The translations under genes were made by a program, and so were the position numbers. From Acetobacteraceae bacterium (GTDB taxonomy: Bacteria > Pseudomonadota > Alphaproteobacteria > Acetobacterales > Acetobacteraceae), in assembly GCA_009693865.1 (NCBI GenBank), contig SHWL01000015.1:1-47544 (forward strand): 47,544 nt of DNA, given 5' to 3'. Shown piece by piece: positions 1 through 47,544 of the stretch; position 1 is the stretch's first letter; each line of letters starts with the position of its first letter. The notes below the pieces were generated by a model. The model was not told where the DNA came from and searched no databases. It saw only the letters and a list, made by a program, of their open reading frames with translations.

Positions 1-77
1 TGCACAACCCGGAAGCCGGACTCGCCATCCGTGTGGACAGACAAATAGGGGTAATGATCAGCCAACCGTTCTGACAT
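1..77 (-). CDS. 5' end of a divergent gene, cut by the window edge
   Basis: Reading the minus strand from an ATG at 77-75 gives an open frame to the window edge, 25 codons beginning MSERLADHYPYLSV. An AAGG stretch lies about 9 nt upstream of the ATG and could serve as ribosome binding site. The gene would be transcribed away from the helicase gene that starts at 196, so the short gap of about 120 bp would hold both promoters. The fragment is too short to recognise a family. It could be a chance open frame; the evidence is only the open frame, the start context and the head-to-head arrangement. Confidence 0.35.
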   Translation of the reverse strand, partial: MSERLADHYPYLSVHTDGESGFRVV

Positions 78-195
78 TCGCTGGCCTTAAGGACCGTCAG
101 ATTGGCGGCGCCCCAACGCGGTCGGCAATTTGTTCGGGAATCGTGGACGCACCTCCTGTCTTGCGCGACCGCCCGCCCCCGTTATAACTGACCCC

Positions 196-2676
196 ATGGA
201 AGGAACATTACCGGAACCTTTCCAGGGTTGGTTCGCCGCGCGTGGCTGGCTTCCCCGGCCGCACCAGCTTGCCATGCTGGCGGCGGCACGCGGCGGCGAA
301 AGTGTGCTGCTGATCGCCCCAACCGGCGGCGGCAAGACGCTGGCCGGATTCTTGCCCAGTTTGGTGGATCTGACCGAAACGCCACGGCAGGGACTCCATA
401 CGTTATATGTGAGTCCGCTGAAGGCACTCGCCACCGACATCGCCCGCAACCTGATGGCGCCCGTGACGGATATGGCGCTGCCGATTCAGATCGAGACGCG
501 AACCGGAGATACACCAGCCAGCCGTCGTGCCAGGCAAAAAGCCGCGCCGCCGCACCTCCTGCTCACGACGCCCGAAAGCCTCGCGGTTCTCATCGCTTCC
601 CCCGAGGCAGGCGCGCTCTTCGGGCCGCTGTCGGCGATTGTCATGGACGAGGTGCATGCCCTGGCGGGGACCAAACGCGGCGACCAATTGGCGCTGTGCG
701 CCGCGCGGCTGGCCGTTCTGGCACCAGGCCTGCGGCGGATCGGTTTGTCGGCGACGGTGGCGCATCCCGAGGCGATCCGGGCGTTCACCGGCGCGGACCG
801 GATCATCTCGGTCTCGGATGGCGCGCCGCCTGACATATCCATGATGTTGCCGGCGGGGCGGCTGTCCTGGGGCGGGCATATGGGGTTGGAGGCGGCGCCT
901 CAGATCATGGGCCGGATCCGCGAGGCCCACATGACGATCGTCTTCGTCAACACGCGGGCGCAGGCCGAGCTTATGTTCCAGGCGCTGTGGAAACTGAACG
1001 ATCCGATGCTAATGATCGGCCTGCATCACGGCAGCCTGGAAATCGAACAACGCCGCAAGGTCGAAGCGGCGATGGCGGCGGGCCGTCTACGCGCGGTCGT
1101 TGCCACATCGTCGCTGGATCTGGGGATCGACTGGGGCGGCATCGATCAGGTGATCCAGGCCGGCGCGCCCAAGGGTGTGTCCCGCCTGTTGCAACGCGTG
1201 GGCCGTGCCAATCACCGAATGGATGAGGCCAGTCAGGCGATCCTCGTGCCGGCAAACCGGTTCGAGGTGCTGGAATGCGAGGCCGCGATCCAGGGAGTGG
1301 CCGCGGGAGAACTGGACGGCGATCCGCCCAGACCGGGCGGTTTGGATGTCCTCGCGCAACATTTGCTTGGCTTGGCCTGCGCCGCGCCCTTTCACCCCGA
1401 CGATGTTTACACCGAAGTACTCAACGCCGCCCCGTACGCGGATTTGACCCGCCAGGATTTCGACGACGTATTAGGCTTTGTCGAAAACGGTGGTTACGCA
1501 CTCGAAGTTTACGAACAGTGGAAAAAATTGTTCCGTGATAGTCTGGGTCTGGTGCACGTCCGATCGCCCCAGGTCGCGCGTCGGCACAGAATGAATATCG
1601 GCACGATCGTGGAAGCGCCTTTGCTGAAGGTCAGACTAACCGGCCGCCGCAGCGGGTTCGGCATCGTCCTGGGAGAGCTTGAGGAATATTTCGCCGGCCT
1701 GCTGCGGCCGAATGATACATTCATGTTCGCGGGCCGTTTGTTGCGATTTCTGCGCATTCGGGAGATGTCCGTCGAATGCATGGAAGGTGGCGATGGGGAG
1801 CCGATGGTTCCCGCCTATGAGGGCGGCCGCCTTCCATTGACCACCAACCTCGCGGACCGCGTCCGCGCCCTGCTGCGCACGCCATCGCGCTGGGATGCTT
1901 TCCCCGAACCGGTACGGGAGTGGCTGGAACTGCAACGCGCGGTCTCCCGATTGCCGGGCCGGAACGATCTGCTGATCGAGACGTTTCCTCGCGGCGATCG
2001 CTGGTATCTCGTCGCCTACTGTTTTGAGGGGCGTAATGCCCATCAAACGCTTGGCATGCTGGTAACGAAACGCATGGAGCGTGCCGGGTTCGCGCCACTT
2101 GGTTTCGTCGCCACCGACTACGTCATCGGCATTTGGTCCGCGAACCGGCCCCACAATGTCGCGGCATTGTTCGACCAGGACATGCTGGGTGACGATCTGG
2201 AGGAGTGGATGGCCGACAGCTCCATGTTGAAACGAACTTTCCGACGTGCCGCGGTCATCGCTGGCCTGATCGAGCGGCACCATCCCGGCGCCGAAAAGTC
2301 GCGGCGGCAGGTCACGGTCAACAGCGATCTGATTTACGATGTGCTGCGAAAACATCAACCGGATCATATTCTGCTGCGTGCCACGCGCGCCGACGCCGCT
2401 TCCGGGTTGATCGATCTGAATCGCGTCGCCGGCATGCTGGCGCGGGTCAAGGGACGGGTCGTGCACATGGTTTTATCCCGGGTTTCTCCGCTCGCGGTGC
2501 CCATCCTGCTTGAAATCGGCCGGGAGAATGTGCGAGCCGGAGACACCGAGGAAGCAATGCTGGCGGAAGCCGAGGCGATCGTCGCGGAAGCAGTGGGTGA
2601 ACGCGATCCGCGGCCGGTGAAAAGCCGCGCGGCCGCACGGCGGAGGCCGGCGCAAACGTCGTTGTTCAACGCGTGA
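196..2676 (+). CDS. Ligase-associated Lhr-like DEXH-box DNA helicase
   Basis: This is a superfamily 2 helicase of the Lhr type, in the subgroup that travels with ATP-dependent DNA ligase, an Lhr-associated exonuclease and PdeM in bacteria; it is thought to act in DNA repair. The 826-residue product has Walker A APTGGGKT at about 41-48, the DEVH box at 151-154, the SAT motif at 185-187, and a C-terminal helicase lobe with a VATSSLDLGID stretch and an arginine-rich QRVGRANH motif VI. A long Lhr-specific C-terminal region follows. The frame is open from a TTG at 130, but the ATG at 196 fits the family start better. The stop overlaps the GTG start of pdeM (GTGA), which implies translational coupling. 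No ligase or exonuclease gene is seen in the 195 bp upstream, so those partners are outside the window or elsewhere. Confidence 0.93.
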   Translation: MEGTLPEPFQGWFAARGWLPRPHQLAMLAAARGGESVLLIAPTGGGKTLAGFLPSLVDLTETPRQGLHTLYVSPLKALATDIARNLMAPVTDMALPIQIETRTGDTPASRRARQKAAPPHLLLTTPESLAVLIASPEAGALFGPLSAIVMDEVHALAGTKRGDQLALCAARLAVLAPGLRRIGLSATVAHPEAIRAFTGADRIISVSDGAPPDISMMLPAGRLSWGGHMGLEAAPQIMGRIREAHMTIVFVNTRAQAELMFQALWKLNDPMLMIGLHHGSLEIEQRRKVEAAMAAGRLRAVVATSSLDLGIDWGGIDQVIQAGAPKGVSRLLQRVGRANHRMDEASQAILVPANRFEVLECEAAIQGVAAGELDGDPPRPGGLDVLAQHLLGLACAAPFHPDDVYTEVLNAAPYADLTRQDFDDVLGFVENGGYALEVYEQWKKLFRDSLGLVHVRSPQVARRHRMNIGTIVEAPLLKVRLTGRRSGFGIVLGELEEYFAGLLRPNDTFMFAGRLLRFLRIREMSVECMEGGDGEPMVPAYEGGRLPLTTNLADRVRALLRTPSRWDAFPEPVREWLELQRAVSRLPGRNDLLIETFPRGDRWYLVAYCFEGRNAHQTLGMLVTKRMERAGFAPLGFVATDYVIGIWSANRPHNVAALFDQDMLGDDLEEWMADSSMLKRTFRRAAVIAGLIERHHPGAEKSRRQVTVNSDLIYDVLRKHQPDHILLRATRADAASGLIDLNRVAGMLARVKGRVVHMVLSRVSPLAVPILLEIGRENVRAGDTEEAMLAEAEAIVAEAVGERDPRPVKSRAAARRRPAQTSLFNA

Positions 2677-3350
2677 CGGCGGCACCGGTTCATCTGGCCG
2701 GAGAACGGCTGATGCTGGATCCGGGGGGTGGATTGTTTTGGCCGGAGATGGGTTTGCTCGCCGTTTCCGACCTGCATTTGGAGAAGGGGTCGTCGCAGGC
2801 GCGAAGGGGCAGTTTGTTACCGCCCTGGGACACGCACGCGACACTGGACCGGCTCGGATTCTTGTTGCGGCGATGGAAGCCGAGAATCGTCGTGACTCTG
2901 GGAGATTCGTTCCACGACCAGGAGGCCGCCGGCCGGCTGCCGAAAAGCGAGCTGGCGAGGCTGAACGCGATGACCGAGGCGCACCGTTTCATGTGGGTCC
3001 TGGGCAACCATGATCCGCATCCGCCGAACGGGATCGGCGGCCAGTTCGTCCAGGAATTCGTGACGCACCCGATTTTGTTCCGGCATGAAGCGGTGGCGCG
3101 GGCGGACGCGGGGGAAATCGTTGGCCATCATCATCCGAAAGCAACGATCCCCGCGCGTGGCGGCAGTGTCAGCCGGCCGTGTTTCGTCACGGACTCCCGA
3201 CGGCTGATGATGCCGGCATTTGGCGCCTATACCGGTGGCCTGGATGTGCGGGATGCCGCGATCGCGCGGCTGTTTCCCCGTGGTGGCCGCGTGTTCCTGC
3301 TAGGCCGCGATCGGTTGTTCAGTTTCACGATCGGGCAATTGGCGGTATGA
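2673..3350 (+). CDS. pdeM: Ligase-associated DNA damage response endonuclease PdeM
   Basis: This is a calcineurin-like metallophosphoesterase of about 225 residues. The metal-binding motifs appear in order: a D-x-H motif in [11 protein letters not shown] near the N-terminus, GDSFHD, the GNHDP motif in WVLGNHDP, and a late GHHHP motif. The family is known as a companion of the ligase-associated Lhr helicase and is annotated as a DNA-damage-response nuclease. The GTG start at 2673 overlaps the helicase stop by four bases, so the two are surely one operon. The gene ends 3 bp from the convergent enoyl-CoA hydratase gene. Family assignment is firm; the nuclease role rests on the family name and context. 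Confidence 0.92.
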
Positions 3351-3353
3351 GGA

Positions 3354-4160
3354 CTATACGACCGATGCGGGCGGAAATTCCGGTTTGCGTTTTTCCAGAT
3401 GCGCGGCGAGGCCTTCCTTCACCTCCGGCCCGGTAAAGCCCAGGAACTCCAGGGCAAGTGAGGCGTCGAAGGCCGGACCCATGTTCCGCAACCAGTTATT
3501 CAGGGCGTATTTCGTCCAACGAATGGCGGACTGAGCGCCTTCCGCCAATTTGATCGCGACCTCCACCGCTTTGGCGTCCAATTCGGACTCTGCCACGGCG
3601 AGACTGATCAGGCCGATCCGCTCGGCTTCTTCGCCAAGGATCTGTTCGCACAGCAGAAGGTAGTACTTTGCTTTCGCCAGGCCGCACAGCAACGGCCATA
3701 CGATCGCCGCGTGATCACCGGCAGCCACGCCCAGACGCGTGTGACCGTCGATGATGCGGCAATCCTTCGTGGCGATCGAGATGTCCGCCAGCATTCCGCA
3801 GACCAGACCGGCGCCGACCGCGACTCCGCGCATGGCGCTAACCACGGGTTTGGAGCAGTTGATCAAATTGTAAACAATGTCCTTCGCTTCCCGCCATTGG
3901 CGCGCGCGAGCCTCAAAATCGTCTATATTTTCCTGAATCATATTGAAATCGCCACCGGCTGAGAACACTTTCCCGGCGCCTGTCAGGATCGCCACATTGA
4001 CAGTGGGATCGCTACCGACATCGCGCCAGATCTCGGCCAACTCGCCATGCAGCGCATTGTCCGCGGTGTTCATCTCCCCGTTGTCCATGGTGATCCGCAG
4101 GACGCGAGGATGCGGCCGGTCAAAGCGGAGGCGGGTGTATTTGGCATATGGGTCGGCCAT
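3354..4160 (-). CDS. Enoyl-CoA hydratase/isomerase (crotonase) family protein
   Basis: This 268-residue protein has the crotonase fold signatures: the first oxyanion-hole loop in [12 protein letters not shown] and the second in [14 protein letters not shown], followed by [17 protein letters not shown], where an Asp sits near the usual second catalytic acid position. The family acts on acyl-CoA thioesters in the cytosol, mostly hydration or isomerisation of enoyl-CoA; the exact substrate cannot be told. I chose the ATG at 4160 ([13 protein letters not shown]) rather than the longer open frame reaching 4319, because the extension reads through an intergenic G-tract and has no family-like sequence. 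It stands alone, convergent with pdeM. Confidence 0.88.
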
Positions 4161-4479
4161 GAGCGGTTCTCGGCGGTTTGGGTGCTCGCCCTTTAGGAGC
4201 GGGCGATTATTCCGATTGAGTGTGGCGCATCGGTCTCGCCCGGTGCAACGGGGGGGGGGGCTTGGCCGCATACGGTTCGTTCGCGGCACGTGAGACAAAT
4301 CGCCGATTTTCACGCCCACGCGTTGGTCTCAGCCAAAGCCCCGCACTCTGGTCACCGCAGTCAGGTTGTCAGGCCGGGAGTGCTGGCGTGAAACCCACGG
4401 GAGGTCAGATCGCCTGCCGACGCGCGTGTCGCGCGGGCCATTCTGTGAGGGAACAACGCTTTGCGCGCAAGGCCAACTC
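4161..4479. other. Intergenic region with an 11-base G run
   Basis: This 319 bp stretch lies between the start of the crotonase gene and the end of the secreted-protein gene, both on the minus strand. It must hold the crotonase promoter, but I see no convincing -35/-10 pair. Its only striking content is an uninterrupted run of 11 G at 4250-4260 (11 C on the transcribed minus strand), about 90 bp upstream of the crotonase start. No RNA gene or coding region is apparent, although open frames on the plus strand cross it. Confidence 0.5.
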
Positions 4480-5970
4480 TTACGGGAGCGCCAGGATGTC
4501 GTTCAAAGCACCAGCGCTGGCGACAATTTTTCCCTGGAGAGGCGCGGAAACCGTCGCCATCGTGGCGCCTGGTGTTCTGGGGCCTGGTGTTGTGCCGATG
4601 TGGAAAGCTTCAGCAGACCGGCCAGCTGGCATCGTGGTTGACGCGCTGACACTGTTGGCCAACGAGCGGGCGGTGGTCGCCGCCGGGTTCGCGCTGACCG
4701 AAGCAGTGATCTGCGACAGCATGCCATCCGCCTGAGTATCCCGGTCTGGCGCATCGACCATCTGGATCAGGTCGACTGGTTTGGTGTAATCGGCTTTTGT
4801 ATCGACGGTTTGGAACTGATTGTCCCGGGTCTGCGTGGCCAAGGGTAGGTCCGGTCGAACCTGACCACGTTTGGCCAGACTCGGTTGTGCCGTTCCAGAT
4901 TGACCCTGGGTGGTCCGAATCTTGTCGCTGGGAACCTGGGAGGACGAACCGGGCACCGGGGCCGGTCCGTCTCTTGTGTCCACTGTTTGGAAACGATCGG
5001 CCTGCGTCCGCATGACCAAGGACAGATCAGGCTGAACTTGACCGCGTTGCGCTAAACTTGGTTGCCCGTTACTAAATTGAGCCTGGGTGCTCTGAATCTT
5101 GTTGTCGGGCATCTGGGGGACCAGGTCGGTCACCTGTGACGCGCCGGGCGGCGTGTCCCGCGCGAAAGTACCTGAAGCCGTGGCGACACTGCTGAAACTC
5201 GCGGCCACCGACGAGGTCCTCGACCCGGGGTTCGGGGGTGACGCGTACCTGTACCCGAGCGCCGGCTCCGCCATGGCGGACAATGTCGCGGGCTGAGGAC
5301 TCTGTTGATTTGCCGGCGCGATGCCCTGCAAGCCATTGAACGCCGCGACATATGGCGCGTTGCCGATACCCTGGCGTGACAGGTTCCCGGCACCTGCTAC
5401 GGTGATGGTCGCGGTACTGGTGCTACTGGGCGCGAAAGCGTAGGCGATCGACGGTCCTTTGCCGACGGTTGCCACGTTCCCCCCATCGTTAAAGCCGGCC
5501 AAACCTCCCGCCGCCACGAATACCGTCCGGCCGGGTTTCTCATTCGGCCCGAGCCCATTGCCAACCGTACCGATAAGTGGGGCAATCCTGGCCTGGCCAA
5601 GCGCCGCCATCTTTTGCATCGCGTCCGCCGCCATTCCGAGCCCAACGACCGTCGTTACAACGTCTTCGTCGAGCTTCACGCCGCGGGCCGCGCCTAGCGG
5701 TGTCGCGGGGAACGCCCGGCCCAGAAGGGCCGGCTGATCAACAGGGCCTGTGAAACTGGCTCTGCGCCAGCCACCGAGCATGGTTTCCAAAGCCGTGGCG
5801 GCAATGGCCGACATACGCCCATCACCATCGGGTGACAGATCGCCGTCCTGGACGAGGTCGAAAATATTTGTCTGGCTCACCGCGGTGTTCAGGGCAGCCG
5901 CATGCGTGAGCCCCACCGATGCCGCGAAAAGCGCGAAAATGGATGTTGCGGAAATAAGCGTCAGCCTCAC
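4480..5970 (-). CDS. Secreted protein of unknown function with a C-terminal duplication
   Basis: I do not recognise a family. The 496-residue product starts with a clear Sec signal peptide (MRLTLISATSIFALFAASVGLTHAA, cleavage around residue 25), so it is exported. The N-terminal half is rich in Ala, Gly and Thr, with several low-complexity segments. The second half contains two copies of a unit of about 50 residues with the shared pattern DKI-x-TQ-x-Q, QPSLA-x-RGQV-x-PDL and QFQTVDT. The rest of the C-terminus is Ser/Thr/Pro/Ala rich, typical of extended surface or linker regions. The start codon is GTG at 5970. A sigma-70-like promoter is visible about 30-55 bp upstream. The gene is monocistronic as far as can be seen. 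Possible roles include an extracellular or cell-surface protein; this is inference from composition only. Confidence 0.6.
   Translation of the reverse strand: MRLTLISATSIFALFAASVGLTHAAALNTAVSQTNIFDLVQDGDLSPDGDGRMSAIAATALETMLGGWRRASFTGPVDQPALLGRAFPATPLGAARGVKLDEDVVTTVVGLGMAADAMQKMAALGQARIAPLIGTVGNGLGPNEKPGRTVFVAAGGLAGFNDGGNVATVGKGPSIAYAFAPSSTSTATITVAGAGNLSRQGIGNAPYVAAFNGLQGIAPANQQSPQPATLSAMAEPALGYRYASPPNPGSRTSSVAASFSSVATASGTFARDTPPGASQVTDLVPQMPDNKIQSTQAQFSNGQPSLAQRGQVQPDLSLVMRTQADRFQTVDTRDGPAPVPGSSSQVPSDKIRTTQGQSGTAQPSLAKRGQVRPDLPLATQTRDNQFQTVDTKADYTKPVDLIQMVDAPDRDTQADGMLSQITASVSANPAATTARSLANSVSASTTMPAGRSAEAFHIGTTPGPRTPGATMATVSAPLQGKIVASAGALNDILALP
4797..5124 (-). repeat. Two-copy tandem repeat inside the secreted protein gene
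   Basis: Two diverged coding repeats of about 150 bp lie next to each other. Copy one covers roughly 4974-5124 and copy two roughly 4797-4950. At the protein level both carry DNKIQSTQ or SDKIRTTQ, then QPSLAQRGQV or QPSLAKRGQV, then FQTVDT. The conservation is at protein level more than DNA level, so this is an old duplication rather than a recent slippage product. Boundaries are approximate. Confidence 0.6.
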
Positions 5971-5997
5971 GGTTCACACCTGACCATGCTGTATGCG

Positions 5998-6026
5998 ATA
6001 ATGACGTGCCATTTGGCGTTAAGCAA
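5998..6026 (-). promoter_or_regulatory. Candidate sigma-70-type promoter for the secreted protein gene
   Basis: On the minus strand TTGCTT (6026-6021) and CATTAT (6003-5998) are separated by exactly 17 bp, in a locally AT-rich stretch of an otherwise GC-rich region. Transcription would start near 5990, giving a short leader of about 20 nt before the GTG at 5970. Based on sequence pattern only. Confidence 0.4.
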
Positions 6027-6176
6027 CTTATTTTTTAAACACATTTGGCGCAATCCTGGACGCGGCAGCCTATCAGCCCCCCGGCCTTGATGCTCCTTCA
6101 GCGGCTTCTCTAGCATAGTTTATGGTCCATGAGAAGTTTCAAATTTATTGACTTCGCGGCGTCGGACCGCTGGGCA

Positions 6177-7369
6177 TCAGCTCGCTTCCCTCGGTCGCGC
6201 CGGAAAGCCGAGGCCCGATGGGTTCGGGACCGGCGCCCTCGCCGCAATGATACCGCGTAGGCGGCGCGCAAGAGAACGGGGCGAATAGCGGGATCCAACC
6301 TCGATCCAATGCAACCTCTCGGCCTGATCCGCGAGGCTCCGCTTGTAGCGATCGTCTCCCGCCAAAAAATCATACCGGGTGGCCCCAGGGCCATCGCACA
6401 TTGGACAGCCTGATGATGACAGGTCAGCCCAGGCTTTCCGTGCCGGCCAGCACCGCTGTAGTCAAAGCCACTCTGATAGGCGAGTACGCGCTCACGATAC
6501 CGGAAATTGTAAAGGACGCCGATCAGTCGCGGGCCCGCCACGACGCGAAGCAGGTCAATCTCCCCGCGCGGCAGGCCGCACGCGATCAAGGCATGGTGGA
6601 AGCGGCCGAAAAACGGATTGGAGAAGGCGCCAGGCTCTCCACGTGCAGTCCAGGACCGCTGATGCAGCATCCGTAACTCGTCCAGATACTCATATGCCTG
6701 GCTCAGAGTTTCGGCGCGCTCGGTCATGATACCGCCGATGGCGGCATAGTGGCGGTCTGAACGACGAAGTTGCTGCCGGGTATTCGCGCTTCGCCGATTC
6801 AAGAAATCAGGTTCCTTGTCGGTGAGAGCCACGAAGGGCGAAATCAAAGAGCGGTCGTACCAAATGTCCCCGGCTTCGGCGGCGCACGCGGCCGTGCAAG
6901 TATCGATTCCGCGAAGGATGAGGTGCCGCTTCAAAATCCCGCGCAGACCCGGCGCGCGCCGGGCCGCGAGCAAGCAAGCAACCGTCAATTCGGCCTCACG
7001 CCCGGACTCGGTCATCACGCCGTTGTACTCGATATAGATGCTGTCCAACGCGGGATCGCCGCTCGCTCCAAGATGCAACGTCCTTCCCCGGCGATTGAAC
7101 AGAGCCAGCGCAACGGTCCGCCCATCCTGACAGGCTTCCACCAGGACGGGACTGGAGAACCGCTCCCGCGCGAGGCAGCCGGTCCACGTCCAGCTCTGGA
7201 ACAACGACGGGTTCGCTCGCGGTTCAAGATCGCGCCATTTCGCCTCCAGGGCCACGACGTCAACTACATCCGAGACAGTAATTTCGCTGGAACCCTCCTG
7301 GGCGGCAGACCCATGCTGCCCGCGTGCCGCTGAAGCCAGCGCCGGCCGGGAGACGCCTAAGGTCGTCAC
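6177..7369 (-). pseudogene. GNAT/BioF2-like acetyltransferase (CelD/BcsL type), frameshifted
   Basis: The protein belongs to the GNAT-fold group with a BioF2-like acetyltransferase domain found in cellulose and exopolysaccharide clusters. The frame that starts near 7369 reads well through LFQSWTWTGCL, SANTRQQLRRSDRHYA, RMLHQRSWTARGEPGAF and LIGVLYNFRYRERVLAYQSGFD, then turns into arginine-rich nonsense after HHQAVQCAMALG. The adjacent frame carries the expected end, ATRYDFLAGDDRYKRSLAD, and stops at 6177. Restoring one base at the four-C run at 6383-6386 would join them seamlessly. If left as is, the frame runs on to 6110. The GTG at 7369 overlaps the stop of the upstream glycosyltransferase gene (GTGA), so it is the likely start; another GTG lies at 7384. 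It is either a real recent inactivation or a sequencing error. Confidence 0.75.
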
Positions 7370-8514
7370 GCGGACCCCGCCCACAATCCGCGCCAGGCCG
7401 CGAACATGGCCGCCTGACCGAAATCACGCTCCGCCTTGGCGCGGTTGGCAGCCCCGATCCGGGCTCGAGTTTGAGGATCGCCCAGCAGCTTCGCCAGGTG
7501 TCGCGACACGGCCGCGTCATCCCGAGGGGCGAGCCAGGCGCCGTTTTCCTGCGCCAGCATACCGCGCAAGTCACCAACATCGGTCGCTACCACGGGAAGG
7601 CCGCTCGCCATCGCCTCAATCACCGAAAGCGGCATTTGCTCGGTGTCCGAAGTCAGCGCGAACAGGTCAAAACCGGCGTAAAGGTCCGGCGTATCGTCGC
7701 GATGGCCGGTAAAGGTTACAAGATCGGCCACGCCCAATTCGGCGGCGAGAGCTTCCAGAGCCGCGCGCTCACCCCCGTCACCGACGATCATGAGACGCGC
7801 CGGCTGGGTACAGACGATTGACGCGAAGGCACGGATCAGGCGTGCGAGATTTTTTTCCGCCCGCAGCACGGCCACTGTGCCGATCACCGGCGACTCGCCG
7901 GAGCGTGCGCGGAGCGAACTCGCGGCGAACCTGTCGAGGTCGATCCCGTTCGGGACATAGCGGACCACCGCAGCGTCGAGCTTCCAATTCCCGGTCGCGA
8001 TCCGCTCCAGCGTCCGCGACGGCACGATGACCTTACTCCGCCCCAGGATCAGGCGGCGGATAATCACACGGCGGCGGATCTGGGTTTCCCGTTCCTCCGG
8101 GCCGAACCCGTCGACGACATGGAGGTGCCGGGTCAGCGGCGGCAGATTGGCCATGGCGAACTCGATCGCGCCCCAGTTCCCGGTGACCAGCACATCAGGC
8201 CGCCATCGCCGTATCAACGCGCGAAATCGCCATGCGTTGGCCAGCATGGCGTTCTTGGGTGCCTCGACTTCGGGGAATTCGATGTCCAGGCTGGAGTCCA
8301 AACGCTCCCGGCAGCCGATGTCGCCATCCAGCGCGACCACAATGTGGCGGAACGCCCTACCGAAATGATTGGCCAGCGCCGCGAAACGCACCTGCGCCCC
8401 GCCGACCGCGAAAGTCGGGAAGACATGAACGACCAGCGGCGCCAGCATTCCTGGGCGTTCCTGGCCGGACGGTGCCAACCCGGCCATCCCCGAGGAGTGG
8501 GTCAGGGTGCTCAT
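7366..8514 (-). CDS. Glycosyltransferase family 4 (GT-B fold)
   Basis: This 382-residue protein shows the GT4 layout. The N-terminal Rossmann half contains VVHVFPTFAVGGAQVRF, the loop typical of GT4 acceptor domains. The C-terminal half has GTVAVLRAEKNLARLIRAF, MIVGDGGERAALE and the EX7E nucleotide-sugar motif in EQMPLSVIEAMASGLPVV. Such enzymes transfer a sugar from a nucleotide donor onto polysaccharide or lipid acceptors at the cytosolic membrane face; the sugar is unknown. The stop codon overlaps the start of the acetyltransferase gene by four bases, so they form an operon for a surface glycan or exopolysaccharide. The divergent neighbour is a secreted beta-helix protein, which fits that theme. 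Confidence 0.88.
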   Translation of the reverse strand: MSTLTHSSGMAGLAPSGQERPGMLAPLVVHVFPTFAVGGAQVRFAALANHFGRAFRHIVVALDGDIGCRERLDSSLDIEFPEVEAPKNAMLANAWRFRALIRRWRPDVLVTGNWGAIEFAMANLPPLTRHLHVVDGFGPEERETQIRRRVIIRRLILGRSKVIVPSRTLERIATGNWKLDAAVVRYVPNGIDLDRFAASSLRARSGESPVIGTVAVLRAEKNLARLIRAFASIVCTQPARLMIVGDGGERAALEALAAELGVADLVTFTGHRDDTPDLYAGFDLFALTSDTEQMPLSVIEAMASGLPVVATDVGDLRGMLAQENGAWLAPRDDAAVSRHLAKLLGDPQTRARIGAANRAKAERDFGQAAMFAAWRGLWAGSA

Positions 8515-8587
8515 GGCTTACCGGCGCGAACTCGTATCGTTATGATCCCCGCCATAATAAGCATGATGTCTATCGAATGAGTTTCCC

Positions 8588-9613
8588 ATGAACGGCTTTT
8601 CCACGACCGTGGCCTTGCGACGCAAGGACTCATTCAGGCGTAGGCGCGTGAAGCGGAAAACCTTATTTTGGCTGGGCCTGATCTGCTGGGTGTTGTCGAT
8701 CGCGCCCCTGCCGGCGATGGCGCGGGTCTGGGAGGTTGGCCCAGGCCGGAAGTTGACCGGGCCAGGTCAGGTCGCCGGGATGGTGGAGGACGGAGATCGA
8801 GTGGTGTTCGATCCGGGTATTTACCGCGAGTGCGCGATTTGGAAAGCGTCGCGGCTGACCATTGAGGCGCGGCGGGCGCCGCCTGCGATGAACCAGACTG
8901 TGATGAGCCAGTCTATCATCACCGGGCCAACCTGCGCCGATCGAGCCCTGTTCCTGTTCACCGGCAACGACATCACGGTGCGGGGCATGGTCTTTCTGCA
9001 GGCCCGGGGCACCGGCCACAATGCCGCTGGAATCCTGATGGAGGGGGCCAATCTGACAGTTGAGAACAGCCTCTTTCAGGACAACGAGAACGGCATTCTC
9101 ACTGGCGGACCTGCGAACAGTGTCGTCCGGGTCCGGACTTCCTGGTTCCGGGGAAACGGTTCTTGCCAGGGATCCTGCGCCCATGCACTCTATGTCGGGA
9201 TGGGCATCGCGGGCCTGGAAGTAACAGGATGCACGTTCGTCGATACCCATGTGGGGCACCACATCAAGTCCCGGGCCCGCATGACAATCGTGCGCGATAG
9301 TCGGATCGAGGATGGGCCCACCGGGACCTCCAGCTATCTGATCGAGCTGCCGAACGGCGGCGGCGGCGAAATCGTGAACAATCTGCTGCGAAAGGGCCCG
9401 CGCAGCGATAATCGGGAGGCCGCGATTTCCATCGGCACCGAAACGACGAACAACCCCGCCAGTGCGCTGGAAATCCGCGGCAATCGTTTTACAAACGAAC
9501 TGCCTGTATCAGTGCGCTTCGTGCGCAACAGCACCCAAACCCCGGCGCGGCTGCGCGGTAATGTGCTGGTGGGCCCGGTCGTGGCGTTGGACGGGCCGGG
9601 CACCGTGGAATGA
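8588..9613 (+). CDS. Secreted right-handed parallel beta-helix protein
   Basis: This 341-residue protein has a basic N-terminus followed by a signal peptide (KTLFWLGLICWVLSIAPLPAMA). The mature part is a run of short beta-helix coils, seen as repeated hydrophobic-N/G-turn patterns such as NDITVRGMVFLQARG, ANLTVENSLFQDNENGI, AGLEVTGCTFVDTHVG and SALEIRGNRF. The fold is shared by pectate lyases, alginate epimerases and carbohydrate-binding proteins; no catalytic set can be named with confidence. Two cysteines in GNGSCQGSCAH may form a disulfide. The ATG at 8588 has only a weak binding site, and a GTG at 8648 just before the signal peptide is an alternative start. It is divergent from the GT4 gene and probably acts on or binds an extracellular polysaccharide. 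Confidence 0.8.
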   Translation: MNGFSTTVALRRKDSFRRRRVKRKTLFWLGLICWVLSIAPLPAMARVWEVGPGRKLTGPGQVAGMVEDGDRVVFDPGIYRECAIWKASRLTIEARRAPPAMNQTVMSQSIITGPTCADRALFLFTGNDITVRGMVFLQARGTGHNAAGILMEGANLTVENSLFQDNENGILTGGPANSVVRVRTSWFRGNGSCQGSCAHALYVGMGIAGLEVTGCTFVDTHVGHHIKSRARMTIVRDSRIEDGPTGTSSYLIELPNGGGGEIVNNLLRKGPRSDNREAAISIGTETTNNPASALEIRGNRFTNELPVSVRFVRNSTQTPARLRGNVLVGPVVALDGPGTVE

Positions 9614-9626
9614 GGCGAGCGCCCCG

Positions 9627-10637
9627 TCAGTAGCTGTCCGGATCGATCACATTCTGAGGCCTGGGACCCAGAAGCGCCGCCGCCATAGTCTCGGCGCCCT
9701 TGGAGCGGATGTCGTCCCACGCCTGCGGCGAATAAAACGCACTGTGCGGGGTGATGATCAGGCGCCCGATCGTCCAGGGTTCTTTCGCCCGGAAGGCGCG
9801 CATCAGTTCTGGTACCGGCTCCACTGGTGGTTCGACGGGGACAACATCGATGCCGACACCCGCCAGATGGCCATTTTTCAGCAGAACCGCCAGCGCGTCG
9901 ATATCGACGATCGGCCCGCGCGAGGTGTTCACGACAACCGCGCCCTTCGGCAGCTGCGACAGCTCCTTCATGCCCAGCATGAAGCGGGTTTCAGCCGTCA
10001 ATGGCGCATGAATCGACAGCGTGTCGGTCTGGCTCAGCAGACCCTCCAGCGTCCTGGCGCGGAGAATCCCGAGACCCAATTCGACCCCGTTGGGCAAATG
10101 CGGGTCATAAAACATCACCCTGAAATTGAATGCCTTGGCGCGCAGAGCAACCGCAGTGGCAATGCGGCCCATTCCGACAATACCAAAAGTCTGTACCCCA
10201 CTACGTTTGACCAGGGCATCGTCGATGTAACGCCAGGGCGCGGGCGGATCGTCGCGCTGCGCCTCCAGATGAAGGAACAGGCCACGTCGAAGCGCCAGAG
10301 CCAGCGACATCGCGTGATCGGCGACCTCGGTCGTGCCGTAATCGGGCACGTTCAGTACTACGATTTGGCGCCTGGAGCAGGCGACGCGGTCGATGCCATC
10401 ATAGCCGACGCCCATGCGGCAGACGAAACGCAGTTTCGGGAACCGCGCCAGATCCTGCTCCGTCACCTTATACCTTAAGATCATCAACCCGTCCGCCTGG
10501 GCGCATTGCTCATCGGTCAGGTCGGCCAGAGAGGCGGTGGCATCCGGAAACACGAGGTTGACGTCTGGACCATAGATCCGGCGCTCCACGCTGTCGTCCG
10601 GGTAGTTGTTTTCCGAGTACAATACTGTGGGCGGCAT
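9627..10637 (-). CDS. D-isomer-specific 2-hydroxyacid dehydrogenase, CtBP-like
   Basis: This 336-residue NAD-dependent dehydrogenase has the N-terminal catalytic half-domain followed by a Rossmann domain with GIVGMGRIATAVA. The catalytic triad residues are visible: Arg in NTSRGPIVD, Glu in GIDVVPVEPP and His in ITPHSAFYS. The family reduces 2-oxoacids or oxidises D-2-hydroxyacids in the cytosol. The subgroup resembles the C-terminal-binding-protein dehydrogenases, seen in the phrase RMGVGYDGIDRVACSRRQIVVLNVPDYGT. The gene stands alone, 13 bp from the convergent beta-helix gene. Substrate unknown. Confidence 0.88.
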   Translation of the reverse strand: MPPTVLYSENNYPDDSVERRIYGPDVNLVFPDATASLADLTDEQCAQADGLMILRYKVTEQDLARFPKLRFVCRMGVGYDGIDRVACSRRQIVVLNVPDYGTTEVADHAMSLALALRRGLFLHLEAQRDDPPAPWRYIDDALVKRSGVQTFGIVGMGRIATAVALRAKAFNFRVMFYDPHLPNGVELGLGILRARTLEGLLSQTDTLSIHAPLTAETRFMLGMKELSQLPKGAVVVNTSRGPIVDIDALAVLLKNGHLAGVGIDVVPVEPPVEPVPELMRAFRAKEPWTIGRLIITPHSAFYSPQAWDDIRSKGAETMAAALLGPRPQNVIDPDSY

Positions 10638-10816
10638 GGCGGGGGCGGTCCCTTCTCAATGTGGAGGCCGCTGTATCGAAGCGTTCCATCAGTGTCCATT
10701 GGCGTCCTGAATCGGACTTTCCAAACGCCACGACGATGCCGCGCGGCAATCAGGATGGCGAGCGCGCTTCGTGGACACGAGCATGGCCCGCTTACGTCAC
10801 GGGTTCACGTCGCTTA

Positions 10817-10845
10817 TTGACGGACCAGGACGCCTTCCTTAAGTT
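10817..10845 (+). promoter_or_regulatory. Candidate sigma-70-type promoter for the metZ leader
   Basis: TTGACG at 10817-10822 and TAAGTT at 10840-10845 are separated by 17 bp. The predicted start near 10852 lies just before the SAM-II riboswitch, which begins about 14 nt later, so the whole aptamer would be in the transcript. The geometry supports the assignment; there is no experimental evidence here. Confidence 0.5.
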
Positions 10846-10862
10846 CCGCCCGCCGGTTCGCC

Positions 10863-10921
10863 GGACCTCGTGATTTGTCCGGCCGGATTGCGGCGAGGTA
10901 AACAAGCGCGCTAAAGAGGCC
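10863..10921 (+). promoter_or_regulatory. SAM-II riboswitch (metA/metZ leader type)
   Basis: The segment carries the hallmark pieces of the alphaproteobacterial SAM-II aptamer: a P1 helix CCTCG (10866-10870) with CGAGG (10894-10898), a loop starting TGATTTG, and after P1 the conserved TAAACAAG followed by GCTAAAGAGG. TTGT in the loop (10874-10877) can pair with ACAA (10902-10905), the expected pseudoknot. SAM-II RNAs sense S-adenosylmethionine and lower expression of methionine genes in Alphaproteobacteria. The next gene is metZ, the classic target. A further hairpin, GCCCGT (10930-10935) with ACGGGC (10951-10956), lies between aptamer and gene and may belong to the expression platform. Confidence 0.88.
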
Positions 10922-11006
10922 AGCGAGATGCCCGTATGTGACCGAATATCACGGGCCTTAAGCTGCTTCACGGCCGGGCCAACGTGACAGGAAAGGCCCA
11001 GGCGGA

Positions 11007-12212
11007 ATGACAATCGATCCTTCAAAGCTTCGTCCGGCGACTCGCCTTGTGCAGGGCGGCGTCCGGCGCACCGCGTATGGCGAAACAGCCGAAGCGTTGT
11101 TTCTGACCTCCGGCTACGTCTACGACGACGCCGAGCAGGCGGAAGCGACCTTCCAGGGCACGGTCGAGCATTATCAATATTCTCGCTTTGGCAACCCGAC
11201 GCTGACAATGCTGGAAGACCGCCTTTGCCTGGTCGAAGGCGCCGAGGCCTGCCGCACCACGGCTACCGGCATGGCGGCCGTGAACGCGGCGTTGCTGGCG
11301 CACCTAAAGGCCGGCGACCGGGTCGTGGCGTCGCGGGCATTGTTTGGTTCCTGCCATTGGATCGTCTCGACGTTGCTGCCCAAATTCGGCATCGAGTCGG
11401 TGTTCGTGGATGGCGGCAACCTCGCGCAGTGGCGGGACGCATTGAGCAAGCCGACGAATCTCGTGCTGTTGGAAACGCCGTCCAATCCAATGCTGGACAT
11501 TGTCGATCTGCCCGCGGTCGCCGAGCTGGCGCACGCGGCGGGGGCGATCGTCGTCGTCGACAACGTATTCGCGACCCCGTTACTGCAGCAACCGCTGACG
11601 ATGGGCGCTGACGTTGTGGTGTATTCCTGCACCAAACATATCGACGGGCAAGGGCGCGTGCTTGGCGGGGCAATCCTGGCGGGAAGGAAATGGATCAACG
11701 ACGTACTGCAACCGTTCATCCGTAACACCGGACCGGCGATGTCGCCCTTCAACGCCTGGATCTTGCTGAAGGGCCTGGAAACGCTGGCGTTGCGTGTCGA
11801 CGCCGGGTGCCGCGCGGCCGAGACAATCGCGGAATTCCTTGCAAGTCAGGCGGGTGTGACGCGGGTCTGGTATCCCACTCGTTCCGACCACCCTCAGCAA
11901 GCGCTGGCGATGAAACAAATGTCGGCCGGCGGCACCGTCGTGACATTCGAGGTGGCGGGTGGCAAGGATGGGGCGTTCCGCGTGATGAACGGGTTCGAAT
12001 TGATCGCTGTTTCGAACAACCTTGGCGATTCAAAATCGCTCGCCACCCATCCGGCGACCACGACGCATTCGAAGATCGGTGAGGCCGAGCGCGTGAAACT
12101 CGGCATCTCCGATGGTGTGATCCGGCTGTCGGTCGGTCTGGAGGACCCCGAGGATCTGAAGGACGATCTGCGCCGTGGACTGGCGGCGATGAACCTGGCC
12201 AAGGCCGCCTGA
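11007..12212 (+). CDS. metZ: O-succinylhomoserine sulfhydrylase
   Basis: This is a 401-residue PLP enzyme of the cystathionine gamma-synthase family. It makes homocysteine from O-succinylhomoserine and sulfide in methionine synthesis. The PLP lysine is Lys210 in SCTKHIDGQGR; other family landmarks are EHYQYSRFGNPT near residue 54, TATGMAAVNAAL, LLETPSNPMLDIVD around 154-167 and the C-terminal LAVSNNLGDSKSLATHPATTTH-like stretch, followed by ISDGVIRLSVGLED. An AGGCGG sits just before the ATG. The SAM-II riboswitch upstream supports the methionine role. The closely related metB and metC enzymes are alternatives, but the riboswitch link and overall sequence favour MetZ. Confidence 0.93.
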   Translation: MTIDPSKLRPATRLVQGGVRRTAYGETAEALFLTSGYVYDDAEQAEATFQGTVEHYQYSRFGNPTLTMLEDRLCLVEGAEACRTTATGMAAVNAALLAHLKAGDRVVASRALFGSCHWIVSTLLPKFGIESVFVDGGNLAQWRDALSKPTNLVLLETPSNPMLDIVDLPAVAELAHAAGAIVVVDNVFATPLLQQPLTMGADVVVYSCTKHIDGQGRVLGGAILAGRKWINDVLQPFIRNTGPAMSPFNAWILLKGLETLALRVDAGCRAAETIAEFLASQAGVTRVWYPTRSDHPQQALAMKQMSAGGTVVTFEVAGGKDGAFRVMNGFELIAVSNNLGDSKSLATHPATTTHSKIGEAERVKLGISDGVIRLSVGLEDPEDLKDDLRRGLAAMNLAKAA

Positions 12213-12216
12213 TGGC

Positions 12217-13428
12217 ATGAGTCCCGGGATGGCGATCCGGCGGCGGGCGATCCTGGCTGGCGTTCCTGCCCTGATGTCGCGGGCACGGGCGCAGACCGGC
12301 CTGCCAGTTGTCCGGATCGGCGTCCTTTGGGACCGCACCGGCACCGGCGCGGTCACCTCCGGGCTCGACCAAATCGTGGCGGCGCGCCTCGCGGTCGACG
12401 ATTTCGGGCACCTCAGCCGCGGTTATCCGGTCGAATTGCTGGACGGCGAGTTTGAGCGGCGGCCGGATCAGGCGGTGGCGATCGCCCGGAAATGGTTCGA
12501 TGAGGAAGCCGTGGCGGCGATCGTCGATCTGCCGGGCACGGCGGCGCCGGTTCAGGTGCAGGAGCTTGCGCGCGCGCGCGACCGCACGGTGCTGAACACC
12601 GGCAGCTTCAACGCCGCGCTGACCGGCGCTTCCTGCTCTCCCACCGCCACTCATTGGATGGAAGACACGCGCGCGCTAACCCGGGCGATGACCCTCGGGA
12701 TGGTGGCCGAGGGCGTCAAGTCATGGTTTCTTGTCGTGCCCGACGATGTGATGGCCCTCGCCTTCCAGGCGGACGCGACGGCGGCGATCGAGAGCACCGG
12801 CGGACGTATCGTGGGGTTCGCGCGGCATCCGGCCGATGGCGGTTCGGCCACGCGCCCATTGACGAGCGCCCGCGAGTCTGGTGCCGACGCCATCGGGCTC
12901 TGCGCGATGGGCAACGCGCTGACGGCCCAGATCCGAACGGCCCGCGATCTTGGATTGTTCGACCGAAGCAAGGCCGTGTGTGCTTACGCCGCGGGCATCA
13001 AAGACATACATGCGCTTGGCGCGCGCGAGTCTCACGGTCTTTGGATCGTTACCGGATTTTACTGGGATCGGACCGACCGGACAAGGTCGTTCGCGTCCCG
13101 GTTCAATGAGGTAACAGGACGAATGCCGGATAAACCGTATGCCGCGACTTATGCCGCGATCGAACATTTTTTACGGTTGGTCGAAGCGGCGGACATGATC
13201 GGCGGTGCAGCCCTGAATGTTGGTTTGCGGCGAGAACCGGCGTATTTTTTTGGCGTCAATGGGCGATTGCGGATCGATGGCCGGTTATTGCTCGACGTTG
13301 GATTGTATCGAGTGAAATCACCAGAAGAAGTTTCAGGCGCGTGGGACTATTACAAGCAAATTCGTGTCATTCCGGCTGCGGATGTTTTCCGGCCGGTGGC
13401 GCGCGGTAGCTGTTCCCTGACGCCGTGA
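12217..13428 (+). CDS. Periplasmic solute-binding protein, branched-chain amino acid ABC type
   Basis: This 403-residue protein is a type 1 periplasmic binding protein of the Leu/Ile/Val-binding group. The N-terminus IRRRAILAGVPALMSRARA looks like a signal peptide with a Tat-like arginine cluster. The mature part starts VVRIGVLWDRTGTGAV and includes the family-like turns AVDDFG, IVDLPGTAAPVQVQ and KPYAATYAAIEHFLRLV near the C-terminus. Such proteins capture small amides or amino acids for an ABC importer, yet no permease or ATPase gene is nearby, so it either serves a distant transporter or is an orphan. It starts 4 bp after the metZ stop and may be cotranscribed with it under SAM-II control. 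Confidence 0.82.
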   Translation: MSPGMAIRRRAILAGVPALMSRARAQTGLPVVRIGVLWDRTGTGAVTSGLDQIVAARLAVDDFGHLSRGYPVELLDGEFERRPDQAVAIARKWFDEEAVAAIVDLPGTAAPVQVQELARARDRTVLNTGSFNAALTGASCSPTATHWMEDTRALTRAMTLGMVAEGVKSWFLVVPDDVMALAFQADATAAIESTGGRIVGFARHPADGGSATRPLTSARESGADAIGLCAMGNALTAQIRTARDLGLFDRSKAVCAYAAGIKDIHALGARESHGLWIVTGFYWDRTDRTRSFASRFNEVTGRMPDKPYAATYAAIEHFLRLVEAADMIGGAALNVGLRREPAYFFGVNGRLRIDGRLLLDVGLYRVKSPEEVSGAWDYYKQIRVIPAADVFRPVARGSCSLTP

Positions 13429-13500
13429 CGGTGCCGTCCTGGACAAATGCCGCCGCATGGGTCTTCATCTGCTTGAACCCAAGCGAACGGGGATGAGTCG

Positions 13501-13959
13501 ATGTCGGAGAACGGCCCCAGAAGTGGCCGAACCGCACCGGGCGGTAAGGCTCTGATGCGTGAAGATTACGCCCTGACAACGCGGGGCGTGACGGTCACCG
13601 TACGGTCATTTTTCCTCTCGGACCAATCCAGTCCGGACGATAATCGCTTCGTCTGGGCTTACCGGGTGCGGATCGAAAATCAGGGCGCCGATACCGTGCG
13701 GCTGATGCGGCGCACATGGCAGATCACGGACGCACGCGGGCGGACACAGCATGTGCATGGCCCAGGTGTCGTGGGCGAGCAACCGTTGCTGGGCCCTGGG
13801 CAGGCGTTCGAATATACGTCGGGCACGCCGCTGGATACGCCGTCGGGGTTCATGGTCGGCGCCTATCACATGAACATTCCCGAGTCGGGGGAGAACTTCG
13901 ACGTCGCCATTCCGGCATTCAGTTTGGACAGTCCGCATCAAAGCGGTAGGATTCACTGA
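13501..13959 (+). CDS. apaG: ApaG family protein
   Basis: The 152-residue product matches ApaG closely: TTRGVTVTVRSFFLSDQS, RFVWAYRVRIENQ, TWQITDARGRTQHVHG, GVVGEQPLLGPGQAFEYTSG and IPAFSLDSPH in the usual order. ApaG is a small immunoglobulin-like protein historically linked to Co2+/Mg2+ efflux and Ap4A metabolism; its real biochemical role is unsettled. The usual length is about 125-135 residues, so the true start may be the ATG at 13555 (MREDYALTTRG), which would remove an unconserved 18-residue extension. It precedes folE in the same direction. Confidence 0.92.
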   Translation: MSENGPRSGRTAPGGKALMREDYALTTRGVTVTVRSFFLSDQSSPDDNRFVWAYRVRIENQGADTVRLMRRTWQITDARGRTQHVHGPGVVGEQPLLGPGQAFEYTSGTPLDTPSGFMVGAYHMNIPESGENFDVAIPAFSLDSPHQSGRIH

Positions 13960-14020
13960 TCGGACCATGATCGGTCGTAAGTCAGGGACCGGTTGCGAGT
14001 CAGGGAAAGGATGAACCTCG

Positions 14021-14656
14021 GTGGACGATGACAGAGACGTGAGGTTCGACGCACCCTCGCGCGCGAAAAAGCCCACGCGGGCCGAGGCGGAAGACGCGGT
14101 TCGCACGTTACTGCGATGGGCCGGTGACGACCCCGAACGGGAGGGGCTGCTGGATACGCCCTCTCGGGTCACGCGCGGTTACCAGGAATGGTTCTCCGGT
14201 TACGCGATCGATCCGGTCTCGGTACTGGAACGAACATTCGAGGAGACCGACGGCTACGACGAAATCGTGCTGCTGCGCGATATTCGTCTTGAAAGCACCT
14301 GCGAGCACCACATGGCGCCGATCATCGGCCGAGTCCATGTCGGCTATCTGCCGCACCGGCGGGTTGTTGGGATCAGCAAGCTCGCGCGGGTCGTCGAGGC
14401 CTACGCCCGCCGTTTACAAATTCAGGAAAAGTTAACGGCGCAAATCGCCAATACGATTCAGGATGTTCTGCGTCCGCGCGGTGTCGCGGTGGTGATCGAG
14501 GCGGCGCATCAGTGCATGACGACCCGCGGCGTTCACAAGCCGGGCGTCACCATGGTAACGAGCCGCATGCTGGGGGCTTTCCGCGACGATCACGGCACGC
14601 GGCGGGAGTTGCTGGCGATGATCAACAACCGGGGAACGGCGATCCGGACGGAATGA
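14021..14656 (+). CDS. folE: GTP cyclohydrolase I
   Basis: FolE converts GTP to 7,8-dihydroneopterin triphosphate, the first step of tetrahydrofolate (or queuosine precursor) synthesis. The 211-residue product carries the zinc ligands Cys94 in [10 protein letters not shown] and Cys165 in [13 protein letters not shown], with His97 nearby, plus [26 protein letters not shown]-type family sequence. The start is GTG at 14021, preceded by a GGAAAGGA stretch. It lies 61 bp after apaG in the same direction and ends one base from the convergent lipoprotein gene. Confidence 0.96.
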
Positions 14657-14657
14657 G

Positions 14658-15272
14658 TCACGAACGCGGCGGCGCGGGCGGCGGCGGCGGAATTTTCACC
14701 GACGGATTGATCGGAGCGGGCGGCACCGGCTCGACGGGCGGTTCCACGATCCAGGCGCGAAGCTTGCTTCGGATCTGAAACTCCAGCTCCACGTTCATGT
14801 CGTCCATCAACGCCTTGAGCATTTCGTGGGCCGCGGTCCGTTGATCCGAAATCGGGCCGGTTTTTTCAGCGTTGACCCGCGCCTCGGCATAGCCGGAACT
14901 GGTCCCGTCTTCGTTGCGAACATCCAACCGGACCGCGAGGGTTCCGTTGAGCGTGTCACGGCGGCGGGCGATGGAAGCGGTGACGATCCGGAACATGGCG
15001 GTGCCGTTGGGAGCAACCGGTTTCAGGCGATCTCGCGCCATCGCGAACAGCGTTTCGGCAGCGGAACCATCGCTGAGTTCGCCGTCCCCGGCCGGGCGGA
15101 TAAAACCCTCTGCCATTTCGACGCGTTGAACGTTCAGGCCGATGGGCGGAAGGAAGCCATAACGCAGCGGTGGAAAATTGCCGCGTGGCGGCGGACGGGA
15201 CGGTTCATCGCCGCCACAGGCGGCCAGTAGCGGCGGTAGAAACAGTGCGGCGCGACGGCTCAAAAATGTCAT
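14658..15272 (-). CDS. Predicted lipoprotein of unknown function
   Basis: The 204-residue protein starts with a lipoprotein signal peptide ending in the lipobox LLAAC (Cys19), so the mature form should be anchored to a membrane. After a proline-rich spacer it has a globular region with RYGFLPPIGLNVQRVEM and ARRRDTLNGTLAVRLDVRNEDG, resembling small periplasmic domains of unknown function seen in alphaproteobacteria. The C-terminus is very proline-rich (EPPVEPVPPAPINPSVK then a poly-Pro run). The gene starts 3 bp after the stop of hslO, so the two form an operon. I do not recognise a more specific family. Confidence 0.72.
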   Translation of the reverse strand: MTFLSRRAALFLPPLLAACGGDEPSRPPPRGNFPPLRYGFLPPIGLNVQRVEMAEGFIRPAGDGELSDGSAAETLFAMARDRLKPVAPNGTAMFRIVTASIARRRDTLNGTLAVRLDVRNEDGTSSGYAEARVNAEKTGPISDQRTAAHEMLKALMDDMNVELEFQIRSKLRAWIVEPPVEPVPPAPINPSVKIPPPPPAPPRS

Positions 15273-15275
15273 GGA

Positions 15276-16229
15276 TCAGGCTCCCGTCCCCCGGGTGCCT
15301 TCGCGCGGGAACCGGAAATCGTAGTTGCAGAACTCACAAGTCATGACGATGTACCCCTCGATCGCCATATGATCCAGGTCATCGCCGGAAAACCCCTCCA
15401 GAATTCCGGCAAGCCGGGCGCGGGAGCAGCGGCAACCGAAGGACAGCGCCCGGGCGCGGTCCACCGCGACACCCCCGGAATGAAACAGACGGTAAAGTAA
15501 TCGTTCCGGTTCCAGGTTATCGTTCAATAATTCCGCGTCGGTCAGCGTCGTGGCGAGGATGGTCGCGGTGCGCCATTCCTCCTCCTGCGCGGACTGGCTC
15601 ATCGCGGGATCGATCCCGCCCGCGCCGGCGATTTTCTCCAGCACGAAGGCGGTGGCGCGCCAGCCCTCGACGGTGCGATCGCAGGCGAGGCGCGCGAAAC
15701 AGTTCAATTGCTCGCTGGTATCGAAGTAGTGCAGCGCCATGTCGGCGAGCGAGGCGCCAATGATCTGAACAATGCCTTGATGGCGTTCGCCGCCGGTGCC
15801 GGGATCGACGGTGAAGGCCAGGAAGCCCTTACCCAGAAGCATGCCGGCATTGGGGGCGGGGTCGATGGCGAGCATCGCGTCCAACCTTTCCGTGTTGGTC
15901 AGGGCGTAGCCGCGCAGTGCCCCGGTATCGGTGCAGTCGGCCAGAAGCAATTTGACCGGTCCGTCGCCCTTGGCCTGAAGGCTGAACGAACCCTGAAACT
16001 TCAACGCGGTGGACAAAGCCGCGGCCAGCGCCAGGGCCTGACCGGTCAGCGCGGTGACCACCGGATGGGCGCCATGACGAGTCAGCAACGCATCGGCCAG
16101 TGGGCCCAGACGCACGAGGCGGCCGCGGACGGGCCGGCGCGGAAGGAAGAACGGAGTAACGCCACGCGGCACCACGATGTCGGGCACCGGCGGGCGGCCG
16201 CCGTCCAAAAAGGCAGGAGTCTCAGACAT
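15276..16229 (-). CDS. hslO: Redox-regulated chaperone Hsp33
   Basis: Hsp33 is a cytosolic holdase switched on by oxidation of its zinc centre. The 317-residue product has the N-terminal substrate-binding domain (for example GRLVRLGPLADALLTRH and LKFQGSFSLQAKGDGPVKLL) and the C-terminal zinc motif, CRC at 266-268 and CEFC at 298-301, all four cysteines present. I chose the ATG at 16229 (MSETPAFLDG); the open frame extends upstream to 16316, but that part overlaps the divergent VOC gene and is not family-like. It is followed directly by the lipoprotein gene. Confidence 0.93.
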   Translation of the reverse strand: MSETPAFLDGGRPPVPDIVVPRGVTPFFLPRRPVRGRLVRLGPLADALLTRHGAHPVVTALTGQALALAAALSTALKFQGSFSLQAKGDGPVKLLLADCTDTGALRGYALTNTERLDAMLAIDPAPNAGMLLGKGFLAFTVDPGTGGERHQGIVQIIGASLADMALHYFDTSEQLNCFARLACDRTVEGWRATAFVLEKIAGAGGIDPAMSQSAQEEEWRTATILATTLTDAELLNDNLEPERLLYRLFHSGGVAVDRARALSFGCRCSRARLAGILEGFSGDDLDHMAIEGYIVMTCEFCNYDFRFPREGTRGTGA

Positions 16230-16299
16230 AACGGCAGCATATAGGCGGCGCGCCAGATTTCGGCTACCGTGGCGTTTCCGAGGTAAAAGGAGGGTGTCC

Positions 16300-16848
16300 A
16301 TGACCGCGCAAACCAAAGGCCGTATTCGCCACGTCGCTCTGAGCGTCGAGGATCCGTGGGAGACCGCTGAGTTCTACAAAGAGGCTCTGGGCTTGCAGGA
16401 AGTAACCGAACTCGACGGCCCACTGGCCGAGGGCGTGTTCCTGACCGACGGGGTTGTCAACCTCGCGATCCTGAAGTTCAAGACGGATGAGGCCGCACAG
16501 GGAACCGGCAAGGACTACGTCGGCATCCACCACATCGGCTTTTGGGTCGATGACGTGGTCGAGCAAGGCAAAATCGTGCGTGGCACGGGCGCCGAGTGGA
16601 TCATGGGCGATCCGAACAATCCCAACGGCTACGAGGTGAAGCACCTCGATTTATCCGGCATCATTTTCGACATCGCCGCGCACGGCTGGGCTGGCTCACA
16701 GAAGGAGCCGGGACAGGCGGACAACATCGTGCACGCGAACCCGCAACGACGGCTGGCGAAGTTCGACGACCGGCGCGCGGCGGCCCGAGCGAAGATTGAG
16801 GCCCGGAAGGTAAAAGCACCGATGGAGACGGCCGCCGCGGCGGAGTAA
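16300..16848 (+). CDS. VOC family (glyoxalase/dioxygenase-like) protein
   Basis: The 182-residue protein has a single glyoxalase/bleomycin-resistance/extradiol-dioxygenase module: IRHVALSVEDPWETAEFYKEALG at the N-terminus, then VGIHHIGFWVDDV, and NPNGYEVKHLDLSG before a charged C-terminal tail. His residues in RHVALSV and HHIGFWV are candidate metal ligands. The family includes lactoylglutathione lyases and ring-cleaving dioxygenases; the substrate is unknown. The ATG at 16300 has a strong AGGAGG site 7-12 nt upstream, which decides the start over the longer open frame from 16177. It is divergent from hslO, the two starts being about 70 bp apart. Confidence 0.87.
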   Translation: MTAQTKGRIRHVALSVEDPWETAEFYKEALGLQEVTELDGPLAEGVFLTDGVVNLAILKFKTDEAAQGTGKDYVGIHHIGFWVDDVVEQGKIVRGTGAEWIMGDPNNPNGYEVKHLDLSGIIFDIAAHGWAGSQKEPGQADNIVHANPQRRLAKFDDRRAAARAKIEARKVKAPMETAAAAE

Positions 16849-17005
16849 TCCCAGCGCGATTTTGGATTGTAGCGCGATCCCTGGGGCTGGCCCGGGGATT
16901 ACGTGGTACTGCGGCGTCGCCGAGAACCGGTTGCGTCGGATTGGCCTGATCGGGTCACCAGCGGCGTGCTGGTCGACCCGCTCAAGCCCCACTTGGACGC
17001 GCGGG

Positions 17006-17965
17006 TCAGTAACCAGCGGTTCGGTCAACCACCTCCCGTAACGGTTTTCCATCCAGGAACCGGCCGAGGTTTTCCACGAACAGGTTGGCAACGACCGAAT
17101 CGCGTTTGGGATGTCCGCCACCGATATGTGGCAGCACGATAATGCCCTCGGTCGTCCAGAACGGATGACTTGTGGGAAGAGGCTCCTGGCGGAACACATC
17201 CAGAATGGCGCCCGCGATTTTCTTGGTTTTCGTCGCGGCGATCAGGGCCGCGTCGTCGATGAGATGCCCCCGGCCGAAATTCAGGAGCCAGGCATTGGGT
17301 TTCATGACCGCGAGACGCTCAGCGTTGATGAAGTCCTCCGTCTGAGCCGTGGCGGGCAACAGCAGCACCACGAAATCCGATTGGGCCAGCACGTCGCTGG
17401 TACGCTCCGGAGGAAAGACCTCCGCGATGCCGGGCAACGGCGTGGGGTTTCGTTTCGTACCGACAACTTTCATTCCCAGGGCGGTCGCAAGGCGGGCCAC
17501 ATCCTGTCCCACCGCGCCCAGGCCGAGAATGCCCAGGGTTTGGCCGGTCAGGGGAATTGCGACTCGGCGGGTCCATTTGGAGTCATGCTGATCGGCCACG
17601 CAGGCGGCATAGGGTTTGGTCAGATAAAACAGCGCGCCCAAAATATTTTCCGGCATCGATTCACGGTGGGTGCCGCGTGCGCAGGTCAACGTCAGGTCGG
17701 GCGGAAGGTCCGGCAGCGCGAGCCACCCCTCAACGCCCGCCGTCAGGGCCTGAGCCCACCGGAGACTGGACATGCGGGGCAGCAAGCCGGCCGGAGCACC
17801 CCAGGCCAACATGGCCTCGGTCCGGGCCAACTGCGCATCGGACGGCTGATCCTTGCGGGCGAGGATTTCAACGCTGACACGACCCGCGAGGCCCGCCGCG
17901 GCGATGGCGTCGGTGTAGGGAGTCGGGCCGTCGGACCAAAGGAGTAGTTGCGTGGGATTGGGCAT
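17006..17965 (-). CDS. D-2-hydroxyacid dehydrogenase
   Basis: The 319-residue product is an NAD(P)-dependent D-2-hydroxyacid dehydrogenase. It has the Rossmann motif GILGLGAVGQDVARLA, the catalytic Arg in NFGRGHLIDD, Glu in DVFRQEPLP and His in VLPHIGGGHP. It resembles the glyoxylate/hydroxypyruvate reductase subgroup, but the substrate cannot be fixed. The open frame extends to 18331; I chose the ATG at 17965 (MPNPTQLLLWSDG) because the upstream part is not family-like and an AGGA lies 8-11 nt before this ATG. The 242 bp up to the peptidase gene must hold both divergent promoters. Confidence 0.88.
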   Translation of the reverse strand: MPNPTQLLLWSDGPTPYTDAIAAAGLAGRVSVEILARKDQPSDAQLARTEAMLAWGAPAGLLPRMSSLRWAQALTAGVEGWLALPDLPPDLTLTCARGTHRESMPENILGALFYLTKPYAACVADQHDSKWTRRVAIPLTGQTLGILGLGAVGQDVARLATALGMKVVGTKRNPTPLPGIAEVFPPERTSDVLAQSDFVVLLLPATAQTEDFINAERLAVMKPNAWLLNFGRGHLIDDAALIAATKTKKIAGAILDVFRQEPLPTSHPFWTTEGIIVLPHIGGGHPKRDSVVANLFVENLGRFLDGKPLREVVDRTAGY

Positions 17966-18207
17966 GGGAGATTCCTGAACGACTGCCACCAGCGTAATCG
18001 GGTTGAGGGGCGAAGGACCAGATGGGGGTTCCGCAAGCGCGGGTGCATGGTTCAGGGCCGCTGGCGGCGGCCTGCTCGTCCTGAGGGAACTGTGATCTGG
18101 ATCATAGCGATTCGATCCAGGTGGCGACACCGTGCCAGACACCGGCAACCACGCGCGACGTTTGCCGGCTGCTCCATCTGAACCCGCAAAAAACGGAGGA
18201 CTGACCG

Positions 18208-18996
18208 ATGGCCATGGCACCCGAGTTAAGAACTCACAAGATACAAAGATATGGATGGGTTCCCGATCTCCCCGATATTCGTGACCACTTTTTTTCGGCA
18301 CCCCAGCCGGTTTTCGCCACACTGCCTCCACATGCCGATTTGAGGCCAGGATGTCCGCCGGTCTACAATCAAGGCCAGCTTGGCAGTTGCACCGGAAACG
18401 CGATCGCCGCGGCGGTGCAGTTCGACCGCAAGAAGCATGCGCAATCGCCCGACTTCGTACCCTCGCGGCTGTTCATTTACTACAATGAACGCGTTATCGA
18501 GCACAGCGTGTCCCGGGACGCCGGAGCGATGATCCGCGACGGGATCAAGAGCGTGGCAACGGTTGGCGCCTGCCCTGAGCCTGACTGGCCGTACGATGAA
18601 ACGAAATTCGCGAAGAAGCCGCCCGCGAAGGCATTCTCGCACGCGCTCCAACACAAGGCGGTGAGCTACACCCGGCTCATCAATACATTGCCGCAGTTGA
18701 AAGGCTGTCTCGCGGCTGGGTTCCCGTTTGTCCTGGGCTTCAGCGTCTATGAAAGTTTCGAGAGTCAGACCGTCGCGCAAAATGGCATCGTGCCAATGCC
18801 GGCCTCCAATGAGAAGCTTCTCGGTGGACACGCGGTTCTCTGCGTCGGCTACGACGACCCGTCGCAGCGGTTCATTGTGCGCAACTCCTGGGGCCCAGGC
18901 TGGGGTATCGCCGGCTACTTCACGATGCCGTACGCCTATCTCACCGATTCCAACCTGTCCGACGATTTCTGGACGATCCGCATGATCTCGAAATAG
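18208..18996 (+). CDS. C1 (papain) family cysteine peptidase
   Basis: The 262-residue protein has the full papain-type active site: Gln55 and Cys61 in NQGQLGSCTGNA, His208 in GGHAVLCVGYDD and Asn226 in VRNSWGPGWGIAGYF. No signal peptide or propeptide is evident (N-terminus MAMAPELRTHKIQRYGWVPD), which is common among bacterial C1 peptidases; location is therefore uncertain. A GGAGG site precedes the ATG. It faces, tail to tail, a gene for a chagasin-type inhibitor of exactly this peptidase class, with a shared terminator hairpin between them. Target proteins are unknown. Confidence 0.92.
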   Translation: MAMAPELRTHKIQRYGWVPDLPDIRDHFFSAPQPVFATLPPHADLRPGCPPVYNQGQLGSCTGNAIAAAVQFDRKKHAQSPDFVPSRLFIYYNERVIEHSVSRDAGAMIRDGIKSVATVGACPEPDWPYDETKFAKKPPAKAFSHALQHKAVSYTRLINTLPQLKGCLAAGFPFVLGFSVYESFESQTVAQNGIVPMPASNEKLLGGHAVLCVGYDDPSQRFIVRNSWGPGWGIAGYFTMPYAYLTDSNLSDDFWTIRMISK

Positions 18997-19004
18997 TCTC
19001 CAGG

Positions 19005-19036
19005 GGAAGGGCGCGAAGACGCGCGAGCGCCCTTCC
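19005..19036. terminator. Bidirectional terminator hairpin between peptidase and inhibitor
   Basis: GGAAGGGCGC (19005-19014) and GCGCCCTTCC (19027-19036) form a perfect 10-bp stem with a 12-nt loop. It fills the 40-bp gap between two convergent stop codons. There is no long T run on either side, so efficiency is uncertain. Confidence 0.6.
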
Positions 19037-19366
19037 TTACGTGGTGACATTGATCCGCACGTCGAATTGTCCGGCCGGCGGAAGGCTGGACTCCCAGGGG
19101 CGGCCGAGCGTCAGGGCTAGATCGCAGACCCCGGCCTTCACAGCCTCGATCCGCCAGACATGTGTTGCTCCCTGGCCCGGCCGGGGCGGTGGTGTTTCAC
19201 CGGCGGTTTCGAGGAAATCCTCTTTGATCCGGCAGGCGGGCGCGCCGTCTTGACGGAATAGCCACCGGAAGCCCGTCGTCGGGTTTTCTTTCAGCCGCAA
19301 CTCGATAACCTGCCCGACGGGAATGCTGACCGTCTGACCCGCGAATGCTTCGTCGATCGCCAGCAT
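19037..19366 (-). CDS. Chagasin-type (I42) inhibitor of papain-family peptidases
   Basis: The 109-residue product has the three loops that chagasin-family inhibitors insert into the papain active site: NPTTGFRW (28-35), the glycine loop GQGATHVW (64-71) and RPW (89-91), in the usual order and spacing. The start is the ATG at 19366, preceded by AAAGGA; a much longer open frame in the same phase is only a shadow of the OmpA-like gene upstream. No signal peptide is seen, matching the neighbouring peptidase, which also lacks one. The pairing with a C1 peptidase strongly suggests that it controls that enzyme inside the cell. Confidence 0.88.
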   Translation of the reverse strand: MLAIDEAFAGQTVSIPVGQVIELRLKENPTTGFRWLFRQDGAPACRIKEDFLETAGETPPPRPGQGATHVWRIEAVKAGVCDLALTLGRPWESSLPPAGQFDVRINVTT

Positions 19367-19416
19367 AGTCAGCTTCCTTTGACACGAATCCACAACGCGA
19401 TGGGAGGTCGGCCGCC

Positions 19417-20484
19417 TCAGGGAAGCACGATCTCCACCGTCCCTGTGCCGGTGCGCGAGGCGCCGAGCGCGGTCTGAACGAGCGGCCTTGTATCGCCAAG
19501 AGCCGTGATCACGATGGCCTCTCTTGCCACACCGTCTTTGATCAGGGCCGCCGCCACCGCGTTGGCCCGGCGAGCGGCCATCGCCCGATCCGTTTGTTGG
19601 GTGCCGTACGCACCGATCTGAATTCGGGTCTTCCCAGCTTTGACGGACGACCGCGCCGCCTCCCGCACGATGGTGCTGGCCCGCGCGTCGACCGCGAAGT
19701 GGCTGGGGGCAAATGCCACAACATATGACGGTGCCTGAAGCGCCGAGGCGGCCGGCGGGGTGAGCCCGGCAGGCGGCGGCGTGTTGAACGCGAAACGCAC
19801 GCCAATCGTCAGCTCTTGCGCGAATTGGTTGTGGAACTTCGCCGTTCCTGGGCTGACGACCGCGCCGGTCGAGGACGCGCCACCGAACTTCAGGCCACCC
19901 AGGGTATTCATGAGCCGGTAATCGGCGGTGATCGATAGGCCGGGCATGTTCGGAACCGGGAATGCCAGTCCGGCGATACCCTGCATGGTCAATCCGCCGG
20001 ACTCTCCACTCGCGGAAAAGGCGAAGGCCGCATCCCTGCGTGTTACCGTGAAACCGCTGAGACGGGTGGATTGGTATCCCGCGCCGAGACCCAGATACGG
20101 AAAGACATAGGGAGACCCAACATCGAGATCGAACAAAGCATTCGCCATGAGTCCCCGGCGCGCGAGTGTTCCCGAACTCGCCGCCGGGAAAGAGGTTCCC
20201 GCGATGCCGTTCACGCTGGTTCTCCCGATCGTGCCTTCCAGTTCGAATCGCCAGCCATTGCCCAGGGCGTAGCCTGCGCTGATCCGGGCGGCGTATCCAG
20301 GAGACTGTCCGAAGTCGAAGGTACCGCGGAATCCAGACGCGACGGGGGTCACTTTTGTCGCGAAAGGCAGGCTCATTCCAGCGCCCGCGTCGGCGTAAAA
20401 ACCTTGGATCGGTTGCGCATGGGCAATCCTGGGCACGGCGCCGATCGCCAGGGCCAGGGCCAGGATCGTCAAACCAACTCTCAT
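19417..20484 (-). CDS. OmpA-like outer membrane protein with degenerate C-terminal domain
   Basis: The 355-residue product has a signal peptide (MRVGLTILALALAIGAVPRIAHA), an eight-stranded beta-barrel type N-terminal domain (QGFYADAGAGMSLPFA, SPGYAARISAGYALGNGWRFELEG, YVFPYLGLGAGYQST) and a C-terminal OmpA-like domain. That last domain is unusual: instead of the canonical DGxTDxxG segment it has GAYGTQQTDRAMAARRANAV, and the closing NRRVEI motif is replaced by GTGTVEIVLP. The peptidoglycan-binding asparagine/aspartate set is thus poorly kept, though the Arg of the RRA motif remains. The start is the ATG at 20484. It lies downstream of a canonical paralogue, with a strong terminator between them. 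Confidence 0.83.
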   Translation of the reverse strand: MRVGLTILALALAIGAVPRIAHAQPIQGFYADAGAGMSLPFATKVTPVASGFRGTFDFGQSPGYAARISAGYALGNGWRFELEGTIGRTSVNGIAGTSFPAASSGTLARRGLMANALFDLDVGSPYVFPYLGLGAGYQSTRLSGFTVTRRDAAFAFSASGESGGLTMQGIAGLAFPVPNMPGLSITADYRLMNTLGGLKFGGASSTGAVVSPGTAKFHNQFAQELTIGVRFAFNTPPPAGLTPPAASALQAPSYVVAFAPSHFAVDARASTIVREAARSSVKAGKTRIQIGAYGTQQTDRAMAARRANAVAAALIKDGVAREAIVITALGDTRPLVQTALGASRTGTGTVEIVLP

Positions 20485-20641
20485 GCACCAGGCTCCCGCC
20501 GACAGTTCAGAACTCAGCGGCACCAGCTTTCGGACCTGGCCGGTATCCGCGCGAAGCCGCCGAGATCCGGGCCGCTTGGGGAAACGATACCATACACGCC
20601 GTCCCGGGTCCGCCAGGTTATTCGTGGCACTCGCCTCGGGC

Positions 20642-20670
20642 AAAAAAGAAGGCGCTCGAAAGCGCCTTCT
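20642..20670 (-). terminator. Intrinsic terminator after the canonical OmpA gene
   Basis: GAAGGCGCT (20648-20656) and AGCGCCTTC (20661-20669) form a perfect stem with a CGAA loop (TTCG on the transcribed strand). On the minus strand it is followed directly by six T (complement of 20642-20647). This is a textbook rho-independent terminator for the gene ending at 20694. Confidence 0.88.
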
Positions 20671-20693
20671 TCCGTTCACCCGAACAATGCCGG

Positions 20694-21683
20694 TCAGCGA
20701 TAGACGATTTCCACTCGGCGGTTCTGCGGCTCCCGCGTGCCGGCACCGGTGGGTACCAACAGCTTTGTGTCGCCAAAGGCGTGCATGGAGATGGCGCTCT
20801 GAGGCACACCGTTTCTGACCAATTCGGCGGCAACGATTCGCGCGCGACGCTCCGACAGGCCCTGATTGTGACCAGCCGAGCCAGTCGTGTCGGTATTCCC
20901 GTCGACATCGATGCGGGTGTATTTCGTCTTGGTCGAGTAAGCGGCGGCGTCGACGACAATGCCTTGGCTGCGAGAGGTCAGGTCGGCCTTGTCCCAGTCG
21001 AAGAACACGAGGAATGTCTTGGCTCCGGTGTCGGTCATCGGCATCGGAGCAGCAGCGAGCGGTGCGGCGCCGAATGCGTAACGGAAGCCAACCATGGCAC
21101 TATGATTGAAGTCGTTGGTCAATTTAAACCCGGCCGGTGTCGCCGAATAGGTCCGCGAACTCGTAAGACCCAGGAAGCGGTATTCGGCGGTCAGCGCCAA
21201 GCCGGGCACGGCGTTGATCGGAAAGCCGACACCAGCGATACCCTGATAGGCGAAGCTGCCCACGGAGCTATTGGACAGGCCGGCGACCCCGCTCAGGGTC
21301 CCCCACTGATAGCCGGCGCCGGCCCCGACATAAGGCTGCACGGCCGGAATGAGTCCGGTGAAGTCATACAGCACATTCGCCATGACGCCGGCGAGATGCT
21401 CTGTGACGCCGCCGCTTTTTTGGAACTGGTTCTGGCGATAACCGCCCTCGACCTCGGTGCGCAGTCCGTTGCCGAAGCCGTAACCGAGACTGAGAACCCC
21501 TGCCGGACCGATTTCGGAGTTAAGCCTCGTGGAGGCGCCAACGGTCGGCTGGGCCGTTACCGACTGTTTGAAGTTCAAGCCGAGTCCGCCAGCCACGTAA
21601 AGGCCGTCAACCGCCTGAGCGTTCGCGACGGTCAGAGGCAGGACCATCATGGCCGTAGCGAGCAGAGCACTCCGGACTTTCAT
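20694..21683 (-). CDS. OmpA family outer membrane protein
   Basis: The 329-residue product has a signal peptide (MKVRSALLATAMMVLPLTVANAQA), a beta-barrel N-terminal half (DGLYVAGGLGLNFKQS, LSLGYGFGNGLRTEVEGGYR, QPYVGAGAGYQWG, LTAEYRFLGL) and a canonical C-terminal OmpA domain: FFDWDKADLTSRSQGIV, DVDGNTDTTGSAGHNQGLS, ERRARIVAAELVRNGV and the closing NRRVEIVYR. The latter domain anchors the outer membrane to peptidoglycan. An AGGAGAAAG site precedes the ATG at 21683. The barrel matches the downstream paralogue in many turns, so the two arose by duplication. Confidence 0.92.
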   Translation of the reverse strand: MKVRSALLATAMMVLPLTVANAQAVDGLYVAGGLGLNFKQSVTAQPTVGASTRLNSEIGPAGVLSLGYGFGNGLRTEVEGGYRQNQFQKSGGVTEHLAGVMANVLYDFTGLIPAVQPYVGAGAGYQWGTLSGVAGLSNSSVGSFAYQGIAGVGFPINAVPGLALTAEYRFLGLTSSRTYSATPAGFKLTNDFNHSAMVGFRYAFGAAPLAAAPMPMTDTGAKTFLVFFDWDKADLTSRSQGIVVDAAAYSTKTKYTRIDVDGNTDTTGSAGHNQGLSERRARIVAAELVRNGVPQSAISMHAFGDTKLLVPTGAGTREPQNRRVEIVYR

Positions 21684-21847
21684 TCGTCTTTCTCCTGATT
21701 TGGTTCAGCAGCGGCAACGCCGCTCCCGTATCGATGGGAGGGATAATAACGTCGCACATGTGGGATGACGAGAGGCGCGCCTGTCAATTTCCATACCAGT
21801 TGCAATAATGTCACAACGGGCGGCGGGAGAGACACAAACCCGCTTTA

Positions 21848-21943
21848 TGGCGGAAGAGAGCAGGAGTCGAACCTACCCAGGACCGCTCGGCGGCCCCAAC
21901 CGGGTTTGAAGTCCGGCCGGCCCACCGGGGCCGCTTCTCCTCC
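21848..21943 (-). tRNA. selC: tRNA-Sec (anticodon UCA)
   Basis: The minus strand from 21943 reads GGAGGAGA at the 5' end, which pairs with the 3' acceptor strand before GCCA as 8 bp with one G-U, the long acceptor stem typical of selenocysteine tRNA. The anticodon loop is CUUCAAA with UCA (complement of 21907-21909). It is followed by a long variable arm rich in G and C and by a T arm with GGTTCGACTCC. The length of 96 nt with encoded CCA is close to the 95 nt of E. coli selC. The gene lies 19 bp after the selA stop in the same direction, so it is probably cotranscribed. This tRNA decodes UGA as selenocysteine together with SelB. Confidence 0.95.
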
Positions 21944-21962
21944 GTTTGAGAGTATCGTCGGC

Positions 21963-23324
21963 TCAGCAGGTTTTGGGAAGCTGTTCGAGGAAAGCGGGTT
22001 CGTCGCCCGACTCCAGGCATCGGCAGTCCAGCCAAAGCCGGTCATGTCGGATGCGGCCGATCACCGGACGGGCCAAACCCCGCAACTGCGTCGCGAGCTC
22101 ATCAAGCCCCTTGCCGCCGAAGCACACGGCGGCCGAGGGCAGCAAATCGACCGGCAGCGCACCAGAGCCGATCTGGCTGTGGCAGGCCTCGACGGTGACC
22201 TCGCGGTCCGGCCAGGCGGCGCGCAGCGGTCCGGCGAGCCGCGATGCGGTGGCATGAATGTCGGATTCGGGGCGGGTGAGAAGCCGGAGCGCGGGCAACC
22301 GTTCGGCCAGGCGATCTGGGTTGAGATACAATCGCAAGACCATCTCCAATGCCGCCAACCGCCCCTTATCGAGCCGTAGTGCCCGTTTCAGGGGGTTCGC
22401 ATTGATCTGTCCGATCAGATCGGCGCGTCCGACGATCAGACCGGCCTGGGGTCCACCCAACAACTTATCGCCGGAAAAGGTCACCACATCGGCGCCATCC
22501 GCGAGAACACCCCGCGGTGTTGGCTCGTGGGGTAAACCCCAGCGTTCGAGGTCGATCAGGCTGCCGCTGCCGAGATCCTCGATCAGTGGCAGGTTGGCGC
22601 CATGGGCGATGGTGGCCAGGTCGCGCGTGGGGACGGCCGCCGTGAACCCTATAATCGCGTAATTGGCCTGATGCACGCGCAGCAACGCCGCGGTCCCGGG
22701 CCCGATCGCGGACTGGTAATCGCGCGGATGGGTGCGATTGGTGGTGCCGACTTCGCGAAGAACCGCACCCGATCGGCTCATGATATCGGGGACCCGGAAG
22801 GCACCGCCGATCTCGATCAGTTCGCCGCGGGAGACCGGTACCTCCTTGCCCAGAGCCAGGGTATTCAAGACCAGCAGGACAGCGGCGGCGTTGTTGTTCA
22901 CGACGGTGGCAGCCTCGGCGCCTGTCAGCTCCAGCAACAAGCCGGAGATATGGTCGTCGCGTTCGCCACGGCGGCCCGTGGTCAGGTCGTATTCAAGGTT
23001 GGTGGCGCTTCGATAGGCGGTCGCGGCGGCCTCTGCCGCCTCAGGCGGCAAGGGCGCGCGACCGAGGTTGGTATGCAGAACGGTGCCGGTCAGATTGAAA
23101 ACCGGGCGTTGCGAGACGGTGGCACGACGCGCGAGGGCATCCGCCGTTTCGTCCAGAATGTCCACGGCGTTCAGTCCAAAACGCCGGGCCTCCCGGTGAG
23201 CGGTCACGACGTCACGGAGAACCTCAATGACGGCGCTTCGACCAAAGCGCGCGATCAAGGCATCCGCTTCGGGTGCGCGGGCCAGAGCGTCAAGAGAGGG
23301 TAACGGGCTTGGCGATTTGCTCAT
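21963..23324 (-). CDS. selA: L-seryl-tRNA(Sec) selenium transferase
   Basis: SelA is the bacterial PLP enzyme that turns seryl-tRNA(Sec) into selenocysteyl-tRNA(Sec) using selenophosphate. The 453-residue product has the family N-terminal RNA-binding segment, then [19 protein letters not shown] (76-94), [40 protein letters not shown] and the PLP lysine Lys287 in [14 protein letters not shown]. The C-terminal domain ends in the usual region. The ATG at 23324 gives the expected length. tRNA-Sec follows 19 bp downstream. The partner genes selB and selD are not in the window. A likely client is the UGA-containing methyltransferase at 45072. Confidence 0.96.
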
Positions 23325-23382
23325 GGCTTATGCATACGGCCAGCTGGACCCGTCGATCAAAGTACGGGACGGCTGTGGCGCA

Positions 23383-23778
23383 TCATTCTTTTGCCAGATA
23401 GCGTCGCCACGGCGCCCAATAATGCGTCTCCCATCCGTTGGTCACGCCGTCATGGTCGTGACTCGGGACATCGAGATGCACCAGGTCGATCCGCCCAGCC
23501 GTACCGTCTGGCACAAAATTGAGGATCAGCGTTGAATCGGGGTCGGTGTCATTGAACTTCACCGATCGCCACGACTGGACGATCAGTGTTGACGCGATGG
23601 CGGTCAGCATCGTGCCGCTCAGGCTCCCGTCGAAGGCGCGAAAGGGGGCACCCTCCGTCATGCCTATCGTCACCGGCGCGCCGGTGATCGCGGCATGGAG
23701 CAATGGATCCAGATACATCGCGAACAGCGTCGCGGCCGGGGCAGGCAAACGGACGGATTGCTGGATGATGGTTCTCAT
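23383..23778 (-). CDS. SRPBCC/AHSA1-like domain protein
   Basis: The 131-residue protein has the START-like helix-grip layout of the SRPBCC superfamily: QSVRLPAPAATLFAMYLDPLLHAAITG at the N-terminus, AFDGSLSGTMLTAIASTLIVQSWRSVKF in the middle and a C-terminal helix ending in WETHYWAPWRRYLAKE, typical of AHSA1 (Aha1-like) members. These bind small hydrophobic ligands or act as modifiers of stress proteins; no specific role is known here. It lies between selA and an SDR gene on the same strand and could be cotranscribed with them (gaps of 58 and 24 bp). Confidence 0.82.
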   Translation of the reverse strand: MRTIIQQSVRLPAPAATLFAMYLDPLLHAAITGAPVTIGMTEGAPFRAFDGSLSGTMLTAIASTLIVQSWRSVKFNDTDPDSTLILNFVPDGTAGRIDLVHLDVPSHDHDGVTNGWETHYWAPWRRYLAKE

Positions 23779-23802
23779 GTCTCTGTTCCCACGCCGTGCT
23801 GG

Positions 23803-24591
23803 CTACAAGCTCAGACCACCGTCGAGATAAAGCGTTTGTCCGGTCATGTAGTCTGAGGCCGAGGACGCCAGATACAGCGCCAGTAACCCGCATTCCCGCA
23901 GCCGGCCTGGGCGGCCAAGCGGAACGGTTGTCTTGGTACGCTCGATTGATTGGCGGACCCGCTCTTCGCCGGATGTCACGACATCCGGAAACATGCCGGG
24001 CGCGATGGCGTTGACGTGTACGTTGTAGGGCGCCCATTCCAACGCTTGCGCGCGGGTGAACCCGGCCAGCGCGGTTTTCGCCGCCGTATACAGAACGATC
24101 TCGCGCCCGCCCGAAGCGGAGGTCCAGGACGCGATGTTGATCACCTTGCCGGACCGGCGAGCCAGCATGTGCGGACCCACGGCGCGCGTGCACAGCAACG
24201 CTTCTGTCAGATTGACGTCGATGATGAACCGCAACTCCTCGTCTGAGACCCCGGGAACATCGGAGCCGGGCAGCGCGACCAGCGGCTTTCGAATCGAATC
24301 GCCCAGAGCGTTCACCAGGATATCGATCCGGCCGAACGTCGAAATGATCGTATCGACGGCCCGCTGAACCTCGTCCCATTTCGTGACATCCGCGAGGACC
24401 GGCACGACGCGCCGCCCGGATGACGCGGCGATGTCCGCGGCGGTATCGTTGACGTATTTCGGCGTCAGTGCGTTGAGCGCGACGTCCGCCCCGGCCTCCG
24501 CCAGCACCTGGGCGATACCCTTGCCGATGCCGCGCCCAGCGCCGGTGATGAAGACGACCTTTCCCTCGATGTTGTATTCGGCGGGCATCAT
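23803..24591 (-). CDS. SDR family NAD(P)-dependent oxidoreductase
   Basis: This 262-residue classical short-chain dehydrogenase has the cofactor motif TGAGRGIG near residue 16, the NALG variant of the NNAG motif, the catalytic Ser in NIASWTSASGG and the YTAAK catalytic Tyr/Lys, then the usual NAIAPGMF. The C-terminus ends in TGQTLYLDGG. It reduces or oxidises an unknown alcohol or ketone in the cytosol. Two ATG codons in tandem start the gene, with AGGGAGA upstream. It forms a same-strand set with an alpha/beta hydrolase upstream and the SRPBCC gene downstream, suggesting a small catabolic unit. Confidence 0.9.
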   Translation of the reverse strand: MMPAEYNIEGKVVFITGAGRGIGKGIAQVLAEAGADVALNALTPKYVNDTAADIAASSGRRVVPVLADVTKWDEVQRAVDTIISTFGRIDILVNALGDSIRKPLVALPGSDVPGVSDEELRFIIDVNLTEALLCTRAVGPHMLARRSGKVINIASWTSASGGREIVLYTAAKTALAGFTRAQALEWAPYNVHVNAIAPGMFPDVVTSGEERVRQSIERTKTTVPLGRPGRLRECGLLALYLASSASDYMTGQTLYLDGGLSL

Positions 24592-24609
24592 GGGGGAATC
24601 TCCCTGGGG

Positions 24610-25299
24610 TCAGGGGTTGAGCAGCAACCGAGTCAATTCATCGGGCATGGTCAGCATTGGATAGTGCCCGGTGTCGAGTTCGTGCCACTTGGCCTTCAAC
24701 CGGTCCGCCGCGCGGCGTTGATGCGCCTCCCCCGGGTTCGCGGCCTGTTTGCACCAAATGACCGTGGCGTCCCACGATTTGTCCCAGAAATCCGTCAACC
24801 GCACGGGCGTCATCGAGGTTCCGACCGGGTGCGGCGTGATACGGTCGATCACCCAGGCGCGCATCGCCGGTTCGAGATCGGCGAACAGGCCGTTCGCCGC
24901 GTCCTCCCGCGAAGGACCGGCGGCCAGACCGTAGGGGGCCGGTGCGTTACGATTGACGATGTCGCGGGTGCGTTCGCCGTTGAACAGCGCGAGGGCATCG
25001 ACCAGCACGATGCGGGCGACACGATCGCGCATCCGCTCGGCCGCGCCGCAGACGACCATGCCACCCGAACTGGTGCCGACCAGCACCGCGTCATGGAGAT
25101 CCTCGTGGAACAGAAGTTCGGCGACTTCGGTGACGTAGGTCGTGGTGTCGATGCCAGCCTGTAACTGATGGCGGCGCTCACCGCAGCCGAGCATTGTCGG
25201 GGCATGAACGACATGTCCCTGGGCGCGGAGGCGTTTGGCGACGTGCTGCCAGATCCAGCCGCCTTGATAGGAGCCGTGGACGAGTACGAAGTTGGTCAT
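24610..25299 (-). CDS. Alpha/beta fold hydrolase (esterase-like)
   Basis: The 229-residue product is an alpha/beta hydrolase with the early FVLVHGSYQGGWIWQHVA oxyanion region, the nucleophile elbow GTSSGGMV (Ser as nucleophile) and the catalytic His in LDTGHYPMLTMPDEL. The compact form, with YVTEVAELLF before the elbow, resembles the plant methylesterase/hydroxynitrile lyase-like bacterial group. The substrate is unknown. The ATG at 25299 gives the family start; the frame is open upstream to 25362 without family-like sequence. It lies 18 bp upstream of the SDR gene. Confidence 0.88.
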   Translation of the reverse strand: MTNFVLVHGSYQGGWIWQHVAKRLRAQGHVVHAPTMLGCGERRHQLQAGIDTTTYVTEVAELLFHEDLHDAVLVGTSSGGMVVCGAAERMRDRVARIVLVDALALFNGERTRDIVNRNAPAPYGLAAGPSREDAANGLFADLEPAMRAWVIDRITPHPVGTSMTPVRLTDFWDKSWDATVIWCKQAANPGEAHQRRAADRLKAKWHELDTGHYPMLTMPDELTRLLLNP

Positions 25300-25459
25300 G
25301 TCAGAGGCTTCCTCGTTTTTTGTCTTGGTCACGCATTGTGAAAGCGGGGGGTCCAGAGTCAATGGCGGTCATTGTCGCCGCGCATCACGCCCGATTTCCC
25401 ACTGGGTCAATCGGCGCTATCCTATGGCCAGACACCACCGTCGCTGGGAGAAACACGCC

Positions 25460-26251
25460 ATGCCAAACGATCCTTTCGTCGATATCGCCGCGTTGTCCTC
25501 ACTGGGCCCCATCCGTTGGCTGGATGCGCGCGACCAGGCGGCGTTCGAGGCGGGCCATGCGCCAAATGCCACGCGCGCGCCCAGTGACGCCTGGGACAAA
25601 GCGGCGAAGGCGGCAGACACCGGGTTCGAGAACTCTGGGCATTGGGAGGAGGCGCTGGTCGAGCTTGGCGTGGGTCCGGGAGTGACCGCCGTCGCGTATG
25701 ACACCGGAGCGATGACGAACGCGGCGCGGGTCTGGTTTGTGCTGCAATATTACGGAATGAAGTGTGTGATCCTGAATGGCGGCTGGCCCGCCATTGCCGC
25801 GGCACCCAATGTGCCGGCCGGGACGGGCCCGGCGCCGAGTGGGTTCAAGGCATCCCCTGGCGCGGGCCCGGTTGGCTTGGTCGATCGGGCGACGTTGAAG
25901 GGACAGCTCGACGGCGCAGCGCATGTGTTCGACAGCCGGACGCGGGCGGAGTTCACAGGTGAGGATGCCAGGGGCCGGGCACGGAGCGGCCATCTGCCGG
26001 GAGCGCGGCATTTGTCGCATGCGGATTTGATGGAAAAGGGCGTTGTGCATGCGGCACCGGCTCTGCGGGGGATGCTGGAGAAAGTTGGGTTCGGCCCAGG
26101 GGATCATATCGTGACGCATTGCGAGGGCGGCGGACGGGCGGCGCTCGCGGCGGCCGCGGCGGTGCGGGCGGGGTATGACGATGTTCGAGTGTACTACCTC
26201 AGTTTTGGGGATTGGGCGAAGGACGAGAGTTGTCCGATCGTAAGGGATTAG
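25460..26251 (+). CDS. Sulfurtransferase with two rhodanese domains
   Basis: The 263-residue protein has two rhodanese modules in the SseA/thiosulfate-3-mercaptopyruvate sulfurtransferase layout. The first (IRWLDARDQAAFEAGHAPNA, VAYDTGAMTNAARVWFVL, LNGGWPA) lacks a cysteine at the active position, as usual for the inactive N-terminal domain. The second (AHVFDSRTRAEFTGED, GHLPGARHLSH) has the active-site cysteine in THCEGGGRAALAAA. It transfers sulfane sulfur to thiophilic acceptors. The active loop CEGGGR is not the CGSGV(T) of classical SseA, so the donor may differ. The ATG at 25460 has GGGAG 9 nt before it. The frame opens earlier, at 25292, without family-like sequence. Confidence 0.87.
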   Translation: MPNDPFVDIAALSSLGPIRWLDARDQAAFEAGHAPNATRAPSDAWDKAAKAADTGFENSGHWEEALVELGVGPGVTAVAYDTGAMTNAARVWFVLQYYGMKCVILNGGWPAIAAAPNVPAGTGPAPSGFKASPGAGPVGLVDRATLKGQLDGAAHVFDSRTRAEFTGEDARGRARSGHLPGARHLSHADLMEKGVVHAAPALRGMLEKVGFGPGDHIVTHCEGGGRAALAAAAAVRAGYDDVRVYYLSFGDWAKDESCPIVRD

Positions 26252-26507
26252 GGTGGGAAAGACGGGGTGGCCCCGGTCGCGGGCGCCACTTTCGAGCAAG
26301 ATTTCGAGCGCGTGATTCGAGGATTACCCGGCTCGCCCGCGGCTGAGGTAAATGGACCGAAAGTCTCCCGATCCGGCGGACCTTCCTTGTGTTCTCCCGG
26401 CGTCAGGTCGGGCATGATTTGCGCTGGAACGCCGTAAAGAGTTGAATTGGGAGGACACCCTGCGGCCACCATGGGACTGACCGGCCATCAAACAGGAAGA
26501 CACTGTC
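26252..26507. other. Intergenic stretch, no gene recognised
   Basis: About 260 bp with overlapping small open frames on the minus strand (for example a 74-codon frame ending at 26248) but no family resemblance, no RNA gene and no clear terminator. It probably holds the promoter of the small gene at 26508 and of the hydrolase that follows. Confidence 0.4.
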
Positions 26508-26744
26508 ATGCCGCTCTTCGGGAACATGATCACGATGCCGGACGCCTGGACCGATCGGACCGTCGGCGGCAAAGCAGGGCCGACGCAGCGCCTTTCTCCG
26601 GCTAATACCCGTCATCGGCCGCGGCTCTGGCTACGGTTCGAGAGTAACCGGCCGATCGCCGCGGAGATTCTGGAGCGTGCAAATATCTACGAGCGAATTT
26701 ATCGCGAACGTTCCGGGCGCGTCCCGGTCAGCGCCATGGCCTGA
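26508..26744 (+). CDS. Small hypothetical protein (78 residues)
   Basis: The ATG at 26508 is preceded by AGGA at a suitable distance. The frame codes for a basic 78-residue protein without signal peptide or membrane segment, ending with AAEILERANIYERIYRERSG, which would be an amphipathic charged helix. It lies 41 bp ahead of the alpha/beta hydrolase gene in the same direction. I do not recognise it. It could be a chance open frame in GC-rich DNA; the ribosome binding site and position are the only support. Confidence 0.3.
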   Translation: MPLFGNMITMPDAWTDRTVGGKAGPTQRLSPANTRHRPRLWLRFESNRPIAAEILERANIYERIYRERSGRVPVSAMA

Positions 26745-26785
26745 GATATCGCCGCGGCCCCATCCCCGAATGGAAAGCAACTGAA

Positions 26786-27598
26786 ATGCCCAGGTTCCAA
26801 TCCTCCCCCGACCTGGAGATGCACTTCCAGGTCGATGACTTTACCGACCCATGGACCAAGCCCCAGACCATCCTGATGCTGCATGGCAATGCCGAGAGCG
26901 GCCTCGCCTGGTATGCCTGGGTGCCGAAACTGGCGCGACAATTCCACGTGGTGCGGCCGGACATGCGTGGTTTCGGCCAGTCCACTCCCATGCCACGCGA
27001 CCACAAATGGACCCTCGACGAGCTGACCGAGGATTTTTGCCGGTTGATGGATCACCTCGGCATCGCCCGCTTCCATCTGCTCGGCGCCAAGATCGGCGGC
27101 ACCATTGCCCGAGCCTTCGCCGCACGCCGGCCGGAGCGGTTGATCACTCTGACAGTCGTCGGTACCCCGCCGCCCACCCGGCTCGAGGCCGCCGCCGGTT
27201 TACCGGGCCTGTTGCGTGGTTTCGAGGAACACAGCGTCGAACACTGGGCCCGCCAGAACATGGCCAGCCGGCTTGGGGGCGCCTTCCCGCCGGAGGGACA
27301 CGAGTGGTGGTGCCAGTTCATGGGCCGCACCGCGGTTTCCACTCAACTGAGCTTCATGCCGACGATCGCGGTCGCCGATATCCGCGCCGATTTGCCAAAG
27401 ATCGCCTGCCCGACCCTGGTCATCACCACCCAGGACAGCGGGCTGGGCTCGGTGGATGTCACCCGCGCCTGGCAAGAACAGATCCCGGATTCAGAGTTGG
27501 TAGTACTGCCCGGCAACTCCTACCACGTCGCGGCGACCCACGCGGATCAGGCTGCTGAGGCGACGCTGGACTTCATCGCGAGGCGGGGGCGGCCGTGA
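26786..27598 (+). CDS. Alpha/beta hydrolase fold protein lacking the nucleophile serine
   Basis: The 270-residue protein has the full alpha/beta hydrolase scaffold: TILMLHGNAESGLAWYAWV, VVRPDMRGFGQST, a nucleophile-elbow region at 98-106 and a late His247 in GNSYHVAATH. The elbow reads LLGAKIGG: Lys102 occupies the place of the catalytic Ser/Asp/Cys of the G-x-nucleophile-x-G motif. The family is normally hydrolytic, but without a nucleophile this one may be non-catalytic, or use another mechanism as some lyases and dioxygenases of the fold do. An acid residue is plausible at D436-type position in TTQDSGLG. The gene is probably transcribed alone or with the small frame upstream. Confidence 0.85.
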   Translation: MPRFQSSPDLEMHFQVDDFTDPWTKPQTILMLHGNAESGLAWYAWVPKLARQFHVVRPDMRGFGQSTPMPRDHKWTLDELTEDFCRLMDHLGIARFHLLGAKIGGTIARAFAARRPERLITLTVVGTPPPTRLEAAAGLPGLLRGFEEHSVEHWARQNMASRLGGAFPPEGHEWWCQFMGRTAVSTQLSFMPTIAVADIRADLPKIACPTLVITTQDSGLGSVDVTRAWQEQIPDSELVVLPGNSYHVAATHADQAAEATLDFIARRGRP

Positions 27599-27654
27599 GC
27601 AAGGGCCGTGGCGCCACTTATGGCTGACCGCCCGTAAATTGCCTCACAACGCAA

Positions 27655-27679
27655 CGCGGCCCGGACGAACCGGGCCGCG
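27655..27679. terminator. Strong hairpin between convergent genes
   Basis: CGCGGCCCGG (27655-27664) and CCGGGCCGCG (27670-27679) form a perfect 10-bp GC stem with an ACGAA loop. It lies between the convergent hydrolase and the 508-residue protein gene. No T run follows, so it may act as a bidirectional terminator or as a transcript-protecting stem. Confidence 0.55.
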
Positions 27680-27739
27680 AAGGCGAAAGAACAGACGGAG
27701 CACGGGGAAGTTTTACATCTCCCCGTTCACCGTTTTCAT

Positions 27740-29266
27740 TCAGGCCGCGTGAAGCAATTCCAGCGCGCCCTCATAGACTTCCATGTTCTTGCCGAATGAG
27801 ATCGCCGCCGCCATGGCGCCGCTCACCAGGTGCATCCATTTGTAGTCGCCACGGGTCGAGTGGAACTCTTCGACGATCGCCTGATGGTGCTTGAAGGAAT
27901 GCATTTCGGTGAAGCTGTCGTGGCAGACGATTCGGCCCAAACGCAGGATGAACGCATCCGCGTCATAGCCTAGATTCACATACTGCTGGGCCAGGTTCAC
28001 GGTGCCTTTCACCTCAGGCACGGCGCGCATACGACCGAGGTTCGTCACCTGCGCCCAGTCGGTTGGGGGCTGGTTGTAGATGCTCTGTTCGATCGCGTCC
28101 AGCAGGTCGCCCTGCGACAAATGCGGCAGCTTCGCGACTTCCGCCTGGTCCGGCTGCGCGGTGGCTTCCATGCGGTACTGGGTGGATCTGATTTCCGGGC
28201 CCATGTGCCAGGTCAGCAGGATCAGCAGCTTGTTGCGACGGCTGAGGCCTTCCATTTTCAGCAGCCAGCGGCGCAGGTTCACGCTGGTGTGCATGTGCAC
28301 ATCCATCGGATTGCCGGTCAGCGAACGCAGGAACAGGCTGGCGGCGCCAATCGACAACGCCTCACCGGCGCCTTCCAGCGACAGACCCTCAACCAGTGCT
28401 TCCGCCAGCATCGGGGGGATTTCATTATAGTCGTTGGTGGCGCCAATGGCTTCGCCGAGCCGGCCGACATGGGCGGTTTCGGCGTCGCTGCTGCGTTGCG
28501 GGATGATCCGGTCCAGCAGTTGATGCGTTTCGATCAACGCCTCGATTTCCGGCATCGTGCGCGGCGCGGGGAAACGGGCGGTGTAGCGAACCGGCGGCCG
28601 CATCAGGGTGGTAAGATAGTCCGTCCCGATGACTTCCTCCATCGCCCGCCAGGTCACAGCGGGGAACATGAAGTAGTGGTCGTCGAGCCCGTTCTTCACG
28701 ATGGCGACATCCATCATGAGGTTGAAGCAATCCTGCTTCGGCAGGTTTTGCCACATCCATTGGAACAGATGGTCGGCCTTGTTGGACTCGCCGCGATCGA
28801 CCGCCTTCAGGAAGGCTTGTTTCGCCGCTTCGATGCCTTTCGCGTCGGACACTTTTCCGGTGCCGTCGGCCGCCACATGCTCCATCTGGCTTTCAGCGCC
28901 GCCGGTCACATCCAGGGGCGCGAATTCCAGGAGGGCGTACGGGCCGGTCACAGGGTCATGCACATGCTTGTTGGCCAGCGCGACGTGCTGGACGACCGGC
29001 AGGAACTTGTCGTCGCCTTCCAGTCGCTCGGTCAGCTTATAAATGGCGTAGAGGCCGGCCATCGGGTGCAGCGGGCCGCCATGGTGGCCGGGGGGCAGAT
29101 CCGTCGAGCGAGTCACAGCGAGAACCGCAGCTTTCAGCATTGTCTTGATATCGGTGCCCGCGCGAAGTTTCTCATATGTTTTCTCGATGATTTCGCTCCG
29201 AGGTGTTTCCTCGATGAAAGATACCAAGGGTTCGATATCTTCCCCGTATTTCACTCGTACCTGCAT
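27740..29266 (-). CDS. Conserved-looking protein of unknown function (508 residues)
   Basis: I do not recognise this protein with confidence. It is a 508-residue, mostly helical cytosolic protein with no signal peptide or membrane segment. It is rich in histidines set in conserved-looking motifs: STDLPPGHHGGPLHPMAGLYA near 55-75, VQHVALANKHVHDPVTGPYAL near 90-110, a DVHMHTSVNLRRWLLK stretch, LLTWHMGPEIRS, and CHDSFTEMHSFKHHQAIVEEFHS near the C-terminus. The HHGGPLHP and FKHHQA patterns suggest a metal-binding or oxygenase-type helical protein; a distant relation to questin-oxidase-like proteins is possible but unproven. The start is the ATG at 29266 with AGGAAGAG upstream. A hairpin ends the gene. 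It is a single-gene unit. Confidence 0.7.
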   Translation of the reverse strand: MQVRVKYGEDIEPLVSFIEETPRSEIIEKTYEKLRAGTDIKTMLKAAVLAVTRSTDLPPGHHGGPLHPMAGLYAIYKLTERLEGDDKFLPVVQHVALANKHVHDPVTGPYALLEFAPLDVTGGAESQMEHVAADGTGKVSDAKGIEAAKQAFLKAVDRGESNKADHLFQWMWQNLPKQDCFNLMMDVAIVKNGLDDHYFMFPAVTWRAMEEVIGTDYLTTLMRPPVRYTARFPAPRTMPEIEALIETHQLLDRIIPQRSSDAETAHVGRLGEAIGATNDYNEIPPMLAEALVEGLSLEGAGEALSIGAASLFLRSLTGNPMDVHMHTSVNLRRWLLKMEGLSRRNKLLILLTWHMGPEIRSTQYRMEATAQPDQAEVAKLPHLSQGDLLDAIEQSIYNQPPTDWAQVTNLGRMRAVPEVKGTVNLAQQYVNLGYDADAFILRLGRIVCHDSFTEMHSFKHHQAIVEEFHSTRGDYKWMHLVSGAMAAAISFGKNMEVYEGALELLHAA

Positions 29267-29597
29267 GGCGAACTCTTCCTTATCTGTATCTGTTTCTTAC
29301 ACTTGGTAGACGGCATCTATCGCAATCAACGGGCCCGGTTCCTGTGCACCGGCTCAGTGGCCCCGGGGGCTCACGCTTCCTTCGCGGTATTCCACCAGCA
29401 CCAACAGGTAGGCGAGGCTATCCCCCCGGGTCCCCTCCCGGCCGATCATTCGGTTGGGGGGCGGCACGGGTTTTACGTCAGTTCCGAGGGATCGTCGGAC
29501 TCAAAGGGGCGCCTGTCAACACTAACGTGGCCTCGCGATGCGAAAGGACACAAATATTCGTTGCCAACCGGGCGCCTTCATGCCGTGAAGATCGCGT
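29267..29597. other. Intergenic stretch, no gene recognised
   Basis: About 330 bp between the start of the 508-residue protein gene and the end of the acyl-CoA dehydrogenase gene, both on the minus strand. It contains GC-rich patches with short poly-C and poly-G runs, but I see no RNA gene, repeat or clear terminator. It must hold the promoter of the downstream gene. Confidence 0.4.
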
Positions 29598-30776
29598 TCA
29601 ATACGACCGCGGCATTCCGAGAACATGCTGTCCGACGTAGGCGAGAACCAGGTTTGTTGAGATCGGGGCGATCTGGTACAGCCTTACCTCCCGCCATTTC
29701 CGTTCGATCTCGTATTCTTTCGCGTAGGCGAAGCCGCCATAGGTCTGCATGCAGGTATCAGCGGCTTTCCAGGTAGCCTCGCTGGCCAGCATCTTGGCGA
29801 TATTGGCGTCAGCCCCGCATTCCTTGCCATCGTCGAACAGGGCGGCGGCCCGGCGGCAGATCATGTCAGCGGCCTCCAACTCAGCCCAGGCGCGGGCGAT
29901 GGGGAACTGGACGGCCTGATTCTTGCCGATGGGGGCGCCGAAAACCACCCGGTCCTTGGCATATTGTGTGGCTTTCCTGATGAACCAGCGGCCGTCGCCG
30001 ACGCATTCGCTGGCGACCAGGATGCGTTCCGCGTTCATACCATCGAGAATATATCGAAAACCTTTCCCTTCCTCACCGATCCGGCTGGAGATGGGGATGC
30101 GGAAATTGTCGAAGAACACTTCGGTCGTGTTATGGTTGATCATCGCCTTGATAGGGCGGATTTCCAGACCTTTGCCGGTGTTCTTCTCCTTCAGGTCTAT
30201 CAGAAAGACCGACAGCCCGTCGCTGCGCTTTTTCACCTGGTCCGCCGGCGTCGTGCGCGCCAGAAGCAGCATCATGTCGGAATGCATGGCGCGGCTGGTC
30301 CAGACTTTCTGGCCATTGACGATATATTCGTCTCCGTCCCGGACGGCACGGGTCTTCAGTTGTGTCGTATCCGAACCGGTCGTCGGCTCGGTAACGCCGA
30401 ACGCCTGCAGGCGAATGGTCCCGGCGGCAATGCCAGGCAGATACTTGCGCTTCTGTTCCTCACTGCCATGCCGCATCAGGGTGCCCATGATGTACATTTG
30501 GGCGTGGCCCTGGCTTGCGACGCAGCCGGAGGCGTTGATTTCCTCCAGGATCACGGCGGCGGCGCGCAACGGCAGGCCGGAGCCGCCGTATTCCTCTGGA
30601 ATCAGGGCGCCGAGGAACCCGGACGTGGTGAGTTCGTTGATGAATTCAGTCGGGTAGGCCTCTTTCTCCTCAAGGCCAGCCCAGTAGGTGCCGGGAAAAC
30701 GGGCGCATATCTTGCGGACGGACTCCCGCAGTTCCGGGTAATCCTCGCCGATGGGAACAACGGTTTCGCTGGTCAT
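29598..30776 (-). CDS. Acyl-CoA dehydrogenase family protein
   Basis: The 392-residue flavoenzyme has the acyl-CoA dehydrogenase layout: N-terminal helical domain, the FAD-contact motif FGVTEPTTGSDTTQL in the beta domain, NGQKVWTSRA, then the C-terminal helical domain with YGGFAYAKEYEIERKWREVRLYQI. The Glu usually found near the C-terminus of short- and medium-chain enzymes is not seen there (IAPISTNLV). Instead a Glu lies in DGMNAERILVASE, the position used by isovaleryl-CoA dehydrogenase-type enzymes. It oxidises an acyl-CoA and passes electrons to ETF. The exact chain type is unknown. A single gene, divergent from the GT9 gene. Confidence 0.9.
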   Translation of the reverse strand: MTSETVVPIGEDYPELRESVRKICARFPGTYWAGLEEKEAYPTEFINELTTSGFLGALIPEEYGGSGLPLRAAAVILEEINASGCVASQGHAQMYIMGTLMRHGSEEQKRKYLPGIAAGTIRLQAFGVTEPTTGSDTTQLKTRAVRDGDEYIVNGQKVWTSRAMHSDMMLLLARTTPADQVKKRSDGLSVFLIDLKEKNTGKGLEIRPIKAMINHNTTEVFFDNFRIPISSRIGEEGKGFRYILDGMNAERILVASECVGDGRWFIRKATQYAKDRVVFGAPIGKNQAVQFPIARAWAELEAADMICRRAAALFDDGKECGADANIAKMLASEATWKAADTCMQTYGGFAYAKEYEIERKWREVRLYQIAPISTNLVLAYVGQHVLGMPRSY

Positions 30777-30899
30777 GATGCCGCCCTCCTGAGTCGTCGC
30801 GGCGCAGGCTGCCGAAGGGAGGGCGGAGCGTCAAATGCGCCGCGCGGTAAGCGGGGGCGGCCTCGCGTGGCGCCGGAGGGGCTGCTAAGCCGCCCGCGC

Positions 30900-31781
30900 A
30901 TGCGAATCCTGTTTATCACCGCCAATCGATTGGGCGACGCGGTCCTTTCCACGGGGCTGCTGGACCACCTGATCCGAACCTACCCGGCGGCACGGATCAC
31001 CGTGGCCTGCGGACCTGTGGCGGCGGGCGTGTTCCTGCGCATGCCGAATCTCGAACAGGTCATCGTCATCGCCAAGCAGCCGTTCGGACGTCACTGGCTG
31101 CCGTTATGGCGAGCAGCGGTGACACTGTGGTGGGACCTCATCGTGGACATCAGGGGCTCAATGTTGTCCTGGCTGGTGCCGGCGCGGCACCGGTCGATCA
31201 TGCGGCCTGGAACCGGACACAAAACGGTCCAGCTCGCGCGCGTGCTCCGGCTCGATCCGGCCCCGCTCCCCGTCGTATGGTTCAGTCCTGAGGATTCCGC
31301 GCGCGTGGCATCGTTACTGCCGGACGGAAGGGCGGTTATCGCCCTCTCCCCCACCGCGAACTGGCCACCAAAGGTCTGGCCGGCCGGCCGGTTCGTGGCC
31401 CTGTTTGAACGTTTGGCCGCCAGCCACTTACCGGGGGCGATCCCGGCTGTCATCGCCGGCCCAGGGGAGGCCGAAGCGGCGATGGCGCGGCCGGTGCTGC
31501 AGGCTCTCCCCGAGGCGATCGATCTGGTGGGCCGCCTGAACCTGCCGGAAATCGCCGCTTTCCTGTCGCGGACGCGCTTGTTCGCCGGAAACGATTCCGG
31601 CCTCATGCATCTCGCCGCCGCCGCGGGCACGCCGACTCTGGGGTTGTTCGGGCCAACGAACGCTGGCGAGTACGCGCCCTCGGGACGAAAGACAGAGGCG
31701 TTGTCAGGACTTAATCGTGAGATGGAAAGCATTTCCGTCGACATGGCCCTGGGCGGCGCCGCGCGTCTGCTGGTTCCATAA
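30900..31781 (+). CDS. Glycosyltransferase family 9 (heptosyltransferase-like)
   Basis: The 293-residue protein has the GT9 features: MRILFITANRLGDAVLSTGLL at the N-terminus and FAGNDSGLMHLAAAAGTPTLGLFGPTN in the C-terminal half, the ADP-heptose/nucleotide-sugar site. Such enzymes add heptose or related sugars to lipopolysaccharide core at the inner membrane. The open frame starts far upstream (29964) but that is antisense to the acyl-CoA dehydrogenase gene; the ATG at 30900 is the true start. It is shorter than WaaC/WaaF of about 320-350 residues. It precedes an MlaC-like gene on the same strand, which fits envelope biogenesis. Confidence 0.86.
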   Translation: MRILFITANRLGDAVLSTGLLDHLIRTYPAARITVACGPVAAGVFLRMPNLEQVIVIAKQPFGRHWLPLWRAAVTLWWDLIVDIRGSMLSWLVPARHRSIMRPGTGHKTVQLARVLRLDPAPLPVVWFSPEDSARVASLLPDGRAVIALSPTANWPPKVWPAGRFVALFERLAASHLPGAIPAVIAGPGEAEAAMARPVLQALPEAIDLVGRLNLPEIAAFLSRTRLFAGNDSGLMHLAAAAGTPTLGLFGPTNAGEYAPSGRKTEALSGLNREMESISVDMALGGAARLLVP

Positions 31782-31811
31782 GGGGCGCGATCAGCCAAGG
31801 AGGACAACCGG

Positions 31812-32456
31812 ATGGCAATCGGCCGCGGACCACGCGGGAAGACAAACATCGGCCGCCGCGGGTTCGCGACGATGCTGCTTTTGGGCATCGGATGGCTAGG
31901 CAGACAGGCTTCCAGCCAATCCGGCTCGTCTGGGTCAGTGCCAACTCCAATTGATTCGCCGGCCGAACCAATTTTGCGCCTGCGTTCGGCACTCCTGAAA
32001 CTCGCGGCCGCGGACTGGCCGCCACCGAGCCCAATCCTCGGTCCGCTTGTGGCGGCGGCTTTTGACCTCTCTGGCATCGCCGCCGCCATTCTTGGTCCCG
32101 CCGCCGCGACCGCCACGCCAGAACAAACGGCTCGCTTCGCTCAGGCATTTGGCCGGCGCATGGTGCGCGAGTTGGCACGCAATCGCCCCGAGCAGGCCAC
32201 CGATCAGTTCGGCGTCCAGGAAATTCGGCCGATCGGGACGGTGGAATGGCTGGTCATTACGCGTAGTGAACTACCAACAGGGCCGGCCGTCCTCAGTTGG
32301 CGGGTGCGCGGCTTACAGGAAGGTCCGCGGATCGTCGATCTGTCGCGGGATGGGATCAGCGCCATCGAGGTGCAGCGCCGGGATCTCGCCTCCGCGCTCC
32401 GGACACGGCCGTTGGAAGACGTGTTGGCTGACATCGAGAGCCGGCTGGCCCGGTAG
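31812..32456 (+). CDS. MlaC/Ttg2D family phospholipid-transport-like protein
   Basis: The 214-residue protein has a basic N-terminus and signal-like segment (RRGFATMLLLGIGWLGRQASS) and a domain resembling MlaC/Ttg2D: LGPLVAAAFDLSGIAAAILG, PEQTARFAQAFGRRMVRELA, VEWLVITRSELPTGPAVLSWRV and IVDLSRDGISAIEVQRRDLASAL. MlaC shuttles phospholipids across the periplasm; a relative (HpnM) is linked to hopanoid loci. An AGGAGG site lies 8-13 nt before the ATG. The GT9 gene is 30 bp upstream. The convergent operon next door contains hpnE, so a hopanoid- or lipid-transport role is attractive, but MlaD/E/F genes are not present here. Confidence 0.75.
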   Translation: MAIGRGPRGKTNIGRRGFATMLLLGIGWLGRQASSQSGSSGSVPTPIDSPAEPILRLRSALLKLAAADWPPPSPILGPLVAAAFDLSGIAAAILGPAAATATPEQTARFAQAFGRRMVRELARNRPEQATDQFGVQEIRPIGTVEWLVITRSELPTGPAVLSWRVRGLQEGPRIVDLSRDGISAIEVQRRDLASALRTRPLEDVLADIESRLAR

Positions 32457-32464
32457 GGCCGCTT

Positions 32465-33361
32465 TCAGTCGTGAGCAGCGTCTCCCTGACAATCGACAGG
32501 CGGTCGCGGCCCCGGAGGAGGATGGGGCGCATTCCCGGTCGGCAGCGGCGCGTTACCGACTGCGGCGGCCCAGGCGCCATGCCGGAGCCGGAGCGCCTCC
32601 GTGCGCTGGCGCGCGAGGATATCGCCGAACCATCGCATCACCTCTGGCCGTAGCAGCGCCGGATCCCAATCCGATGTCGCGCTCACCGCCGTGTTGATGT
32701 CGGCCGCCATCGCCGCGATCGCGATGGCGAAAATCTCATCGGCCGCCCGGAAATCCGCCGCCATCCGCTCGACCGTGACCCCTGGATCGCGACGCGCGGT
32801 GAAGGCATGCCGCAGGCTGCGCGGTAGATCGAATTCGATGTGCGCGACCATGCCCAAGGCAATCACCTGCTGGACCATATCCGGGGTGTCGAAAGCCATG
32901 CCGCGACCGACCTGTCCGAACGCTCGATCGGCCTCCGCAGTGGCGGAAAAATGCGCCAGCCAGTGGGGCTCGGGTGATAAGCCGGCCTCAAAACGGGTGC
33001 GGTTCCATGCATAGGCGTCGAAGAAAGCATCGATCTGCCGCAGAATTTCCAACGGATGCGCATACCGGCCCTCGGCGATCGCCTGCATTTCCGACCGGGT
33101 TATGTGCCAATAGATCACCGAAAACAGCTCGGTGTAATGCGGTGCCGCCAGGAAGGAGTCGCGCCATCGCCCCAGCGCGTCGAGCACACCAAGCGTGCGC
33201 GCGCAAAGCGCCCGGGCCACCGCTTCTTCGCCGGGACTGCTTCGAGCGGCCACAAACGCACACGCGGCACAGGAAGCAGTTTGGACCGGTTGGGCGGCGG
33301 CTGGCCCTTGCTGAGTCAGCACCGCCGTGAGTACCAGCAACGCCTGCGTCAAAAGTCGCAT
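32465..33361 (-). CDS. Secreted protein, DUF5995-like, in the hpnE-ABC operon
   Basis: The 298-residue product has a signal peptide (MRLLTQALLVLTAVLTQQGPAAA) followed by a CAACAF pair of cysteines and a helical domain with YTELFSVIYWHITRSEM, GRYAHPLEILRQIDAFFDAYAWNR and SPEPHWLAHFSAT, which resembles DUF5995-type helical proteins. The C-terminus is a proline-rich tail. Function unknown; it is probably periplasmic. It starts 21 bp after the permease gene with a strong GGAGGAG site, so it is the last gene of the hpnE-ATPase-permease operon and may be a periplasmic partner of that transporter. Confidence 0.68.
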   Translation of the reverse strand: MRLLTQALLVLTAVLTQQGPAAAQPVQTASCAACAFVAARSSPGEEAVARALCARTLGVLDALGRWRDSFLAAPHYTELFSVIYWHITRSEMQAIAEGRYAHPLEILRQIDAFFDAYAWNRTRFEAGLSPEPHWLAHFSATAEADRAFGQVGRGMAFDTPDMVQQVIALGMVAHIEFDLPRSLRHAFTARRDPGVTVERMAADFRAADEIFAIAIAAMAADINTAVSATSDWDPALLRPEVMRWFGDILARQRTEALRLRHGAWAAAVGNAPLPTGNAPHPPPGPRPPVDCQGDAAHD

Positions 33362-33382
33362 CAGCGCTCCTCCGGAAAAGCG

Positions 33383-34501
33383 TTACCGCTGCCTCAACGC
33401 CGCGGTCGGGCTCAGCCGGGACGCCTTCCAGGCGGGATATATCGCTCCCAGTCCTCCCAAACCCACCGCGCAGACAACCGCGGTAATCGCCGGAGCCAAT
33501 TGAACAGTGATCGCTATGCCGCTGTCGAGCAGAACGAACCGGTACAAAGCGAGGCCGCCAAGGTGGCCGGCGATCGCGCCGGTCAATCCGCCGGCCGCGG
33601 CCAATATCACCCCCTCGCCGAGGATCAGGCCAACGATGCGCCAACGGCTCCAGCCGATGGCGGCGAGGATCCCTATTTCGTGCGTGCGCTCCTCGACCGC
33701 CATGACCAGGGTATTGAGGATCAACAGACCCGCCATGACCAACGCGGCGACCGAGATCGCGGCCGACGAGGCCGCCAGCATGGCGACCGAGCGATTGGTC
33801 TTCAGCACTTCGTCCGGTACTGACACGACCAGATCCGGTCGCAACGCACTCACGGCGGCGCGTACGGCCTCGCGCGCCGCGATGTTGTCAGGGCGCGTCA
33901 ACTGCATCTGAAAAAGCGTGACCCGGCCGGGGCGGCCCAGAAGGGCTTGCAACTCCGCCAGCCGAAGCACGGCCATCCCGCTGTTGGCCGGGCTGGTAAA
34001 ACCCCCAATGCCGACGACCTTGAACGGACTGAACTGCAACAGCACCGTCGTGCCGATGTCGGCATGCAACGCCTCCGCCAGCACCTGTCCGAGAATCACG
34101 CCGTGTTCGCCGGCCACCGGGAGACGGCCACGGATCAGCGGGATCGCCTCGAACGGCCGGTTGTCCAACTGCCAACCACCGACCAGAGCGTGGTTGTCCT
34201 CGCCAAACGGCAACAGCGCGCCGAGTTCGCCCGAAACGCTGGCGACCCCGGGAATTCGCCTGATGTCGTCAGCCAGAATTTCCGGTAGATTGCTGGAGAA
34301 GAATTCCACCATTCCTCGCTGCATCACGACCAGGTCGATCCCTCGCTCCCGCAGGCTGGCCTGAGAGGCGTCCCGCAGACCCTTCGAGACCCCGGTCAGA
34401 GTGAGAAAGCCCGCGATCGCCAACGCCACTCCCAACAGCGTGAAACTCGAACGTCCGGGCCGTCGCACCAGGTTCCGCAGCAGCAGGCCGGGCCAGGTCA
34501 T
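33383..34501 (-). CDS. FtsX/MacB-type ABC transporter permease
   Basis: The 372-residue membrane protein has the FtsX-like layout: one N-terminal membrane helix (SSFTLLGVALAIAGFLTLTGV), a long extracytoplasmic domain of about 200 residues, then three membrane helices at the C-terminus (AAISVAALVMAGLLILNTLV, IVGLILGEGVILAAAGGLTG, VQLAPAITAVVCAVGLGGLG), ending PAWKASRLSPTAALRQR, the usual FtsX-like tail. Relatives export lipids, lipoproteins or antibiotics, or act as mechanotransmitters. The ATG at 34501 overlaps the ATPase stop (ATGA), so the two are translationally coupled. Substrate unknown; the link to hpnE suggests a lipid. Confidence 0.87.
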   Translation of the reverse strand: MTWPGLLLRNLVRRPGRSSFTLLGVALAIAGFLTLTGVSKGLRDASQASLRERGIDLVVMQRGMVEFFSSNLPEILADDIRRIPGVASVSGELGALLPFGEDNHALVGGWQLDNRPFEAIPLIRGRLPVAGEHGVILGQVLAEALHADIGTTVLLQFSPFKVVGIGGFTSPANSGMAVLRLAELQALLGRPGRVTLFQMQLTRPDNIAAREAVRAAVSALRPDLVVSVPDEVLKTNRSVAMLAASSAAISVAALVMAGLLILNTLVMAVEERTHEIGILAAIGWSRWRIVGLILGEGVILAAAGGLTGAIAGHLGGLALYRFVLLDSGIAITVQLAPAITAVVCAVGLGGLGAIYPAWKASRLSPTAALRQR

Positions 34502-35217
34502 GCCGCCGGACGCCACGCGGGCACCGTCGACGTATCCTCGACGATCGCGCCATCCAATAAGCGAATCCGGCGGGAGCAGCGCGCGATCAGCGCGGGGTCA
34601 TGACTGACGATCACCATGGTCATGCCATGGCCGCGTTGGTGCAGATCGAACAGCAGATCGATGATCGCCTGACCTGTCGCGCTGTCCAGGTTGCTGGTAG
34701 GCTCGTCGGCCAACAGGATTTCCGGGCGGTTCGCCAGTCCGCGCGCGATCCCAGCGCGCCGCCGTTCGCCGCCGGAAAGTTCTTGCGGACGAAGCCCCGA
34801 GCGGTGAGCGATGCCCATGTCCTCCAGCAGAGCCAGCGCGCGGCCGCGCCGGACCGCCGCGCCGCCCGGCTGGCCGAACATGCTGATCTCAACGTTTTCG
34901 GCCGCGGTGAGTGTCGGCAGCAAATTGAAATCCTGGAACACAATCCCGATTCGCCTGCCACGCAGCGCGGTCCACGCGGCCGCGGATGGCGAGACAAGAT
35001 GCTCGAACGACACCACACCGCTGGTGGGTATTTCAATCCCGGACAGCAGATTGATGAGCGTCGATTTGCCGCTGCCACTCTGGCCATGCACGGCGATGAA
35101 TTCACCGAGATGGATGCTGAGTGTCACGTCGCGCAGCGCGACGATGCGTCCACCATCGTAAGTTCGGCTGACCCGCTCCAGATGCAGAAGCGCCGGGGCT
35201 GCCGCGGCCGGCATCAT
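34498..35217 (-). CDS. ABC transporter ATP-binding protein (MacB/LolD type)
   Basis: The 239-residue ATPase has Walker A GQSGSGKST (45-53), Q-loop Gln95 in IVFQDFNLLPTL, signature LSGGERRRAGIARGL (from 147), Walker B ILLADEPTSNLD (from 167) and the H-switch His206 in VIVSHDP. The spacing and the short EPTSNLD motif are typical of the LolD/MacB/FtsE branch that pairs with FtsX-like permeases. The ATG at 35217 overlaps the hpnE stop (ATGA). It powers the permease encoded next, in the same operon. Confidence 0.9.
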   Translation of the reverse strand: MMPAAAAPALLHLERVSRTYDGGRIVALRDVTLSIHLGEFIAVHGQSGSGKSTLINLLSGIEIPTSGVVSFEHLVSPSAAAWTALRGRRIGIVFQDFNLLPTLTAAENVEISMFGQPGGAAVRRGRALALLEDMGIAHRSGLRPQELSGGERRRAGIARGLANRPEILLADEPTSNLDSATGQAIIDLLFDLHQRGHGMTMVIVSHDPALIARCSRRIRLLDGAIVEDTSTVPAWRPAA

Positions 35218-36455
35218 CGGCGCAGCGCGGCGTCCGCGGCGGCGTAACCGGACTGGATCGCGCCGTCGACCGTCGCGGACTGACCGGTGCGGGTCCAATC
35301 GCCCGCGAGAAACAGGTTCGACCAGCGGGTGCGGGCCGGCGGACGGCGTGCCTCGTCCGCGGGCGTATGCGCATAAGTGCCCTGACGAAACTTCAACACG
35401 TGCCATGCCGGCAACGTGTTGCCACGGTTGAGCGCCCGGGCGGCGGGTTCCCAGAGCCGCCGCGCCACCTCGGCGCGTGGGACGTCCATGAGATCGTCGG
35501 CCGCGCCAGTACTGACGGTCGCGAGGTCACCGCGCGTAAGCACCCACAATGGCCGGGTCGCGATGATGGAGGTGAGCTTCGGTTCCGGCGCCGCGGGCGG
35601 GTCTAAAACAAAGTGCGCCGTCACGATCGCCCTGGTGTCACGCGGACATGTCAGATCTTGCAGGAGTTCTCCGGCGGCGGCGGACGGAACGGCGAGCACC
35701 ACTTGTTCGCCCGGGCCAAGCGCCTGCGAGAACTCGCCGAACCGCAGCATCGTTGCCCGCCCGGAGTCGCGCTCGATGGCGTGCAGCTTGCTCCCGTAAC
35801 GGACTTCACCCCCCAACCCCACGATCGTCCGCACGGCGGGATCGATGAGATCGGTTGTCAAGTCCCGTTTGACGAATTGTGGCAGGAGCGGGGATTCGCC
35901 AGAGGCCAGGACGTTGCGCAGCATCTGCCACAAAGCCTGGGCCGAGGCGGCCGCAGGCTCGGTATTAAGGGCCGCGATGCATAGTGGTTCCCAGAAATAG
36001 CGCCGCCCCAAGCCATGCCGCGGCATCATCCGCGCGACCGTGTCGGCCGGCCCAGCTCGTGCCATCGCGAACAACCGCAAGAAGTCGACGGCGCTGGTGC
36101 CGGGGACGGCGCGCCATGGCGCCAGCATCCAGACTGGCACCCGGCCCGTGCTTGGATGCAGGGTCCATCGCCGCCCGGTCTCGGTATCGATGAAGTCGCA
36201 GGCCGCGCGGTCCGGTCCGACCAGAGCCCGCGGCATGTCAATATCCGTCGCGAAGGCCTGCAAATGCCGCTGGCCACCGAAAAAGAGGTGGATTCCATTG
36301 TCGAGCGCGCGGCCAAACCCGGGATGGTGAAGAGCCAAAGCGCGGCCCCCCGCCAGGCGCGTTTGCTCGTGGAGGACAACGCGGCGTCCCCTTCTCGCCA
36401 ATCGCAGCGCGGCGGCCAGGCCGGCCGCTCCAGCACCCACTACGTGGACTGTCAC
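35214..36455 (-). CDS. hpnE: Hydroxysqualene dehydroxylase HpnE
   Basis: HpnE is the flavoprotein that completes squalene synthesis from hydroxysqualene in bacterial hopanoid formation. The 413-residue product has the N-terminal FAD dinucleotide motif VVGAGAAGLAAALRLA, then LAGGRALAL, the HLFFGGQRHLQAF segment typical of squalene-associated desaturase-like proteins, and the C-terminal motif LFLAGDWTRTGQSATVDGAIQSG. The start is GTG at 36455. HpnC and HpnD, the usual partners, are not in the window, which is unusual since they are often adjacent. It is the first gene of an operon with an ABC transporter, its stop overlapping the ATPase start. Confidence 0.9.
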   Translation of the reverse strand: MTVHVVGAGAAGLAAALRLARRGRRVVLHEQTRLAGGRALALHHPGFGRALDNGIHLFFGGQRHLQAFATDIDMPRALVGPDRAACDFIDTETGRRWTLHPSTGRVPVWMLAPWRAVPGTSAVDFLRLFAMARAGPADTVARMMPRHGLGRRYFWEPLCIAALNTEPAAASAQALWQMLRNVLASGESPLLPQFVKRDLTTDLIDPAVRTIVGLGGEVRYGSKLHAIERDSGRATMLRFGEFSQALGPGEQVVLAVPSAAAGELLQDLTCPRDTRAIVTAHFVLDPPAAPEPKLTSIIATRPLWVLTRGDLATVSTGAADDLMDVPRAEVARRLWEPAARALNRGNTLPAWHVLKFRQGTYAHTPADEARRPPARTRWSNLFLAGDWTRTGQSATVDGAIQSGYAAADAALRR

Positions 36456-36597
36456 GCGTCGCGAACACTTCGGAACAATACGCGGCAGCGAGGCATGAAC
36501 AGTGCCCTCTCAGTGTGTCATCAAAACGTAGCGGCCGCTTGGTCGACTGGCAATGGGGCCCGGCGGGGAACACCACCAGGCCGCCGGCGACGCCGTA

Positions 36598-36636
36598 TTG
36601 ACAATTGACACTCGAATTTCTTTGCATCCGCGGATG
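36598..36636 (+). promoter_or_regulatory. Candidate control region of the methyltransferase array
   Basis: Two direct TTGACA copies (36598-36603 and 36605-36610) lie 1 bp apart, followed by a perfect palindrome CATCCGCGGATG (36625-36636). They sit in the 307-bp gap between hpnE and the first methyltransferase gene, which is divergent. Either TTGACA could be a -35 element, but no good -10 at 17 bp is seen, so an activator-dependent promoter or an operator is possible. The assignment is tentative. Confidence 0.35.
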
Positions 36637-36762
36637 TGATAGCAGATCGCCGCGCGGTCTCACTTGCCCCGGCCCGATGTTACCGGGTCCGGGATGAGCC
36701 GGACCGCGCGAGGCATTCATTTTGGCGATTGGTACGACACCACGGCGGGAGGGCCAATCGGC

Positions 36763-38361
36763 ATGGCGGACTGGAATGACGGCTACGTCTCCGACGTGGC
36801 CTACGTCAGTGGTTATCACGCGGAAACGGCCCCGGTTTGGCTGGCCACCACGTTGACTTTGCTGGGCGTGGCCCCGCCAGATATCTCGCGTCCCTTTCGG
36901 TACGCCGATCTCGGGTGCGGCAACGGGGTCACCCCGCTCGTCGTCGCGGCGGCGATGCCGCACGCGGAGGTTTGGGGATTCGATTTCAACCCCGCCCATG
37001 TCGAAGCTGGGCGGGACGTCGCCCGCCGCGCCGGCCTGACCAATGTCCGTTTCGAGGAAGCCTCGTTCGACGGCCTCGCGAGCCTCGCCCCGGCGGATCT
37101 GCCTATGTTCGAATACATATCGGCGCATGGCGTGCTGAGCTGGATTTCGCTCGAAAATCGGCGCCGTCTGTTCACCGTGATCGGCCAGCGCCTGGCGCCC
37201 GGAGGCATCGTCTCCGCCAGTTACAATGTTGGCACCGGATGGACCGGCATGCGTCCCGTCCGGACGCTGATGCGATTGTTGGTGGAGGCAAGCCCGGATC
37301 GGACCGACCTCGCGGCGGCCGGGATGTTCGCCATGCTGGAGAAAATCAAGGGCGCGGGCGCCGCGATGTTCGCGACCCATCCCGCCCTTAACGCCCGCAT
37401 CGAGATGTTTCGCACCCAGGATCCGCGTTACGTCGCCCATGAGCTGCTGAACCGCGATTGGCATCCGCTCATGTTCCCCGAGGTCGCCGCCGCGATGGCG
37501 GGGATCAAGTGCGACTATGTCGGTGGCGCGACGTTGCATGACAACATCGTGGGCCTCACGGTGCCCGCCGGGCTTCAGGAGATGTTCGGCCAGTCGCGCG
37601 AGACTCGGTCGCGGGAAATGGTGCGGGATCTTGCCTGCGGAGCGAGTTTCCGCCGCGATATGTATCAGCGAGGCGCGCGGCGCATGTCCCCGATGGAGCA
37701 TGGGCGGCGCATGAACGCGATGAGGCTGACCCGCACGGCCCGGCCGGTTCCGGAGACGATCGTGCTGAACACGTCTCTGGGCCAGTTCACCCCGGATCAG
37801 ACGCTTTACCGGGCGGTCCTCGATATTTTGAACGACGGTCCCATGACGATCGGCGAGGTTCGCGGCCACGCGTCGTTGTCCGGCTGGATTCCCGCTGCGG
37901 TGCCCGAAGCGCTGGGGATGCTGTTGCAGGCCGGGTTTGTGGCGCCTTTGGCGCCGGAACCGGTTGCGACCGAGGCAGTGGCGGCCTCGGCGCGTTTGAA
38001 CCAGGTCCATGCCGCGTTGTTCGACGACGGGTACGACCGGCCGTTCCTGGTCTGCCCAGCTTTGGGGGCGGCGCAGGGGGCCGATCCGCTGGACATTCTG
38101 GCGCTGGACGAAATGCGGACCCAGGGGACCATCGACGAGGCTCCTTTGATCGAGGCGATCGCGGCCCGGGTCGCACGCTATGGGCGAGGTTTTCAAAAGG
38201 AGGGGAAGGCGATCGAGGACCCGGCGGAGATGCGGGCGCATGTGACGACGATGGTGCGGGACTTGCTGTCGCGGCGTCTGCCGGCGATGCGCCGGTTCGG
38301 GGTGCTGGGTTCCGGCCACCCGGGACCGCGCCTGGCGGATCGCGCGGTCCAGGCAAGCTGA
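36763..38361 (+). CDS. Class I methyltransferase with C-terminal regulatory domain, copy 1
   Basis: This 532-residue protein has an N-terminal SAM-dependent methyltransferase domain (motif I ADLGCGNG at 48-55, then AEVWGFDFNPAHVEAG) and a central region of the MethyTransf_Reg type (SWISLENRRRLFTVIGQRL, ALYHDN-like TLHDNIVGLTV), with a C-terminal helical part. The class has no firmly known substrate. I chose the ATG at 36763 because it matches the well-supported start of copy 3 without gaps; an ATG at 36694 would add 23 unconserved residues. It is the first of three tandem paralogues and likely shares a promoter with them. Confidence 0.82.
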   Translation: MADWNDGYVSDVAYVSGYHAETAPVWLATTLTLLGVAPPDISRPFRYADLGCGNGVTPLVVAAAMPHAEVWGFDFNPAHVEAGRDVARRAGLTNVRFEEASFDGLASLAPADLPMFEYISAHGVLSWISLENRRRLFTVIGQRLAPGGIVSASYNVGTGWTGMRPVRTLMRLLVEASPDRTDLAAAGMFAMLEKIKGAGAAMFATHPALNARIEMFRTQDPRYVAHELLNRDWHPLMFPEVAAAMAGIKCDYVGGATLHDNIVGLTVPAGLQEMFGQSRETRSREMVRDLACGASFRRDMYQRGARRMSPMEHGRRMNAMRLTRTARPVPETIVLNTSLGQFTPDQTLYRAVLDILNDGPMTIGEVRGHASLSGWIPAAVPEALGMLLQAGFVAPLAPEPVATEAVAASARLNQVHAALFDDGYDRPFLVCPALGAAQGADPLDILALDEMRTQGTIDEAPLIEAIAARVARYGRGFQKEGKAIEDPAEMRAHVTTMVRDLLSRRLPAMRRFGVLGSGHPGPRLADRAVQAS

Positions 38362-38472
38362 GTTGGAGCGGGCGATCGTCACCAATCCGAAGCATTGGCC
38401 CGCGGCGTTGGAGGGCGTGGCCTCGGCGGTCACGCGCGCGCTCACGATCATGTCGCGAACGGACCGCTGACG

Positions 38473-40035
38473 ATGGCGAGCTGGGACGATGGTTACGTCA
38501 CCGATGTCAATTATATCGCGGGTTTCCATCCCGATACCTTGCCGGTCTGGATCGCCACGTGCGCTGCGTTGTTCGGATATACCGCGCCGGACGTGACCCG
38601 GCCCTTCCGCTATGCCGACCTGGGGTGCGGCGATGGCGTCACCGCGCTGATCCTGGCCGCGACGATGCCTCATGCGGAAGTCTGGGGTTTCGATTTCAAC
38701 CCGGCCCATATCGAGGCGGGACGCGAGATCGCCCGCCGCGCCGGCCTGACCAATATCCACTTCGAGGAAGCTTCGTTCGACCGTCTCGCGCGCCTGGCCC
38801 AGGGGGCGTTGCCGATGTTCGATTACATGGCGGCCCATGGGGTGCTGACCTGGATTTCACGGGAAAATCGCCGTCATTTATTTTCCGTGATTGGCCAGCG
38901 CCTGGCGCCGGGCGGGATCGCCCAGTTGGGCTACAACGTCAGCACCGGGTGGTCCGGCATGCGGGTCATTTCGACGCTGTTACGGCAAATCGCCGCCGCC
39001 AGCCCTGAACGATCCGATATCGCACTGGCTGGCGCCTTTGGGACTCTTGAGAAGATTCGGGACACCGGTGCGGCAATATTCCGCTCTTACCCCGAACTCA
39101 ACGAGCGGCTTGTCCAAATCAAAGGGCAACACTGGCGTTACGTCACGCACGAATTGTTGGCCCGGCACTGGCAGCCAGAGCAATTCGCGCGGGTCGCGAC
39201 AGCCATGTCGGCGATCAAGTGCGATTATATCTGCGACTCGATGCTACATTCCAACCTGACCGGTCTCATCATGCCAGAAGAAGCGTATGAGATCGTCGAA
39301 TCAATCTCGGACGTCCGGCTGCGGCAGACAGTGCGCGACATTGCCGGCGCGGTGGACTTCCGTCGCGATCTCTATCAACGGGGCGGGCGGCGGATGTCCC
39401 AGGCGGAACAAGCACGCCGAACCGATGCGATCACGCTGGTACGACGGTTCCGGCCCGTGCCAGAAACCATGACGAACGAACCCCTGCTTCGCCGCGTGGC
39501 GGTCAGCGAAACCGATTATCGAACACTTTTTCGTCTCCTGGACGAAGGTCCAACCACGATCGGCGCACTGCGGCGCCACGAAGCTTTGTCCGGCTGGAAC
39601 GGTCAAATGTTGTTCGTGGCGATCACGGTACTTCTGAGCACGGCCTACGTCGCCCCAATGCTGCCCGAGCCGCCGGCGAACGCCGCCGTCGCCGCATGCG
39701 CGCGACTGAATCGGGTTCACGCCGCCCTGTTCGACGAAGCTCGGGAGCGGCCTTATTTGGCCCTCCCGGCGTTGGGTTCGGCCTGGCAAGCCGGCCGTCC
39801 CGCGGTTCTCGCGGTCGACGAACTGCTGTCCGGCGGCGGTCACGAGGAGCAGGGTCTGACCGAGGCTGTTCTACGGCGTCTCCGGGAGGTCAAGGAAATC
39901 GCGGAACGGGATGCTCAATCGGGCGTGGCCCGCGAGCAGGTGACGGCGGCTGTCCGGGACATGGTGCGGCATCATCTCCCGGTCTACCGCCGTCTGGGTG
40001 GGCTCGGTATGGCCGAACCCGAGGCGGACGTTTAG
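38473..40035 (+). CDS. Class I methyltransferase with C-terminal regulatory domain, copy 2
   Basis: The 520-residue product is the closest relative of copy 1: the first 60 residues align without gaps (MASWDDGYVTDVNYIAGFHP; motif I ADLGCGDG at 48-55; AEVWGFDFNPAHIEAGREI). The central part has TWISRENRRHLFSVIGQRL and SMLHSNLTGLIM, matching copy 1 position by position. The C-terminal half diverges more. The frame is open from 38395, but the ATG at 38473 corresponds to the family start. The gap to copy 1 is 111 bp. Substrate unknown; MethyTransf_Reg-type proteins occur in many proteobacteria. Confidence 0.82.
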   Translation: MASWDDGYVTDVNYIAGFHPDTLPVWIATCAALFGYTAPDVTRPFRYADLGCGDGVTALILAATMPHAEVWGFDFNPAHIEAGREIARRAGLTNIHFEEASFDRLARLAQGALPMFDYMAAHGVLTWISRENRRHLFSVIGQRLAPGGIAQLGYNVSTGWSGMRVISTLLRQIAAASPERSDIALAGAFGTLEKIRDTGAAIFRSYPELNERLVQIKGQHWRYVTHELLARHWQPEQFARVATAMSAIKCDYICDSMLHSNLTGLIMPEEAYEIVESISDVRLRQTVRDIAGAVDFRRDLYQRGGRRMSQAEQARRTDAITLVRRFRPVPETMTNEPLLRRVAVSETDYRTLFRLLDEGPTTIGALRRHEALSGWNGQMLFVAITVLLSTAYVAPMLPEPPANAAVAACARLNRVHAALFDEARERPYLALPALGSAWQAGRPAVLAVDELLSGGGHEEQGLTEAVLRRLREVKEIAERDAQSGVAREQVTAAVRDMVRHHLPVYRRLGGLGMAEPEADV

Positions 40036-40134
40036 CATGGAACGGCGCCCGATCGCGGCGGCCTCCGCCTGCGCGGGTCACGAGATGGCCCCGGCAACAA
40101 CAGATCGACCGCTATGACCAGGGAGGATTGACCG

Positions 40135-41757
40135 ATGCCCGGCTGGAATGACGGCGCGATCACCGATATCGCGGCAACTCCGCGGTTTTCCCGGGAAACC
40201 ACGCCTATCTGGCTGGCCACCACCTGCGCCTTGCTTGGTTTCCGCGCACCGTCGCTGACGCGGCCGTTCCGCTACGCCGACCTCGGCTGCGGCGCCGGGT
40301 TCGGCGCGCTGACGGTCGCCGCGACCTGCCCCCGCGCCGAGGTGTGGGGCTTCGACTTCAACCCCGCGAACATCGAATTCGCGCGCGATCTCGCCGAACA
40401 GGCGGGCCTCACCAACATCCGGTTCATGGAAACCTCGTTCGAGACCCTCGCCGCGATGCCACCGGACTCGCTGCCCGAATTCGACTTCATGATCGCGGAA
40501 CACGTTCTGAGCGTGATCTCGCCGGAGAACCAGCGTCACATCCAGACCATCATTGGACGCCAACTTCGGCCCGGCGGTCTCGCGTATCTCGGCTATGATA
40601 CCGACACCGGCTGGACCGAATTCGAACCGATCCAGACGTTGATGCGGATGTTGTTCGAGGCTGGAACGGAGACCAGCGAGTTCGCGATCCCGGACATCTT
40701 CGCCTATCTCGACCGGCTGAACACCGGCGGCGCGCTTTACTTCAAACGCAATCCCATCCTGGAGCAGCGGCTGGCGTCCATCCGGCGTCTGCCGGCTGCC
40801 GATCTCGCGCTTCGCTGGCTCAATCAGGACTGGCACGCGTTGATGTTCGCCGATGTCGCCGACGCCATGGAGGAGGTCAAATGCGACTTCCTCGGGCGAG
40901 CGACGCTACATGAAAACATTCCGGCGGCGTCGGTACCGGCGGGGATGCTGCCGTTGCTGGAGGAGGCGGCGTCGATCCGGATCAAGGAAACCATGCAGGA
41001 CGTCGCGGCGGGGACGCCATATCGCCGGGACATTTACCGCCGCGGCCTTACGTTTGTGCCGGTCGCGGCGCACCATGCCCAGTTGGACGCCATCACAGTC
41101 GCGGCCATGGCCGATGGGCCTCTGATGGTGCCAACCTGGCAGGGACCGGCCCCCGCCGATCCGGCCGTGTACGATCCCTTGACCGAAGCGCTTCGCGAAG
41201 GCCGCCTCAGCCTTGCCAAAGCCCGCACCCTGGGCGCGTTGGCCGGCGCGCCGGTTGAAGACGCGGCCAACGCGATGGCCATGCTGATTGCCGCGGGCCG
41301 CGCGCATCCGGTGATGCCTGACCTGGTCGCGCGCGAGGCCACTGCCAGGGTCTCGCGCTTCAATGACGCGATCATCGACGCGATCACACGAGGGGAAGAC
41401 CTCGGTTACCTCGTCTCCCCGGTCCTTGGGTCCGCGATCCCCGCCAGTCCGCTGGAGGCGTTGACGATCGGCGCTATCGCCTATGGCCAAAGCGTGGACG
41501 ACCTGGACGGATTGACCGGCGGGGTCCTGATGGCGATGCGGCGAGGCGGACGCGCGGTGACGCGGGACGGCGCGCCGATCGAGGACGAGGCGGAGGCCCG
41601 ATCGGTTCTGCGTGCAGTGGTCACGCAAATCCTGGAACACCGTGTGCCCTTGTTCCGCGCTTTGGGCGTGCTGCCAGCCGGATTGGCGGCGAGCTCAACA
41701 CACCAGCTCGCCATGCAGGGCAATGTCGAAGCCCCCGCGCATGTGGCGGTCGAATGA
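40135..41757 (+). CDS. Class I methyltransferase with C-terminal regulatory domain, copy 3
   Basis: The 540-residue product is the most diverged of the three paralogues, yet keeps motif I (ADLGCGAG at 48-55), AEVWGFDFNPANIEFARDL, and the central SVISPENQRHIQTIIGRQL and ATLHENIPAASV stretches. A clear GGGAGG site 8-13 nt upstream makes the ATG at 40135 certain and sets the start of the other copies. It lies 99 bp after copy 2. Sequence differences at the motif I glycine loop and in the C-terminal half suggest a different acceptor from copies 1 and 2. It is followed by a UbiH-family gene. Confidence 0.85.
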   Translation: MPGWNDGAITDIAATPRFSRETTPIWLATTCALLGFRAPSLTRPFRYADLGCGAGFGALTVAATCPRAEVWGFDFNPANIEFARDLAEQAGLTNIRFMETSFETLAAMPPDSLPEFDFMIAEHVLSVISPENQRHIQTIIGRQLRPGGLAYLGYDTDTGWTEFEPIQTLMRMLFEAGTETSEFAIPDIFAYLDRLNTGGALYFKRNPILEQRLASIRRLPAADLALRWLNQDWHALMFADVADAMEEVKCDFLGRATLHENIPAASVPAGMLPLLEEAASIRIKETMQDVAAGTPYRRDIYRRGLTFVPVAAHHAQLDAITVAAMADGPLMVPTWQGPAPADPAVYDPLTEALREGRLSLAKARTLGALAGAPVEDAANAMAMLIAAGRAHPVMPDLVAREATARVSRFNDAIIDAITRGEDLGYLVSPVLGSAIPASPLEALTIGAIAYGQSVDDLDGLTGGVLMAMRRGGRAVTRDGAPIEDEAEARSVLRAVVTQILEHRVPLFRALGVLPAGLAASSTHQLAMQGNVEAPAHVAVE

Positions 41758-41872
41758 CCTGGACGCTCGGGGGGATGGCCTGCCCGTTTGTTGTGCAGGC
41801 GGTCTGGATGGCGGATAGATGATGGCGCTCCCTGCCGTCCGCGCGATGGCCGGGAGGGAGGGAGACCCCACC

Positions 41873-43099
41873 ATGCCTGAAGAACTTCGCGCCGATGTCG
41901 TCGTGGTAGGCGCGGGTCCGGTTGGCGGGACTCTGGCGTGCCGTCTGGCCGCGGCTGGCGTCGTCACTGCGATTGTGGACCGCGCCGCGCTACCCCCGAT
42001 GGAGCATCCGGTGTTCGATGGCCGGGCTTACGCGATCGCCGCCGGATCGCGCGCACTGCTGATGGATGCGGGGTTGTGGGACCGGCTGCCAGACCTGCCC
42101 AATCCGATCCTGGACATTCGTGTCACCGACGGCCTCGTGGGACGGCGGGCATCCCGCCTGCACCTGCATTTCAACCATCAGGAGGCCGGCGGCGAGCCGG
42201 GCCCGTTCGGTTGGATGGTGGAGGCACGCGGCCTGCGCCGGGCGCTGAACGCGCATGTGCGGGATTTGCCTGACCTGCGCGTATTCGCGCCCGCCGAGGC
42301 CTCCGTCGAACGCTCCGTGGAAGGTGCGCGGGTGGGGATCGTTGGCGGCCCCTCGATCGCGTGCCGTCTGGTGATCGCGGCCGAAGGCCGGCAGTCGCCC
42401 TTGCGAGAGGCCGCCGGAATTCGGGTGACGCGGATTGGCTACGATCAGACCGGCATCGTTTGCGCCATCAGTCATGAGTTGCCGCATAACAACCTGGCGC
42501 TGGAGCACTTTCTTCCGTCCGGCCCCTTCGCGGTGCTGCCGATGGCGCCCAGCGTGGATGCGGAGGAAGGGGGGGCGCCGAATGTCTCGGCCGTGGTGTG
42601 GACTGAGCGAACGCGGATCGCCGAGACGATTCTCGGTTTGGACGACCGCCGCTTCGCCCGCGAAATCCGCCGTCGCCTCGGCGATTACCTGGGCGACGTC
42701 CGGACGGTGGGGCGGCGCTGGAATTACCCATTGTCGGCGATGCTGGCGCATCGGTACGTCGACACACGGCTCGCGCTGGCGGGGGACGCGGCGCATGCCA
42801 TCCATCCGGTCGCGGGACAGGGACTCAACCTCGGGTTTCGGGATGCGATCGCGCTGGCTGGGCTGGTAATCGAGGCAAAGGCGGCCGGCGAGGATGTCGG
42901 GTCTCCGGGCTTGCTCGCGCGGTATCAGCGGGCGCGGCGGCCGGATAATCTGGCGATGCTGGCGATGACGGATGGGCTGGACCGGCTGTTCAGCACGAAT
43001 AATCCGGCGGCCCGGCTTGCGCGGGATCTGGGGATCGCGGCGGTGGATCGGGCGGGACCGTTGAAACGGGTGTTCATGCGAAGGGCGATGGGGGCGTAG
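41873..43099 (+). CDS. FAD-dependent monooxygenase, UbiH/UbiF/VisC family
   Basis: The 408-residue flavoprotein has the FAD-binding motif VVGAGPVGGTLACRLAAAG at the N-terminus and the second FAD motif LALAGDAAHAIHPVAGQGLNLGFRDA near 305-330, the hallmark of ubiquinone-ring hydroxylases UbiH, UbiF, UbiI and relatives. It probably hydroxylates the ubiquinone precursor ring; which position cannot be told. The ATG at 41873 has a long GGGAGGGAGGGAGA stretch upstream, better than the tandem ATG at 41819. It follows the methyltransferase array by 115 bp in the same direction, and might be cotranscribed. Confidence 0.9.
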   Translation: MPEELRADVVVVGAGPVGGTLACRLAAAGVVTAIVDRAALPPMEHPVFDGRAYAIAAGSRALLMDAGLWDRLPDLPNPILDIRVTDGLVGRRASRLHLHFNHQEAGGEPGPFGWMVEARGLRRALNAHVRDLPDLRVFAPAEASVERSVEGARVGIVGGPSIACRLVIAAEGRQSPLREAAGIRVTRIGYDQTGIVCAISHELPHNNLALEHFLPSGPFAVLPMAPSVDAEEGGAPNVSAVVWTERTRIAETILGLDDRRFAREIRRRLGDYLGDVRTVGRRWNYPLSAMLAHRYVDTRLALAGDAAHAIHPVAGQGLNLGFRDAIALAGLVIEAKAAGEDVGSPGLLARYQRARRPDNLAMLAMTDGLDRLFSTNNPAARLARDLGIAAVDRAGPLKRVFMRRAMGA

Positions 43100-43101
43100 A
43101 C

Positions 43102-44491
43102 CTACCGGAATCGTACAAATGCGGAACGATTTGCCAACCGCCATCCTTCCCGCATCCGGTCCAGGCGGAGGAGGCCATGATGCATGGTTTCAGGCCCTGG
43201 CGGCCGGTATCCGCTGGACGTCCGGCCGGACCAGCCGCCCAACCGTGCGACGATCCAAACGAACCAGGCGAGTGTTGTTTCATCGTGCGGGTTCCTGAGC
43301 TTTTCCGTACGACCCTCGAGTTTGACGTTGATGGCACGCAGGGCCGGCATGTCGGCGGGGTCGGCGGCATCGGTGACCGGCTGGCCGGTGCTTCCGTCCC
43401 GGACCATGGCAAGCTGCATCGATCTGACCGCCGCGATCAGACCGATCATTGCCAGTTTGGTGAAGCACGCGGCTGTTTCCAGCTCTCAGGCGGTCCGCTT
43501 TCATCGAACGGAACACCTGCTCAATGATCCATCGCATGCGATACCAGGCCACAATCTGGCGGGCCTGATCCACAGTGATCACCGCGTACGTGGTCAACAG
43601 CCGCCAATGGACCGGTTCGGCGCCGTTTGGCGGATCGATTTCCTGGACATCGACAACCCACAGCGGGACGGTTCTGGCCTCGTCTTTGTCCGGCGTCTTC
43701 TCCGGCCGGACCAGGGTCGCGGGACCGAAGCGAGGTGCTACCGCGGCCTTACGCGGGGAGTGTTTGCCCTTCGCGGGCACGTCGATCGTTTCGCGGGCCT
43801 GTTCGGGCAGGGCGGCGCAATATGCCGGCAGGCAGCCGCCCTCGGCCAGGACGCGAGGCTGCGAGGAGCGGATCAACACATGCACGTTGGCGGGGCGGTT
43901 GGCCATCAGGTGGAAGATGTCGCCTTCGCGATCGCATGTGGCTGTTATGATTTCCGCGTTCGTGAGACAGCTACCGGTCTTGCTCGTGGCCTCGAGCCAG
44001 CGGTACGATTCCTTGGCGTCCGCCGCGCGTTTTTGTGGGTTTTCACCTCCTTCGCGCTGGCGGTTTCCGCTGTGCTGATGCGGGCGCGGTTCATGACGAT
44101 ACAGTCGATCAGGCCGCCAATGCCGCCGATCGCCGCGTCAACCGCCAGGACCGGATGAAGGAACAGGCCGGGATGGGTGGCCGTCGCGTCCCATCCCGAA
44201 GCCGCGCTTGTTCTCCGTCTGTGTCGGAAACAGCACGTCGGTGGTGTCCATGACCGCCAGGATGTAGCGGCCGCTGGCACGCTGGTTGGTCTGACGCCCG
44301 GCGGTAACCAGCAACTCGTGCGAACTCACCGCCGGGTTGGCCAGGAAGTTGCCAAAGCGGATGGCCTGGTTCCGGTCCTCGGCCAGCCGGTGAAGGCAAA
44401 GGGTCCGCTTGCTCTGGACAGCGTTCAGCAAGATCGCGCCAGGATCGGCACGCTTTTTATGTCCGAACCCTCCAAGCGATACCTGTGCCAT
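43102..44491 (-). pseudogene. IS4 family transposase, broken by several frameshifts
   Basis: The reading phase switches three times but the pieces line up as one IS4-family transposase. The N-terminus from 44491 reads MAQVSLGGFGHKKRA and NAVQSKRTLCLHRLAEDRNQ; near 44180 it moves to another frame with GLFLHPVLAVDAAIGGIGGL; near 44030 it shifts again to DAKESYRWLEATSK, TATCDREGDIFHLMANRPAN and the DDE-type C-terminal YRMRWIIEQVFRSMK; near 43490 a last shift leads to FTKLAMIGLIAAVRSMQLA and the end GWRLANRSAFVRFR. All expected parts are present, so the element is complete in length but inactive. Terminal inverted repeats were not identified. Confidence 0.85.
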
Positions 44492-44661
44492 GCGACGATC
44501 TCCTGTTTCCTGACCGATGCGGGCATCGATTCGAAGAACGAAGGGATTCGCAATTCATTCCGCCGTTGTACGACAACGGTAGGGTCGGAAACGTTGATCC
44601 GGTCATTCATGTCCGCGGCTTTGGCTGACTCAGGGGTCGATCTTAGAACCGGGATCACCGT

Positions 44662-44853
44662 TCAGGTATCGGGCGCGGGGACCAGCATCCCGGAACCAAG
44701 TGCCACCGCGCCTTTGGTCCTTGGCCACATAAGGCTGGGGTACTTGGCAACAACCCGGCGCGCCTCGCGCAACAGGTTCTCCGGCTTGAACACGGATGGC
44801 GAGGCATACCGCCTGGCGGCTAAAATGGCCTGCCGCTGTTCTGCCTTACTCAT
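44662..44853 (-). pseudogene. Remnant of a gene cut by the IS element
   Basis: The minus-strand frame from the ATG at 44853 begins MSKAEQRQAILAARRYASPS then VFKPENLLREARR, which looks like the start of a real conserved protein (I cannot name its family safely). After about 33 residues the sequence loses this character (VVAKYPSLMWPRTKG) and ends at 44662, close to the decayed transposase. The likely reading is an N-terminal fragment of a gene interrupted by insertion. It could also be a small intact gene; the evidence is the change of sequence character and the neighbouring element. Confidence 0.35.
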
Positions 44854-45071
44854 TGCTGCTCCGATTTCTGGCGCTCGTCGATCGAGAATTCACCGGTCAC
44901 GGTTCTACCGCCGCCCCGCGCAAGGACAAGCGGTGGCGCGTCATCCGCGTACCGGTTACCCTTGCCGGTGACCCGGTTAAGGCATACTTCCGCAGGTCAG
45001 TTGGACCAGGGAAACCGCTTGGGTGGTCTGGCGGTACCAGCCGGCGAAAACTGGACAAGGGGGAGACGCGC

Positions 45072-45845
45072 ATGAGTACCGATACAGCCGTTGATGCCGA
45101 AGCCCTGCGGGAAGAGGTCAAGAGCAAATACCGCGAGGTCGCGACCAATCCGCATGGAACCTTTCATTTCCACACGGGCCGTTATCTCGCGAGGCGTCTC
45201 GGATACGACGACGGCCTGGTTGGATCGTTACCCGACGTGGCGGTCGAGTCATTCGCCGGCGTCGCGAATCCGTTCTCGCTGCGGCCACTTTCGACAGGGG
45301 AACGCGTGGTCGATGTCGGATCAGGGGCTGGTTTCGACTCGTTCATCGCGGCTCGTCAGGTCGGCCCGGCCGGCCGGGTGATTGGCGTGGATATGACGGA
45401 AGAGATGCTGTCGAAGTCCCGTTCCACGGCGGTGCGGTTGGGTTTCGCCAACGTCGAGTTCCGCCAAGGACTGGCGGAGAGTTTGCCGGTCGAGGCTGGT
45501 TGGGCCGACGCGGTCATCAGCAACGGGGTGATCAACCTCTGCGCCGATAAGCGGGAGGTCTTCACCGAAATCCATCGTGTTCTCCGGCCGGGCGGCCACC
45601 TCCAATTCGCGGACATCGCGAATGGGCAGACGGTGCCCGAGGCGGCGATCAACAACATCGATCTTTGGACGGCGTGAATCGCTGGCGGACTGCCGTGTGC
45701 GGCCTGGAAGCAAGTGCTTGAAGAAATCGGGTTTGTCGATGTGACCATCGGATCGCCGATCGACACCTTTCAGGGTGCCAGCGGCGAAAAGAACGCGCGA
45801 AGATTTGAGGTTTTCGGCTATCCCTTCCTCGCCCGGAAGCCATAG
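45072..45845 (+). CDS. ArsM-like SAM-dependent methyltransferase, probable selenoprotein (UGA = Sec202)
   Basis: The ATG at 45072 has GGGGGAGA upstream. The 257-codon frame has methyltransferase motif I VVDVGSGAGFDSF (79-91), VGPAGRVIGVDMTEEML and VLRPGGHLQFADIA, all matching arsenite methyltransferases (ArsM). Codon 202 is TGA (45675-45677) within LWTA-[UGA]-IAGGLPCAAW, exactly where ArsM has its conserved Cys in a G/A-C-x-A/S-G motif. Reading TGA as selenocysteine continues with WKQVLEEIGFVDVTIG and a family-like tail to TAG at 45843-45845. The other ArsM cysteine in ISNC-V-NL is Gly152 here, and Cys209 lies seven residues after the Sec. The window also encodes selA and tRNA-Sec. Arsenic or another thiol-reactive substrate is possible; the true substrate is inferred, not shown. 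The alternative is a nonsense mutation. Confidence 0.82.
45678..45711 (+). promoter_or_regulatory. Candidate bacterial SECIS element
   Basis: Immediately after the UGA a hairpin can form: GCCG (45692-45695), loop UGUG, CGGC (45700-45703), with a G in the loop about 20 nt after the UGA, within the usual bacterial range. Outer pairing GCT (45681-45683) with AGC (45709-45711) may extend it. Bacterial SECIS elements vary, so this is a plausible candidate only; SelB binding would need to be tested. Confidence 0.5.
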
Positions 45846-45942
45846 AAAAGACAATGAAGCCCCCGGGGCCGGCGGCTGCCCAGGCCTCCGGTTCAACCGG
45901 CAACTGAGCCAGCAGGATCGAGCGCCTCGCAAGGAGCCATCC

Positions 45943-46776
45943 TTGACCGAAACTGTACTTGCCGCTGAGCCGGTGATTCGGCTTGGCTGTTTCCTCGGCA
46001 TGTCGATTGCGATGGTGCTCTTGGAAGTACTGGCCCCTCGCCGGCCCCGGGCGATCGGCCGCCTGATCCGCTGGCCCAGCAATTTCGGGGTGGCTGTACT
46101 GGACACGCTCGCGGTGCGCCTGCTGTTTCCGCTTGCCGGCGTCGGCATGGCCTTTCTCGCGCAAACCAATGGATGGGGTCTGTGCAACACTCTGCCAGTG
46201 CCGGTGTGGCTGGCGGCACCGGCCGCGGCGATCCTGCTCGATCTGGCGATCTATGCTCAGCACGTGGCCTTCCACGCGGTGCCGGTGCTGTGGCGGCTGC
46301 ATCGCATGCACCACGCCGATCTGGAATTCGACGTAACGACCGGGCTGCGCTTCCACCCAATCGAAATCCTCCTGTCGATGGGCATCAAACTCACCGCCGT
46401 CACGGCGCTCGGTGCGCCGCCGTCCGCGGTGCTGATGTTTGAAGTCGCACTGAACGCCGGCTCGCTGTTCAACCACGGGAACGTCCGTCTTCCGCTCAGG
46501 TTCGATCGGTTGGTACGTCTGGTCTTCGTGACGCCCGACATGCATCGCGTGCACCACTCCATGGATTGGCTGGAAACCAACAGCAATTTTGGCTTTAACC
46601 TGCCCTGGTGGGATCATCTGTTCGGCACATACCGCGCGCAGCCGGCAGCCGGGCACGCGCGCATGACGCTTGGCGTTGACCGCTTCCGCGATCCGCGTGA
46701 GCTCCGGCTGGATCGCATGTTGACGCAGCCGTTCCGCGACGATCCGCCCATTATTCCCGGAAGTGCCAATGGCTGA
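45943..46776 (+). CDS. Fatty acid hydroxylase/sterol desaturase superfamily membrane protein
   Basis: The 277-residue integral membrane protein has the eight-histidine di-iron pattern of the superfamily: H107-x3-H111, H120-x2-HH124 in RLHRMHHADLEFD, His138 in GLRFHP, His178 in SLFNHGN and H201-x2-HH205 in DMHRVHHSMDW. It hydroxylates or desaturates a lipid, sterol-like compound or hydrocarbon chain. The start is TTG at 45943, supported by AAGGAG six bases upstream; no in-frame ATG lies nearby. It follows the selenoprotein gene by about 100 bp in the same direction, and may be cotranscribed. The exact substrate is unknown. Confidence 0.88.
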   Translation: MTETVLAAEPVIRLGCFLGMSIAMVLLEVLAPRRPRAIGRLIRWPSNFGVAVLDTLAVRLLFPLAGVGMAFLAQTNGWGLCNTLPVPVWLAAPAAAILLDLAIYAQHVAFHAVPVLWRLHRMHHADLEFDVTTGLRFHPIEILLSMGIKLTAVTALGAPPSAVLMFEVALNAGSLFNHGNVRLPLRFDRLVRLVFVTPDMHRVHHSMDWLETNSNFGFNLPWWDHLFGTYRAQPAAGHARMTLGVDRFRDPRELRLDRMLTQPFRDDPPIIPGSANG

Positions 46777-46851
46777 TTTCCGGCGATCTTCCAGGCACGA
46801 CCACCCTGGGCAATCGCGGGTTTGATTCCACCCAAGCCTTTCCATATCTCC

Positions 46852-47006
46852 ATGGACATGGAGAAATCCGCGGCACTTATCGCCCTATCCGCGCTGGCTC
46901 GGGTGTCGCGTCTCGATATCTACCGGCTGCTGGTGTCACAGGCGGCGATGGTTTGCCGGCCGGCCATATCGGCGGCCAACCCGGCTTGCCGTCCGCGACA
47001 CTTGCC
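46852..47006 (+). pseudogene. ArsR family regulator, N-terminal fragment with frameshift
   Basis: The ATG at 46852 reads MDMEKSAALIALSALARVSR and LDIYRLLV, a good ArsR-family N-terminus. Right after it a +1 shift is needed to continue with GGDGLPAGHIGG and LPSATLAF, the usual turn into the recognition helix, before everything breaks near 47006 where a transposase fragment begins. The gene is therefore truncated and frameshifted. Loss of an arsenic- or metal-type regulator next to an ArsM-like methyltransferase is notable. Confidence 0.65.
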
Positions 47007-47395
47007 TTCTGACCACGTCGAATGAAATCGTCCGGCTGCAACGCGTGCTCCGCGGGGACGGCACGGAAATCCGGATTTATTGTCATCCCGAGGGCCGCGG
47101 GGCCAAGGAAACCGCGATCAACGAACGTTTCGCGACCGGTTTCGAGGCCGGCCTCGCCAAACTCGACGCCGGTCTCAGCAAGCCACGCGGGCAGAAAAAG
47201 CTGGCGGAGATCCAGCAGCGGATCGGACGGCTGAAAGAAAAGAGCCGCGGCATCGGTCAGCACTACGAGGTCACCGTCATCCCGGATGAGACCGCAAAGC
47301 TGGCCGCGTCGATCACCTGGACCAAAACCCCGGTCGAGGGCTCGAAGCTGACCCATCCCGGCGTCTGTTGCCCACGCAGTAACGAAATCACCTGG
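47007..47395 (+). pseudogene. IS1634-type transposase fragment
   Basis: An internal fragment of a DDE transposase, read as LQRVLRGDGTEIRIYCHPEG, AINERFATGFEAGLAKLDAG, KKLAEIQQRIGRLKEK and GSKLTHPGVCCPRSNEITW. This resembles the middle of IS1634-family transposases (KEXAMXXRF-type and THPGVYxLRSN motifs). Both ends are missing: it starts at the ArsR break and stops near 47395, where the next element begins. The family name is from memory of the motifs, not a search. Confidence 0.6.
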
Positions 47396-47471
47396 CCCTC
47401 TGTGCCAATGACAGTGAGACATCTACCCCCCGGGAGTTTAGACCCTGAGGTGCTGAAGGATCGTCTTTCTC

Positions 47472-47544
47472 ATGCCCATGCTCGACACAGAAACCCATGC
47501 CGGGGCGGGTGCCGCCTCGAACGAAGGCCGTAGGCCGCCGGTCG
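47472..47544 (+). CDS. Start of an IS3-type transposase OrfA, cut by the window edge
   Basis: The ATG at 47472 reads MPMLDTETHAGAGAASNEGR and RPPV before the window ends, resembling the N-terminal extension of IS3-family OrfA proteins that precedes their helix-turn-helix. GAAGGA lies upstream. The element's left end may be near 47401, where the IS1634 fragment stops and the sequence begins TGTGCCAATGACAG. The assignment is tentative because only 24 codons are visible. Confidence 0.45.
   Translation, partial: MPMLDTETHAGAGAASNEGRRPPV

Follow-up and report, generated by a model that had tools for sequence, protein, structure and literature searches.

A probable single-domain selenoprotein methyltransferase related to ArsM in an Acetobacteraceae genome

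Selenoprotein methyltransferases related to ArsM are an already known kind of protein, in print since 2008, when the GOS survey, in its relevant passage, named a selenoprotein arsenite S-adenosylmethyltransferase (PRK11873; PMC2398784). An excerpt of a 2016 survey counts 41 selenoprotein arsenite methyltransferases in 39 organisms (PMC5029168), and a passage of a 2026 review gives the motif as UxxG, includes fusion forms, and places the protein above the heading 'Predicted with high confidence' (PMC13188914). Portions of two further papers list it as well (PMC7435645, PMC9312934). The original prediction for the locus described here had mentioned selenocysteine (Sec) methyltransferases in selenoproteome surveys, but could not cite a match for this gene; the 2008 survey supplies a precedent for the kind, in a set that may or may not extend to this subfamily.

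The window (the whole stretch of DNA that was analysed, 47,544 nucleotides from an Acetobacteraceae bacterium) contains a gene that very probably encodes a single-domain SAM methyltransferase in which UGA codon 202 is read as Sec by way of SelA, SelB, SelD and tRNA-Sec, with a SECIS-like hairpin just downstream. The gene presents a puzzle: of the three arsenic-ligand positions an ArsM-type enzyme has retained one, with Sec in it, and given up the two others. Standard annotation cuts the enzyme at residue 201 and so misses both the Sec and the last part of the fold. The features of the locus are as follows.

45072..45845, + strand: SAM-dependent methyltransferase gene, 257 residues with Sec202 (Pfam Methyltransf_31, 4.9e-31; 80 relatives aligned)
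45261..45263, + strand: Val codon 64, at the Cys72 position of solved ArsM (V64 in 80/81)
45525..45527, + strand: Gly codon 152, at the Cys174 position of solved ArsM (G152 in 81/81)
45540..45542, + strand: Cys codon 157, a family cysteine (Cys in 76/81)
45675..45677, + strand: TGA probably read as Sec, residue 202 (TGA/TAG/TGC = 74/3/3 in 80 relatives; aligns with Cys224 of solved ArsM)
45687..45705, + strand: SECIS-like hairpin, with 7 pairs in the family register and an A-C mismatch in the window copy, loop CGUGU (5 nt), 16 nt from TGA to loop
45696..45698, + strand: Cys codon 209, possible partner of Sec202 (Cys in 70/81, Arg in 7/81)
21848..21943, - strand: tRNA-Sec, anticodon UCA (ARAGORN; Rfam RF01852, 70.4 bits)
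21978..23303, - strand: selA, Sec synthase, matched stretch (TIGR00474, 555.7 bits)
43280..43906, - strand: transposase remnant, on the upstream side of the methyltransferase gene (DDE_Tnp_1, 2.5e-6)

The reading frame and codon 202

The frame runs from an ATG at 45072 through its sole in-frame TGA and 55 more sense codons to a TAG at 45843-45845, confirming the extent of read-through originally proposed. The read-through product matches the class I SAM methyltransferases, and it is very likely that the protein is a methyltransferase. By itself, the open 55-codon run is weak evidence for Sec, and because a stop-free run of this length is expected in about 21% of random sequences of the same composition, the evidence for read-through has to come from homology. 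A tblastn search found 324 relatives in genome contigs, and all counts given here refer to the closest 80 of the 324, or to 81 family members when the window gene is added; the alignment display holds 29 of the 80 relatives and six outgroup proteins. All 80 relatives can be aligned both before and after codon 202, which is TGA in 74, TAG in three and TGC in three. This is what characterizes a bacterial selenoprotein gene: a UGA within the frame that lines up with Cys or UGA in relatives, with conserved sequence on both sides. Divergence between the window gene and the 80 relatives at codon positions 1, 2 and 3 is 0.230, 0.183 and 0.569 before the TGA and 0.257, 0.179 and 0.573 after it; coding constraint therefore persists past the TGA.

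The relatives with TGA at codon 202 span Pseudomonadota, Actinomycetota and Myxococcota. Of those with TAG (L031, L048 and L054), one is from a Modestobacter genome and two are from Blastococcus; the three form one clade in the tree (100/99). Those with TGC come from one Nitriliruptoraceae MAG and two Glycomyces. In the three TAG genes of these Geodermatophilaceae, TAG is also the final stop, so that UAG would be read as Sec and as stop in the same gene. Could the TGA be an error of sequencing or assembly at 45675? The window's genome is a draft in 209 contigs, 80.9% complete, but TGA stands at the same codon in 74 of the 80 relatives, on other contigs, and such an error is extremely improbable.

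An AlphaFold model built from 36 sequences (mean pLDDT 94.2) is well ordered in the segment past residue 202, with a helix at 209-219 and strands at 222-226 and 247-255. A stop at 202 would therefore take away part of the fold, which in the model is completed by the 55 residues past the Sec.

Selenocysteine machinery and the downstream hairpin

The presence of selA and tRNA-Sec(UCA) in the window had been noted from the start. Outside the window, the same genome carries selB (G000:C9, 388.7 bits) and selD (G000:C56, 312.4 bits), so that all four components found with bacterial selenoproteins are present. When 12 genomes were searched (six with the TGA form, the window's included, three with TAG and three with TGC), selB was above the cut-off in 9/9 TGA or TAG genomes versus 0/3 TGC genomes; in one case (G009) the match alone reaches 241.2 against a cut-off of 242.25, and passes only with neighbouring stretches added. 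The RF01852 cut-off discriminates poorly, being exceeded by 12/12 genomes and 5/14 controls, and a tRNA-Sec was counted only above 60 bits with a UCA or CUA anticodon by ARAGORN, or at E 1e-10. The anticodon is UCA in all six TGA genomes and CUA in all three TAG genomes. (ARAGORN calls the CUA tRNAs tRNA-Pyl, but Rfam scores them as tRNA-Sec at 65.8-66.9 bits.) In the two Glycomyces the best match of the tRNA-Sec search is a tRNA-Ser; the third TGC genome (L096) has a tRNA-Sec(UCA), with no selB over the cut-off. A second tRNA-Sec survey took in 50 more loci from 49 genomes, all with the TGA form, so that 61 of the 80 loci were covered in total; with E 1e-10 as the threshold, the tRNA was detected in 39 of these 49 genomes versus 2 of 14 control genomes. 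The ten TGA-form genomes with none at this threshold comprise nine titled MAG and a bin.

Codon 202 tracks the anticodon of tRNA-Sec, UGA going with UCA and UAG with CUA, and it encodes Cys in three genomes with no selB over the cut-off, which makes the comparative case for Sec in this methyltransferase family a clean one. The CUA tRNA-Sec of Geodermatophilaceae has been described before, with formate dehydrogenase, UGSC and AhpC as the UAG selenoproteins; the passages of that paper on these selenoproteins do not name the methyltransferase (PMC5330540). In the window's own genome formate dehydrogenase, an enzyme that usually draws on the Sec machinery, seems to be made without UGA-encoded Sec, as no in-frame stop was found in its Fdh-alpha match (G000:C170:712-2736).

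How else could the codon be read? If the TGA were a genuine stop, the protein would end after 201 residues and the downstream frame would be a remnant, as the standard code and the one-in-five chance of such an open run would permit. This is most improbable, given the similar divergence on the two sides of the TGA, its presence in 74 of the 80 relatives across the three groups named above, and the pairing of TAG with a CUA tRNA-Sec and of TGC with the lack of selB over the cut-off. Decoding as tryptophan, or by general suppression, is scarcely conceivable: nothing was found in its favour, where another residue stands at this position it is Cys (3/80 relatives and the six outgroup enzymes) and not once Trp, the genomes with a CUA tRNA-Sec have TAG instead of TGA, and 45 of the 81 family genes use TGA as their final stop. 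Plain stop, tryptophan and sequencing error were all rejected. Sec at residue 202 is very likely on these comparative grounds, and the proposal of a probable selenoprotein has thus gained the support of relatives alignable beyond the codon and of a complete decoding apparatus.

The SECIS-like hairpin downstream of codon 202 is likely, but does not amount to proof. In the bSECIS model, as given in a passage of the 2026 review, the loop has 3-9 nt with G in the first two positions, the upper stem has 4-16 bp, the distance from the UGA is 16-37 nt, and the MFE is at most -7.5 kcal/mol (PMC13188914). The window's loop, its 4-bp upper stem, its spacing and a 40-nt fold of -11.3 kcal/mol, which includes the upper stem and loop, fall within these limits; the 19-nt core, which has the mismatch, falls outside, with -3.1 kcal/mol in the register of the family and -6.1 when folded at its optimum. 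Longer window folds prefer another hairpin, RNAalifold picked a different helix, and none of ten folds was markedly more stable than its own shuffles (z-scores -0.76 to 0.95).

Across 52 of the 81 sequences (49 distinct), 94.8% of cells in the hairpin are paired, versus 17.2-44.0% when the register is slid by 1-3 columns. Five measures were compared with shuffles of this 52-sequence set. None of 500 shuffles attained the covariation score or the number of cells altered on both sides (11), but two of the five measures were not above shuffles: 242/500 matched the 2 pairs with changes on both sides, and 500/500 matched the 4 further pair types. The covariation consists of few events. At the pair formed by base 3 of codon 207 and base 2 of codon 210, 76 of 78 Sec-coded genes are paired (56 G-C, 19 U-A and 1 G-U) and two are not. 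The tree places all 19 U-A genes, and no others, in a single clade (99/93), so that they represent one double change. A second compensatory change, from C-G to G-C at another pair, occurred in L057, which brings the compensatory changes to two.

TGA genes keep 7, 6 or 5 of the seven pairs (54, 18 and 3 genes, respectively) and TAG genes keep 6, while the TGC genes keep 3-4, and the hairpin is degraded in these forms. The loop is CGUGU or CGUGC in 70/75 TGA genes. At the same place the three TAG genes and four TGA genes read CCCGU, and four of these seven (L031, L048, L075 and L081) fold with the loop shifted by two bases. In the family register, the 19-nt core reaches -7.5 kcal/mol in 54/75 TGA genes and 0/3 TAG genes.

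Arsenic-ligand positions, gene neighbours and possible substrates

The best solved structures in a Foldseek search with the model are ArsM 4fr0, 6cx6 and 5evj (TM 0.67-0.70 by query length for 4fr0 and 6cx6), so that the ArsM fold and the SAM methyltransferase domain are both present. The three arsenic-binding cysteines of C. merolae ArsM are not. With position numbers counted by hand from the alignment, Cys72, Cys174 and Cys224 of solved ArsM stand opposite Val64, Gly152 and Sec202. PDB titles of the ArsM structures name C72A and C224A mutants, and Cys174 we take to be an arsenic ligand as well. The original prediction was correct in placing the Sec at a conserved arsenic-binding cysteine and in pointing to Gly152 at another, but the further changed ligand, Val64, had gone unnoticed. 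Because the Cys72 and Cys174 positions are both replaced, the three-thiol arsenite site expected of an ArsM-like enzyme is absent, with Sec202 as the only ligand position kept. A pairing of Sec202 with Cys209, also proposed, is possible but not universal, Cys209 being missing in 11 of the 81 family members. In AS3MT, according to an excerpt, arsenite is held by three cysteines, methylarsenite by two and dimethylarsenite by one (PMC3877260). With one ligand position the classical arsenite site is thus missing, unless Cys157 or Cys209 substitutes.

When was the arsenic site lost? Three Cys-bearing proteins from the same phylum (L122-L124) also have neither Cys72 nor Cys174, and position 202 is Cys in them. 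Because they branch beside the family (joint group 100/99, family itself 91/77, in a midpoint-rooted tree with one long-branch row), they suggest, without proof, that the site may have been lost before Cys changed to Sec.

A survey of gene neighbourhoods covered 80 loci, with flanks of unequal length, and window positions 39001-47544. The largest clusters consisted of copies of the gene and of shadow frames, and the 25 largest were taken after removing those mostly overlapping the gene. No fixed neighbourhood was found in the 80 loci and the window flank. Recurrent neighbours among the 80 loci are of the ArsR-rhodanese type (14), the metallo-beta-lactamase/rhodanese type (9), MFS (9) and the DsrE type (8), with domains checked on single members only (L031, L039, L054) and the DsrE type barely reaching the cut-off (22.7 bits); a selA-like neighbour was recognised by eye at 5/80 loci. 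The recurrent set points to sulfur chemistry, in a minority pattern absent from the window flank (39001-47544).

Two loci have an operon-like arrangement. At L031:5318-9890, ArsR-rhodanese, Sec methyltransferase, DsrE, metallo-beta-lactamase/rhodanese and MFS transporter genes follow one another in this order; at L039:3318-6747 the order is Sec methyltransferase, metallo-beta-lactamase/rhodanese and MFS, with a putative ArsR-rhodanese regulator just upstream.

The window gene itself has the transposase remnant and a fatty acid hydroxylase gene (45937-46776) as neighbours. Among 200 genomes sampled from the order, the gene was found at E 1e-60 only in the window's own genome, though 21 of these 200 genomes have selB, among them all four sampled from the genus. 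This distribution suggests horizontal gain; losses would look alike. Elsewhere in the window are a SAM_alpha riboswitch (10857-10935, + strand; Rfam RF00521, 58.8 bits) and three tandem frames of 540-565 residues (36664-41757, + strand) that look methyltransferase-related, each being a weak methyltransferase match.

What, then, does the enzyme methylate? Arsenite is doubtful as a substrate, because the three-thiol site is absent. A true arsenite methyltransferase would have Sec in place of Cys224 and an alternative As(III) site made of Sec202 with Cys157 and/or Cys209. The ArsM folds at the head of the structure search, a PRK11873 match of 215.1 bits, a UxxG motif identical to that listed for the selenoprotein arsenite methyltransferase and the presence of Cys157 in 76 of 81 members are in its favour, but the score is under the 263-bit cut-off, two ligand positions are Val and Gly in virtually the whole family, and Cys209 is not constant. 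The ArsR-type neighbour, moreover, has a rhodanese domain in the tested members (L031 and L054), and no ars operon was recognised by eye among the 25 largest neighbour clusters. An arsenite methyltransferase of this kind is accordingly unlikely.

A sulfur, selenium or metalloid substrate bound by the Sec is suggested by the rhodanese, DsrE and metallo-beta-lactamase/rhodanese genes that lie near the gene in a minority of relatives. With UGA 202 decoded by the Sec machinery, the residue would sit where Cys224 of ArsM holds arsenic; its selenolate may bind a soft substrate next to SAM, whether sulfide or persulfide, selenide or a metalloid, and the bound substrate would then be methylated. Tentatively, one may go further and imagine a distinct subfamily of Sec methyltransferases that is done with arsenic, in which Sec202 alone would hold sulfide, persulfide or selenide for methylation, in concert with sulfur carriers of the rhodanese type and an ArsR-rhodanese regulator, and in part of which the Sec codon would have shifted from UGA to UAG along with the tRNA-Sec.

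Comparison with described methyltransferases

In the open-licence literature searched, so far as its accessible passages go, no description was found of the loss of two arsenic ligands or of UAG forms. Solved ArsM (4fr0, 6cx6, 5evj) has the fold in common with the window protein, and its Cys224 aligns with residue 202; the window protein differs in having Val64 and Gly152 for Cys72 and Cys174, in having the predicted Sec for Cys, and in being without the longer C-terminal part of the solved chains (377-387 residues).

The four nearest NCBIfam models are PRK11873 and three built for selenoprotein fusions that include a methyltransferase. The latter, ArsM_AhpD_UU (NF041537; 221.7 of 510 bits), MTase_UXPK_star (NF047649; 209.6 of 460) and ArsM_DUF2284_UU (NF041536; 205.4 of 575), are the nearest curated selenoprotein models, matching at 205-222 bits over residues 5-227 and all below their cut-offs. 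They describe fusions with two or three Sec, whereas the window protein has one domain and one Sec: the fusion profiles were matched only to about position 228, and a second domain (AhpD, DUF2284 or UXPK) is lacking. The single-Cys methyltransferases L122-L124 have the FAGV and SNG motifs in common with the window protein (hence no Cys72 or Cys174), but carry Cys rather than Sec at 202 and continue at the C-terminus for about 150 further residues, which look hydrophobic by eye.

The selenoprotein PRK11873/NF008823 is, like the protein described here, an ArsM-related methyltransferase with Sec in a UxxG motif, which in the window reads U-I-A-G. From this described form the window protein is set apart by its score below the curated cut-off and by having, in place of two of the three arsenic ligands, the valine and glycine that its own family conserves.
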